From a virus: a stretch of DNA of 46,208 nucleotides. Positions 1 to 46,208 of the stretch are shown here, piece by piece (positions within the stretch are counted from its first letter, which is position 1; each line of letters starts with the position of its first letter). The stretch spans positions 1 through 46,208 of IMG/VR virus record IMGVR_UViG_3300046500_000250; one strand, 5' to 3'. Position numbers and translations under genes: made by a program. Below the pieces are notes generated by a model, which searched no databases, was not told where the DNA came from, and saw only the letters and a program-made list of their open reading frames with translations.

Positions 1-759
1 CGCGTGATGCTGCCGGACCTGCAGGGCGACATCAGCTTCTCAGGCGTCTACTTCCGCTACGGCGACGGCGACGCGCCCTACGTGCTCGAAAACATCAGCT
101 TCGACATCAAGCCGGGCGAGCTGATCGCGATCGTCGGGCGCAGCGGCTCGGGCAAGACGACGCTCGCGAAGCTGCTGGTCGGCTTCTACGCGCCGAGCGA
201 AGGCAAGATGATCGTCGACGGCTACGATCTCGGCGTGATCGACAAGGGCTATTACCGCGGGCAGATCGGCTACGTGATGCAGAGCAATCTGCTCTTTTCC
301 GGCACGATCGCGGAGAACATCGCGAGCGGCGACGAAACGCCGGACCGGCGGCGAATCGAGGACGTCGCGAAGATGGCCGACGCGCACGCGTTCATCTGCA
401 AGCTGCCGCTCGGCTACGAGCAGGTGGTGGGCGAGCGCGGCATCGGCCTGTCGGGCGGGCAGATCCAGCGGCTGTGCATCGCCCGGGCGCTGTACCACGA
501 CCCGCGCCTGCTGGTGTTCGACGAAGCCACCTCGGCGCTGGACACGCAATCGGAAAGCAACATCCTCGCCAACATGCAGGAGATCCTGCGCGGGCGCACG
601 GCCGTCATCATCGCGCACCGGCTCAGCACGATCATGCAGGCAGACAAGATCCTCGTGCTGTACGAAGGCGGCATCGTGGAGCAGGGGCGGCACGAGGAAC
701 TGCTCGCGCGCCGCGGCATGTACTACCAGTTGGTCCAGAAACAGTTGAGCGCGGCATGA
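1..759 (+). CDS. ABC transporter ATPase domain (C-terminal part; peptide/protein exporter type), 5' truncated
   Basis: The reading frame is open from the window edge, so this is the C-terminal part of a longer gene. It contains a full nucleotide-binding domain: Walker A GRSGSGKTT, signature LSGGQIQRL, Walker B LLVFDEATSALD and H-loop AHRLST. The sequence most resembles the ATPase half of HlyB/PCAT-type exporters of the inner membrane, which drive type I secretion or export of double-glycine-leader peptides. The membrane and any C39 peptidase domain would lie upstream and cannot be seen. Its stop overlaps the ATG of the next gene (ATGA), so the two are probably co-translated. A short protein with a GG-type leader at 2971-3261 is a possible substrate (inference). 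Confidence 0.85.
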   Translation, partial: RVMLPDLQGDISFSGVYFRYGDGDAPYVLENISFDIKPGELIAIVGRSGSGKTTLAKLLVGFYAPSEGKMIVDGYDLGVIDKGYYRGQIGYVMQSNLLFSGTIAENIASGDETPDRRRIEDVAKMADAHAFICKLPLGYEQVVGERGIGLSGGQIQRLCIARALYHDPRLLVFDEATSALDTQSESNILANMQEILRGRTAVIIAHRLSTIMQADKILVLYEGGIVEQGRHEELLARRGMYYQLVQKQLSAA

Positions 760-2072
760 AGCTATTCAACCAGGGCACGCCTGTTACCTCCGCGGTGTCG
801 TTTGCCGGGCTGATCGAGAAGATCGAGATCCTGCGCTCGACGCTGCGCTGGTCGTCGCGGCTGGAGCGGCCCGAGATCGAGAAGCTGCTCAAGCAGGCCA
901 CCACGCTGCGCGACGAGGTGATGGGGCTGTCACACAAGGAGCGCTTCGTGGCGGCCGCCTCGGCCGAGCCCGAGGCGGTGACCGAGGTGGAGCCGGTGGA
1001 CCTGTCCTCGCGCGAGCGGCGCCAGGCGCTGATGGAGCGCAGCTTCATCTTCGAGGGCACCTTCGGCGACAACCCCAAGCTGCTGGAGGCACTGGAGATT
1101 GCGGAGAAAGCCTCCCCGACCGACCTCCCGGTGCTGATCGACGGCGAAAGCGGCACCGGCAAGGAGCTGATGGCGAAGGTGATCCACGCCAACGGCTCGC
1201 GCACGGACAAACCGTTCATCTCGGTCAACTGCGGGGCGATTCCGGACAGCCTGCTCGAATCGGAACTGTTCGGCCACAAGAAGGGCGCGTTCACGGGCGC
1301 CGCCAACGACCGGCGCGGCAAGTTCGAGAGCGCCCACACCGGCACGATCTTTCTCGACGAAATCGGCGAACTGCCTCTGGTCGGGCAGGTCAAGCTGCTG
1401 CGCGTGCTGGAGGCGCACGAGATCCAGCGCGTGGGTTCGGACGAGGTGATCTCGGTGGACGCCCGCATCGTGGCGGCCACCAACAAGGATCTACGGCGGA
1501 TGAGCCAGGAAGGCACCTTCCGCGAAGACCTGTTCTACCGGCTCAGCGTGATTCATGTGACGTTGCCGGCACTGCGTGAGCGGCGCGACGAGATCGCGCT
1601 GCTGGTGGCCTATTTTGGCGATGAGTCCGCTGGGCAGCTCAAGCGCCGTCCGGTCAAGCTGACGCCCCGCCTGCGCGACTTCCTGATGCACTACGACTAC
1701 CCCGGCAATATCCGCGAACTGCGCAACATCATGTACCGGATCTCCTGCCTGGCCGGCGATACGGCCGATCTGGCGCACCTGCCGCAGGACATCCGCCCCC
1801 GGCCGGCGGGGCTGTCCGTGGTGGCGGGGGCAGGGCGCGCCGGCGTGGCGGACGTGACCACGGCGACCTCGCTCGCCGAGGCCAAGCGCGCCGCCAGCGA
1901 CGAGGCCGAGCGGGCCTTCCTCGAACGGGGCCTGCAGGAAGTGGGCGGCACGGTGGCGGAGCTGGCGCGGCGCTTCGAGATGAATCGCTCGCACGTGCAG
2001 ATGCTGCTCAAGAAGCACGGCATCCATTCGAAGGATTTCCGGGGCAACCGGGCGGCGGAGGGCGGGAAGTAG
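756..2072 (+). CDS. Sigma-54-dependent transcriptional activator (AAA+ enhancer-binding protein)
   Basis: 438 aa. The central AAA+ domain has Walker A GESGTGKE (about 130-137), the sigma-54 contact loop GAFTGA (about 177-182), Walker [13 protein letters not shown] and an FREDLFYRL arginine-finger region. A Fis-type helix-turn-helix lies at the C-terminus ([21 protein letters not shown]). The first ~100 residues are not a receiver domain, so activity is probably controlled by a ligand or partner protein rather than a cognate kinase. ATG at 756 overlaps the stop of the transporter gene. Family knowledge: such proteins bind upstream sites and use ATP to open sigma-54 promoters. Two such promoter sequences lie 1.2-1.5 kb downstream, ahead of the small GG-leader gene and the LRAT gene, and are the obvious targets (inference). 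Confidence 0.93.
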
Positions 2073-2087
2073 GGCCCCTCGCTTCGC

Positions 2088-2867
2088 TCAGACTTCCGGA
2101 TTGAGCAGCGTCATGTCGGAGCCGCCGCCGATGTCCTCGGCGCGCAGTACGACAACCGACACGTTGTCGTGCCCGCCATTCACCAGCGCGCGCTGCACCA
2201 ACTCGTTGGCCGCCGCCGCGCAGTCCCCCGCGCTGGCTGCCAGCACCGCCGCGATGCCGGCATCCTCCACCTCGTTGCTCAGGCCGTCGCTGCAGAGCAG
2301 GAACATATCGCCATCGCCCACCTCTAGCGTCAGCACGTCGAGGTCGAGCCGGGTGGCGGCGCCCACGGCGCGCGTGATGGTGTTGTGGGCGGGATGGTGC
2401 TTGGCTTCCTCGGCCGTGATCAGCCCCCGGGCGCGCAGCCGCTCCACCTGGCTGTGGTCGCGCGTGAGCTGTTTCAGATGGCCGGCCCGGAAAAGATAGA
2501 GCCGGCTGTCGCCGGCCCAGAGGCACCCGCATCGCCGCTCGCAGGCCAGCATCGCCACGACGGTGCTGCCGATCACCCGGACCTTCATCCGCACGGCTTC
2601 GTCGATCAGCGCCTGGTTCACGGTCAGCAGCGTCGTGCGGGCGTCGTCCAGCGCGCCATCGAGGCTGCCGGGCGGCCCCAGGCCGGAGAGGGCCTGGACG
2701 ATGGCCCGGCTGGCGAAGTCCCCCACGGCATGGCCGCCCATGCCGTCGGCCACCGCCCAGATGCCGCGTTCGGTCAGGTCCAGGCAGGCGTCCTCGTTGC
2801 GTTCCCGCACCCGGCCGACGTCCGTGGCGGCGGCCGAGCTCCAGCGGAATTCCGTTGCGCAGGTCAC
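2088..2867 (-). CDS. PP2C-family serine/threonine protein phosphatase
   Basis: 259 aa, the usual size of a stand-alone bacterial PPM/PP2C phosphatase. Metal-binding motifs occur in order: RERNEDA near the N-terminus, ADGMGGHAVGDFAS, WAGDSRLYLFR, LLCSDGLSNEV and GGHDNVSVVV at the C-terminus. Together these give the aspartates that hold the two Mn/Mg ions. No signal peptide or membrane segment is seen, so it acts in the cytoplasm. It faces the sigma-54 activator gene tail to tail with 15 bp between. Related phosphatases (Stp1/PppA) reverse Ser/Thr kinase signalling, often beside secretion systems, but no kinase gene lies in this window, so its substrate is unknown. Confidence 0.93.
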   Translation of the reverse strand: MTCATEFRWSSAAATDVGRVRERNEDACLDLTERGIWAVADGMGGHAVGDFASRAIVQALSGLGPPGSLDGALDDARTTLLTVNQALIDEAVRMKVRVIGSTVVAMLACERRCGCLWAGDSRLYLFRAGHLKQLTRDHSQVERLRARGLITAEEAKHHPAHNTITRAVGAATRLDLDVLTLEVGDGDMFLLCSDGLSNEVEDAGIAAVLAASAGDCAAAANELVQRALVNGGHDNVSVVVLRAEDIGGGSDMTLLNPEV

Positions 2868-2970
2868 GGTGTGCTCCGGCGCGGAAGAAAGCGGCTCCGC
2901 GCAAGCGCCGCCCCCCGGGGCAGCATCAAAGGGTGGCCGGTGGGAGTGCCCCCCGGCTACCGGGCAGGAC

Positions 2971-3261
2971 TCAGATCAACCGACCCTTGTTCCGGGCGTC
3001 CAGCGCGGCGTCCACGGTGATGGTCGAATTGGGCGCGTTGTTCTGGACGTCGATGTTCTGGAACTGGTTGTTCATCTGATCAGCATAGAAGCTGTAGTTG
3101 ATCTCGTAAAAGTTCACGACTGGAGACGCGCTCGGGCGGGAGGCCACGTAGGGCTGGATCCAGCCGAACACCCACGGCGCGCCGCCGCCGCGAATGCAGG
3201 ACATGGCGCGGAAATCCAACACGTGGTGGGTGTCGAGGTCCTTGACGATGAGGGTGGCCAT
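2971..3261 (-). CDS. Small protein with double-glycine-type leader (putative exported peptide)
   Basis: 96 aa. The start at 3261 is chosen for a GGAG ribosome site 7 bp upstream; longer in-frame starts would read through the promoter described below. The N-terminus (VLDFRAMSCIRGGG, residues 14-27) resembles a double-glycine leader, which C39-peptidase ABC exporters cleave after GG. The remaining ~70 residues are rich in Asn, Gln and aromatic residues and match no domain I recognise. The gene lies downstream of a sigma-54 promoter and in the same locus as a peptide-exporter ATPase. A role as a secreted peptide or bacteriocin-like factor is inference; a non-secreted hypothetical protein is the alternative. 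Confidence 0.7.
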   Translation of the reverse strand: MATLIVKDLDTHHVLDFRAMSCIRGGGAPWVFGWIQPYVASRPSASPVVNFYEINYSFYADQMNNQFQNIDVQNNAPNSTITVDAALDARNKGRLI

Positions 3262-3310
3262 GATGGTCTCCAGAGTCGGGGGGCGGCGCGTGGCGCCATG
3301 CCTGTATAGA

Positions 3311-3325
3311 GCAATCGGTGTGCCA
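3311..3325 (-). promoter_or_regulatory. Sigma-54 promoter for the 96-aa GG-leader gene
   Basis: On the minus strand this reads TGGCAC-ACCGA-TTGC, an exact match to the -24/-12 consensus (GG and GC separated by 10 bp). It lies 50 bp upstream of the ATG at 3261. The sigma-54 activator is encoded about 1.2 kb away. Confidence 0.8.
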
Positions 3326-3594
3326 CAGGGGCTTTGTGATGCCGGGGGCGCATGGCGGGCGCGACGTGGCGTCGGGACGGCCCGCGGCGTTGGCACCGGC
3401 CCAACACCGGGCACGAGGGGTGTCGGCTGGCACCCGCCACAGCTATCCGGCTCTGGATGGGCAAGGTGGAAGCTCGGTTGATGGCCGCCAGCCAACACAT
3501 CGCTCACAAAACTGTTGGATGGCCGCGCACGGTTTCTGGCCGGGAAGGGGTGCCGATCGCCCGCAACCCCTTGTCCTGCCGTGGTTCGATGGCA

Positions 3595-3612
3595 TTGGCA
3601 CGCTTGATGCGG
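3595..3612 (+). promoter_or_regulatory. Sigma-54 promoter for the LRAT-like gene
   Basis: Reads TTGGCACGCTTGATGCGG. GG (3597-3598) and GC (3609-3610) are separated by exactly 10 bp, and TGGCACG matches the -24 box fully; the -12 box is ATGC rather than TTGC. It ends about 60 bp before the ATG at 3671. The 270 bp between this promoter and the divergent one at 3311-3325 holds no gene and is where activator-binding sites would be expected. A TTTGTGA (3333-3339) and a TCACAAA (3504-3510) are possible half-sites (weak). Confidence 0.7.
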
Positions 3613-3670
3613 TTGGTTGGCATCGACACAGCACTGGCTGCCTCCCACCGACACCGAACCGAGAACCGCC

Positions 3671-4138
3671 ATGAACACCCAAAACCAACAACAAGACGAC
3701 TACCTGCCCGGCGCCCATCTGGTTACGGAACGCAACGGCTACGTCCATCATGGCATCTACGCCGGCAACGGCCGCGTCATCCACTACGCAGGCTTCTGCC
3801 ACGCCCTGCACGCCGCCCCGGTCGAGGAAACCTCGCTCACCCAGTTCGCCCACGGTCACACAGTGGCGGTGAAGATTGAACCCTGCGCCCGCTACCTCGG
3901 CATGGAAGCCGTCGCCCGTGCCCGCACCCGCCTCGGCGAAGACCACTACCACCTGCTGACCAACAACTGCGAACACTTCTGCACCTGGTGCCTGCTCGGC
4001 CAGGCCCGCAGCGAACAGGTGGACGCCTGCCTGCGCCAGCCCCGCGCCGCCGTCCACACCGTCCTGTCGATGGTGCGCGCCCTGCTGGCATCGATCGGCA
4101 CCGGTACCGGCACCGGCACCGGCCTGACCGCCGCCTGA
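3671..4138 (+). CDS. LRAT-domain (NlpC/P60-superfamily) protein
   Basis: 155 aa. The lecithin:retinol-acyltransferase fold is shown by the His in GAHLV, the VHHGIYAG strand (about 25-32), RVIHYAG and the catalytic cysteine motif NNCEHFC (Cys about 100). Family members are thiol acyltransferases or amidases; bacterial ones have mostly unknown substrates, so a specific reaction cannot be given. The C-terminus carries a short Gly-Thr repeat (GTGTGTGTG). ATG at 3671 is preferred over an upstream in-frame start because the sigma-54 promoter sits just before it. It is probably part of the same sigma-54-controlled locus as the divergent GG-leader gene. Confidence 0.85.
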   Translation: MNTQNQQQDDYLPGAHLVTERNGYVHHGIYAGNGRVIHYAGFCHALHAAPVEETSLTQFAHGHTVAVKIEPCARYLGMEAVARARTRLGEDHYHLLTNNCEHFCTWCLLGQARSEQVDACLRQPRAAVHTVLSMVRALLASIGTGTGTGTGLTAA

Positions 4139-4168
4139 GCGGACCATCGAACCAACAGGGAGCAAGCC

Positions 4169-4432
4169 ATGAGCGGACTGATCGATTGGGTAGGCTGCGA
4201 AAGCCGCCAGGCAAGGGCCTGCCACCGGCGCGCCGCCCGAGCCACCGCCAGCGGACGGCGTGACCAGCAAGGCGCGCGCCGTCGCACCAGCACCCGCCGC
4301 CGGCCATGGGCCGAACTTGCCGAGTTTGCTATACTCCGCCCCGTCTTCCGGCTCGGCCGGCCCATGGCGGCTGGCGCACCGTGCAGACGGTCCGCTCGCC
4401 GTAGTTCAATGGATAGAACGAGCGCCTCCTAA
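4169..4432 (+). CDS. Possible small or degraded ORF between the LRAT gene and the tRNA
   Basis: A GGGAGC site precedes ATG 4169 and the first residues (MSGLIDWVG) look protein-like. After that the translation becomes Arg-rich, has no recognisable motif, and runs into the 5' half of tRNA-Arg. A one-base shift near codon 10 would give a shorter peptide ending at 4263. It may be a frameshifted remnant of a short gene co-transcribed with the LRAT gene, or no gene at all. Confidence 0.25.
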   Translation: MSGLIDWVGCESRQARACHRRAARATASGRRDQQGARRRTSTRRRPWAELAEFAILRPVFRLGRPMAAGAPCRRSARRSSMDRTSAS

Positions 4433-4469
4433 GCGCTAGATACAGGTTCGATTCCTGTCGGCGGGACCA
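4395..4469 (+). tRNA. tRNA-Arg (anticodon CCT); prophage attachment target
   Basis: Folds as a cloverleaf. Acceptor CTCGCCG (4395-4401) pairs with CGGCGGG, with one T-G pair. The D arm is GTTC...GAAC, the anticodon stem AGCGC/GCGCT with loop CTCCTAA (anticodon CCT, reads AGG), and the T arm ACAGG-TTCGATT-CCTGT. The 3' CCA is encoded. An integrase gene begins 166 bp downstream, the usual arrangement when a phage integrates into the 3' end of a tRNA gene. The attL core is therefore expected inside about 4440-4469; the matching attR copy is outside the window. Confidence 0.95.
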
Positions 4470-4635
4470 TAATCAAGTCCGCAGCAGTTCTCTAAAGTCC
4501 TCCGCTCCGCGATAAATCAAGGCTTTCCGTCCTTTCGACGTTCGTCAAAGTTCGTGACGAATCGTTGGCATCCGGCATTTTTCGAGGCATCATTCGTGGC
4601 ACCAGTAATGCCACGATTTCCGGTGCCACGAAAAA

Positions 4636-5862
4636 ATGCCCATCCGCGTCGAGCCACTCTCAGACACCAAACTCCGTAACGCCAAAGCAAAAGAGAAACC
4701 GTACAAGCTGGCGGACGGTGGGGGCCTGTTTCTGGAGGTAATGCCCGACGGCCGCAAGCTGTGGCGCTTTCGATATTTCAGGCCCTCAGGTAGCGAGAAT
4801 CGGCTCGGATTCGGCGTGTACCCCGAAGTCACCCTGGCCCAGGCACGCGCGCAGCGCGATTCGGCACGCACCCTGCTGGCCGCAGGCACCGACCCCGGCA
4901 CCGCCAAACAGGATCAGCGCCTCGCGGCCAAGATCGCCGCCGGCAATTCCTTCGAGGCGGTCGCTCGTGACTGGCATGCCACCCAGAAGGAAAGCTGGAA
5001 CGAGGTCTATGCCGGCAAGGTCCTCACCTCGCTCGAGAACGACGTCTTCCCCGTCTTGGGCACCACGCCCATCTCCGACATCCGCGCGCCGGCCATCCTG
5101 GCGCTGCTGAAGAAGGTCGAAGCGCGCGGCGTCCGCGACACCACGAAACGCGTGCTGCAGCGCATGCGGGCGGTGTTCCAGTACGGCATCGTCTATGGCC
5201 TGTGCGACCGCAATCCGGCCACCGATATTGATAGCGAGGTTGTGCTCAAGGCGGCGCCGGTCCAGCACATGGCCAGGGTGCCGCTCGCCGAGCTGCCGCA
5301 GCTGCTGCGTGACATCGATGGCTACGAGGGCGACAAGGTCACGCGCCTGGCGTTGCAGCTCATGACGCTGACTTTCGTGCGCACCACGGAAATGATCCAG
5401 GCGAAGTGGGACGAGATCGACGATGGCAAAGCCGAATGGCTGGTGCCGGCCGAGCGCATGAAGATGCGCGACCCCCACGTGGTGCCGCTATCCACGCAGG
5501 CTCTGGCCGTGCTGAAGGAACTGCGCGACATCAATGGTCACCGCGGCTATGTCTTCTACAGCCCGCGCGGAAAGATGGGCCACATCAGCAACAACACCAT
5601 GCTGTACGCGCTGTACCGGCTGGGGTACCACTCGCGCATGACTGGCCACGGGTTCCGGGGCCTGGCATCCACGGCGCTGAACGAATTAGGATTCCGACCG
5701 GACGTGATCGAGCGGCAGCTTGCGCACGTCGAACGCAACAAGGTGCGGGCCGCCTACAACCACGCTCAATACCTGCCAGAGCGTCGGCAGATGATGCAGG
5801 CGTGGGCGACGCACCTTGGGCAATTGCGTTCTAGCTCCGCATCACACAAGCCAAACACATGA
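4636..5862 (+). CDS. int: Tyrosine-type site-specific integrase (DUF4102/P4-like)
   Basis: 408 aa, the normal length for P4-like integrases. The N-terminal arm-binding DUF4102 domain is clear (LSDTKLRNAKAKEKPYKLAD and GGLFLEV). A central SAM-like core-binding domain spans about 100-190. The catalytic domain has Arg249 (TFVRTTE), His338/Arg341 (GHGFR), His364 and nucleophile Tyr374 (AAYNH). It recombines phage attP with the bacterial attB, here the adjacent tRNA-Arg gene. It reads away from the tRNA, which marks the left end of the prophage. The protein starts at the first ATG after the tRNA; no strong ribosome site is seen. Confidence 0.96.
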   Translation: MPIRVEPLSDTKLRNAKAKEKPYKLADGGGLFLEVMPDGRKLWRFRYFRPSGSENRLGFGVYPEVTLAQARAQRDSARTLLAAGTDPGTAKQDQRLAAKIAAGNSFEAVARDWHATQKESWNEVYAGKVLTSLENDVFPVLGTTPISDIRAPAILALLKKVEARGVRDTTKRVLQRMRAVFQYGIVYGLCDRNPATDIDSEVVLKAAPVQHMARVPLAELPQLLRDIDGYEGDKVTRLALQLMTLTFVRTTEMIQAKWDEIDDGKAEWLVPAERMKMRDPHVVPLSTQALAVLKELRDINGHRGYVFYSPRGKMGHISNNTMLYALYRLGYHSRMTGHGFRGLASTALNELGFRPDVIERQLAHVERNKVRAAYNHAQYLPERRQMMQAWATHLGQLRSSSASHKPNT

Positions 5863-5965
5863 AGAACATGGATGGGTAGGTCCGGCGGTAACTATCTCTC
5901 TTGGGCCTCTCGCCAGGGGTTGGCCCACTCGGTGAATGGATGGAGGTGTGTGCATAGTGTTCCAG

Positions 5966-6898
5966 CTATTTCTTGAAAACGATGTCCCGGTGGTATGCCA
6001 GGAACTCTGATTGCATGTCATTGAATACGCCAACGTTTGCCATCTCGGAAACACCCCATTTCTGTAGCACTAACCGATCGAGCTTTGACGAGACGAGTAG
6101 GTCGCCATTGGCAGTGAAGGAGATCATGCCTCTATCAAAGAGGTGATCGATGTGAGGAGATAGAAGAAGTCCATTGCATCCGTTCAATTTCTCTTCGTCA
6201 TTGCAGTCCTTCCAAGGCTTTATGTGGCTGGCCCGCAAGTGTTGAATCTCGGAAATGCCGGTAACTCGGCATTTTGACTCATTGAGTTTGACGTTGGCCT
6301 TGAAAATGCCTTGGCCGCGACGCGCTTTTACGAGCTGATCCTTTGTGGTTGCTCCGATGTCGGTTCTACCCCGAATTGAGCTCTCCTCGGCGTCGTCGCT
6401 TTCGTCTCTCTCAGGGGTTTCGCTGCTTAGCTTTTGTAGGGTGCGGGTGTACTCGGGGCCGATCAAATCGATCAGGCGCTCGGCAAGTGCGTTGGGTACC
6501 GCCGCAAGGTAGACGGACTGAAGGCCATCCCCGACGGTCGACAGAGGAGAATACTTTGCTGGCAAATGCTCCAGAAGCTGTTCAATGAAGTCTTTCGGGC
6601 GGATCTGGTGTTCCAGTTCTCCGAACTCAACGGGGACGTACCACCCCTCATTGGACCAGTTGGATCCTGCAGTCCTGAACTGTGGCTTTGGTGACGACTG
6701 TGCACGTCCGGTGGCAACCCCAACTGCCCGGATCCTCGTGTCGCAAAAGGAGAAGATGATGTCTCCGGCTTGCACCTCCTGCATGTTGTCGTAGAACTGA
6801 TTCCTATGGCCATTTGCCTTGGTCTTTGGCGACCACATGAATTTTCCATGCACCTCGAACTTATAAGTTTGATTCTGATTGACCCACCAGTAACGCAT
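5966..6898 (-). CDS. EVE-HNH protein (candidate modification-dependent type IV restriction nuclease)
   Basis: 310 aa in two domains. The N-terminal ~110 residues (YWWVNQNQTYKFEVHGKFMWSP, then AGDIIFSFCDTRIRAVG) match the EVE/PUA-like fold that flips out and reads modified bases. The C-terminal part (about 205-290) is an HNH_2 nuclease: CRVTG, RASHIKPWKDC, NGLLLSPHIDHLFD. EVE-HNH proteins are known or predicted restriction enzymes against DNA with modified cytosines. It sits just inside the integrase on the opposite strand, the usual place for defence cargo. Its G+C looks lower than that of the structural genes, suggesting separate acquisition. The function is inferred from domain architecture. 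Confidence 0.82.
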   Translation of the reverse strand: MRYWWVNQNQTYKFEVHGKFMWSPKTKANGHRNQFYDNMQEVQAGDIIFSFCDTRIRAVGVATGRAQSSPKPQFRTAGSNWSNEGWYVPVEFGELEHQIRPKDFIEQLLEHLPAKYSPLSTVGDGLQSVYLAAVPNALAERLIDLIGPEYTRTLQKLSSETPERDESDDAEESSIRGRTDIGATTKDQLVKARRGQGIFKANVKLNESKCRVTGISEIQHLRASHIKPWKDCNDEEKLNGCNGLLLSPHIDHLFDRGMISFTANGDLLVSSKLDRLVLQKWGVSEMANVGVFNDMQSEFLAYHRDIVFKK

Positions 6899-7103
6899 GA
6901 AAATCCCGCCCTGAGTTCTTCGGTTGAACGATGGTGCTCATGATCGCAGGGCCGGGCGTGTCGGGCAAGCCACACGGCGGAGGGTTCTCGGAATCGAAGG
7001 CGGTACACCCCAAGAGGTGCTTTACCAACCCGGGCGCGCCGCAATTTGATCTCTCGGACTGCCACGTGGCGTCTGTCGCCTTGATAGCAGTGGTTGGTCA
7101 GCA

Positions 7104-7112
7104 TGCTAGGAT
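7104..7112 (+). promoter_or_regulatory. Extended -10 promoter of the 219-aa membrane-protein gene
   Basis: TGC-TAGGAT is an extended -10 element 28 bp before ATG 7140. The surrounding sequence CATGCTAGGATGCC is nearly the same as CATGCTACGATGCC ahead of the related gene at 9561, which supports function. No good -35 is visible. Confidence 0.45.
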
Positions 7113-7139
7113 GCCCTCCCAGAATAATGGAGAAAAGAC

Positions 7140-7799
7140 ATGAAAAGTTGGAGCTTGTTCTGGGGGGTTATGGGTTCGCTGGCAGCGGTATTCTTGATCT
7201 CGGTAGCGGGTGTGACCAGTTTGGGGCGGGAGGCGTACAGTTCGAGCGCCATGGCGAATTGGGTGCAGGCGGTAGGATCGATCGGCGCGATTTTTGGTGC
7301 CGTTTGGTTGGCGACTGCGCAGAGCCGAACCGTGCGTCAGGAGAAACAAGTCGCCATTTTTGCGGTAGTGCATGCGGCAGTCGTTGAAGCGCGAAGATTC
7401 CGCGATTACCTCGGCACCGCCGACCCAGAGCAGGATCTCTATCTCAGCTACCATCGATCCATCGTTGATTCATATTTCGGTGCGCTGTCCAGTTGTCCGG
7501 TGCACGAGCTTCATTCGCCCATAGCGGTGACCGCCCATTTGAGGCTTCGTGATCAGCTTCCATTCCTGCGGGATTCGATTGAGGCGTGCATCGCTGGTCC
7601 TGCGAAACATCCAAAATGGAAAGCGGAGTTTGATGCGCTCGATGGGGCTTTGATGAGCGACGAGAAATTGAGGCTTTGGGAAGAGCGCACCGAACAGAAG
7701 CGAAATGTTCTGAGGCGAAACGTCGAGGTCCATATAGACGCGATTGAGAAAAGGTACGGAGAAATGGCGTCGGCTCTCGGTGACGTGCGTGTGGGCTGA
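7140..7799 (+). CDS. Membrane-anchored prophage cargo protein of unknown function
   Basis: 219 aa. Two hydrophobic segments lie near the N-terminus (SLFWGVMGSLAAVFLISVAGV and, after a short loop, GSIGAIFGAVWLATA). A soluble, charged, mainly helical region of about 150 residues follows and would face the cytoplasm. GGAGAA lies 5 bp before ATG 7140. The WVQAVGSIGAI motif recurs as WVQAIGSILAI in the 182-aa protein at 9561-10109, and the two genes also have similar upstream DNA, so they look like diverged paralogues. Small anchored proteins of this kind in prophages may act in superinfection exclusion, but I recognise no characterised family. Confidence 0.72.
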   Translation: MKSWSLFWGVMGSLAAVFLISVAGVTSLGREAYSSSAMANWVQAVGSIGAIFGAVWLATAQSRTVRQEKQVAIFAVVHAAVVEARRFRDYLGTADPEQDLYLSYHRSIVDSYFGALSSCPVHELHSPIAVTAHLRLRDQLPFLRDSIEACIAGPAKHPKWKAEFDALDGALMSDEKLRLWEERTEQKRNVLRRNVEVHIDAIEKRYGEMASALGDVRVG

Positions 7800-7819
7800 T
7801 TTCATGCTGACCTCGATTC

Positions 7820-8578
7820 TCACGCTGCTTCCTCGAACAGGCTGCGCTGGATTGGCGCGTCTGCCCGCTCCCAAAACGTCAGGGATTGCCGAGCCTCTAT
7901 CCGCTCACGCATAATCTGCGCGCGCGCCTCCTTGCTGGCCGGGGTATAGGTGCCACGCCATGCGCGATCGATGCCGACGTTCTGTGCAATGTTCGTGCTA
8001 TCGGCGCTGGCAAAGGGGAAGCGGCTGAAGACCTCCGGGTCTAGCATGCGCAGGCCATGGAGCTTGCACACGGGCCGGCCGGCGCGGTCACAGACCACAT
8101 CCATCGCTTCGGCCATGCGCGTCCACCAGCGGCCCGTGCCGATCTGGGCGAAGTCCCCCGAGCTGCCGAGGCACACGCGCGGCCACGTCAGCGCCAGGCG
8201 TTCCAGCCGCTCTAGGCTCTCATGCAGATGCCATACCGGTGCGCCAACCCACGGAGCGCGCTCGCGCCAAGGCCATTCCTCGACCAGCGCGTCGTTGGCC
8301 GACTCGTCTCCGTCGATCACGTCGGGGATCACGGCAAAGTCGAAGGCCGGATAGCGGTGCAGTTCGGCCACCCACTCGTAGAACGGCTCCCAGTCCGTCA
8401 CGGGGGCGCCGGAGCGCCACGCGCTGAAGGCGCCATTGTCGACGGCGAAGGACTGGGCGACATCCAGCACGATCCCCAGTTGCTCCGGGTAGCGGAACGA
8501 CACGAAGGCGTGTCCGGAGAAGACCGCTTTGGCAGCCGCCGTCGTGGGCGTGATGGGCATGCCGTGGTAGTGAATCAT
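7820..8578 (-). CDS. TGT/DpdA-like protein (putative nucleobase-modification enzyme)
   Basis: 252 aa. The start at 8578 is chosen because its ATG overlaps the stop of the upstream PP-loop gene (ATGA). Motifs resemble the tRNA-guanine transglycosylase/DpdA superfamily: FAVDNGAFSAW (Asp47, in the place of the DSGGF/DSGAF substrate motif), FDFAVIPDVID (Asp86), KLHGLRML (about 172-179) and SADSTN (Asp193). DpdA enzymes exchange guanine for 7-deazaguanines in DNA. The protein is shorter than bacterial TGT and has no C-terminal Zn-binding Cys cluster. The family call is by motif and fold pattern, so confidence is moderate. Pairing with an ATP-activating PP-loop enzyme suggests a two-enzyme DNA (or RNA) modification step; the chemistry is unknown. 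Confidence 0.6.
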   Translation of the reverse strand: MIHYHGMPITPTTAAAKAVFSGHAFVSFRYPEQLGIVLDVAQSFAVDNGAFSAWRSGAPVTDWEPFYEWVAELHRYPAFDFAVIPDVIDGDESANDALVEEWPWRERAPWVGAPVWHLHESLERLERLALTWPRVCLGSSGDFAQIGTGRWWTRMAEAMDVVCDRAGRPVCKLHGLRMLDPEVFSRFPFASADSTNIAQNVGIDRAWRGTYTPASKEARAQIMRERIEARQSLTFWERADAPIQRSLFEEAA

Positions 8579-9528
8579 TCGCACAGTCCGTAGGACGATG
8601 AGCAAGCAGTGGGCTCGTCGAGTTGATCCAGAAGGCTGAATTGCCGGCCGCCGCGTGTGGTGCGCGCCCATTCCACCTTCTGCCAAACGTTGCCGCGTTC
8701 ACGAGCAGTCTCGTTGTCGCCGGGTGCCGGGAAGAATGTCGCGTTGGCGCGTTTGCTCACGTCGGAGACGATGTCCTCCCATTCCGCGATCCGTTCGATG
8801 TGAGCCTTGTCTTGCTTCGCCCAGGCGTTGATTTCTTCCTTGCTGGAGTTGATGCATACACAGCCGACCCGCTTGCGGCCACGGAGGTAGAGGGGGTTAG
8901 GCTTGATGCCGTACAGTCGGTGGGCCTCGAACACGTCTTCCCATGTCCAACGCAGAATCGGGCGATAGTTGAACAGGCCAGCACCGACCTCATCAAAGTC
9001 AACGACGCACGCGCCGGTGCCTTGGAATCGCGTGCGTCGGGACTGGCTCTCTTCGATACGGACGCCTTGCCACGACCACACCATGCTTCCCGTTTCCTCG
9101 ATGATGGACATGAGGTGTTCAGTGATGGGTATTACCTTCAGTTCGTGCGTGCAGAACTGAGCCATGCGGCTGGGGAAGCGGGCTTTGATGATGCAGAGAT
9201 CAAGAAAAGCAATCCCGGTGGGACCGCGATCGAAAACTCCGAGTGCGCGAGCGACAGTAGCATCGGGGACGCCTTTTGTCGGCCATACATCGCGTACATA
9301 GTCCCGGCGTGTCCACCACTCTCCAGAAAAGTCCCGTCGGACTCGATGGATGGTCACGCCTAGGGCTTCCGCGAGATAGTCCACGTACTCGTAGGTGATC
9401 TCGTGCTCGTTGTCGGTGTCAGCCATCACGAAGCGACACGCTGCACGACCATGCTGCTCAATGGCGAGGATGGCGGTCGCCGTGCTGTCCTTTCCGCCGG
9501 ACATGGAGATGACGTGGACGACGCTCAT
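8575..9528 (-). CDS. PP-loop ATPase, PAPS-reductase/DndC-like
   Basis: 317 aa. The PP-loop SGGKDS (residues 10-15) binds ATP. GVRIEESQSRR (about 155-165) is the second signature of the PAPS-reductase superfamily. Cysteines in QFCTHELK (Cys126) and GCVCIN (Cys223, Cys225) could form a reactive thiol or metal/Fe-S site. Members adenylate a substrate for sulfur or nitrogen transfer: CysH, DndC in DNA phosphorothioation, TtcA/TilS/QueC relatives. No sulfite-assimilation genes are nearby, so true sulfate reduction is unlikely. The stop overlaps the start of the TGT-like gene, so the two work as one unit. GGGAGG lies 9 bp upstream of the ATG. Confidence 0.8.
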   Translation of the reverse strand: MSVVHVISMSGGKDSTATAILAIEQHGRAACRFVMADTDNEHEITYEYVDYLAEALGVTIHRVRRDFSGEWWTRRDYVRDVWPTKGVPDATVARALGVFDRGPTGIAFLDLCIIKARFPSRMAQFCTHELKVIPITEHLMSIIEETGSMVWSWQGVRIEESQSRRTRFQGTGACVVDFDEVGAGLFNYRPILRWTWEDVFEAHRLYGIKPNPLYLRGRKRVGCVCINSSKEEINAWAKQDKAHIERIAEWEDIVSDVSKRANATFFPAPGDNETARERGNVWQKVEWARTTRGGRQFSLLDQLDEPTACSSSYGLCE

Positions 9529-9536
9529 GCTACGAT
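9528..9536 (+). promoter_or_regulatory. Extended -10 promoter of the 182-aa membrane-protein gene
   Basis: TGC-TACGAT overlaps the first codon of the divergent PP-loop gene, 24 bp before ATG 9561. It is embedded in CATGCTACGATGCC, closely similar to the sequence ahead of the gene at 7140. No convincing -35. Confidence 0.4.
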
Positions 9537-9560
9537 GCCTCCCAAAAAATGGGAGGGTCC

Positions 9561-10109
9561 ATGGAAAGCAACGCCGCTGCCTTGCAGCAAGTTATTGCGG
9601 CCTGGGTTCAGGCGATCGGCTCGATCCTGGCCATAGCTGTCACTGCGTTGATCTTCTGGAAGCAGTCCGCGGCCGAGCGGAGGCGAGCGTCTGAAGCCGC
9701 GTTTGCGAAGCGGCTGAGCGACGTCAGACGCGCACAAGCTGTCACGTTCTGGGCGGTCGAGGCGATAGGAAAAGGGGCAGAGAGCAGGGAGCTTGGCGGT
9801 GCGGGCAATGGTCTGCCGTTTCGACCTGCGCGCTTGGATCACCTTAGGCAGATGCTCGAACAAATTGCTCAATCGTCGGACGATAATCCGACGTCTCTGG
9901 CACTGCTGATGATCTGTCATAACCTCGACGATGCTTTCATCACGTACACGCAATTTCCCGATCAGTATCGGGACGTGGAGGTGAAGGCGCTCTACAGAAT
10001 TCGAAAGGAAGCCCAGGATAACTACGACCGAATAGTTGCCTACCAGCAGCGTCTTGAGAGTGAGGCGTTCACCCGCGGCGTTAAGATCGAACGACTCACC
10101 GGCGATTGA
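9561..10109 (+). CDS. Membrane-anchored prophage cargo protein, related to the protein at 7140-7799
   Basis: 182 aa from ATG 9561, preceded by GGGAGG at 9551-9556; an in-frame ATG at 9549 would place that site inside the gene. It has one N-terminal membrane segment (WVQAIGSILAIAVTALIFW) followed by a basic, helical cytoplasmic tail of about 150 residues. The WVQA-x-GSI-x-AI motif and upstream sequence are shared with the gene at 7140, indicating a common origin. It is divergent from the PP-loop gene with only 32 bp between them and converges with the leftward early operon. Unknown function; exclusion or a host-membrane interaction is a guess. Confidence 0.72.
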   Translation: MESNAAALQQVIAAWVQAIGSILAIAVTALIFWKQSAAERRRASEAAFAKRLSDVRRAQAVTFWAVEAIGKGAESRELGGAGNGLPFRPARLDHLRQMLEQIAQSSDDNPTSLALLMICHNLDDAFITYTQFPDQYRDVEVKALYRIRKEAQDNYDRIVAYQQRLESEAFTRGVKIERLTGD

Positions 10110-10117
10110 CATCCGCA

Positions 10118-10717
10118 TCACAGCCGCTCCGCCCGCGCGGACCCGCCGTCCCAATCAGCCCGGCGAGTCCCCGCCTGCATCTCGTCAATGCTTCGCCATG
10201 CCCGCGCGCGCCACTCCGCGCCGTGCTGGAGCGCCAGTTGGATCAGCCAGTGGAGCACGTACGCCTGCTCTTCCTCGCAGCGTTTCGGGATGTCCGTGCC
10301 GGCGGCACGCAGCGCATGCGCGATGGGCGTGGTGGTGTAGAGCATCAGGCCGAGCACCTCGAGCAGCGCGTCGGTAGGCTCGGTCGGGTAGGGCAGCGTG
10401 CCCGGGGTAATCTCCGCAGAATTTGCGGAGATTAGCGGCGTATTCTCCGCATGCTCGCTCTCGGGCGCGGCACCCGGCGCCGTGGCTTCGAGGCTCTCAC
10501 GCAGGCGCTCTCCCGCTCGGATAGTCTCATCGCGGATCTTCTTGTTGCTCGCGGACAGGCGCAGCTCAGGATTGGCGACGGTGGTGTTGTAGAAGTCGCG
10601 CGCGACGGCGCGCAGGCGCAGCAACTGGCGCGCCATGGAGACGAGCGCATGGGCGTCACGCCATTTCATCGTGCCGGCCACGGCGGCCCGCTCGAGCGCA
10701 TCAAGGTTCATGGTCAT
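10118..10717 (-). CDS. Hypothetical protein, last gene of the leftward early operon
   Basis: 199 aa, no membrane segment. It is helical with two regions: an N-terminal part (ALERAAVAGTMKWRDAHALVSMARQLL) and a C-terminal part ending in WRARAWRSIDEMQAG, joined by a Pro/Glu/Ala-rich linker at about 75-110. I recognise no family. Its ATG overlaps the stop of the 45-aa membrane gene upstream (ATGA). It ends 8 bp from the convergent membrane-protein gene, so it is the last gene of the operon that starts near 16300. Confidence 0.75.
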   Translation of the reverse strand: MTMNLDALERAAVAGTMKWRDAHALVSMARQLLRLRAVARDFYNTTVANPELRLSASNKKIRDETIRAGERLRESLEATAPGAAPESEHAENTPLISANSAEITPGTLPYPTEPTDALLEVLGLMLYTTTPIAHALRAAGTDIPKRCEEEQAYVLHWLIQLALQHGAEWRARAWRSIDEMQAGTRRADWDGGSARAERL

Positions 10718-10851
10718 CGTTTCTTCCCGTTTTTGAATTCTTCTTCCCTCTCAGCCATCCACTTCGCCTGGCGGCGCGCCGCCCACACGCTCGCGGCGAT
10801 GTAGGTGATGGCTGCGACGACTGTTATGCCCAGTGCGGCGGTGGTGGACAT
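10714..10851 (-). CDS. 45-aa single-span membrane protein
   Basis: A short gene with strong context: its ATG overlaps the stop of the AlpA-like gene (TGATG) and its stop overlaps the ATG of the 199-aa gene (ATGA). The translation has one hydrophobic helix (GITVVAAITYIAASVWAA) and a basic-acidic C-terminal tail ending NGKKR. The inside-positive tail suggests the C-terminus stays in the cytoplasm. Function unknown. Confidence 0.7.
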   Translation of the reverse strand: MSTTAALGITVVAAITYIAASVWAARRQAKWMAEREEEFKNGKKR

Positions 10852-11054
10852 CAGTGTTTCCCGCGCGTGGCTTCGATCTGTTCGTCCACCCACTGCTGCA
10901 CCTCTTCCTCGACCCAGCCGCTGGCGCGGCCGAGCTTGATCGGAGAGGGGAACGTGTGGTCCTTGATGCGGCCGTAGATGGCGGTCTTACCCAGGCCTAC
11001 GCGCTCGCAGACTTCGGGCAGCCGGATGATCCGGCGTTGCTGTTGGGTGTTCAT
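10851..11054 (-). CDS. AlpA-family helix-turn-helix DNA-binding protein
   Basis: 67 aa, typical AlpA size. The sequence RIIRLPEVCERVGLGKTAIYGRIKD, then FPSPIKLGRASGWVEEEVQQWV is the characteristic MerR-like winged HTH of the AlpA/excisionase group. These proteins regulate integrase or act as recombination directionality factors, so this is the best excisionase candidate in the window. Its ATG overlaps the stop of the Rad50-like gene (ATGA). Its position in the leftward early operon would give expression on induction, which fits a role in excision (inference). Confidence 0.85.
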   Translation of the reverse strand: MNTQQQRRIIRLPEVCERVGLGKTAIYGRIKDHTFPSPIKLGRASGWVEEEVQQWVDEQIEATRGKH

Positions 11055-12793
11055 GCTGCCTCCCGTACCGTGCCGACCTCGTGGTCTTCGATCCAGAATG
11101 ACGTGATATTTGGCGGCAAAGACGTCGGCGCGGTCTTGAGGCTCATGAACACCAGTGCGGTGTCGATGTCATAGACAGCAGCTAGGTCGTCGAGCCACCA
11201 GAACAGCCGATCACGCTCGGCACCGATCAGCACGTCAGCACGGTCCAGCACCAGCAGGCGCAGGTCCGTCAGGTGCGTGATGGCCTCGGCGATCATTGCG
11301 TCGGCGCGCCACTTCTCCGATTCGGACAGCAAGGCGTAGGGGCGGCCGCCGTCGGCGGTGATGGACATGTCCGCCTCGATCCCGATGCGTGCCCATTCCG
11401 ACAGGTTGGCCATGGCTGCCAGGCGCTCATTGATCGGGCCCAGCGCCTCGGCCAGCAGCTCGGCGGGGATGCCGCTGGGGCCCAGTGCCTCGGCCAGTGC
11501 ATCCCATGCCACTACGTCGGCGTGGTGCTGCGCGGCCATCGTGGTCTGCTCAGCGGCCTGCGCGGCGGCGCGCTGGCCTGCGCGCACGTCTTCCAGCTCT
11601 TTGCCGGTCGCAGCAATGGCTGCCTGCAGGTTGGCCAGCTGAGCCTCGACGGTCTTCCGCAGCTCCGCATCCTCGTCGCCGGTATCGGCCGCGGCGTCCT
11701 TGCGCAGCAGGTCGAGCTGCGTCGCGGCATTCTTCGCCCCATCGCGCTCGGCGGTGCGGCTCTTCAGCGCGTTTTCCAGCACGGTCAGGCTGCGCTCGTA
11801 CTCGGGCAGGCGGCCGGCCGCTTCCGGATCGGCTTGCGTAGGCTCGCGCAGGGCCAGCTGGCCGGCCAGGTACTGCAGCAGCACGCCGCATTCGGGGCAC
11901 GCGCACGGCATTCCCGCCGACTTGCCGCCGGCGGCCGCACGCATGGCTTCGACCTTGGGCAGGAAGGCATCGCGCTCGGCTTGGGCGCGGTCGGTGGATT
12001 CCTGGGCCTTGGCCAGGCCGGCAGCCTTGTCGGCCAGCTCGCGGATCTTCGTGTCGCGGGCGGCGCGCTGGCGCGCGGCGGCGTCCATCTCGCCCAGCTG
12101 GCGCTGCATGTCGCCGGCCTCGGTCGACGCCTCGGCGATGTCGGCCTGCAGCTCCGAGATCGTTGCGTTCACGTCTTCGGGGGCGGGCGCGCCGGCCGGC
12201 ACCGAAGCCTTCCAGTCGCCGGCCTTCACCGACCCATAAGTCTCGCCAGTGACGGCGCGCCACGCGCCCTTGGCGGCCGTGGCCTTGGTCTGCGCTTCCT
12301 TCGCGGCGGCGTCGAAGCCGGCGCGCACCAGCGGCAGGACCGCCTCGATCTTCTTGGGCTGGCAGCCGCGCGCCACCAGGCGCTCGCGAACCAGGTCGGT
12401 ACCGAGCTTGAGGCCCATCAGGTCGAACAGGAACGCGCGGCGTTCTTTGACCTCCAGGCGGGCGAAGCGCTGGGCATCCAGCACGTACGGCAGGCGCGGG
12501 TCAGCCTGCAGCCCGGCGGTCAGCTTGCCCGAGGGCAGGGCGATGCTGTTCGCTTGCGGGCCGGCGGATACGACCACCGTACCCGTTTCTGCGCCGTCGT
12601 GAAGCAGCTGGCCATATTCCTTCTTCAGGCCTACGCGCACGCTCTCGCCGGTCAAGGCCATGCGGACAGCTTCTTGCAGGCTGGACTTGCCTGCGCCGTT
12701 CGGGCCGCAGATCAGCGACACCGGCGTGGCGGGGATGATGTCGGCCGCCCGAAGGCCGAGGAAGTTGCGGGCGTGGATGGCGGTGATCTTCAT
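11051..12793 (-). CDS. Rad50/SbcC-like AAA ATPase
   Basis: 580 aa. The N-terminal Walker A is CGPNGAGKSS (about 29-38). A long Ala/Glu-rich coiled-coil middle is interrupted by a CxCPEC cysteine motif at about 297-302, like a zinc hook. The C-terminal half has ALLSESEKWRAD (signature-like) and Walker B LLVLDRADVL. This is the SMC/Rad50/RecF plan at about half the usual size. In phages such ATPases work with a nuclease in DNA end processing; the RecB-like nuclease and RecT in the same operon are likely partners. No Mre11/SbcD-type phosphoesterase gene is visible. The stop overlaps the AlpA start and the start overlaps the previous stop (ATGA). Confidence 0.85.
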   Translation of the reverse strand: MKITAIHARNFLGLRAADIIPATPVSLICGPNGAGKSSLQEAVRMALTGESVRVGLKKEYGQLLHDGAETGTVVVSAGPQANSIALPSGKLTAGLQADPRLPYVLDAQRFARLEVKERRAFLFDLMGLKLGTDLVRERLVARGCQPKKIEAVLPLVRAGFDAAAKEAQTKATAAKGAWRAVTGETYGSVKAGDWKASVPAGAPAPEDVNATISELQADIAEASTEAGDMQRQLGEMDAAARQRAARDTKIRELADKAAGLAKAQESTDRAQAERDAFLPKVEAMRAAAGGKSAGMPCACPECGVLLQYLAGQLALREPTQADPEAAGRLPEYERSLTVLENALKSRTAERDGAKNAATQLDLLRKDAAADTGDEDAELRKTVEAQLANLQAAIAATGKELEDVRAGQRAAAQAAEQTTMAAQHHADVVAWDALAEALGPSGIPAELLAEALGPINERLAAMANLSEWARIGIEADMSITADGGRPYALLSESEKWRADAMIAEAITHLTDLRLLVLDRADVLIGAERDRLFWWLDDLAAVYDIDTALVFMSLKTAPTSLPPNITSFWIEDHEVGTVREAA

Positions 12794-13470
12794 GCGGCAG
12801 CTCCTTGGGATGCGATGACTTGCCGGTTGCCTTCGGCGTCGGCCGAGGACACGACTTGGTGCTCTTCCAGCGCTTCCAACAGGCGAGCGGCGCGGTTATA
12901 GCCGATGCGAAGATGGCGCTGAATCAGTGAAATGGATGCGCGGCGGTGGGCGATGACCAGTTCGCGGGCTGCGTCGAAGAGTTCGTCCTCGTCTCCCAGC
13001 TCGTGGTTGTACTGGCCGGCGTCGGCATTGCCGCTGCCAAAGTCCAGTTCGCTGTCGCCAGACATGAGGCTGAGATCGATCTCGTCCTGCAAGAATTCAG
13101 CAACGCGCGCGACTTCGTCACCGCTGGGCTTGAACGACACCGAGAAGGTGATCCACACCTTGAACCCGTCCTTGGGCTCAAGGGAGAACTTCTTCACGCG
13201 CACACCGGTGAACGTGCTACCCACCATGTCGAGTCGATAGCTTTCGAGTTCATGCCCGTAAGTGATTGGCCCCATGATCTTGTTGCGCACGGCGCCGTTC
13301 GAGAAGAAGACGAAATTGGCCAGGAGTTCATCGAAAAAGCTCATGATGTGAAGGTCGGCGACTGCCTTGAACTTCAGATCGAGTGCCAGTTCCTGGTTGT
13401 CCTCAGGTCCCTCTTTGCGCGTGTTCAGGTGCAGGATGGTGGCCTTGCCCATGAAGTGGAATTTGTCCAT
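12790..13470 (-). CDS. FtsK gamma-domain (winged-helix) phage protein
   Basis: 226 aa. The start at 13470 is preferred over 13506 because AAAGGA lies 7 bp upstream. The N-terminal ~150 residues (FHFMGKATILHLNTRKEGPEDNQ...) are of unknown fold. The last ~65 residues (DELFDAARELVIAHRRASISLIQRHLRIGYNRAARLLEALEE) are a clear FtsK gamma domain, the part of the DNA translocase that binds KOPS sequences. The ATPase part of FtsK is absent, so it cannot be a translocase. It may bind DNA at oriented motifs, or direct the recombination proteins encoded beside it (inference). The stop overlaps the start of the Rad50-like gene. Confidence 0.82.
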   Translation of the reverse strand: MDKFHFMGKATILHLNTRKEGPEDNQELALDLKFKAVADLHIMSFFDELLANFVFFSNGAVRNKIMGPITYGHELESYRLDMVGSTFTGVRVKKFSLEPKDGFKVWITFSVSFKPSGDEVARVAEFLQDEIDLSLMSGDSELDFGSGNADAGQYNHELGDEDELFDAARELVIAHRRASISLIQRHLRIGYNRAARLLEALEEHQVVSSADAEGNRQVIASQGAAA

Positions 13471-13577
13471 TTCGGTGTCCTTTGCTTGCGGGCCGCGCCT
13501 TGGCATTCGGCGGCGCGGCGCTGTTCTTCCTCCCGCGCTACAGCCGTCCGCGCGGGCAGTCCTCTCTCACAGGTGTT

Positions 13578-14753
13578 TCAGTCGGCGTTGATGGGGGCGC
13601 GCTGGCGGCGGGTGGTCGTTTGCGCCGGCGCGACATCCTCTGCCGGCTGCGTCAGCTCGCGCATGCGGCGCGAGGCGACCTGGTGCAGCGTGGCCTGTTC
13701 CGCTTCGCCTACCACTTGCTTGATCTGGCTGCGGGCGAAGTCGAGGTCTTCGACGGTCTGCGCCTGCAGCAGCTCGCGATTCACGTCTTTGAAGCTGAGC
13801 GGTGCGCTGTCGCCTTGTTGCTGGCTGCCTTCGTCAGCCGGAATCAGCTCGGCTTGCTGGCCGCCGCCCTCGTCGCCTGCATCGTCGGGCGACTGGTTGT
13901 CGTCCGTCGCCCCCGTCGGTTCCTCGGGGTGCTCGACTACCTCGGCGGGCTGGGCCGCGGCGGTGCGTGCCGCGCCGCGCAGTTCGTTGACCGAGGCGCT
14001 GGCCACCGAGTACGAGCCGTCCGGGTTCAGGTCGATGATGTCCTGCGCTTCCTCGACGGTCTGCAGGCCCATCAGCAGCTCGGGGGCGTAGAGCTTGCCG
14101 AAGAAGCTGGCCGTGCGGTACCGCAGCATGACCTCGTCCATGGTCTGCCACTTGCTGCCGTTCTTTGTGTACCAGCCTTCCTTCACTGCCATCTCGATCG
14201 ACACGGCCGGCGATTCCAGGCGCTCTCCGGTTTCCTTCTCGATGGCCCAGGCGATGCAAACCTTGTCGAGGATGTCGACCTTCTTCGTGACGCTGGTGCG
14301 ATTGCCGCCTTCCCAGACCGTTTCAGTGCGCTCGACATTCTTCTTGCCCAGCACCTTGATATCGAAGCGCAGCGGTGAGAATCGACCGCTGCCATTGATA
14401 GCGGCGATGATCCACTGCGACGACCAGGACGGACGGCCTTCGACGATGTACAGGTTCTGCATCACCATCAGGGGATCGGCGCCCATGCGCTGCGCCATGT
14501 TCAGCGCGACGACGGCGTTGGCCAGCGCGTTCGGGTTCTCGCGCGATTCCTTCACGTTGCCGTACTTGTCCAGCTTCTCGATCACCTTGCGGTACGCCGC
14601 AGGCACGAGGGTGGACGATGCGAGCAGGTTGGCGGCGCGCTGCATCAGTTCGAAGGACTGCAGACTGCCGAAGCCCATCGTGACGACGGGTGCAGGGGCG
14701 GCTTCGCGCACGGCGGGCGCGCGCATTTGTTCAAGGGTGGCGGTTGCGGACAT
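13578..14753 (-). CDS. recT: RecT-family single-strand annealing protein
   Basis: 391 aa from ATG 14753. The core at about 60-270 carries RecT hallmarks: ANAVVALNMAQRMGADPLMVMQNLYIVEGRPSWSS, where the QRMG and GRPSW stretches are typical. Then come the middle beta region and MLRYRTASFFGKLYAPELLMGL. The C-terminal third is acidic and Gln/Glu-rich, probably disordered, and ends with an Arg-rich tail; this makes it longer than classical RecT (~270 aa). It anneals ssDNA for homologous recombination together with an exonuclease, here the PD-(D/E)XK protein encoded just upstream. A 107-bp gap (13471-13577) separates it from the next gene and holds a GC-rich hairpin but no gene I can support. Confidence 0.9.
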   Translation of the reverse strand: MSATATLEQMRAPAVREAAPAPVVTMGFGSLQSFELMQRAANLLASSTLVPAAYRKVIEKLDKYGNVKESRENPNALANAVVALNMAQRMGADPLMVMQNLYIVEGRPSWSSQWIIAAINGSGRFSPLRFDIKVLGKKNVERTETVWEGGNRTSVTKKVDILDKVCIAWAIEKETGERLESPAVSIEMAVKEGWYTKNGSKWQTMDEVMLRYRTASFFGKLYAPELLMGLQTVEEAQDIIDLNPDGSYSVASASVNELRGAARTAAAQPAEVVEHPEEPTGATDDNQSPDDAGDEGGGQQAELIPADEGSQQQGDSAPLSFKDVNRELLQAQTVEDLDFARSQIKQVVGEAEQATLHQVASRRMRELTQPAEDVAPAQTTTRRQRAPINAD

Positions 14754-14794
14754 AGCGGTTATCTCTCGAAGTTTCGAAATTTCGAAATTTGTGG

Positions 14795-15589
14795 TCAGGA
14801 CTTGTAGGGGCAGGTGGCGTGGCGCGGGCAGTACTTCGCCGAGCACAGCACCGACTTGCCGTTGCCGTAGAAGGCGCCGGAATGGATGAGGCGGGAAGCG
14901 TGCTGCAGCAGGCCCGGTTGTTCTTCGGTGCCCAGCAGCGCCGCGCGCGGGGAGGCGATCTCGCCCACGCCAACGCGCTGCGCTGCGGCCGTCTTGCCAG
15001 TGTTCAGGCCGACGATCTGCGCCGGCGCGCTGATGGGGATGCCCAAGGCGTGTTCGGCCAGCAGCTCATAAACGCCCAACTGCGGGCCGTGCCCGGCGGT
15101 GACGGCGACGCCATCGGCGCCCACGGCCCGCCCGCCGGTCTTCAAGTCGCTGATGCCTGCGCCGCCAGTCGTGGTGCGCACGCGGTCGGTGGTGCCAGTC
15201 AGCGCGAGGCCCAGTTCGGGGATCTCCAAACGATCGCAGGCAATCTCGACGCCGATGTAATGCTGGCGTGGGGCGATGTCGACGCAGTAGCGCGCGTGCA
15301 ACGCAAGGCCGATGCGCTCGGCGTCGGCCGGGTTGGTCTCGTCCCAGTCCACCTCGGCATTCTTGTCGCGGATGGTGTCGACCAGCGCGCCGGCGGCGTC
15401 GTCGGCGGTGATGGGCGCGCCGTCGAGCGTGGCCTGGTCGAACAGGCCGGTGCTGGCGTGGACGGCGGTGCCCAGATGCGCGGCCGCACCGGACGGCATG
15501 CGCATGCCCAGGATGTGCTTCGCTTCCCAGCGCGCCGGGCAGTCGAAGAGTTCAGCCAGCGAACTGGCGCGGATGGTGACGATGTTCAT
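14795..15589 (-). CDS. PD-(D/E)XK nuclease (RecB/Cas4-like exonuclease)
   Basis: 264 aa. Nuclease motifs: GTAVHAS (His near 43), LTGTTDRV (Asp) and ISDLKTGG (Asp-x-Lys). Four cysteines, one in LFDCPARW and three at the C-terminus (CSAKYCPRHATCPYKS), are placed as in Cas4/AddB-type nucleases that hold a 4Fe-4S cluster. It lies directly upstream of recT, 41 bp away, so it is the exonuclease of a RecE/RecT-like recombination pair that makes ssDNA for annealing. Whether it has a 5'-3' or other polarity cannot be told from sequence. Confidence 0.88.
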   Translation of the reverse strand: MNIVTIRASSLAELFDCPARWEAKHILGMRMPSGAAAHLGTAVHASTGLFDQATLDGAPITADDAAGALVDTIRDKNAEVDWDETNPADAERIGLALHARYCVDIAPRQHYIGVEIACDRLEIPELGLALTGTTDRVRTTTGGAGISDLKTGGRAVGADGVAVTAGHGPQLGVYELLAEHALGIPISAPAQIVGLNTGKTAAAQRVGVGEIASPRAALLGTEEQPGLLQHASRLIHSGAFYGNGKSVLCSAKYCPRHATCPYKS

Positions 15590-15599
15590 GGGGTCGGCC

Positions 15600-15713
15600 T
15601 CAGTGGATGCGGATCAGTTCAGGTTCACCGCTGGCGAGCCAGCGGCCGGTGGGGCGGAAGCCAGCGGCGCGCTGCACGCGCAACCAGGCCTCCCAGGTGA
15701 TTTCGGGATTCAC
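15600..15713 (-). CDS. 37-aa protein with GTG start
   Basis: The GTG start overlaps the stop of the 51-aa membrane gene (GTGA) and GGAG lies 7 bp upstream. The translation begins VNPEITWEAWLRVQRAAG and contains RPTGRWLASGEPELIRIH. It is basic and Trp-rich with no membrane segment. It ends 10 bp before the nuclease ATG. The unbroken chain of coupled starts is the main reason to call it. Function unknown. Confidence 0.55.
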   Translation of the reverse strand: MNPEITWEAWLRVQRAAGFRPTGRWLASGEPELIRIH

Positions 15714-15865
15714 GTGGCGCTCCGGGACGTGGTGGTGGCAGGCTGGCTCGGCTCGGCGCTGGCCAGGTGGTAGACGAGAAACAAGGCCGCCATGGCGAGG
15801 GTGGTGCCGACCCAGAGGGCCAGCAGCTCGGCGATGGCGCGGCGGGTGGTCGGGCGGCGCTTCAT
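15710..15865 (-). CDS. 51-aa single-span membrane protein
   Basis: The second of three chained tiny genes. ATG 15865 (GGGGA 5 bp upstream) overlaps the stop of the 31-aa gene; ATG 15871 is an alternative. It has a basic N-terminus (MKRRPTTRRAI), one hydrophobic helix (LLALWVGTTLAMAALFLVYHL) and a short Ser/Thr-rich tail. The positive-inside rule puts the N-terminus in the cytoplasm. Function unknown. Confidence 0.6.
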   Translation of the reverse strand: MKRRPTTRRAIAELLALWVGTTLAMAALFLVYHLASAEPSQPATTTSRSAT

Positions 15866-15957
15866 TGCCATCCCCGGCTGAAGAGGGTTGCGGCCAGCAC
15901 CACCAGCGGCGGCGCCGTGCAGATCAGCAGTGCGATGAGGAAGAAGTCGCGGTTCAT
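15862..15957 (-). CDS. 31-aa hydrophobic membrane peptide
   Basis: ATG 15957 lies 8 bp after the stop of the 95-aa gene, and its stop overlaps ATG 15865 of the next gene (ATGA). Almost the whole peptide is one membrane helix (FFLIALLICTAPPLVVLAATLF). Three such peptides in a row between regulator and recombination genes is a repeated phage habit, but no function is known to me. Confidence 0.55.
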   Translation of the reverse strand: MNRDFFLIALLICTAPPLVVLAATLFSRGWQ

Positions 15958-15965
15958 GGCCGGGC

Positions 15966-16253
15966 TCAGTCCAGGCCAAAGCAACGGACCATCACCACGT
16001 ACTCGTCGCCTTCCCAGAAGCGGTAGGCGATGGCGGGCGAGCGGTAAATGTCGAGGGAGTTCTTGCGGTCGAGCGCGGCCTCGTAGACAGAATCCTCGGC
16101 CGTGCCGCGGAACTCGAAATGGTCGCGGCCGTGGATCCGAGTCACCGTCTCGCGCACCAGAGTGCGGATGGAAACCACCTGGCCGCCGGCGGCGCGCTGC
16201 TGCGCGTCGTGCGCATGCTGGTACGCGGCAGCAAGGGGAATGGCATTTGGCAT
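15966..16253 (-). CDS. Hypothetical protein, first gene of the leftward early operon
   Basis: 95 aa. GGAGAC lies 7 bp before ATG 16253. It has an N-terminal helix (AIPLAAAYQHAHDAQQRAAGG), then a mixed alpha/beta region ending YRFWEGDEYVVMVRCFGLD. I recognise no family. It is the first gene after the operator-covered promoter at 16324-16352 and would be made immediately on derepression, the usual slot for small host-takeover or regulatory proteins (inference). Confidence 0.72.
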   Translation of the reverse strand: MPNAIPLAAAYQHAHDAQQRAAGGQVVSIRTLVRETVTRIHGRDHFEFRGTAEDSVYEAALDRKNSLDIYRSPAIAYRFWEGDEYVVMVRCFGLD

Positions 16254-16323
16254 CGTCTGTCTCCAGCGGTGAGGGGACGTCTGCGGGCGGTTACGGACTG
16301 CCGCGTACGTCCTTGATGGAGAG

Positions 16324-16352
16324 ATTAAACATGGCGTTTAACGCGAAGTCAA
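16324..16352 (-). promoter_or_regulatory. Leftward early promoter (pL-like)
   Basis: On the minus strand: TTGACT, a 17-bp spacer, then TTTAAT, a near-consensus sigma-70 promoter. The -10 hexamer lies within operator 16325-16341 and the -35 hexamer overlaps operator 16349-16365, so bound repressor would block it. The first gene starts about 70 bp downstream at 16253. Confidence 0.75.
16325..16341. promoter_or_regulatory. Repressor operator (early operon, -10 side)
   Basis: TTAAAC-ATGGC-GTTTAA, a perfect inverted repeat with a 5-bp centre, covering the -10 box of the leftward promoter. The same 17-bp dyad recurs at 16349 and 17472. Confidence 0.75.
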
Positions 16353-16365
16353 ACAAAATGTTTAA
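16349..16365. promoter_or_regulatory. Repressor operator (early operon, -35 side)
   Basis: TCAAAC-AAAAT-GTTTAA, one mismatch from the perfect dyad. Its centre is 24 bp from the neighbouring operator's centre, so two dimers could bind side by side and contact each other. Confidence 0.7.
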
Positions 16366-16375
16366 TCTGAGGGCG

Positions 16376-16401
16376 AAAAAAAACCTGCGCGGGGGCAGGT
16401 T
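16376..16401 (-). terminator. Rho-independent terminator downstream of the repressor gene
   Basis: On the minus strand: AACCTG, a GC-rich loop, CAGGTT, followed by a run of Ts. It lies between the repressor stop (16433) and the early-operon promoter, so it insulates the early operon from repressor transcription. Confidence 0.75.
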
Positions 16402-16432
16402 GGGGTGTCAGACGGGAGGTGATGCAGGCCCG

Positions 16433-17422
16433 CTACATCCTATTTTTGATCTTTCGGGCCGGCACCGGGTGCGCAACGTAGTACATCCACGTCACATCTG
16501 CCGGGTCGAATGTGAAGACTTCTGGGTCGTTGTAGCTTCCGAGGCGGATGCCCTGTCGGCGCGACAACAGGCGCTTGATCATCGTTTCGCCGGTGTTGAG
16601 CCGCACGAGGACGTCATCTTCCAGCTCAGGCTCTGTGCCTGGCTCGACCAATGCAAATTCGCCAGGATTGAACCGGGGGATCATCGACAGGCCCACGACG
16701 GGCGTCAGGAATGCGTGCGGATCGGCACTAGCGATCTCTGCGACTTGTTGCGTTGCTCCCACAGGGTAGTCTCCGTCCGTCCAGATCCGGTCCGGGAGGC
16801 CGCCTTGAGCCCGACCCACGACAGGGATCTCACGGTATTTCGCTACGCTGGCCTGGTAGGTCAGCGGCGTAGGGTCGGCCTGTTCGGTCGTCTTCTTCTT
16901 GGGCTTGGTCCCCTTGGGGGGGGCGGGCCGTGGCCGCGGGTCGTCGAAGACCGCAGCGCGGGGGATGCCCTTGCCCATGACCAGCCATACAGCATTGAAG
17001 CCAAAGGCTTCCTGAATGCCGACCGCCTGGTCCAGCGGGATCGATGTGATCTCGCCTGACAACCATTGGTTGACTGTCTCTTCTGTGACCCCGGCAGCCT
17101 TTGCTACGGCATGCGGCTTGATATCGGGTTCTTCCAGAAGCACCCGAATTCGATCATTCAAGCCATTGGCGGTGTCGTTGCCCGTCTTGATTGACGCGTC
17201 ATACGTCATCGACCCTTTGCCGGTTTGAAGCCAGGTTGCGCTGCAGCCAATGTTCTTCTGGGCCTCGAGCATTCCGAGTCTAGACATGCCCCGGCGCTCC
17301 CAGTTGTTGATGGTCTGCTGGGATTGGTTGAGCGCCCGCGCAACGTCCGTTGGCGTCTCAAGATTCTTCAGGGCGAGTGCCGCCTCATAGAGGCGAACCA
17401 TGGTCTGGTGCATGCGCGGCAT
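16433..17422 (-). CDS. CI-like prophage repressor with two tandem HTH units and S24 peptidase domain
   Basis: 329 aa from ATG 17422. Upstream in-frame ATGs at 17479-17497 would place the start inside the operators; no ribosome site distinguishes the choices. There are two XRE-like helix-turn-helix units: residues about 11-70 (DVARALNQSQQTINNWERRG) and 90-152 (AVAKAAGVTEETVNQWLSGE), each ending in a WLxxGKG/WLVMGKG tag, as if duplicated. A Pro/Lys linker follows, then an S24 LexA-like domain with likely cleavage region VVGRAQGG, Ser246 (GLSMIP) and Lys283 (MIKRLL). It should maintain lysogeny and self-cleave on RecA activation. Confidence 0.9.
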   Translation of the reverse strand: MPRMHQTMVRLYEAALALKNLETPTDVARALNQSQQTINNWERRGMSRLGMLEAQKNIGCSATWLQTGKGSMTYDASIKTGNDTANGLNDRIRVLLEEPDIKPHAVAKAAGVTEETVNQWLSGEITSIPLDQAVGIQEAFGFNAVWLVMGKGIPRAAVFDDPRPRPAPPKGTKPKKKTTEQADPTPLTYQASVAKYREIPVVGRAQGGLPDRIWTDGDYPVGATQQVAEIASADPHAFLTPVVGLSMIPRFNPGEFALVEPGTEPELEDDVLVRLNTGETMIKRLLSRRQGIRLGSYNDPEVFTFDPADVTWMYYVAHPVPARKIKNRM

Positions 17423-17447
17423 CGTCGCATAAGTAAACGGTTCGTTG

Positions 17448-17464
17448 ATAAACACCGTGTTTGC
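17448..17464. promoter_or_regulatory. Imperfect repressor operator (repressor side)
   Basis: ATAAAC-ACCGT-GTTTGC keeps the AAAC-N5-GTTT core of the operator dyad with both ends altered. Its centre is 24 bp from that of the perfect site at 17472-17488, the same spacing as at the early promoter. Confidence 0.5.
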
Positions 17465-17489
17465 GTTTTCATTAAACATCATGTTTAAT
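17461..17489 (+). promoter_or_regulatory. Rightward promoter (pR-like) of the cro-like gene
   Basis: TTGCGT, 17-bp spacer, TTTAAT. The same TTTAAT -10 as the leftward promoter is formed by the operator edge. The -10 ends 6 bp before ATG 17496, so transcription would start at or next to the start codon. Confidence 0.55.
17472..17488. promoter_or_regulatory. Repressor operator between repressor and cro-like genes
   Basis: TTAAAC-ATCAT-GTTTAA, a perfect dyad, overlapping the -10 of the rightward promoter and immediately preceding the cro-like start. Confidence 0.75.
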
Positions 17490-17495
17490 GTCGCC

Positions 17496-17708
17496 ATGGA
17501 ACGCGACGACACTCTCGAGATGGACCGTGAACTCATTGAGCGACTTGGCGGCCCCGCCAAGGTCGCCGAGCTGCTTGGCTTCGACAAAAAAGGGGGTATC
17601 CAGCGCGTCCACAACTGGAAGGAGCGCGGGATCCCGGCGGCCGTGAAGCTGGCTCACCGGGAAATCTTCTTGAGTCCTCGGAAACCTGAAGATCGCTCTG
17701 GCATGTAG
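17496..17708 (+). CDS. Cro/YdaS-like small HTH regulator
   Basis: 70 aa from ATG 17496. The HTH is DRELIERLGGPAKVAELLGFDKKGGIQRVHNWKERG, followed by IPAAVKLAHREIFL, the pattern of Cro/YdaS-type regulators in which 'V.NW..RGIP' is typical. It is divergent from the CI-like repressor across a shared operator region. It should compete for the operators and favour lytic growth. Its mRNA appears nearly leaderless because the -10 box ends 6 bp before the ATG. An alternative in-frame ATG at 17481 would extend it by five residues. Confidence 0.85.
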   Translation: MERDDTLEMDRELIERLGGPAKVAELLGFDKKGGIQRVHNWKERGIPAAVKLAHREIFLSPRKPEDRSGM

Positions 17709-17734
17709 GTGCGGCGCGTCCGTGCTTTGTTGAA

Positions 17735-17752
17735 CGGACCCTTGGCGGTCCG
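17735..17752. other. Short GC-rich hairpin after the cro-like gene
   Basis: CGGACC-CTTGGC-GGTCCG, a perfect 6-bp stem with 6-nt loop and no T-run. The 255 bp between the cro-like and CII-like genes (17709-17963) contains this but no gene I can support. It could be an attenuator or antitermination site. Confidence 0.3.
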
Positions 17753-17963
17753 ACCGGGGGTATGACCATGCTGCGTCGTGCGCAGTCGCTTTCTGTTGTT
17801 CCGCGCCCGGGCCTGCGCCCGCGCGGGTCTCGCCGCCATGCCGCCCGGCATCAGGTAGTAGCACCCGTTTCCCATTTCATTCTGGCCGGCTGCCGTGACG
17901 CCCGGCTGTGTTGTTTCGTTGGGGTCAATCCTATGGAATCGATCGAGCACATTGGAGCATCGC

Positions 17964-18230
17964 ATGCCTAGCTTGGAATCGATGGTCTTGAACCGCGTTG
18001 CTCCGCTCACGCAGAAGAAGGTGGCCGAACGCATCGGCGTGGAAGCGACGAATTTCTCGCGCTTCCTGAACAACAGCGGGCACCGCCTGAGCTTCGCCGA
18101 GTTCTGCACGCTGTTCGAAGTGCTCGAGCTGGATGTCGTCGCGCCCGGCGATGACAGCATGGTTTGCCTGCCCCGCGACGAATACCAGGCGCTGCGCACG
18201 CTCGCCCGGAAGGGACTGGAGGTGGCGTGA
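17964..18230 (+). CDS. CII-like phage transcriptional regulator
   Basis: 88 aa. GGAG lies 6 bp before ATG 17964. The sequence MVLNRVAPLTQKKVAERIGVEATNFSRFLNNSGHRLSFAEFCTLFEVLELDVV has the lambda CII/P22 C1 pattern: an HTH that begins with helix-capping QKKVAERIG and a conserved SRF. Its position just after the cro-like gene is that of cII. It probably activates repressor or integrase transcription on infection (family knowledge). Its stop overlaps the next start (TGATG). Confidence 0.82.
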   Translation: MPSLESMVLNRVAPLTQKKVAERIGVEATNFSRFLNNSGHRLSFAEFCTLFEVLELDVVAPGDDSMVCLPRDEYQALRTLARKGLEVA

Positions 18231-18313
18231 TGGACGAGGTGATCACCCTCAGCGTTGCCGTGTGGATGTTCCTGTTGGTGGTGGGCTCAGTGTTGTGGGG
18301 GTTGCTGAGATGA
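18230..18313 (+). CDS. 27-aa hydrophobic membrane peptide
   Basis: Its ATG shares a base with the CII-like stop, and its stop overlaps ATG 18310 (ATGA). One membrane helix makes up most of it (LSVAVWMFLLVVGSVLWGLL). Translational coupling at both ends is the evidence that it is real. Function unknown. Confidence 0.6.
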   Translation: MDEVITLSVAVWMFLLVVGSVLWGLLR

Positions 18314-19338
18314 GTAAGAAAAACGACACCTGGATGCCGCTCTACATCGGCGACTACCTGGCCGACACGTCGCGGCTGACCACCGAGCAGCACGGCGCCT
18401 ATCTGCTGATCCTGATGGACTACTGGCGCAACGGGCCGCCGCTGGACGACGATGAAGAGCTGGCCACGATTGCCAAGCTTTCCGTGTCGCAGTGGCGCAA
18501 GCACGCGCCGAAGATCCGGGCGCTGTTCGCGCCTGTCGAAGGCCGCCTTGTGCAGAAGCGAGCCGAGCAGGAACGCGAGCGGGCCGGCTTGATCAGTAAC
18601 AAACGCCGTGAGGCCGGGAAGCAAGGCGCTGCCAAGCGGTGGGGCAAAGAAGGTGACAAACCGGATGGCAAAGAGGTGGCAAATGCTATGGCAAATGGCA
18701 TAGCAAATGGGATGGCAGACCCATCGTCCGAGCCATGGCAAAACGATAGACCGTCACAGTCACAGTCACATAACACCATACCTACTTCAAGCGGCGTAGG
18801 TACTTCACACGGTGTGGGCCCTGTGGATAACCCCGCGCCGCCGCCGCTTTCTGCTGACGCGATGGGCGACCTGCTGGTGCAGCTGGAGGCCGAGAAGGGC
18901 AGGGCGTTGCGGCTGTCCTCGCGCGCGCACGAGGCGTTGCTCCGGATTGCAGATCGTTGCATCGGCGTGCCGGCGTTGCTCCGGGCTCATGCCCTCGCGT
19001 GCGCGCGAAGGGATGCCGACAGGGACACGTCGCCGGTGAACCCGGGCTTCCTGGAGATGTTCCTCGACGAGGCCATGGCCGAGCAGAAGGGCGGCACGCC
19101 GCCCGCGACCGAGTGGGATGCCACGCCGGAAGGCGTTCAAGCCAAGGCGGAAGAGCTGGGCGTCCAGCGCGACCCGGACGAGCACGCGATCTGGTTCCGG
19201 CTGCGCATCATCGCCGCGTCGCGCGACCAGCGGCTCATGGAACGCGAGGTCAGCAAGGCCGAGCGGATGAACCCGGGCGAGTTCGAGCGTGTGTACCGGC
19301 TCATGTACGGCGTAGCGCCGGGGCAGGTGGTGCCATGA
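18310..19338 (+). CDS. DUF1376-containing replication-region protein
   Basis: 342 aa. The DUF1376 domain is at the N-terminus (WMPLYIGDYLADTSRLTTEQHGAYLLILMDYWRNG), the standard opening of this phage family. A Lys/Arg-rich segment follows (NKRREAGKQGAAKRWG), then a low-complexity repeat of 'ANGIANGMA' type and a Ser/Gln run, then a helical C-terminal domain. DUF1376 proteins sit where lambda O lies and are thought to act in replication initiation. No DnaC/DnaB-like helicase gene is seen next to it. Its stop overlaps the rusA start. Confidence 0.85.
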   Translation: MSKKNDTWMPLYIGDYLADTSRLTTEQHGAYLLILMDYWRNGPPLDDDEELATIAKLSVSQWRKHAPKIRALFAPVEGRLVQKRAEQERERAGLISNKRREAGKQGAAKRWGKEGDKPDGKEVANAMANGIANGMADPSSEPWQNDRPSQSQSHNTIPTSSGVGTSHGVGPVDNPAPPPLSADAMGDLLVQLEAEKGRALRLSSRAHEALLRIADRCIGVPALLRAHALACARRDADRDTSPVNPGFLEMFLDEAMAEQKGGTPPATEWDATPEGVQAKAEELGVQRDPDEHAIWFRLRIIAASRDQRLMEREVSKAERMNPGEFERVYRLMYGVAPGQVVP

Positions 19339-19805
19339 CGGTGCAATCGCTCTTCGACCAATCGCGGCCGCTGCGCCGGGTGGTGTTCGCCATCCCGGGC
19401 CAGCCGGTGGCCAAGGGCCGGCCCAAGTTCGCGCGGCAGGGCAGCTTCGTCCGAACCTACACGCCCGAGAAGACCGCCACCTACGAGAACCTGGTGAAGC
19501 TGGCCGCTACACAGGCCATGTCGGGCCGGCCGCCAATCGAGGGCCCGGTCGAGCTGTGGCTGGACATCAACCTGCAGATCCCGGCCAGCTGGTCCAAGAA
19601 GCGCCAGCGCGACGCCGCAGCGGGTCTCGTGGCAGCCACGAAGAAGCCTGACGCCGACAACGTGCTCAAGGCCGTGAAAGACGGCATGAACGGCATCGTC
19701 TGGCTGGACGACGCCCAGGCAGTGGAATACCGCATCAGCAAGCGCTACAGCACGTCACCATGCGTGCAGGTCAGCGTGGAACAGTTGCCGCTACAGGCGG
19801 CGTGA
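19335..19805 (+). CDS. rusA: RusA-family Holliday junction resolvase
   Basis: 156 aa. The ATG overlaps the previous stop (ATGA). Typical RusA features: GQPVAKGRPKFAR near the N-terminus and the acidic catalytic motif KKPDADNVLKAVKDGMNG followed by WLDDAQ, which contributes the metal-binding aspartates. It resolves four-way junctions formed in phage recombination and replication, complementing the RecT and nuclease genes of the leftward operon. Length is slightly above the 120-aa E. coli protein because of a 20-residue N-terminal extension. Confidence 0.93.
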   Translation: MTVQSLFDQSRPLRRVVFAIPGQPVAKGRPKFARQGSFVRTYTPEKTATYENLVKLAATQAMSGRPPIEGPVELWLDINLQIPASWSKKRQRDAAAGLVAATKKPDADNVLKAVKDGMNGIVWLDDAQAVEYRISKRYSTSPCVQVSVEQLPLQAA

Positions 19806-19833
19806 AGGAATGAATGTGACCGGGGAAAACACG

Positions 19834-20439
19834 ATGGAAGAACGCCTTTTCGACAGCTCGCACGCGGCGCTGGTGTTCGCGTTCAACTACTCGGGCCAGC
19901 AGTACCAGGCATCAGCCATGAACAAGGCCATGACGCCGGCCATCGGCTCGGGTAAGGGGCTCGTCGGCCTCGACGGTGCCGCGCAGGCCGGCATGATCCG
20001 CAGCGAACTGGGCATGCTGCCCGAGTTGCACCAGGCGGTGCTGACCGCTCGCTGTGCGCCGCGCGACGTCATCTGCGACTGCGGTCGGCCATGCTGCGCC
20101 GCGCGCAAGCCCAACCCGGAATGGAATGCGGCAATCGTCTGGCTGACCGAGCGCGCCATGCAGCAGCTGGCCGGCTCGTTCTCGCACTACCGGGTGCGGC
20201 GGTCCATACTCGAGAAAATCTTCGGCGTCCGTGTCGACCTGCAGCAGATCGCCGAGGACTGCGGCGCGCACCGCAACACGGTCAGCGCCCAGAACGCGAA
20301 GCTGAAGCTGTGGATCGAAGGCGAACGGAAGAAGGGGCTGACGGCGGCGCCCGGCGTTGAGTCCGTGGCCTGGCGGGCCATCGAGGCGCGACTCATGGCA
20401 GCCGGGATGGTTGCCCTCGAAGAGCAGGCCGAAGCGTAG
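19834..20439 (+). CDS. Putative Q-like late-gene regulator (HTH DNA-binding protein)
   Basis: 201 aa from ATG 19834 (GGGGA 7 bp upstream); ATG 19810 has no properly spaced site. A cysteine cluster (ICDCGRPCC) sits in the middle, and an HTH-like region is near residues 130-165 (VRRSILEKIFGVRVDLQQIAEDCGAHRNTVSAQNAKLKLW). Proteins of this plan occupy the last place before the late genes in many beta-proteobacterial prophages, the lambda Q position. A consensus -35 with a palindrome and a terminator follow directly, as in pR'-tR'. The antitermination role is inference; plain transcriptional activation is also possible. Confidence 0.6.
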   Translation: MEERLFDSSHAALVFAFNYSGQQYQASAMNKAMTPAIGSGKGLVGLDGAAQAGMIRSELGMLPELHQAVLTARCAPRDVICDCGRPCCAARKPNPEWNAAIVWLTERAMQQLAGSFSHYRVRRSILEKIFGVRVDLQQIAEDCGAHRNTVSAQNAKLKLWIEGERKKGLTAAPGVESVAWRAIEARLMAAGMVALEEQAEA

Positions 20440-20457
20440 CCGTTTTTCGAATTTTTC

Positions 20458-20486
20458 TTGACATTGTGCATTTCGTGCACAAAAAT
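20458..20486 (+). promoter_or_regulatory. Possible late promoter with embedded palindrome
   Basis: A perfect -35 TTGACA at 20458-20463 is followed at 17 bp by a weak -10 (AAAAAT). The spacer is filled by a perfect 19-bp inverted repeat, TTGTGCA-TTTCG-TGCACAA (20464-20482). A transcript from here would be about 50 nt before the terminator at 20522-20543. It is likely a regulated promoter; the weak -10 fits dependence on an activator. Confidence 0.45.
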
Positions 20487-20521
20487 GCCCCTCATTCGAT
20501 ACACCTACGAACTACGTCCAG

Positions 20522-20543
20522 AGCCCGCGCAAGCGGGCTTTTG
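20522..20543 (+). terminator. Rho-independent terminator after the Q-like gene
   Basis: AGCCCGC-GCAA-GCGGGCT followed by TTT (7-bp stem, tetraloop). It lies 30-50 bp downstream of the possible late promoter and ends before hicB. Confidence 0.75.
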
Positions 20544-20555
20544 CGTTTCAGCGGC

Positions 20556-20972
20556 TCATGCCAGGCTCAGTTCCAGGCGTTTGCCCAAGGCGGCCAGCGC
20601 CTCTTCGATGCGGTCGATTTTGGTCGTATGGCCCAGATCCAACAGCCGATTCACTTCCTGCTTCGTCGTGCCAATGCGGCCAGCCAAATCCGTCGGCCGA
20701 ATCTGTTGCGCCAGCATTTCGTTGAGCAACAGCACCTTCGCCGCGGCACTGGCCGGCAAGCCGACAAGCTGCTCGCCTTTTTTCGCCTTTGACGGCGGCG
20801 GAACAGGGCGCTTGTCCTCGAAGTAAAAGTCCATCGCGGTCAACAGCGCGTCGGCGGCCATCGCCAACGCTTCGGCCTCGGTATCGCCTTGCGTGATCGC
20901 TTCGGGAATATCCCGGAACGTCACGACAAAGCCACCCCCTTCCTCCGGGGTCAGGGTTGCTGGATATTGCAT
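20556..20972 (-). CDS. hicB: HicB-type antitoxin
   Basis: 138 aa from ATG 20972 (AAAGGA 5 bp upstream; ATG 20978 lies too close to it). The N-terminal HicB fold is YPATLTPEEGGGFVVTFRDIPEAITQGDTEAEALAMA, with the DIPE-type strand and partial RNase H-like core. The C-terminal HTH is LAGRIGTTKQEVNRLLDLGHTTKIDRIEEALAALG. It neutralises HicA and represses its own operon through the HTH. It is transcribed after hicA on the minus strand, against the flanking late genes, as expected for an addiction module added to the prophage. Confidence 0.93.
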   Translation of the reverse strand: MQYPATLTPEEGGGFVVTFRDIPEAITQGDTEAEALAMAADALLTAMDFYFEDKRPVPPPSKAKKGEQLVGLPASAAAKVLLLNEMLAQQIRPTDLAGRIGTTKQEVNRLLDLGHTTKIDRIEEALAALGKRLELSLA

Positions 20973-21033
20973 GGTCATCCTTTGTTTGCGGTGCGGTGGA
21001 GCGTCGCAAGGACAACCCCTTTCGGGGCCGTCC

Positions 21034-21204
21034 TCACTTTAAGTTCAGTTGCCGTTTGATCCCTTCCGCCGTGCCCGTCTTGATCTCGGTATGCCGGGGG
21101 ATCGTTGTCTGCTTGCCGTTCAGGTAGACCTTGGTGTGCTTTGCACCTTCTTTGAAGGTCGCACCCTGTTGGGCCAGCCATCGGACAAACTCACTTCGCT
21201 TCAC
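21034..21204 (-). CDS. hicA: HicA-type mRNA interferase toxin
   Basis: 56 aa from a GTG start at 21204, chosen for GGAGG 4 bp upstream and because it gives the normal HicA length. The dsRBD-like fold is visible: KRSEFVRWLAQQGATFKEGAKHTKVYLNGKQTTIPRH with the catalytic histidine in KHTKVY. HicA cleaves mRNA when HicB is lost. The pair should stabilise the prophage or act in anti-phage defence. The gene starts at a divergent-looking AT-rich region containing a long inverted repeat. Confidence 0.93.
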   Translation of the reverse strand: MKRSEFVRWLAQQGATFKEGAKHTKVYLNGKQTTIPRHTEIKTGTAEGIKRQLNLK

Positions 21205-21234
21205 CGCACCTCCATTCGTTGTTGCGATGAATGA

Positions 21235-21263
21235 ATGGTAAACAAAAAAGATTACCAACGCAA
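21235..21263 (-). promoter_or_regulatory. Probable hicAB promoter
   Basis: On the minus strand: TTGCGT, 17-bp spacer, TACCAT. It overlaps the left arm of the 19-bp inverted repeat at 21237-21290, a likely HicB binding target. Confidence 0.45.
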
Positions 21264-21290
21264 GAACATTCGTAATCTTTTTTGCTTACC
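21237..21290. repeat. 19-bp inverted repeat upstream of hicA (probable HicB operator)
   Basis: The arm GGTAAACAAAAAAGATTAC (21237-21255) pairs with its complement at 21272-21290 with one mismatch, around a 16-bp spacer. It is AT-rich in a GC-rich region and lies between hicA and the late genes. HicB proteins autoregulate through such repeats. Confidence 0.6.
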
Positions 21291-21345
21291 GGTTGCCAAC
21301 TGACATCGCTGCACAGGTTGTCTCCTCCGCCCTCCCAGGTGGTTT

Positions 21346-21373
21346 GCCCGGCTACCCGTTCCGGGCGTTTTTT
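21346..21373 (+). terminator. Rho-independent terminator before the late operon
   Basis: GCCCGG-(9 nt)-CCGGGC followed by GTTTTTT. It lies 29 bp upstream of the ParB-methyltransferase start, so late genes would need antitermination or a promoter inside the short gap. Confidence 0.7.
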
Positions 21374-21401
21374 ATTCCACGTCCGAGCATTTTTACCGCG
21401 T

Positions 21402-22781
21402 ATGAAAAAGCCAGATCAGCTCACAATCCGCTACCGCGCGGCCGATGAGCTGGTCCGCTATGAGCGCAATGCACGGACGCACAGCGCCGCTCAGCTCGAG
21501 CAGATCAAGGCGTCGCTGCGCAGATTCGGCTGGACCAATCCGGCGCTGACTGCCGGCGACGAGCTGCTGGCTGGCCATGGCCGCCTGGAAGCGGCCACGC
21601 AGCTGTGGGCGGCTGGCGAGACTATCGCCAACTGCCCGGTCCCGGGCCAAGTGCCCACGGTAGACCTGTCGCACCTGTCGGCGGACGAGCGCCGCGCATA
21701 CATCCTCACGGACAACAAGCTGGCCGAGAACGCTGGCTGGGATGTCGACCTGCTGGCCGCCGAGCTGGTGGACCTGCGCGACGCCGAGTTCGACCTGACG
21801 GTGCTCGGCTTCACGCCGGACGAGCTGGGCGAGCTGCTGGACCCACCGGGCCCGGCGCCAAGCACGCAGCGCCGGACGCTGGCCGAGCAGTTCATGGTGC
21901 CGCCCTTCAGCACGCTCAACGCACGCGACGCGGCGTGGCAGGAACGCAAGGCCGCATGGCTGGGCCTGGGCATCCAGTCCGAGCTGGGCCGCGACGCGCC
22001 GGCCTATGCGTCGGCGTCTGACCACCAGAAGGCCGAGCAGGGCGCCGCGCCGCAGCACCGCACCAGCATCTTCGACCCGGTGCTGTGCGAGCTGGCCTAT
22101 CGGTGGTTCTGCCCGCCGGGCGGCCTGGTGCTTGACCCGTTCGCCGGTGGCAGCGTGCGCGGCGTTGTCGCGGCGCGCCTCGGGCGCCCGTATGTGGGCA
22201 TGGAGCTGCGCGCCGAGCAGGTGGACGCCAACCGCGGCCAACTGCACCTGGTGCAGACCGAAGACCCCGCGCCAGCCTGGCACGTGGGCGACAGCCGGCA
22301 GATTGCGCGGCGGCTGCCCGATGTCGAGGCCGACTTCCTGTTCTCGTGCCCGCCGTATGCGGACCTGGAACGGTATTCGGACGATCCGGCGGACCTGTCC
22401 ACGATGGACTATCCGGCCTTCATGGAGGCCTACCGCGAGGTGATCGTCGGCGCCGTCAGCCTGCTGAAGCGTGACCGATTCGCCTGCTTCGTGGTCGGCG
22501 ACGTGCGCGAGAAGCGCGGCACCGGCCCGTATCGGAATTTCGTGTCGGACACGATCGACGCGTTCATCGATGCCGGCATGCGGCTGTACAACGAAGCCAT
22601 CCTGCTGACCGCGCTGGGCAGCGCGCCCATCCGCGCGGGCAAGCAGTTCGCAGCCAGCCGGAAGCTGGGCAAGGTGCACCAGAACGTCCTGGTGTTCGTG
22701 AAGGGCGACTGGAAGCGCGCCGTGGCGGCGTGCGGTGACGTGGTGCTGGCGGACGATCTGTTCCCCGATCCTGACGAGTGA
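21402..22781 (+). CDS. ParB-domain DNA methyltransferase fusion
   Basis: 459 aa from ATG 21402. The N-terminal ~130 residues form a ParB/Srx-like nuclease-type domain (ARTHSAAQLEQIKASLRRFGWTNPALT, GHGRLEAA, ILTDNKLAENAGWD). The C-terminal half is a DNA methyltransferase: motif IV SCPPYADLERYS and SAM-binding motif VLDPFAGGSVRGVV. The SPPY-type catalytic tetrad indicates an amino methyltransferase (N6-adenine or N4-cytosine). This architecture is common next to terminase genes in phages, where it may mark phage DNA against restriction. No paired restriction gene is present, so it is an orphan enzyme. No clear ribosome site precedes the ATG. Confidence 0.9.
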   Translation: MKKPDQLTIRYRAADELVRYERNARTHSAAQLEQIKASLRRFGWTNPALTAGDELLAGHGRLEAATQLWAAGETIANCPVPGQVPTVDLSHLSADERRAYILTDNKLAENAGWDVDLLAAELVDLRDAEFDLTVLGFTPDELGELLDPPGPAPSTQRRTLAEQFMVPPFSTLNARDAAWQERKAAWLGLGIQSELGRDAPAYASASDHQKAEQGAAPQHRTSIFDPVLCELAYRWFCPPGGLVLDPFAGGSVRGVVAARLGRPYVGMELRAEQVDANRGQLHLVQTEDPAPAWHVGDSRQIARRLPDVEADFLFSCPPYADLERYSDDPADLSTMDYPAFMEAYREVIVGAVSLLKRDRFACFVVGDVREKRGTGPYRNFVSDTIDAFIDAGMRLYNEAILLTALGSAPIRAGKQFAASRKLGKVHQNVLVFVKGDWKRAVAACGDVVLADDLFPDPDE

Positions 22782-22786
22782 TACCC

Positions 22787-23197
22787 ATGGCGGGACGCAA
22801 ACCATTCGAGCCGACCGAAGAGGACCGCAGGCTGGTCAGCTCGCTGGCCGGGTTCGGTGCACCCCACGAGTACATCGCCAGCTGCATCGTGAACCCGCAG
22901 ACGGGGAAGCCGATGACACCCAAGACGCTGCGGGTCCATTTCCGCGCCGAGCTGGATACGGCGAAGGACAAGACAAACGCCCTGGTGGCGCAGGCCTTGT
23001 TCAAGCAGGCCACCGGCACGGGCAAGGGCGCAGTCACTGCGGCCATCTTCTGGATGAAGACGCAGGCCGGCTGGAAGGAAACGCCGAAGCGCATCGAGCT
23101 GACAGGGGAAGACGGCGGGCCGGTCGAGCAACGAACCACCGTCGTCGATGAAAAACAGGTCGCAGCCGCTGTCGCGAAACTTGAAGACGAGTATTGA
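22787..23197 (+). CDS. Terminase small subunit-like protein
   Basis: 136 aa from ATG 22787, 5 bp after the methyltransferase stop. It has an N-terminal HTH-like region ([28 protein letters not shown]) and a central helical part ([35 protein letters not shown]), typical of small terminases upstream of gp17-like large subunits. It would recognise the packaging site and recruit the motor. Its C-terminal coding region overlaps the large-subunit start by 50 bp. Confidence 0.8.
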
Positions 23198-24698
23198 CCC
23201 GTCCGTCGAGCGCGCCGTCCTGAAGGCGAAGTGCGAGCGCGATCACCTGTTTTTCAGCCGGTACTTCTTCAAGCACCGGCAGGGCATCAAGTTCCGCGTC
23301 AACTGGCACCACGTGCTGATCGCGGACACGGTGCAACGTGTCATCGATGGCGAGCTGAAGAACGTCGTCATCAACGTCCCGCCGGGCTCGTCGAAAACTG
23401 AGCTGGTGGCGATCAATCTGATCGCCCGGGGCCTGGCGGTGAACCCGCGCGCGCGGTTCCTGCACATCTCGTATTCGGATGACCTGGCGCTGCTGAACAG
23501 CGAGACGGCGCGCGAGATCGTGCAGTCAGACGAGTTCCAGGCGCTGTGGCCGCTGTCGATCGCTCCAGACGCGAAGTCGAAGAAGCGCTGGAATGTCATC
23601 GCCGACGGCAAGAAGGCCGGCGGTGTGTACGCGGTGTCGCTGGGCGGCCAGATCACGGGCTTCCGCGCGGGCCACATGACCGAGGGATGGCAGGGCGCCA
23701 TCATCATCGACGACCCGCTGAAGGTCGAGGACGCGTACAGCAAGCCGAACCGCGACAAGGCGAACCGCAAGCTGCTGTCCACGGTGAAGAGCCGGAAGGC
23801 CAACCCGGACACGCCGATCATCGTGATCATGCAGCGGCTGGCCGAGGAAGACCCGACGGGCTTCATCAAGGCCGGCAAGGTGCCGGGCGACTGGGAATTC
23901 ATTGAGATCCCGGCGCTGATTACCGACGAATATGTCGAGGCACTGCCCGAGCGCATCCGCACGCTGGTCGAGCACGGCGAGGCGGATGAAGACGGCCGGT
24001 TCAGCTACTGGCCCTACAAGGAACCGCTTGACGACCTGCTGGCCAGCGAGAAGGCTGACCGGTACGTGTTCAGCGGGCAGTACATGCAGCGCCCCAGCCC
24101 GCTGGGCGGCGGCATCATCCGCAGCGCCAACTTCGGTCGGTACACGGTGGCGCCCGAGCTGCACAAGCGCGTCATCTATGCCGACACGGCACAGAAGACC
24201 GCCGAGCGGAACGATTACAGCGTCCTGCAGTGCTGGGGGCATGGAAAGAACGGTCGGATCTACCTGCTCGACCAGATCCGGGGGAAGTGGCCGGCGCCCG
24301 AGCTGCGGCAGAAGGCCATCGATTTCTGGAACAAGCACCTGCCGTATGACTTCCACTTCGGCGCGGCGCTCGTGAAGATGCGTGTCGAGGACAAGGCCAG
24401 CGGCACTGGGCTGATCCAGGACATCCAGGCGTCGGGGACCATCCCCGTCGAGGGGATCGAGCGGCACCGCGACAAGCTGGTGCGCGTCATGGACGTGGTC
24501 AGCTACATCGATGCCGGTCTGGTGATGATTCCCGAGGCGGCCGAGTGGGTGAGCGATTTCACGCAGGAATGCGACGCCTTCACGCCTGACGACACGCACG
24601 CACACGATGACCAGATCGATCCGATGGTGGATGCGATCAATGACATGCTGGCCGGCGGCCGGTCGCTGGACATCTGGACCAAACTCGGACAGCAATGA
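23148..24698 (+). CDS. Phage terminase large subunit (gp17-like)
   Basis: 516 aa. The ATPase domain has Walker [12 protein letters not shown] (about 76-86) and Walker B AIIIDDP (about 184-190). The C-terminal RNase H-like nuclease has acidic residues in [15 protein letters not shown] and in [12 protein letters not shown] near the end. It cuts the concatemer and pumps DNA into the prohead. The chosen ATG overlaps the small terminase by 50 bp and has no strong ribosome site, so a slightly later start is possible. Its stop overlaps the portal start (ATGA). Confidence 0.95.
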
Positions 24699-26263
24699 AC
24701 CGTAACCAACGCAAAGCGCAGATCCGTGCGCATCGGGCCGAGGTGGCTGCGTCCGCCAGTGCCAAGCGCTGGATGACCGGCGATAGCTTCCAGAACTTCG
24801 AGGCCCGTCTGGGCCTGGGCACCAACAACCAGGCGTCGCAGTTCAGCTACGGCTTCGACTTCATTTCGCGCAACCGCGTGCAGTTGGAGGCCATGTACCG
24901 CTCGAGCTGGATCGTTGGCCAGGCCGTCGACGTGGTTGCCGACGACATGACGCGCGCGGGCACTGAGATCGATGCTGAGCTGGACCCGTCTGACCAGAAC
25001 AAGCTGAACGCCGCTTTCGAGCGGATGGGGCTCTGGGACCGCCTGAACGACACGATCAAGTGGGCGCGGCTCTATGGCGGTGCGCTGGCGGTGATGTTGA
25101 TCGACGGGCAGAACCCGGCCACGCCACTGCGGCTGGAAAGCATCGGCAAGGATCAGTTCAAGGGCCTGTACGTGCTGGACCGCTGGCTGGTGCAGCCGTC
25201 GCTCGAGGACCTGGTCACCGAGATGGGCCCGGACACGGGGCAGCCGCGCTACTACGATGTGGTGGCGGACAGCATGGCGCTGAAGCGCCAGCGGATCCAC
25301 TACAGCCGGGTGCTGCGCATCGACGGCGTGGATCTGCCGTATTGGCAAAAGATCGCCGAGAACCTTTGGGGGCAGTCGGTCATCGAGCGGTTGATTGACC
25401 GGCTTGTGGCGTTCGACAGCACCACCATTGGCGCCGCTCAGCTGGTCTACAAGGCCCATCTGCGCACGTACAAGGTCGACAAGCTGCGCGAGATCATCGC
25501 CATGGGCGGCCCGGCGATGGAAGCGCTGGTGAAGAACGTCGACTTCATCCGCCGGTACCAGTCGAATGAGGGGCTGACCCTGATCGACGCGGCAGACGAG
25601 CTGCAGACGGATTCCTACCAGTTCTCTGGGCTGGACAGCGTCCTGATGCAGTTCGGCCAACAGTTGTCTGGTGCTTTGGGCATCCCGCTGGTGCGCCTGT
25701 TCGGCCAGTCGCCGGCCGGCCTGAATAGCACCGGCGAATCGGACCTGCGGACCTACTACGACAACACGAAGCAGCAACAGGAACGGAAGCTGCGCGCGCC
25801 CGTCACGCGGCTGTATGAAGTGGTGATCCGGTCGGAACTGGGCAAACCGCCGCCGGAAGGCTTCGCCTACGGGTTCACGTCGCTGTGGCAGCTGTCCGAC
25901 ACCGAGAAGGCACAGAACGCCAAGACGGTGACAGAGGCCGTGACGCAGGCCTACGACGCGGACCTAGTCGACAAGCCGACAGCCATGAAGGAACTGCGCC
26001 AGTCGAGCCACAGTACCGGGGTGTTCACCAGCATCACGGACGATGCGATCGAGGACGCGGAGAACGAGCCGCCCCCGGTGCCGGAAATGGAACTGCCTGA
26101 TGTTGATGACCCGAACAACGGACCGGAAGCGCCGGCGAAATCCGGTAAGAACAAGCGGACCGGAAAGGGTGTATCGGACGCAGCTCCGACAGGTCGCGCA
26201 GCAGGTGGGCGTGTTGGTCAATGGCTTTCCGCCTGGCGATCCCGGCGTCCTGCCTACGATTGA
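24695..26263 (+). CDS. Phage portal protein (DUF1073 family)
   Basis: 522 aa. Hallmarks of the DUF1073/Mu gp29-like portal group: [40 protein letters not shown] at the N-terminus, [17 protein letters not shown], and [28 protein letters not shown] near 340-365. Twelve copies form the DNA channel at one head vertex and dock the terminase. The last ~35 residues (after NKRTGKG) are Arg/Gly-rich and overlap the next gene in another frame by 95 bp, so the C-terminus may be an extension without conserved function. Confidence 0.93.
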
Positions 26264-26846
26264 GCAGTTGCTGCAGCGGTACGCCGAGGCGCTGACGCCG
26301 TGGGCCGAGCGAGCCGCGGCCGAGATGCTGACCGAGGTGAACCGGCGGGACGAAAAGGCCTGGATGCAGTACTCGGCCGACCTGTCCCGCGCGCTGCGGC
26401 AGGAGATCCGGACGGCGCCGACCGGCGCCACCATGCAGGCCCTGATGGGCGAGCAGGTGACGCTGATCAAGTCCATCCCGCTGGATGCGGCCAAGCGCGT
26501 GCACAAGCTGACCATCGAGGGCATCGAGGACAGCACTAGGGCGTCGGAAGTCTCTAAGGCCATCCAGGTGTCGGGTGACGTGGCCAAGAGCCGCGCCGAC
26601 CTGATTGCCCGGACGGAGGTGGCGCGCACCGCCTCGACGCTGACAGAGGCGCGGGCGCTACATGTCGGCTCGCCGGGGTACTTCTGGCGGACGTCCGGCG
26701 ACGGCGACGTGCGCGAGTCGCATCGTGAAATGGAAGGGAAGTTCGTGGCCTGGAATGCCCCGCCCACGCTGGACGGCATGAAGGGCCACGCCGGCCAGTT
26801 CCCGAACTGCCGCTGCTACCCCGAGCCTGTGATTCCCGAGGACTAG
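26169..26846 (+). CDS. Minor head morphogenesis protein (Mu gpF-like)
   Basis: 225 aa from a GTG at 26169; the frame is open further upstream but that part translates to an Arg-rich string that is only the portal gene read out of frame. The MuF domain is in the C-terminal half: IARTEVARTASTLTEARALHVGSPGYFWRTSGDGDVRESH, then GQFPNCRCYPEPVI. MuF proteins are packaged in a few copies and link portal and capsid during assembly. GGAAAG precedes the GTG too closely to be certain, so the exact start is open. Confidence 0.85.
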   Translation: MYRTQLRQVAQQVGVLVNGFPPGDPGVLPTIEQLLQRYAEALTPWAERAAAEMLTEVNRRDEKAWMQYSADLSRALRQEIRTAPTGATMQALMGEQVTLIKSIPLDAAKRVHKLTIEGIEDSTRASEVSKAIQVSGDVAKSRADLIARTEVARTASTLTEARALHVGSPGYFWRTSGDGDVRESHREMEGKFVAWNAPPTLDGMKGHAGQFPNCRCYPEPVIPED

Positions 26847-26849
26847 ACC

Positions 26850-27032
26850 ATGCAAATCCAAACCACCGAGCACGAACTGGCTGAGATCCTGGCCGACTAC
26901 CAGCGCGAGTATCGCGAGAAGCCCGCCAGCTTCTGGTCGTCCGAAGAGAACGCTGCGCACACCCCCGAGCAGTATGCGCTGGCGCGCAACATCGTCGATC
27001 GCATCACGGAACGGCGCACCGCCGGTAGGTGA
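26850..27032 (+). CDS. Small hypothetical protein between MuF and protease genes
   Basis: 60 aa, starting 3 bp after the MuF stop, which supports it. It is helical and charged (HELAEILADYQREYREKPASFWSS, EQYALARNIVDRITERRTAGR). No domain recognised. It stops just before the DUF2213 gene, so it is part of the head-gene transcript. Confidence 0.7.
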   Translation: MQIQTTEHELAEILADYQREYREKPASFWSSEENAAHTPEQYALARNIVDRITERRTAGR

Positions 27033-27033
27033 A

Positions 27034-28353
27034 ATGGCTCTTCGCTTCTACACCGTCCAGAAGCTGGGCCCGAAGCGCTCGCTGACGCCCGAGGGCTTCC
27101 TGCTGTGCGAGGAAGTGCCCGTGGCGCGCACTGGCGAGATGCTGTACGGCCCGGGCGAGGTGCCCGTCGAGCCCGGCCCTGACGGCCTGATCCGCATCAG
27201 TCGGACACCCGAAGAGGTGTTCCGTGCGGAGACGCTGGCCAGCTGCATCGGCAAGCCGGTGACGTTGGACCATCCGGACGACTTCGTCACGCCCGCCAAT
27301 TTCGCCGCGCTCGGTAAGGGCGCGATGCTCAACCTGCGCCGCGGCACCGGCATCGCCGACGACCTGCTGGTCGCTGACCTGATGGTGACCGATCAGCAGG
27401 CCATCGATGCGATCCAGACGGACGGCATCGAAGAAGTCAGCCTTGGGTATGAGGCGGACTACGAACAGGTATCACCCGGCCGCGGGGTACAGCGGAACAT
27501 CGTTGTCAACCACGTAGCCCTCGTCGAGCGCGGCCGGTGTGGCCCGCGCTGCGCGATCGGCGATAAGGAACCCGAAGACATGAAGACTTTTGACAGCAAG
27601 CCCAAGGGCAAGCGCACCGTGTGGGATCGCATCATGACGGCCTTCAAGGCCGGCGACGAAGCGGCCATGGCGGAGGCCCTGGAAGAGGCGAAGGCCAACG
27701 ACGAGGAGTCCGAGGAAGAGCGCGAGGCGCGAGAGGCCAAGGAGAAGGAAGGCAGGACGGGCGACGCTCTCAGCCAGATCCTCAAGACTGTCAAGGCGCT
27801 GGACTCCCGTCTCGCCAAGATCGAGGCCCGCGACGAAGAGTCAGAAGAAGAGCGGAAGGCCCGCGAGGCGAAGGAGAAAGAGAGCAAGACCGGCGACGGC
27901 GGTGAAGAACTGACCGACCCGGGCACTGCCGCCACGATCAGCCAGGCCGAAGTCGATCTCTACACCGGCGACGCGGCGGCCAGCATCCCGTCGCGCGCTG
28001 AGATCCTGGCGCCGGGCATCAAGCTGCCGACCTTGGACGCCAAGATGGCGACCAAGGACCGCGCATCCGCACTATGCAAGTGCCAGCGCAAGGCGCTCGA
28101 CCTGGCCTACCAGACCGAGGCGGGCAAGGCCGCCATCACGCCGTTCCTCGGCGGCCTGACGACCGATTTCGAGAGGCTGCCCGCCGCGCTCGTGCACGCC
28201 GCGTTCATGGGTGCCAGCGAACTGATCAAGGCACAGAACAACGGGCGCACGCACGACGGCGTAGCGAAGACCAAGGATTTCGGCAAGCCCCGCACGGCCG
28301 CCGACATCAACGCAGCCAACCGCAAGTACTGGGCCGACCGGTCCGCCAACTAA
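27034..28353 (+). CDS. DUF2213 prohead protease/scaffold protein
   Basis: 439 aa. The N-terminal ~180 residues are the DUF2213 protease-like domain (GEMLYGPGEVPVEPGPDGLIRISRTPEEVF, KPVTLDHPDDFVTPAN, EEVSLGYEADYE). A highly charged helical region (about 200-290) resembles a scaffold. It contains a near-perfect 17-residue acidic repeat (DEESEEER-x-AREAKEKE at 27700-27750 and 27832-27882). The C-terminal part is alpha-helical. It probably guides capsid assembly and is cleaved during maturation. Its position directly before decoration and major capsid genes fits. Confidence 0.88.
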   Translation: MALRFYTVQKLGPKRSLTPEGFLLCEEVPVARTGEMLYGPGEVPVEPGPDGLIRISRTPEEVFRAETLASCIGKPVTLDHPDDFVTPANFAALGKGAMLNLRRGTGIADDLLVADLMVTDQQAIDAIQTDGIEEVSLGYEADYEQVSPGRGVQRNIVVNHVALVERGRCGPRCAIGDKEPEDMKTFDSKPKGKRTVWDRIMTAFKAGDEAAMAEALEEAKANDEESEEEREAREAKEKEGRTGDALSQILKTVKALDSRLAKIEARDEESEEERKAREAKEKESKTGDGGEELTDPGTAATISQAEVDLYTGDAAASIPSRAEILAPGIKLPTLDAKMATKDRASALCKCQRKALDLAYQTEAGKAAITPFLGGLTTDFERLPAALVHAAFMGASELIKAQNNGRTHDGVAKTKDFGKPRTAADINAANRKYWADRSAN

Positions 28354-28364
28354 GGGAGTGCCAC

Positions 28365-28859
28365 ATGGGCAACGCAATCCTGTATCGCATGGCCTCGGGC
28401 ATCCCCGGGGATATCTCGCGCCAGTCGCAGGCGACCGTCGAGTCGCAGATCCTGAACTCGGCGCTGCCGTTCCCCGGCTACGGGCTGTTCGGCAAGATCG
28501 CGGCGGGCAAGTTCGTGCCGATCGCCGGCGGTGACGCCGCCACGGCTGTGTATGGCCTGCTGGTCCGTCCGTACCCGACCACCGGCGGCGCCGGCTCGGA
28601 GCCGCTCGGCACGGCCACGCCTCCGACCACCGGCGTCGCGGACGTCATGCGCCGGGGCTACATGACCATCAAGAACAACGCCGGCACGCCGGCCATTGGT
28701 GGCCAGGTGTATGTGCGGGTTGCCGCAGCTGCCGCCGGCAAGCCGATCGGCGGCATCGAGGCGGCTGCGGACAGCACCAACACCATCGCGGTTGCTGGCG
28801 CCACGTTTATGAACGCTGGCGACGCGAACGGCAACGTCGAAATCGCCTACAACATCTAA
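28365..28859 (+). CDS. Head decoration/stabilisation protein
   Basis: 164 aa. It has the structural-protein pattern of the decoration family encoded before DUF2184 capsids: NAILYRMASGIPGDISRQSQATVESQIL, PFPGYGLFGKIAAGKFVPIAGG, then a Gly/Ala-rich beta region ending NVEIAYNI. GGAGTG lies before ATG 28365. It likely binds the outer capsid surface and stabilises the expanded head. The family call rests on pattern and context. Confidence 0.8.
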   Translation: MGNAILYRMASGIPGDISRQSQATVESQILNSALPFPGYGLFGKIAAGKFVPIAGGDAATAVYGLLVRPYPTTGGAGSEPLGTATPPTTGVADVMRRGYMTIKNNAGTPAIGGQVYVRVAAAAAGKPIGGIEAAADSTNTIAVAGATFMNAGDANGNVEIAYNI

Positions 28860-28872
28860 GGGGCTACCCAGA

Positions 28873-29910
28873 ATGAGCAAAATCATCCTCCCGCGCATGG
28901 CCGCGGCGGCTGCCATCGCCATGGTGAACGCCCCGGCGATCATCCGCGCCCGCACGCGCGACAGCATGCTGACCTTCGACAGCCGCACGATCGACAGCAC
29001 GGGCGCCTTCCTGATCGGCGAGCTGGAACGCCTGGACCAGACGCTGCACGGCCCACTGGCCTCGGTGACCTGGTCGCGCGATATCGACCTGCGCGAGGAC
29101 GTGTCTATCGCCGACGAGACGTCGTCGTTCACGAACTCCAGCTTCGCAGCTGCGGGCGGCGCTTCCCCGAATGGCAAGTCGTGGATCGGCAAGGACGCTT
29201 CGGCCATCGCTGGCATTGCGTTGGACATCGGCAAGACGGCCAGCCCGCTGACGCTGTGGGGCATGCAGATCGGCTGGACCATCCCCGAACTGGAATCCGC
29301 TCAGAAGCTGGGGCGCCCGGTGGACCAGCAAAAGTTCACCGGCATGCAGCTCAAGCACAACATGGACGTCGACGAGCAGGTGTACATCGGCGATACCGTA
29401 CTGGGAGTCACCGGCCTGGTGAATGCGGCGACGGTCACCAACGTGTCGAACGCCGCCACCGGAACCTGGGCGACGGCCACGCCGGACCAGATCGTCGCGG
29501 ACGTCAATGAGCTTCTGACGAGCGTGTGGGCGGCGTCCGCCTATGCGGTATGCCCGTCCGAGCTGCGCCTGCCGCCGGCCAAGTTCGGTCTGCTGGTCAG
29601 CCGCAAGGTCAGCGATGCAGGCAACATCAGCATCCTCGAGTACGTGAAGCAGAATACGATCTCGAACTCTATCAACGGCCGGCCGCTGAACATCCAGCCG
29701 CTGAAGTGGCTGTTCCAGCGCGGGGTCGCGAGCGCGGACCGCATGATGGCGTACACCAAGGAGCAGGACAAGGTTCGGTTCCCGCTGGTGCCGCTTCAGC
29801 GCACGCCGCTGGAATATCGCGACATCCGTCAGCTCACCACCTACTTCGGCCGGCTGGGCGTGGTCGAGGTGGTGTATCCCGAGCTGATCGGCTACCGCGA
29901 CGGTATCTAA
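28873..29910 (+). CDS. Major capsid protein (DUF2184 family)
   Basis: 345 aa. Starts 13 bp after the decoration gene with AAGGGG upstream. Typical capsid features: LERLDQTLHGPLASVTWSRDIDLREDVSIADETSSFTNS, WGMQIGWTIPELESAQKLGRPVDQQKFTGMQLKHNMDVDEQVYIGD, and the C-terminal YRDIRQLTTYFGRLGVVEVVYPELIGYRDGI. The length is normal for the family. It builds the icosahedral shell (HK97-like fold expected). Confidence 0.93.
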   Translation: MSKIILPRMAAAAAIAMVNAPAIIRARTRDSMLTFDSRTIDSTGAFLIGELERLDQTLHGPLASVTWSRDIDLREDVSIADETSSFTNSSFAAAGGASPNGKSWIGKDASAIAGIALDIGKTASPLTLWGMQIGWTIPELESAQKLGRPVDQQKFTGMQLKHNMDVDEQVYIGDTVLGVTGLVNAATVTNVSNAATGTWATATPDQIVADVNELLTSVWAASAYAVCPSELRLPPAKFGLLVSRKVSDAGNISILEYVKQNTISNSINGRPLNIQPLKWLFQRGVASADRMMAYTKEQDKVRFPLVPLQRTPLEYRDIRQLTTYFGRLGVVEVVYPELIGYRDGI

Positions 29911-29920
29911 GGAGCGCGAC

Positions 29921-30328
29921 ATGCCGAAGATCTACGTTCGCAAGGCCTTCGTGCTCCAGCACGAGGGCGAGAAACACGAGTTCGCCGTGGGCAACCACAC
30001 CGTGTCACCGGCGGTGGCCGAGCACTGGTTCGTGAAGGCCCATATCGGCGAGGAGCCGGCGGCGGGTGGGGAGGCCGGTGACCTGGCCGAGCAGCGGGCA
30101 GCCCTGGATTCCGCAGGCCAGTTCCTGGAAGGGAAGGCCAAGGAATTGAAGGAGCTGCAGGGCGTTCTCGAACTGCGCGCCGGCACGGTTGCCGACCGCG
30201 AGAAGGCAGCCGAGCAGCGCGAAGCCGACTTGAACGCCCGCGCCGAAGCGCTGGACACCCGCGAGGTGGCCATCGCCGAACGCGAAAAGGCGGCGGACGC
30301 TGCGGCCAAGCAGTCCAGCAAGAAGTAA
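29921..30328 (+). CDS. Coiled-coil head/connector-region protein
   Basis: 135 aa. The N-terminal ~40 residues are a short beta-rich head (YVRKAFVLQHEGEKHEFAVGNHTVSPAVAEHWFVKAHI). The rest is a heptad-rich coiled coil with repeated AEQREADLNARAEALDTREVAIAEREKAAD. GGAGCG lies before ATG 29921. Phage genes of this pattern regularly follow the capsid gene; a role in head completion is assumed, not shown. Confidence 0.75.
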   Translation: MPKIYVRKAFVLQHEGEKHEFAVGNHTVSPAVAEHWFVKAHIGEEPAAGGEAGDLAEQRAALDSAGQFLEGKAKELKELQGVLELRAGTVADREKAAEQREADLNARAEALDTREVAIAEREKAADAAAKQSSKK

Positions 30329-30336
30329 GGGGGTAT

Positions 30337-30356
30337 GATGCCTCGCGAGGGGCATC
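30337..30356 (+). other. 8-bp hairpin with GCGA tetraloop upstream of the DUF4054 gene
   Basis: GATGCCTC-GCGA-GGGGCATC has an 8-bp stem with one G-T pair, closed by a GNRA tetraloop. It lies between the stop at 30328 and the ATG at 30369, 12 nt before the start. No T-run follows, so it is not a terminator; it could cap an mRNA processing site or control translation. Confidence 0.5.
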
Positions 30357-30368
30357 AGCCAACGACCT

Positions 30369-30752
30369 ATGACACCTGAACAGTTCCGACAGGACTTTCC
30401 CGAGTTCGACGACGAGACGAAGTATCCGGACGCGACAGTGCAGTTCTGGCTGACGGTCTCGGTGTCGCTCGTCAATCCGTGCCGCTGGGGCGTCCTGACG
30501 GACCAGGGCATCGAGCTTTGTACCGCGCACCACCTCGTGCTGGCCGCGCGCGACGAAGCCACCGCCGCCGTCGGGGGCACGCCGGGACAGGTCACCGGCC
30601 CCCTCTCTTCCAAGGCAGTCGACAAGGTCAGCGCCAGTTATGACACGGGCGCGGCGACCATTGACGACGCCGGTATGTGGAACCTGACGACCTACGGCGT
30701 CCGGTACCTCACTCTCGCCAGAATGATGGGCGCAGGCGGCATGCAGCTGTAG
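30369..30752 (+). CDS. DUF4054 head-tail connector protein
   Basis: 127 aa. Matches DUF4054: MTPEQFRQDFPEFDDETKYPDATVQFWLTVS, the AHHLVLAARD helix, and VSASYDTGAATIDDAGMWNLTTYGVRYLTLARMMGAGG. Proteins of this family form a ring beneath the portal. The ATG has no clear ribosome site, and a stable hairpin lies just upstream, so expression may be set post-transcriptionally. Confidence 0.85.
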   Translation: MTPEQFRQDFPEFDDETKYPDATVQFWLTVSVSLVNPCRWGVLTDQGIELCTAHHLVLAARDEATAAVGGTPGQVTGPLSSKAVDKVSASYDTGAATIDDAGMWNLTTYGVRYLTLARMMGAGGMQL

Positions 30753-30780
30753 CCGCGCTGGCCCATCGGGAGATCTCCCC

Positions 30781-31317
30781 ATGGGCTTCATCAAGACGGA
30801 CCGGCTCAAAGACGTCCTGCAGTCGATCAATGGCCTGGTCGACAAACAGGTGCTGGTGGGCATTCCCGACAGCACCGCAGGGCGCAAGGACGAGGGCGCG
30901 CCGCTCAGCAACGCGGAAATTGGATACATCCAGGAGAACGGGGCGCCGGAGATCAACCTACCTGCGCGCCCCTTCCTGGTGCCGGGCGTGGCCGCCGCGC
31001 AGCCGAAGACCCTGCCGCAGTTGCAGAAGGGAGTGGAAGCCGCGCTCGACGGCGACATCGATGGCGCGCAGCGGCGCATGGCAATGGCCGGCCATGTCGC
31101 GCAGTCGTCCGTACGGGGCCGCATCAACAGTGGTATCGGTCCGGCGCTGAGCGAGGCGACGCTGCGCAAGCGCGCGCGGCGCGGCAGGCAGGGGGCGAAA
31201 GAGGAGCTGGCGGCGCGCGCCGCTGGCCAACAGCCCAGCACTGAACTGGCCAAGCCGCTGATCGACACCGGTCAGCTACGCAACGCGGTCACCTATGTGA
31301 TCCGCAAACGAAAATAG
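30781..31317 (+). CDS. Tail completion / HK97 gp10-like protein
   Basis: 178 aa. The pattern is that of gp10-like or phage virion morphogenesis proteins: KTDRLKDVLQSINGLVDKQVLVGIPDS, NAEIGYIQENGAPEINLPARPFLVPGV, and the C-terminal LAKPLIDTGQLRNAVTYVIRK. The 'G.I..NGAP...PARPF' motif is typical. It acts at the head-tail interface. A GGGAGATCTCCC palindrome lies immediately before the ATG and includes the ribosome site. Confidence 0.82.
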   Translation: MGFIKTDRLKDVLQSINGLVDKQVLVGIPDSTAGRKDEGAPLSNAEIGYIQENGAPEINLPARPFLVPGVAAAQPKTLPQLQKGVEAALDGDIDGAQRRMAMAGHVAQSSVRGRINSGIGPALSEATLRKRARRGRQGAKEELAARAAGQQPSTELAKPLIDTGQLRNAVTYVIRKRK

Positions 31318-31320
31318 CCC

Positions 31321-31692
31321 ATGGCACAACTCGACGTCGTCGACGTGCTGCTCGATCCGGATTTCATGGACACCGGCCTGGTGTGCAACCGGATGGCGCA
31401 GACTGTCGACGGGCACGGCCGCGCCCAGAATTTGCCCACGGCTACGCCGTTTGCCGCCGTGGTCACCAGCGACAAGGGCGACATCCTGCAGCGCGGCTCG
31501 GACGGCAGCCTGATCACTGGGTCGATCACGCTGCATACGCCGCTTCGGCTGAAGGACGGCAGCCCAGGGCAGGACGCCGACGAGGTGGTCTGGCAGGGGC
31601 GGACCTATACCGTGGTCAGCGTCAATGACTACAGCCACTTCGGGCGCGGCTTCGTGGCCGCCGTCTGCGACCTGAAACCACTTTCGGGGTAA
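31321..31692 (+). CDS. Head-tail joining region protein, unknown family
   Basis: 123 aa, starting 3 bp after the previous stop. It is beta-rich with conserved-looking stretches: LDVVDVLLDPDFMDTGLVCNR and GQDADEVVWQGRTYTVVSVNDYSHFGRGFVAAVCDL. The last part resembles the strands of stopper/connector proteins. It lies between the gp10-like and neck genes, so a tail-completion role is likely. Confidence 0.72.
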   Translation: MAQLDVVDVLLDPDFMDTGLVCNRMAQTVDGHGRAQNLPTATPFAAVVTSDKGDILQRGSDGSLITGSITLHTPLRLKDGSPGQDADEVVWQGRTYTVVSVNDYSHFGRGFVAAVCDLKPLSG

Positions 31693-31695
31693 TCC

Positions 31696-32253
31696 ATGGC
31701 AAACACCAGCGCCACCGGCGGCTACCTTGCGCCGACGGCGCCGGTGCCGCCAGACGACGAGGACCTCGACAACCTGTTGCAGGAACTGGTCGCAGGGGTG
31801 ACAGGCTTGCCCGGGGAGATGGTGCGGCCGCGCTGGCAGCCGACCGTCCCGAAGCAGCCAGAGCCAACCGAGAGCTGGTGCGCGATGGGCGTCACCGTGC
31901 AGGCGAACGACTCAGGCCCTGCCATCCAGCATGACCCGGCCGGCGATGGCAGTGACACGTACACCCGGCATCAGCAGATCGACCTGATGTGCTCGTTCTA
32001 CGGGCCGAGCGCCAAGGGGTACGCCCAGCGCCTGGCCGACAGCATGTCCATTCCGCAGAACAGCGAGCAGCTGGCGCTGAACGGGATGAAGTTCGTTAGC
32101 GCGAGCGACATCCAACCCGCACCGGCGCTCATCAACCAGCAGTGGAATCGGCGGTACGACTTGACGTTGACCCTGCGCCGCAAGATTACCCGGACCTATC
32201 CTGTGCTCAATCTGATAGAGGCGGTCTTTGATCTCAGAGATGGTGGAGGCTAG
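31696..32253 (+). CDS. Neck/tail terminator-like protein
   Basis: 185 aa, starting 3 bp after the previous gene. Matches the phage neck-terminator group: LDNLLQELVAGVTGLPGEMVRPRWQP, WCAMGVTVQ, HQQIDLMCSFYGPSAKGYAQRLADSMSIPQN, RRYDLTLTLRRKITRTYPVLNL. It caps the tail tube at the neck. Its stop TAG lies in a CTAG that is also the stop of an antisense gene, so the last residues (IEAVFDLRDGGG) may have been altered when that gene arrived. Confidence 0.8.
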   Translation: MANTSATGGYLAPTAPVPPDDEDLDNLLQELVAGVTGLPGEMVRPRWQPTVPKQPEPTESWCAMGVTVQANDSGPAIQHDPAGDGSDTYTRHQQIDLMCSFYGPSAKGYAQRLADSMSIPQNSEQLALNGMKFVSASDIQPAPALINQQWNRRYDLTLTLRRKITRTYPVLNLIEAVFDLRDGGG

Positions 32254-32936
32254 AGCGATGCGTCTGCAGTAGGCGCAGTATGGCCAAGGAGCCTCCGCAG
32301 ATCAGTTTCAAGGGAAGCCCGAGCTTTTGGGACTTCGTCCCTGATCAGATGCCAGGCCGCGACCTGCTGTTCGAGTTTTTCCCTGTGAGCATGATCGGGA
32401 AGATACGCATCATCCAGCCGGAGGTACGTCCCGAATCGAATAAGGGTCGAACGGATATCACCAAAGATGGAGTCAATAGTCGAGCAGGTCTCCGCAGGCA
32501 GATAGAGCTTGTGAACGTCGAAGTAGCGCTAGAAGTCCACTAGTTTGTTGTGAGCGATGTTGTACTTCTCCGTCACAGGCTTATCGCCGGCCACCTGTAG
32601 TGGGGCTACTACTGCTTCAACATCCCACAGCGCTTCGACGAGAAGTCGGTAAGCCTCCGCAATCACATCGGCGCGTCGCTCATGAAGCTTGGTGAATCGA
32701 ACGTGATGCTCGCTGGCGTGCAGTTGTAGTTCGCTTTTAAGCCGTTCAGCAGCGGCGTCGTACTTTCCTTTCAGCTCTAGTTCGAACTGCTTTGACTCCT
32801 GATTCAAATCTGATTCGTGCCGCTTCATCTCTTTCGCTAGCCACTGCGAAAGGAGTGACTTTGTGAGGTATGCAAAGGCACCAATCAGCAAAGTTTGCCC
32901 GCCAATGGCGACGATGACTGCTTCTAAAAGTCCCAT
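32250..32936 (-). pseudogene. Antisense membrane-anchored cargo gene interrupted by an in-frame amber codon
   Basis: On the minus strand the frame from ATG 32936 encodes an N-terminal membrane helix (AVIVAIGGQTLLIGAFAYL) and a charged helical region (HASEHHVRFTKLHERRADVIAEAYRLL). A TAG at 32529-32531 then follows NKLVDF. Beyond it the same frame continues with clearly protein-like sequence (RYFDVHKLYLPAETCSTIDSIFG, then FGTYLRLDDAYLPDHAHREK) to a TAG at 32250-32252. One base change from a Tyr codon would explain the break. The intact product would be 228 aa; the current one is 135 aa unless the amber is read through. Resembles prophage membrane proteins of unknown role. Confidence 0.75.
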
Positions 32937-33017
32937 AACCGTGTGCTGTAGTGGATATCGGCCGCAGTTTATTACACGACGCCGGGCAGATGCCGGCACT
33001 CAACCTAGGGGAATCCT

Positions 33018-34493
33018 ATGTCCAACGGACTGCCGGTATCGCGGCTGATCAATGTCACCATCAACATGTCGCCGCTGGCGGCCCAAGGCGCCAACCTCAA
33101 CAATGAGGTGATCCTGGGCGCCTCGCCGGTGATCGACACCAACGAACGCGTGCGCTCGTACGGAACCATCGACGCCGTGGGCAGCGACTTTGGCAACACC
33201 GCGCCGGAATACCTGGCCGCGCTGCTGTACTTCCAGCAGACGCCCCAGCCGTCGCAGCTCAATATCGGCCGCTGGGCGAAGACCGCTACGGCCGGCTCGC
33301 TGCGCGGCGCAGCGCTGTCCGTCGCCCAGAAGGACATCACGGTCTGGAAGGCGGTCACGGCCGGCTCGTTCAAGGTCACGATTGACGCGACCGTGAAGAC
33401 CGTGTCCGCGCTGGACTTCTCGGGCGTGACCAACCTGAACGGTGTGGCCACGATCATCCAGACCGCACTGGCCGGCGCCACTTGCGTCTGGAACGGCACG
33501 CAGTTCGTGATCGCCTCGCCGACCACGGGCACCAGTTCGAAGGTCAGCTATGCCACGCCGACTGGCTCTGGCACCGACATCTCGGCCATGCTGGGCATGA
33601 CCAGCGGCCTGGCCTCGGTACCGGTCGACGGCATCTTGGCCGAAGCCCCGGAGGCGTGCGTGAACCTCTTCCTGGACCGTTTCGCAAACAAGTTCCTCGG
33701 TATCCAGTTCGCTGACACGTCGCTGACGAACGACCAGCACGTCGCCGTGGCAGACCTGATTGAGGCGGATCAGCGCCACATCTACGGCGCCACCACGCAG
33801 GAACCGCAGGCGCTGGACGGTACCGCGACGACGGACCTGCTGTCCCGGTTCAAGGCCAAGGGCTACAAGTACTCGTTCGCGCAGTACTCGAGCAACAGCC
33901 CGTACGCCGCGGCGTCGCTGTTCGGCCGCTTGCTGACCACCAATTTCAACGGCAACAACACGACGATCACCCTGATGTACAAGCAGGAGCCGGGCATCGT
34001 GCCGGAGACCCTGTCGAGCAGCCAGGCCAACGTGTTGCAGGACAAGCGGGGCAACGTGTTCGTGGAGTACGACAACGACACGGCAATCGTGCAGTACGGC
34101 GTGACGCCCAGCGGCATCTTCATCGACTCCATCTACAACTCGATCTGGTTCCAGAACCGCATCCAGACCGATGTGTACAACCTGCTGTACCAGAGCAAGA
34201 CGAAGGTCCCGCAGACTGACGCGGGCAACGCGCTGATCGCCAACAAGATCGAGGAAGCCTGTGTGGCCGCAGTCAATAACGGCTATCTGGCCCCGGGCGT
34301 CTGGAACTCGGACGGATTCGGCGCGCTGCAGCAGGGCGACACGCTGTCCAAGGGCTACTACGTCTATGCGCCGCCGATCGCGCTTCAGTCGCAGGCCGAC
34401 CGTGAAGAGCGCAAGTCGGTCGCATTCCAGGTCGCGGCGAAGGAAGCCGGCGCCATCCATACCGTTGACATCCTGGTCAACGTGAACCGCTGA
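33018..34493 (+). CDS. Contractile tail sheath protein (DUF3383)
   Basis: 491 aa. DUF3383 pattern: [74 protein letters not shown], and the C-terminal [48 protein letters not shown] precedes ATG 33018. The sheath contracts to drive the tail tube through the host envelope; its presence makes this a myovirus-type prophage. The gene follows directly after the antisense insert. Confidence 0.93.
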
Positions 34494-34508
34494 TAGGGGA
34501 AAGAGACC

Positions 34509-34955
34509 ATGCAAGGCGGCACCTATTCGTTTATCGATGTCCAGGCGTCCATTACCGGGCCGGGCGGCTCGTTCTCGCTCGGCTATGGCGAGGCCACGGC
34601 TGAAGAAGGCATCACCGTTGCCATGGCGAACGACAAAAACGCCATGGCGGTGGGCTCGGACGGCAGCGTGCAGCACAGCCTGCGCGCTGACAGCTCTGGC
34701 CAGATCACGGCACGCTATCTGAAGACGGCGCCCATCAACCGCACGCTCATGGCGCTGTACAACGCCCAGAAGCTCGACAGTCGGCTGTGGGGCAAGAACG
34801 TCATCACCGTGACCCAGTCGGTCTCCGGAGATGCCATCGCCGGCATCTTCTGTGCGTTCAAGAAGGTGCCGGACCTGACCTATGCCACCGAGGGCGGCAC
34901 CGTCGAGTGGGTATTCGACGCCGGCCGAATCGAAGGCATGCTGGGGACCTACTGA
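34509..34955 (+). CDS. Tail tube protein (DUF3277)
   Basis: 148 aa, 15 bp after the sheath gene. DUF3277-like: YSFIDVQASITGPGGSFSLGYGEATAEEGITVAMANDKNAMAVGSDGS, then LRADSSGQITARYLKTAPINRTLMALYNAQK and the C-terminal FCAFKKVPDLTYATEGGTVEWVFDAGRIEGMLG. It forms the inner tube under the sheath. Confidence 0.9.
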   Translation: MQGGTYSFIDVQASITGPGGSFSLGYGEATAEEGITVAMANDKNAMAVGSDGSVQHSLRADSSGQITARYLKTAPINRTLMALYNAQKLDSRLWGKNVITVTQSVSGDAIAGIFCAFKKVPDLTYATEGGTVEWVFDAGRIEGMLGTY

Positions 34956-34957
34956 CC

Positions 34958-35431
34958 ATGCGCCGTGAAATCCAACTCGGCGGCAACGCCTATTCGATCG
35001 GGCGTCTGACCGCGAAGCAGCAGTTCCACGTGTCGCGCCGCATCGCGCCGATCATCCCGGCGCTGATCCCGGTGTTCATGAAGCTGGCGAAGACGAGCGG
35101 CGGCGCGGCCGGCGCGATGGGCGCACTCACCAACGACCTCGACGGATTCAGCCAGGCCCTCCAGCCGTTCGCCGACGCGCTGGCCGCCATGAACGACGCC
35201 GATGCCGACTACGTCATGGACAACTGCCTGACCGCTGTGCAACGCCGGCAGGAGACTGGCTGGTCGTTCGTCGTTTCCCCCGGGCAGAAGGACCTGATGT
35301 TCCAGGACATGGACATGGGCGTGATCCTGCCGCTGGTGGTGCAGGTCATCGTGGCCAACCTCGGGCCTTTTATTCAAGGGCTGCTTACAAGCCAAGCGAG
35401 CAGCCCGGAACCGGCGGTACAGGCTGGCTGA
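34958..35431 (+). CDS. Tail assembly chaperone (N-terminal product)
   Basis: 157 aa, starting 2 bp after the tube stop. It is mostly helical (LTAKQQFHVSRRIAPIIPALIPVFMKLA, GFSQALQPFADALAAMNDADADYVMDNCLTAVQRRQ). Its position between tube and tape-measure genes is that of lambda G or T4-like tail chaperones, which wrap the tape measure before tail assembly. The last codons (TSQASSPEPAVQAG) overlap a -1 frame that encodes a second conserved-looking product, suggesting a frameshift. Confidence 0.82.
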   Translation: MRREIQLGGNAYSIGRLTAKQQFHVSRRIAPIIPALIPVFMKLAKTSGGAAGAMGALTNDLDGFSQALQPFADALAAMNDADADYVMDNCLTAVQRRQETGWSFVVSPGQKDLMFQDMDMGVILPLVVQVIVANLGPFIQGLLTSQASSPEPAVQAG

Positions 35432-35634
35432 GGCACCTTCCGAACGGCGAGGAATTCCTGCTCGCGCCGGTTAAGGCCCAGATGTGCAAGTACGAGTCTC
35501 TGCTCGACGGCACGCTGGGCCTTGAAGACATCGCGCTGATGAATGACTTCCTCATGATGGAAGCTGATAACCAGGCGGCCGCGCGCCGCATCTTGGAACA
35601 GCAGAGCAATGGCCCAAAGCACCGTCATCCGTGA
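35371..35634 (+). CDS. Second tail-chaperone segment, probably made by -1 frameshift
   Basis: This segment lies in the -1 frame relative to the preceding chaperone and has no ATG near its front; the first in-frame ATG is internal, at KAQMCKYE. The protein-like part is GGTGWLRHLPNGEEFLLAPV, then KYESLLDGTLGLEDIALMNDFLMMEADNQAAARRIL. The start shown is only where the -1 frame could be entered. A canonical slippery heptamer is not obvious; GGGCCTTTTATT at 35363-35374 is the nearest candidate. It ends inside the tape-measure start (overlap 26 bp). Confidence 0.55.
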   Translation, partial: YSRAAYKPSEQPGTGGTGWLRHLPNGEEFLLAPVKAQMCKYESLLDGTLGLEDIALMNDFLMMEADNQAAARRILEQQSNGPKHRHP

Positions 35635-37330
35635 ATTTCTTGTCGCCCTGGGCTTCAAAGTCGACGAGAAGGGCCTGAAGAGGTTCAACGACGGCGTTGA
35701 ACAGGCCACGAAGGGCGTCAAGCAGCTGGTGACGACCATCTCCGCATCGGCCCTGGCCGTCAGCGTGGGCGTGTCGGCGCTGGCGTCGAAGCTGGAGAAC
35801 CTGTATTTCGTCTCGAAGCGCACCGGCGCGGCGGCCACCAGCCTGAAGGCGTTTGACTTCGCTGCGCGGAATCTGGGCATCTCGACCGAGACGGCCTTCG
35901 GCGCGGTGGAGAGCCTGGCCAAGTTCCTGCGGAACAACCCGGCCGGCGAGGGATACCTGGCCACGCTGGGCGTGCAGACGCGCAACGCGAATGGCGAGCT
36001 GCGCGACACGGTCGACATCCTGTCCGACCTCGGCGCGCAACTGGCAAAGCAGCCGACCTGGCTGGCCAGCCAGTACGGAAGCGTACTCGGCATCGACGAG
36101 AACCTGCTGCTGGCCATGCGCGATGGCGATTTCGCCAAGTTCATGCAGCAGTACCGGGAGATGTCCCGGAAAAACGGTCTGGACAAGGCGGCCGAGGACG
36201 CGCACCAGTTCATGGTCGCTCTGCGAGGCTTGGGCACCACGTTCGAGAACTTCGGCATCAAGGTGGAGGGCGCGCTGCTGCGCAAGGTGGGGCCGCAGCT
36301 CGATCGCTTCCAGAAGTGGTTCGAAGACCATTCGGACGAGATCGCTGATCGTGCCGCAGACATTGCCGCCGCGATCTTGGCCGCAGCCACTGCGCTCGGC
36401 CCGCCCCTGTCGTGGCTGGTCGACCAGTTCATCGAGCTGGACAAGGCCACGGACGGCTGGTCGACAAAGATCATGCTGTTGGTTGGCGCTTTCGGCGCGC
36501 TGGGCGGCTTCAAGATCGTCAGCGGCATCTGGAAGATGGTCGCGGCGGTGCGCGCGCTGGGCGCGGCCAATGCCGCAGCGGCGGCTGCCGGCGGCGCTTC
36601 TGCTGCTGGGGGTGCCGCCGGTGCTGGCGCTGCTGCTGGCGCGGGCGCTGGGTGGCTGGCGCGCTTCCTGCCGTGGGCGGCCCGGATCGGCGGCGCCGCC
36701 GCGTTGCTCTTCCACAGCGGCGGCCTGAACAACGGCGAGGATGCGGAGCTGGCGCGCCGGCGTGGCGCCGCAAGGCAGCCAGCGGGCTCGGGGAATGCCG
36801 GAGTCGATGCGGTCTCGTTCTTCCAGCGGATGGGGTGGTCTCCTGAACAAGCCGCCGGCATCGTAGCCAACTTGCAGCGTGAAAGCACCAGCGGCCTGAA
36901 CCACCAAGCCGTCGGCGACAACGGCCGTGCCTATGGCGTCGCGCAATGGCACCCAGACCGTCAGGCGAATTTCAAGGCGTGGGCCGGAAAGGACATCCGG
37001 GACTCGTCCCTGATGGAGCAGCTGCAGTTCGTGAACTACGAGTTGACGCAGGGTGCAGAGGCACGGGCTGGGCAACTGCTACGCGCGGCACAGAACGCCC
37101 AGCAGGCGGGCGAGATCGTGTCGCGGTACTACGAGCGGCCTGGCGTTGAGGAAGCAGTCAAGGCACGTGAAGCGGCCTTGCGCGGACGTTCGGCTGCTGA
37201 ATTGCACCAGCAGACCACCATCAATCTGTATGGCGTGTCAGACCCGGCGGCAGCCGGGCGCGCAGTCAACGAAGGGCAGCGCCAGGTGAATGACGACATG
37301 GTGCGCAACATGCAGGGGGCAATCTCGTGA
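35609..37330 (+). CDS. Tail tape measure protein with C-terminal tail lysozyme domain
   Basis: 573 aa, short for a tape measure. The N-terminal ~250 residues match the phage tail-tape family (REFLVALGFKVDEKGLKRFNDGVEQATKGVK). A hydrophobic middle holds one or two helices near 290-310 and a Gly/Ala-rich stretch at about 315-350. Residues about 395-480 are a phage tail lysozyme domain (VSFFQRMGWSPEQAAGIVANLQRESTSGLNHQAVGDNGRAYGVAQWHPDR) with the catalytic Glu in LQRES. It sets tail length and opens peptidoglycan during injection. Its stop overlaps the next GTG start (GTGA). Confidence 0.9.
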   Translation: MAQSTVIREFLVALGFKVDEKGLKRFNDGVEQATKGVKQLVTTISASALAVSVGVSALASKLENLYFVSKRTGAAATSLKAFDFAARNLGISTETAFGAVESLAKFLRNNPAGEGYLATLGVQTRNANGELRDTVDILSDLGAQLAKQPTWLASQYGSVLGIDENLLLAMRDGDFAKFMQQYREMSRKNGLDKAAEDAHQFMVALRGLGTTFENFGIKVEGALLRKVGPQLDRFQKWFEDHSDEIADRAADIAAAILAAATALGPPLSWLVDQFIELDKATDGWSTKIMLLVGAFGALGGFKIVSGIWKMVAAVRALGAANAAAAAAGGASAAGGAAGAGAAAGAGAGWLARFLPWAARIGGAAALLFHSGGLNNGEDAELARRRGAARQPAGSGNAGVDAVSFFQRMGWSPEQAAGIVANLQRESTSGLNHQAVGDNGRAYGVAQWHPDRQANFKAWAGKDIRDSSLMEQLQFVNYELTQGAEARAGQLLRAAQNAQQAGEIVSRYYERPGVEEAVKAREAALRGRSAAELHQQTTINLYGVSDPAAAGRAVNEGQRQVNDDMVRNMQGAIS

Positions 37331-37905
37331 GTTTCCTCGACATCATCACCTTGGTGCCGAAGACCATTGGCCCGTTGAAGATCGGCTGCACGTTTGAGGA
37401 AGCGCACCAGGACGAGCTGCAGATCACTGAGCATCCGGTCGAGAAGGGCGCCCAGATCAACGACCATGCGTTCAAGCTGCAGCCCGAAGTGACGATCCAA
37501 TGCGGCTGGTCGAATGCCGACCTGGCCGCGCTGATCGGCACGCTGGAATCGATCTTCACGGGGGGTGGCCTGCCGTCGGCGGACTACATCAGCACGGTGT
37601 ATTCGCAGCTGCTGGCGCTGCAGGAGACGCGCCAACCCTTCGACGTCGTGACGTCGATGCGCATGTACCGCGACATGCTGTTCAAGTCGCTGCGCGTGGT
37701 GAAGGACCAGAAGACCGGCGAGGCGTTGAGCGTTACGGCCACGCTGAAGCAGATCCGGATCGTGCAGACGCAGGCGACCCGTCTGCCGCCCAAGGAAGAT
37801 CAGGCTGACCCGAAGGCCACGGCCGAGACCCAGAACACCGGCACCAAGGCCGCGATGCCGGCCACGCCGGCGCCAGGCGGTTCGGTGCAACCGACGAGCA
37901 TGTGA
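37327..37905 (+). CDS. Baseplate / Dit-like tail protein
   Basis: 192 aa from GTG 37327, overlapping the tape-measure stop. Contains PLKIGCTFEEAHQDELQITEHPVEKGAQINDHAFKLQPEVTIQCGW, the pattern of Dit-like baseplate proteins that open onto the tube. The C-terminal 40 residues are Pro/Thr/Ala-rich and probably disordered. It lies between tape measure and hub, where the first baseplate ring protein is expected. Confidence 0.82.
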   Translation: MSFLDIITLVPKTIGPLKIGCTFEEAHQDELQITEHPVEKGAQINDHAFKLQPEVTIQCGWSNADLAALIGTLESIFTGGGLPSADYISTVYSQLLALQETRQPFDVVTSMRMYRDMLFKSLRVVKDQKTGEALSVTATLKQIRIVQTQATRLPPKEDQADPKATAETQNTGTKAAMPATPAPGGSVQPTSM

Positions 37906-38219
37906 TGGCGACCTTCTATGAGATCCCCCTGACGCCGGATCCACAGCGGTTCACGGTGACGCTGAGCGGCGTGGACTATCGGATGACGGTGCAATACCGC
38001 GACGCAGGCGGCGCAGGCTGGGTGCTGGACATCGCCGACGCGACCAATCAGCCGCTCGTGAGCGGCGTTCCGCTGGTCACTGGCGCGGACTTGCTGGGGC
38101 AATATCGTCACCTCGACTTCGGCGGGCGGCTGTGGGTACAGGGCGCGGCTAATCCCGACGACGTGCCCACGTTTGATGACCTGGGCATTGGCTCGCATGT
38201 TTTCTGGGTGACGGACTGA
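37905..38219 (+). CDS. Small baseplate (plug-type) protein
   Basis: 104 aa from ATG 37905; a GTG at 37902 is an alternative. The sequence FYEIPLTPDPQRFTVTLSGVDYRMTVQYRDAGGAGWVLDIADATNQPLVSGVPLVTGADLL has the pattern of the short beta-barrel 'plug' of small contractile-tail baseplates. Start and stop overlap both neighbours, confirming co-transcription with the hub gene. Confidence 0.8.
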   Translation: MATFYEIPLTPDPQRFTVTLSGVDYRMTVQYRDAGGAGWVLDIADATNQPLVSGVPLVTGADLLGQYRHLDFGGRLWVQGAANPDDVPTFDDLGIGSHVFWVTD

Positions 38220-39193
38220 TGGGAACCAAGCAATATGGCCGGAAGGTCTCCATCCTGGTCGGCCGGTCCGGCGGTGCCGCGACCGAGCTGTCGGAGCTGC
38301 GGTGCGTGTTCAAGATCAGTCGCGGCGACCTGCAGACGCCAAACTCGGCCCGTGTGAGGGTGTACAACGTCTCCGAGAACACCAAACAGCGGATCGAGAA
38401 GGAGTTCACGCGCATCGTGGTGCAGGGCGGCTACGAAGGAAATTTCGGCATCCTGTTCGACGGCAGCATCAAACAGGTAAGACGCGGCCGGGAAAGCCAG
38501 ACGGACACGTATCTGGACATCACCGCAGCGGACGGCGATTCAGCGTACAACTTCGCGGTGGTGAACACGACGCTGGCCGCCGGCTCGACACCGGCCGACC
38601 ATGTCGCGGCGGCCTGCACGGCCATGAACCCGTACGGCGTGACGCAGGGATACACGCTGGAACTGCCGAAGAATCCGCTGCCTCGCGGGAAAGTGATGTT
38701 CGGCATGGCCAGGGACTTCATGCGCTGGACGGCCCGCACGCAGCAGGCGGTTTGGAGTATTCAGGACGGGAAGGCCATCCTGGTGCCTGAGACGTCGTAC
38801 ATGCCCGGTGACATCCCTGTGATCACCGCGGAGACCGGCATGGTGGGGATGCCGGTGCAGAGCCAGAATGGCATCACCATCAAGATGCTGCTGAACCCCA
38901 GCGTGAGGATTGGGCGGCTGATCCACATCGACAATGCCAGCGTGCAACGGTACGAGTACAGCCTGAACGTGGGGCAGCAGGCACAGAACGAGCGAATCGA
39001 GAAACAGGCAAAGCTGCAGGACGACGGGTTCTACTACGTGATGTTTGCCGAGCACTCCGGTGATACGCGCGGAAATGAATACTACACAGACGTGATCTGC
39101 CTGGCAGCGGACGTGACCGACCTGCCAAATTTCTTCATTGACAAGGCCGCCGTGCCCCCAGAGAACGTCATCGTAGTAAAGAAGTTCGGCTAG
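38219..39193 (+). CDS. Baseplate hub protein
   Basis: 324 aa. Begins YGRKVSILVGRSGGAATELSELRCVFKISRGDLQTPNSARVRVYNVSENTKQRI. The middle (LDITAADGDSAYNFAVVNTTLAAGSTPADHVAAAC) resembles gp27/gpD-type hub folds. It would join tube and spike. Its stop TAG is part of a CTAG shared with the stop of the antisense gene that follows, so the normal neighbour (spike) is displaced by about 800 bp. Confidence 0.82.
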   Translation: MGTKQYGRKVSILVGRSGGAATELSELRCVFKISRGDLQTPNSARVRVYNVSENTKQRIEKEFTRIVVQGGYEGNFGILFDGSIKQVRRGRESQTDTYLDITAADGDSAYNFAVVNTTLAAGSTPADHVAAACTAMNPYGVTQGYTLELPKNPLPRGKVMFGMARDFMRWTARTQQAVWSIQDGKAILVPETSYMPGDIPVITAETGMVGMPVQSQNGITIKMLLNPSVRIGRLIHIDNASVQRYEYSLNVGQQAQNERIEKQAKLQDDGFYYVMFAEHSGDTRGNEYYTDVICLAADVTDLPNFFIDKAAVPPENVIVVKKFG

Positions 39194-39984
39194 TGCAGCG
39201 CCCTGTGATACTCGTTCACGTTCTTCATGAACTCGTCGCGTGACATAGCTGGCCTGATGAACTGAGCCGAGCCATCGGGCTGAATTTTTGTCTCGGCGTA
39301 GTTGAGCAATGACTCCCTCCGCGAGTCGCCGAACTTGGTCACGATGATCACTGCATCTTTCGTTGGGGTAACGAGCTTGCCCCAGCACGCTGGTACCAGC
39401 CCGCGTCCATACAGCGATTCGGCGGCGCGCAAATCTTGGGCGCCGCTAAGGGGCAGCGCGCACGGTGTATCGCGGTAGAGGATAGCAACCATTGCCGCGC
39501 GAGGGATCAGCTCATCGATCGGCGTTGCAAAAATGTAGGCAGTTCTGCCCACCGTGGCCCGATCGAATGAGCGCATCTTGATTTCTGCAGACTCGATGCT
39601 TTCCTGCCGTTGGCGCGTCTCATAGGAAACGGACGGCGCTGTCTTCGCAGCTTCGTAAGCGCGCAACTCGCAGATCGGGCGCTGCTGTGATCTCTTGAGT
39701 CTGATCACACAATCTGCAGCGACTTCTATAAGCGGCAAGTCGCGAAATTCAGTCAGGCCCGTAACCGGCGCTGGCTTGATGGTCAATCCCTGTGGAAACC
39801 GTGGATCGGATTGGGTTGGCATCAGGGAAAAGGTCTCAATCTCCGCGACCCTTCCGTTTGCTACGCCGTACCCCCTGGTTGACTTGACGATTCCGACAAT
39901 GGTCATGGCCTCTCCATCTGCCAGTTGCTCTGCATTGGCGACCGCGGGAACGGCCATTGCAACGATCAGTACCAGCTTCTTCAT
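39190..39984 (-). CDS. Secreted cargo protein (signal peptide), unknown function
   Basis: 264 aa with a short Sec signal peptide (MKKLVLIVAMAVPAVANAEQ, cleavage near residue 18) and a soluble remainder with no membrane segment. Three Cys in the mature part (DCVIRLK, ICELRAYE, PCALPL) suit the periplasm. I recognise no family; the AYIFATPIDELIPRAAMVAILYRDTPC stretch is a beta-rich region. It is antisense between hub and spike genes and is likely expressed from the lysogen as periplasmic cargo. Its stop lies in a CTAG shared with the hub stop. Confidence 0.72.
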   Translation of the reverse strand: MKKLVLIVAMAVPAVANAEQLADGEAMTIVGIVKSTRGYGVANGRVAEIETFSLMPTQSDPRFPQGLTIKPAPVTGLTEFRDLPLIEVAADCVIRLKRSQQRPICELRAYEAAKTAPSVSYETRQRQESIESAEIKMRSFDRATVGRTAYIFATPIDELIPRAAMVAILYRDTPCALPLSGAQDLRAAESLYGRGLVPACWGKLVTPTKDAVIIVTKFGDSRRESLLNYAETKIQPDGSAQFIRPAMSRDEFMKNVNEYHRALH

Positions 39985-39993
39985 AACAATCCC

Positions 39994-40740
39994 ATGGACA
40001 GACGAGAGAGAGTAGGTGACCCCGAAACAGCCCTTCGGGAAGCGTTGGATGGGATGCGTGCTGGGATCTGGACGGCACTCCCCGGAATCATCCAGTCGTT
40101 CAACCCCATGGCCATGACCTGCGAGGTGCAGCCCTGCATCAAGGTCAAGGTGCGCCAGCAGGACGGGACAACCGTCTCAGTGTCCCTGCCGCTGCTGGTG
40201 GACTGCCCGGTGCAGTTCCCATCTGGCGGGAATTGTAGTCTGACCTTCCCCGTTGCTCCAGACGACGAATGCCTCGTCGTTTTTGCGTCACGCTGTATCG
40301 ACGGTTGGTGGCAGTCTGGTGGGGTGCAGGAGCAGGCGGAAATCCGGATGCACGACCTGTCGGACGGGTTCGTGCTCCTGGGATTCCGGTCACGGCCGCG
40401 GGCGTTGACGGGCGTGAGCACCACCGCGACTCAGCTCCGGTCGGAGGATGGTTCGACGTACATCGAGATGAATCCGACCTTGCAAAAGGTCAAGATCGTT
40501 GCGCCTGGCGGGTTCGACGTCGTCGCACCGCTGTCCACCTTCTCGGCTGCCGTGACGGTCACGGGGCTCCTGACGTTCGTCGGCGGCCTAGTAGGCAGCG
40601 CTGTGAGCGGGGCCGCCGCTGTGTTCAACGGGGTGCTGAACGTCATCGGGCAGATCACCGCGAACGGAAAGCGCGTGGACGACACCCATACCCACAACGG
40701 CGTGCAGCCGGGCAGCGGTAATAGCGGCAACGTCAACTAG
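39994..40740 (+). CDS. Baseplate spike protein (Gp138/gpV-like)
   Basis: 248 aa from ATG 39994, 9 bp after the start of the antisense gene. OB-fold part: TALPGIIQSFNPMAMTCEVQPCIKVKVRQQDGTTVSVSLPLLVDCPVQFPSGG. A repetitive beta-helix stretch follows, with the typical spike tip VDDTHTHNGVQPGSGNSG, whose His residues could hold an iron ion. It punctures the outer membrane. The first residues may have changed when the upstream gene was inserted. Its stop TAG lies in a CTAG shared with the HNH-gene stop. Confidence 0.9.
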   Translation: MDRRERVGDPETALREALDGMRAGIWTALPGIIQSFNPMAMTCEVQPCIKVKVRQQDGTTVSVSLPLLVDCPVQFPSGGNCSLTFPVAPDDECLVVFASRCIDGWWQSGGVQEQAEIRMHDLSDGFVLLGFRSRPRALTGVSTTATQLRSEDGSTYIEMNPTLQKVKIVAPGGFDVVAPLSTFSAAVTVTGLLTFVGGLVGSAVSGAAAVFNGVLNVIGQITANGKRVDDTHTHNGVQPGSGNSGNVN

Positions 40741-41201
40741 CCAAGATTGGCAAATTCACCGAAGTACTTTCTCGCGGCTTCGGCGTATGCAGTGCTGGCG
40801 AGTTCAGGGGATGTGAACCGGCCAAGGTGAATTTTGCGGCGGTCCACGCAGATGTATGCCTGCCAATTACCACGCGCAGCATCGTAGTAGACGCCCTTTC
40901 TGCGCGACTGGCTGTGCGATTTGAGGCGAATGTTCCGCTTGTTTTCCTTCTGCGTGCATAGGCGCATGTTCGATCGACAATTGTTCAGAGTGTTGCCGTC
41001 GATGTGGTCGACCTGTGTCCGATCACCCAACTGCAGCCCCATGATTTGTCTGTGCATAAGCACGGTGGATCGTTTCGGGCCATAGACAGAGCGAGCCGCA
41101 TACCCGTGGCTGGCAACGTGCCATGAAAATTTGGCGAGTTCTTCGTAGTCGTCATCGTCGACGAGGATTCGTTGTCCCTTGCTAGTTTCGATGATCTTCA
41201 T
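40737..41201 (-). CDS. HNH-AP2 homing-type endonuclease
   Basis: 154 aa. The HNH domain is QVDHIDGNTLNNCRSNMRLCTQKENKRN (about 60-90). An AP2-like DNA-binding domain follows at the C-terminus (RRKGVYYDAARGNWQAYICVDRRKIHLGRFTSPELASTAYAEAARKYFGEFA). This is the usual plan of free-standing phage homing endonucleases, which cut intron- or insert-less alleles and spread themselves. It is antisense, between spike and gp25-like genes, and its stop lies in a CTAG shared with the spike stop. No intron is evident, so it is intergenic. Confidence 0.88.
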   Translation of the reverse strand: MKIIETSKGQRILVDDDDYEELAKFSWHVASHGYAARSVYGPKRSTVLMHRQIMGLQLGDRTQVDHIDGNTLNNCRSNMRLCTQKENKRNIRLKSHSQSRRKGVYYDAARGNWQAYICVDRRKIHLGRFTSPELASTAYAEAARKYFGEFANLG

Positions 41202-41224
41202 GATCTGATTCCCGAGGCATCAAA

Positions 41225-41578
41225 ATGCGTTATCGAAAGCTATCTCAGGATGGTGACTATACATTCGGAAATCAAGCGGCCGACTTTTACAAGGACGTGC
41301 CCGAAGCGGTTGGCCAAGCCGTGCTCACGCGGCTGCGACTGCTGCGCGGCGAGTGGTTCCTCGACAAGACCGAGGGCATGCCATGGAGTACGGAGGTCCT
41401 TGGCAAGTACACAAATGGCACCTACGACGCGGCGATCCGCCAGCGGATCCTGGGCACGCAGGGCGTGCAGCAGATCACGGCGTATTCCAGCTCGGTCGAT
41501 ACCGAGAGGCGGGCGCTGACCGTGACTGTGACGATCAACACCATCTACGGCACCACCACCGTTGAGGCGACTCTGTAA
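41225..41578 (+). CDS. Baseplate wedge protein (gp25-like)
   Basis: 117 aa. GAGG lies before ATG 41225. Contains YRKLSQDGDYTFGNQAADFYKDVPEAVGQAVLTRLRLLRGEWFLDKTEGMPW, the gp25/GpW-like wedge signature in which 'LDxxxGMPW' is conserved. It nucleates the sheath ring on the baseplate. Its TAA overlaps the baseplate J start by one base. Confidence 0.87.
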   Translation: MRYRKLSQDGDYTFGNQAADFYKDVPEAVGQAVLTRLRLLRGEWFLDKTEGMPWSTEVLGKYTNGTYDAAIRQRILGTQGVQQITAYSSSVDTERRALTVTVTINTIYGTTTVEATL

Positions 41579-42759
41579 TGGCAATCACCACGACCGCACC
41601 GACGATCGATGCCAGCGGCATCACGGCGCCCACGTACGCCGAAGTGCTGGATTACCTGCAGGACCAGTACCGAGCAATCTACGGGCCTGACGTCTACCTT
41701 GAGGCGGATAGCCAGGATGGCCAGCTTCTCGCGGTTTTCGCTTCGGCGATCAATGATGCCAACGCTGTCGCGGTTGCCGTATATCGATCGTTCAGCCCGG
41801 CGACGGCGCAGGGCGATGCCCTGTCCAGTAGCGTGAAGATCAATGGCATCGGGCGCAAGGCCGCGTCCTTCTCGACCGCTGACCTACTGATAATCGGGCA
41901 AGCCGGCACCACCATCACCAACGGCATTGCCACGGACACGAACAAGAACAAGTGGACGCTTCCGACGAGCGTGACCATCCCGCCGTCCGGCGAAATCACC
42001 GCCACGGGCACGTGCGTGTCGATCGGCGCCATTGCAGCAGCTGCTGGAACTATTACCCAAATCAGCACGCCTACACGCGGTTGGCAATCTGTCACGAATC
42101 TCAGTGACGCGGCCGAAGGGGCGCCGGTCGAGAAGGATGCCGCGCTGCGTCAGCGACAGGCGGTGTCGACGGCGTTGCCGTCGCGGACCGTGCTGGACGG
42201 CATCATCGGGGCTGTTTCGAACGTCGCGGGTGTGACGCGCCTCGCACCCTACGAGAACGACACGGCCGCGACTGACTCGCACGGCTTGCCGGCGCACTCG
42301 ATGTCGCTGGTGGTCGAGGGCGGTGACTCAACGGCCATCGCCAATGCGATCGCCAAGAAGAAGACGCCTGGGTCTCCGACGTATGGGACCACATCGATCA
42401 TTGTCCAGGACGTCTACGGACGACCCATAACAATCAACTATTTTCGGCCCACCTACGACTCGATAACGTCTGCCGTCACCATCAAGGCGCTTTCCGGTTA
42501 CACCACTGCGGTCGGAGATGCTATCAAGCAGGCTGTTTCCGACTATATCAACGGGGTGGATATTGGCGGCGGTGAGTCGGGTAGCGTCGAGTGGGCTGAC
42601 GCTATCACGGCCGCCAATGGCGTCGGCGGAGGCACCAGGTTCAAGCTGACCGGCCTGACCCTGAGCGGGCCTGGCGGGGCCGGCGCGCCCGATGTGCCGT
42701 TGGCATTCAACCATGCCGCTTCCTGCACGCCGGCGGCAGTAACGCTGACGGTGACGTGA
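41578..42759 (+). CDS. Baseplate J-like protein
   Basis: 393 aa. Baseplate_J pattern: APTYAEVLDYLQDQYRAIYGPDVYLEADSQDGQLLAVFASAINDANAVAVAVY near the N-terminus, the middle insertion GWQSVTNLSDAAEGAPVEKDAALRQRQAVSTALPSRTVLDGIIGAVSNVAGV, and a C-terminal beta domain. Six wedges of this protein and the next (DUF2612) surround the hub. Confidence 0.92.
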   Translation: MAITTTAPTIDASGITAPTYAEVLDYLQDQYRAIYGPDVYLEADSQDGQLLAVFASAINDANAVAVAVYRSFSPATAQGDALSSSVKINGIGRKAASFSTADLLIIGQAGTTITNGIATDTNKNKWTLPTSVTIPPSGEITATGTCVSIGAIAAAAGTITQISTPTRGWQSVTNLSDAAEGAPVEKDAALRQRQAVSTALPSRTVLDGIIGAVSNVAGVTRLAPYENDTAATDSHGLPAHSMSLVVEGGDSTAIANAIAKKKTPGSPTYGTTSIIVQDVYGRPITINYFRPTYDSITSAVTIKALSGYTTAVGDAIKQAVSDYINGVDIGGGESGSVEWADAITAANGVGGGTRFKLTGLTLSGPGGAGAPDVPLAFNHAASCTPAAVTLTVT

Positions 42760-42760
42760 T

Positions 42761-43423
42761 ATGGCGGACATCACCAAGTACACCGGGCGGATCACCAGCG
42801 AGCACAGCCAGCAGCCGGACTTCATGGCCGTGGTTGAGGCACTGGCCCAGCCGATGGTCGACCTGCAAAACCTGCTGCTGGGGATGCCGGGCAGGTTCGA
42901 CCTCGACACGGCCGTCGACGCGCAGCTCGACGATGTCGGCCTGTGGGTAGGCATCTCGCGCAACGTTCCGGTGCCGTTGACCGATGTCTATTTCTCGCTG
43001 GACACCGACGGACTCGGCTTCGATCAGGGCAACTGGAAGGGACCATTCGACCCGGACACCGGATTGACGCGGCTGGACAACGAAACCTATCGACTGGTGC
43101 TGCGCGCGAAGATCGGCGCGAACCACTGGGACGGCACGCTGGAATCGTCGAAGGCGATCTTAGATTCGATCTTCAACGGGGACACCTTCGTCTTCATCCA
43201 GGACAACCAGGACATGTCGATGACCATCGGCATATCCGGCGTCATCCCGTCTGCCGTTTTCCTCGCGCTGCTGGCCAACGGCCTGATTCCGCTGAAGCCG
43301 GAAGGCGTGCAGATCAACATCGTCATCGTGACGTCGGTGGACGGGAATCCGATCTTCGGCTTCGACATGAGCAACGACCTAGTCGCCGGTTTCGACACCG
43401 GCGCCTGGGGCACACCCCTGTAA
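42761..43423 (+). CDS. DUF2612 baseplate protein
   Basis: 220 aa, starting 1 bp after the J stop. DUF2612 signature: DITKYTGRITSEHSQQPDFMAVVEALAQPMVDLQNLLLGMPGRFDLDTAVDAQLDDVGLWVGISR. Its C-terminal part (IPLKPEGVQINIVIVTS, then FGFDMSNDLVAGFDTGAWG) is typical of the gpI-like wedge partner. It joins the wedge to tail fibres. Confidence 0.9.
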   Translation: MADITKYTGRITSEHSQQPDFMAVVEALAQPMVDLQNLLLGMPGRFDLDTAVDAQLDDVGLWVGISRNVPVPLTDVYFSLDTDGLGFDQGNWKGPFDPDTGLTRLDNETYRLVLRAKIGANHWDGTLESSKAILDSIFNGDTFVFIQDNQDMSMTIGISGVIPSAVFLALLANGLIPLKPEGVQINIVIVTSVDGNPIFGFDMSNDLVAGFDTGAWGTPL

Positions 43424-43432
43424 AAGGCACAC

Positions 43433-44428
43433 ATGGCAAACGATTTTCTCGTCTTTGGTGGCGCTGCCGGCGCCAACGTTATCAACCAGGTCAGCTACTC
43501 GGGTCTGGCCGCGCGCACCGCGGGCTTTTCTTCCGGCGTCGCGCAGTCCGCTCAGCTCAACAAGGTATGGCGCCAGTCGAGCATCATGGCGTCCGTGCTG
43601 GCTCAGTTCATCTCGGACCAGACCGGTCAGGACGCGGTCGACGATGGGACGATCACCACGCTGCTGGCGAACCTCAAGGCGGCCAGCTTGGCGATGCACG
43701 GACAGTGTCGTCTGGTGAAGTCAGGCGCCAATCTGCTGCTGCAGCCGTACAACGGAAATCGACTGATCATCGGCGGTATCCCACGTGTCGTCCCTGCCGC
43801 CGGCATTTCGCTGGCGCCGACCGGGCTTACTCCGAACACGCTTTACTACGTGTACGCGTACATGAACGGGGCTGCCATGGCTCTGGAGGCGTCGACTACG
43901 GGTCATTCGACGGACGCGACCACCGGCGTGGAGATCAGGACCGGTGACGCGTCGAGGACGCTGGTGGGGATGGCGTACGTCAGCACTGGCACGGCATTCG
44001 CAGATAACTATCAGCAACGCCATGTGGCGAGTTGGTTCAATCGACGGACCATCCTAGGGGCCGGTAATTTCACGACCGGACGATCGACCAGCTCGAACAC
44101 TCCGACGGAACTCAACGCTGAGATTCGCAACAGCTTCGTGTGTTGGGGAGACGAGGGGGTCGTCATCAACGCCTACGGGATCGTTACGTTGGCCGGGTCC
44201 CCGGGGCAGCAGGCCTCCACCGGCATCGCGGTGGACAGCACGAGCGTGCTTTACGATGCGTCGATCCAGTATCAGCGCGACACAAACAGCAACATCGGAA
44301 CGGCCACGATCGGAACCTCGGCGCTGCTTTCAGAGGGATTCCATTTCGCCACGCTGCTCGGATATGTCAGCGCGTCGAACGCAACGTGGAGCGCCAACAA
44401 CTTCCTGAAGACCCAGATTCGCGGCTAA
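43433..44428 (+). CDS. Tail fibre protein
   Basis: 331 aa. The N-terminus (DFLVFGGAAGANVINQVSYSGLAARTAGFSSGVAQSAQLNKVWRQSSIMASVLAQFISDQTGQDAVDDGT) is the standard attachment domain of beta-proteobacterial phage fibres. The middle is a beta repeat, and the C-terminal ~150 residues (GAGNFTTGRSTSSNTPTELNAEIRNSFVCWGDEGV) are variable in such proteins and would contact the receptor. No invertible or chaperone-type second fibre gene follows. Confidence 0.85.
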   Translation: MANDFLVFGGAAGANVINQVSYSGLAARTAGFSSGVAQSAQLNKVWRQSSIMASVLAQFISDQTGQDAVDDGTITTLLANLKAASLAMHGQCRLVKSGANLLLQPYNGNRLIIGGIPRVVPAAGISLAPTGLTPNTLYYVYAYMNGAAMALEASTTGHSTDATTGVEIRTGDASRTLVGMAYVSTGTAFADNYQQRHVASWFNRRTILGAGNFTTGRSTSSNTPTELNAEIRNSFVCWGDEGVVINAYGIVTLAGSPGQQASTGIAVDSTSVLYDASIQYQRDTNSNIGTATIGTSALLSEGFHFATLLGYVSASNATWSANNFLKTQIRG

Positions 44429-44440
44429 GGAGCGTCAAGC

Positions 44441-44620
44441 ATGAAGAATATCGGCGAGCACTTTGCACAAGAAATCGAAGCGGCGGGGCTTACCGGCCTG
44501 CCGTTTTCATGGGGTGACGACGGGAAAATCGAGTTTGGAGATTCCCTCACTCAAGCACAGGTCGACAGCATCGTCGCCCTGTACGATGCCCATGATCCGC
44601 ACGCGCAGCCTTCACTGTAA
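44441..44620 (+). CDS. 59-aa protein downstream of the tail fibre
   Basis: ATG 44441 with AAGGAG 8 bp upstream, 12 bp after the fibre stop. The product (NIGEHFAQEIEAAGLTGLPFSWGDDGKIEFG, then LTQAQVDSIVALYDAHDP) is acidic and helical. Short genes with 'F..G.IEF...LT..Q...I.ALYDAH' commonly follow tail-fibre genes, probably fibre assembly factors (inference). Confidence 0.72.
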   Translation: MKNIGEHFAQEIEAAGLTGLPFSWGDDGKIEFGDSLTQAQVDSIVALYDAHDPHAQPSL

Positions 44621-44801
44621 AAGCTGTGCGGTCATGATTAGGCCGTCGGGATTAACCGGTTTTGGCAGCGCCGCCGGCCTTGCCAGTCCTTCTCGACCGA
44701 ACATTAGGCAGTTGGGAGATACTTGTGCCAATTTGTCTACATCCGCCGCATGGAGTAACTGTTCAAGAAGTTCTTTCCCAAGCCATGATCGGTGGTCTGC
44801 G

Positions 44802-44807
44802 TATAAT
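44802..44807 (+). promoter_or_regulatory. Consensus -10 box upstream of the acyltransferase gene
   Basis: TATAAT, 30 bp before ATG 44838, with a TG three bases upstream but no good -35. The region 44621-44837 is AT-richer than the phage average and holds no gene I can support; this is probably the cargo gene's own promoter. Confidence 0.45.
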
Positions 44808-44837
44808 CCCTGACACAAAAATCGACATATTTGATAC

Positions 44838-45917
44838 ATGGGATCAGATAACAAGCCCCGCGAAAACTCTTTTGATGCCATCCGGCTCATTGCGGCACTT
44901 TTTGTCTTTCACAGCCACCAATTCGTGCTGAGCGGCCGCCCAGAGGATCATGTTCCATGGCTGAACACATCGCTCTCAGGCATCGGCGTGGCGACCTTCT
45001 TCGCTATCAGCGGATACCTGGTGACGAAGAGCGCTGTGCGAAACCCAAACCTCCTGTCGTTTTACTGGAACCGGGTTGTCCGGATCATGCCCGGGCTGAC
45101 GGCCAATGTGTTGTTCTTGCTTGCCATCGGCGCGGCCGTGACGACACTGCCCCTCAGCGAGTTCTTACGATCGCCGGTGACACTAGAGTTCCTGCACAAC
45201 AACCTCCTGCTCGCCTTCAACGACCCTCGGTACGTGCTTCCTGGCGCGTTCGAGGGCAATGTGGAGCGCGGGCTGAACGGGTCCCTCTGGACGCTGCCAT
45301 ATGAGATCGCGCTGTACATTGTCATGGGGCTTGTCTTGTGCGCGGCCCGATCGAAGCCCGCGCGGCTCACCGTTGCGATGATCGGTTTCGGGGTCTGCTT
45401 CACGATCTTGGTCGTGAAGACGCAGGTGCCGAGTTTTAGTTACGTGCTGGACGTTTGGAATGTGCTGCTGGTCGAGATGTTTGGCATCAGCGGAATGATG
45501 TTCATGCTTGGAATCCTGATCGCGCTGGCTGATGATCTGCGGCATTCGTTCATGATCTCGGCTGCCGCCGCGTTCGTGCTGTATTGGGGCATCCCACAAT
45601 TGGCCGGCGCTTACATCTTTCTCGCTGCAACGGTGATTCTGATCGGGGAGTCACCGTACCTGAAACTGCCGAAGTTTCTCGGTGATTGCTCATATGGGCT
45701 CTACCTCTACGGCTTCCCTGTTCAGCAGTTGCTCGTGCACCTCTGGGGACGAGAACATTTTTGGGCGCGCTATGCAGTCGGCCTGATGATTTGTTTCGCA
45801 TTGGCGATCCTCTCATGGAAGTTGCTTGAGCGGCCTGCGTTGCATTATCTGAAGTGGAAGCCGAAGCCTAGAGTTTCACGAGAACCGCTGCCGGGACAGC
45901 CGGCTCACCCAGCCTGA
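44838..45917 (+). CDS. Membrane acyltransferase (OafA/acyltransferase-3 family)
   Basis: 359 aa with about ten membrane helices. The family opening is NSFDAIRLIAALFVFHSHQFVLSG (catalytic His in FHSH), then GVATFFAISGYLVTKS, FYWNRVVRIMPGL and LWTLPYEIALYIVMG. Acyltransferase-3 enzymes move acetyl groups onto surface polysaccharides in the inner membrane. In prophages such genes often change O-antigen and block infection by related phages. It lies between fibre and lysis genes with its own -10 box and a terminator pair behind, so it is probably expressed in the lysogen. Confidence 0.9.
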   Translation: MGSDNKPRENSFDAIRLIAALFVFHSHQFVLSGRPEDHVPWLNTSLSGIGVATFFAISGYLVTKSAVRNPNLLSFYWNRVVRIMPGLTANVLFLLAIGAAVTTLPLSEFLRSPVTLEFLHNNLLLAFNDPRYVLPGAFEGNVERGLNGSLWTLPYEIALYIVMGLVLCAARSKPARLTVAMIGFGVCFTILVVKTQVPSFSYVLDVWNVLLVEMFGISGMMFMLGILIALADDLRHSFMISAAAAFVLYWGIPQLAGAYIFLAATVILIGESPYLKLPKFLGDCSYGLYLYGFPVQQLLVHLWGREHFWARYAVGLMICFALAILSWKLLERPALHYLKWKPKPRVSREPLPGQPAHPA

Positions 45918-45925
45918 CCTACACC

Positions 45926-45948
45926 AACCGCCTCCGGGCGGTTTTTTT
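45926..45948 (+). terminator. Rho-independent terminator after the acyltransferase gene
   Basis: AACCGCC-TCCG-GGCGGTT followed by further Ts (seven in total). It lies 9 bp after the stop at 45917. Confidence 0.85.
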
Positions 45949-45950
45949 AC

Positions 45951-45972
45951 GCCCGCCGCGCGCGGGCTTTTT
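45951..45972 (+). terminator. Second tandem rho-independent terminator
   Basis: GCCCGC-CGCGC-GCGGGC followed by TTTTT, directly behind the first terminator and ending 17 bp before the holin-like ATG. Confidence 0.7.
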
Positions 45973-45988
45973 CATTTCCGGGGAACGT

Positions 45989-46207
45989 ATGCGGCAAATC
46001 AATCCTGCCGAGGCATCGAGCTATGCGGGCAGCGTGGTGGCTGTCCTGTCCTCGCTCACGCTGACTGACATCGGCATCATCGTGGGCATCGTCACGGCGC
46101 TGGCCACCTTTGGCCTCAACGCCTTCTATTTGCGGCGAAAGGATGTCCGCGACGAGGAGGAGCACCTCGCACGCATGCACGTGCTGGAGGAGGCGGCCCA
46201 TGAATAG
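45989..46207 (+). CDS. Holin-like small membrane protein
   Basis: 72 aa; GGGGAA lies before ATG 45989. One strongly hydrophobic helix (LTDIGIIVGIVTALATFGLNAFYL), preceded by a weaker one (SYAGSVVAVLSSL), and a charged C-terminus (RRKDVRDEEEHLARM) fit small phage holins with N-terminal helices. It would open the inner membrane at the end of the lytic cycle. An ATG at 46200, overlapping its end, begins the next gene (three codons visible), by position the endolysin. Confidence 0.75.
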   Translation: MRQINPAEASSYAGSVVAVLSSLTLTDIGIIVGIVTALATFGLNAFYLRRKDVRDEEEHLARMHVLEEAAHE

Positions 46208-46208
46208 G

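Follow-up and report, generated by a model that had tools for sequence, protein, structure and literature searches.

The closest described counterparts of the locus reported here are the solo DpdA proteins of phage MED16 (gp38, called DpdA) and Salmonella phage 7-11 (gp32). Neither phage encodes preQ0 genes, and LC-MS/MS detected dADG in their DNA at 0.13% and 0.02% of G, respectively (PMC8306585, PMC6884629). The restriction enzymes tested with MED16 were unaffected by its dADG (PMC8306585). Hutinet et al. (2019) placed 76 phages in a "DpdA only" group and proposed the host as their supplier of preQ0, and in the same survey YhhQ was not correlated with any phage group (PMC6884629). A PP-loop protein and a TGT-barrel protein also occur together in type IV CBASS, where Cap9, a QueC-family protein, and Cap10 conjugate 7-deazaguanine to the N terminus of a nucleotidyltransferase (PMC11996544). 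The PAPS-reductase type of PP-loop fold, with conserved cysteines, is found in DndC, SspD, and BrxP of DNA phosphorothioation systems and in the phage proteins of phrog_424, which include orf84 of phage 186 and proteins of phages S1 and Parlo.

The window, meaning the whole stretch of DNA that was analyzed, is a 46,208-base virus record of a prophage with a tRNA-Arg(cct) gene at 4395 to 4469 and an integrase gene at 4636 to 5862. Two minus-strand genes, one for a 317-amino-acid PP-loop ATPase (8575 to 9528) and one for a 252-amino-acid TGT-like protein (7820 to 8578), share four nucleotides, ATGA, that hold the stop of the former and the start of the latter (8575 to 8578, minus strand). An earlier note on this DNA had reported both ORFs and their overlap, which we confirmed, and had proposed that they form a new nucleic acid modification system. 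The proposal of a new system was not supported. Both proteins belong to large phage families that already have names, phrog_887 for the TGT-like protein and phrog_424 for the PP-loop protein. Unlike MED16 and 7-11, the phage of the window, known here from sequence alone, is temperate and probably betaproteobacterial, and its DpdA-like gene is overlapped by a PP-loop gene. The pair is flanked by plus-strand genes at 7140 to 7799 and 9549 to 10109 whose products have similar N-terminal membrane segments (AxWVQAxGSIxAI); neither had a Pfam match, and a weak PHROG match was found for 7140 to 7799 only. No near DNA match to the window was found among plasmids.

The 252-amino-acid protein matches phrog_887, annotated as "queuine tRNA-ribosyltransferase," with an E value of 4.7e-73, and homologues were found in 102 of 50,697 phage records. 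It is 35 to 42% identical to MED16 gp38, 7-11 gp32, and SEN1_38, with every putative catalytic residue kept, and the homology to gp38 and gp32 extends over nearly the full length. Like those two proteins, it has the same motifs, is short, lacks a zinc cluster, and comes from a phage without preQ0 biosynthesis genes. By these features it fits the "DpdA only" group of Hutinet et al. The TGT/DpdA-type fold proposed in the earlier note was borne out by the AlphaFold model (pLDDT 88.8), for which the best VIA-align matches were archaeosine and bacterial TGTs (Z 15.6 to 14.3, root mean square deviation [rmsd] 3.1 to 4.0, approximately 211 to 229 residues aligned), including 1iq8 (Z 15.6, rmsd 3.3, 224 aligned) and the Zymomonas TGT (Z about 15). 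In the top rows of a Foldseek search, TGT was level with further TIM barrels, among them tryptophan synthase alpha; VIA-align told them apart. Profile-profile comparison of the family with host TGTs (hhalign) gave no match, and hmmsearch against PDB sequences gave no link to canonical TGT, so it is the fold, the motifs, and the homologues in phages that support the connection to TGT.

The motifs DNGAFSAW, FAVIPDV, KLHGL, and ADST were all present as first read and are not due to chance, because their core residues are invariant across 27 diverse relatives. The invariant set comprises D47, N48, G49, A50, P85, D86, H117, G138, G141, H174, L176, R177, D193, and S194, most of which lie at or just past the ends of barrel strands in the model. 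Their order matches that of the TGT motifs DSGGF, DEC, GG, MGV, and FDCVMPTR, and barrel and motif order are common to this protein and to bacterial and archaeal TGTs. On this motif order, D47 in DNGAF (codon 8438 to 8440, minus strand), located at a barrel-strand end, would be the counterpart of the TGT DSGGF aspartate, D86 in PDV (8321 to 8323, minus strand) the counterpart of the base-recognizing aspartate, and D193 in ADST (8000 to 8002, minus strand) the putative nucleophile. TGTs are about 375 amino acids long and have a zinc site (CxCxxC...H) and an RNA-binding extension, whereas the 252-amino-acid protein has neither. The lack of a TGT-type zinc cysteine cluster, already pointed out in the earlier note, extends to its close relatives, in which a single cysteine is invariant; none is invariant among the 27 diverse relatives.

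We consider it probable that the TGT-like gene encodes a solo DpdA that uses a host-supplied precursor and that it lies beside an independent PP-loop moron. The TGT-barrel enzyme would swap guanine in DNA for a preQ0-type 7-deazaguanine base that is made by the host or imported, the phage itself having no preQ0 genes. D193 would act as the nucleophile, D47 as the general acid/base, and D86 in base recognition. The DNA would thereby be marked sparsely with dPreQ0 or dADG, presumably for restriction evasion or DNA tagging. We infer catalysis, substrate, product, and benefit from homology, fold, conserved residues, gene neighborhoods, and the presence of QueC and TGT in the hosts of related lysogens.

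The earlier note had left the target as either DNA or a host tRNA. DNA is a plausible target through the homologues gp38 of MED16 and gp32 of 7-11. It may nevertheless not be the main target, because dADG in both phages is very sparse and the restriction enzymes tested with MED16 were not affected, and these trace amounts may leave room for RNA or protein targets. If the enzyme acted on host tRNA or another RNA, the DNA modification in relatives would be a side reaction, a reading with which the low dADG levels and a barrel shared with tRNA TGT are consistent. We regard it as unlikely, since the protein, of approximately 250 amino acids, has no zinc site or RNA-binding extension, the TGT-like genes sit in early or DNA metabolism regions of phage genomes, and dADG was found in the DNA of two relatives.

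The recurrent partner of the TGT-like gene is preQ0 supply. A supply gene was found in 47 of the 88 loci of relatives, encoding a YhhQ-type transporter in 41, QueD in 5, and QueC plus QueE in 1, and in 46 of these 47 loci it was on the same strand and at most 600 bp away, as checked with Pfam. In whole records, PF02592 or PF01242 was present in 21 of 50 with the TGT gene versus 0 of 50 PP-loop control records (Fisher P = 7e-8, a value that overstates independence because many loci are close relatives). DpdA and YhhQ genes are close and often overlapping in L028 to L080, L187, and L189, and the transporter link extends to isolates that are only distantly related, PEAT2, with a VUT family protein, and BUCT006, with a putative vitamin uptake transporter. 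In line with the earlier note, profile searches of the window record, which may be incomplete, detected neither a QueD- nor a YhhQ-family gene, and the only match to the QueC profile was the PP-loop protein, below the cutoff. All seven bacterial genomes with close relatives of the 252-amino-acid protein encode both QueC and TGT, so the precursor is available in the hosts of these relatives. Together with the supply genes in relatives' loci, this makes it likely, as the earlier note had supposed, that the 252-amino-acid protein draws on a host-made 7-deazaguanine precursor. One of the genomes surveyed, Cupriavidus necator A5-1 (L181), also encodes a second, divergent TGT-domain protein, with another QueC gene approximately 2 kb away; this may be a Dpd-type or deazaguanine defense locus.

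The PP-loop protein matches PAPS_reduct (E value of 1e-18) and phrog_424. Its model (pLDDT 72.9, with residues 291 to 317 unreliable) was closest to PAPS/APS reductases (6vpu, Z 13.9; 2goy, Z 13.8; VIA-align). The PP motif SGGKDS (residues 10 to 15; 9484 to 9501, minus strand) and GVRIEESQSRR are present as described earlier, and S10, G12, K13, D14, and S15 are invariant in ten relatives. An intact SGGKDS is typical of ATP-using PP-loop enzymes. To the cysteines listed before, C126, C223, and C225, which we found in place, C112, C309, and C316 can be added, as all six are invariant across the ten relatives; their codons span 8581 to 9195 on the minus strand and could form a metal, Fe-S, or redox site. 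The phrog_424 proteins of phages 186, S1, and Parlo are 41 to 47% identical to it over the whole length, with the PP motif intact and all six cysteines.

Several named enzymes were rejected as identities for this protein. It missed both curated cutoffs for CysH, the assimilatory PAPS/APS reductase (36 versus 154 bits and 24 versus 165 bits), it fell below the PF06508 cutoff for QueC, Cap9, or QatC (18.0 versus 22 bits), and it scored 23.9 bits against 290.4 for the DndC equivalog TIGR03183. PADLOC gave a match to SspD (E value of 4e-19). Unlike at the loci of DndC, SspD, and BrxP, no Dnd partners, in line with the earlier note, and no other Ssp or BREX components were recognized among the ORFs of the window that were scanned.

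Methyltransferases are among the commonest neighbors of the PP-loop gene in relatives, namely, two groups of C5 cytosine methyltransferases, a Dam-type enzyme, and an N4/N6 methyltransferase. By homology clusters, with kinship ignored, a methyltransferase was present in 59 of 149 PP-loop loci and directly adjacent in 34, compared to 19 and 0 of 80 TGT loci. The family often abuts DNA methyltransferases, and in the regions read, phages 186, S1, and Parlo have no TGT neighbor. These neighbors make DNA modification or anti-restriction a likelier role for the PP-loop protein than sulfate assimilation. It would be a separately mobile phage gene, probably a DNA modification-related moron, that combines ATP pyrophosphatase chemistry with conserved cysteines and that, by its usual neighbors, belongs to DNA modification or anti-restriction gene sets; DpdA would not require it.

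Two other genes of the window touch on DNA modification. The product of the gene at 5966 to 6898 (minus strand), approximately 0.9 kb from the DpdA gene, matches the HNH endonuclease of PDB entry 6yex over its full length (E value of 3.9e-92). That entry is the EVE-HNH modification-dependent enzyme VcaM4I; by this similarity, the prophage may also encode a nuclease directed at modified DNA. The gene at 21282 to 22781 (plus strand), which lies upstream of the terminase genes, encodes an N6/N4 DNA methyltransferase domain (PF01555, E value of 4e-11) behind an N-terminal part that, judged by eye, looks ParB-like.

The PP-loop gene is probably not the partner of the TGT-like gene, and the recurrent partners of the two differ. 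PP-loop loci for the pairing counts were gathered by scans with the A6 and A7 profiles (n = 149), which replaced a P0002-seeded search whose hits were mainly remote and included neither L015 nor L150. A TGT gene was present in 6 of the 149 loci and in 4 of 50 whole records with the PP-loop gene. Among 80 IMG/VR TGT loci, one (L015) has a close PP-loop homologue, 1.7 kb away, and several others have weaker PP-loop proteins. The conserved pairing in relatives that the earlier note had looked to is largely absent: the two genes are adjacent in no more than a small number of the approximately 240 loci, and a search of 15 named DpdA-family phages, among them MED16 and 7-11, found no PAPS-reductase-family protein in any of them.

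Adjacency does recur. In Cupriavidus sp. U2 (L150), the two genes have the same ATGA overlap, and the TGT-like protein is 91% identical to that of the window and the PP-loop protein 56 to 59%. The pair overlaps by 4 nucleotides, TTGA, in the divergent L220, and one small gene lies between the two in L345. The overlap itself is not very informative, since most relatives of the TGT-like gene share 4 nucleotides with the gene upstream, whatever that gene is. The window PP-loop protein is 54% identical to that of L257 and 64 to 69% identical to those of seven phages without a TGT gene, and is thus nearer to the latter than to its counterpart in L150 despite the 91% identical TGT there, which indicates that the two genes are shuffled independently. 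The slot just before replication gene A in Eganvirus is occupied by the PP-loop gene in phage 186 (orf84, L196) and by DpdA in SEN1 (SEN1_38, L185). The identities of both proteins are correlated over nine co-occurring loci (rho = 0.81), a pattern that shared phage ancestry would also produce.

These data bear on a dedicated two-enzyme system, in which the TGT-like protein would insert a 7-deazaguanine that the PP-loop protein activates or sulfurates, either ahead of that insertion or following it, to give a new modified base. The overlaps and near-adjacency listed above and the correlated divergence speak for such a system. It is nonetheless quite unlikely, given the scarcity of TGT genes in PP-loop loci and records, the closeness of the window PP-loop protein to those of phages without a TGT gene, and the lack of a PAPS-reductase-family gene in the 15 named DpdA phages, including the two whose DNA contains dADG. 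Some functional link may still exist, as adjacency recurs in L150 and L220 and nearly so in L345. A cooperating minority was kept as a possibility because co-occurrence at 4 to 8% may exceed the background given by the frequency of the TGT gene in phage records, although sampling differs between the two. We see a slim chance that a minority of prophages in betaproteobacteria use the PP-loop protein together with DpdA, for an added ATP-dependent step on 7-deazaguanine that involves, for example, sulfur or an amide; if so, their DNA would carry a base not yet described.

The least probable reading is that the pair modifies a protein in the manner of Cap9 and Cap10: Cap10 (9ntn) ties with TGTs as a fold match of the 252-amino-acid model (Z 15.4) and Cap9 (9nto) is among the fold matches of the PP-loop protein (Z 11.1), but the latter is of the PAPS-reductase rather than the QueC family and is fitted better by PAPS/APS reductases, the gene neighborhood is not shared, no CBASS cyclase or CD-NTase with a modifiable N terminus was recognized among the ORFs scanned (a subset of those in the window), and the recurrent link of the TGT family is with preQ0 uptake rather than with homologues of Cap9.

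With the candidate new system removed, the locus probably consists of a solo DpdA of a known group and a PP-loop gene that travels separately. For the common phage "PAPS reductase" genes, their recurrence beside DNA methyltransferases suggests a part in DNA modification or anti-restriction rather than in sulfate assimilation. The strong link between solo DpdA and preQ0 uptake or synthesis genes supports a real use of 7-deazaguanine by these phages, despite the YhhQ result of Hutinet et al., and makes the puzzle of trace dADG testable.
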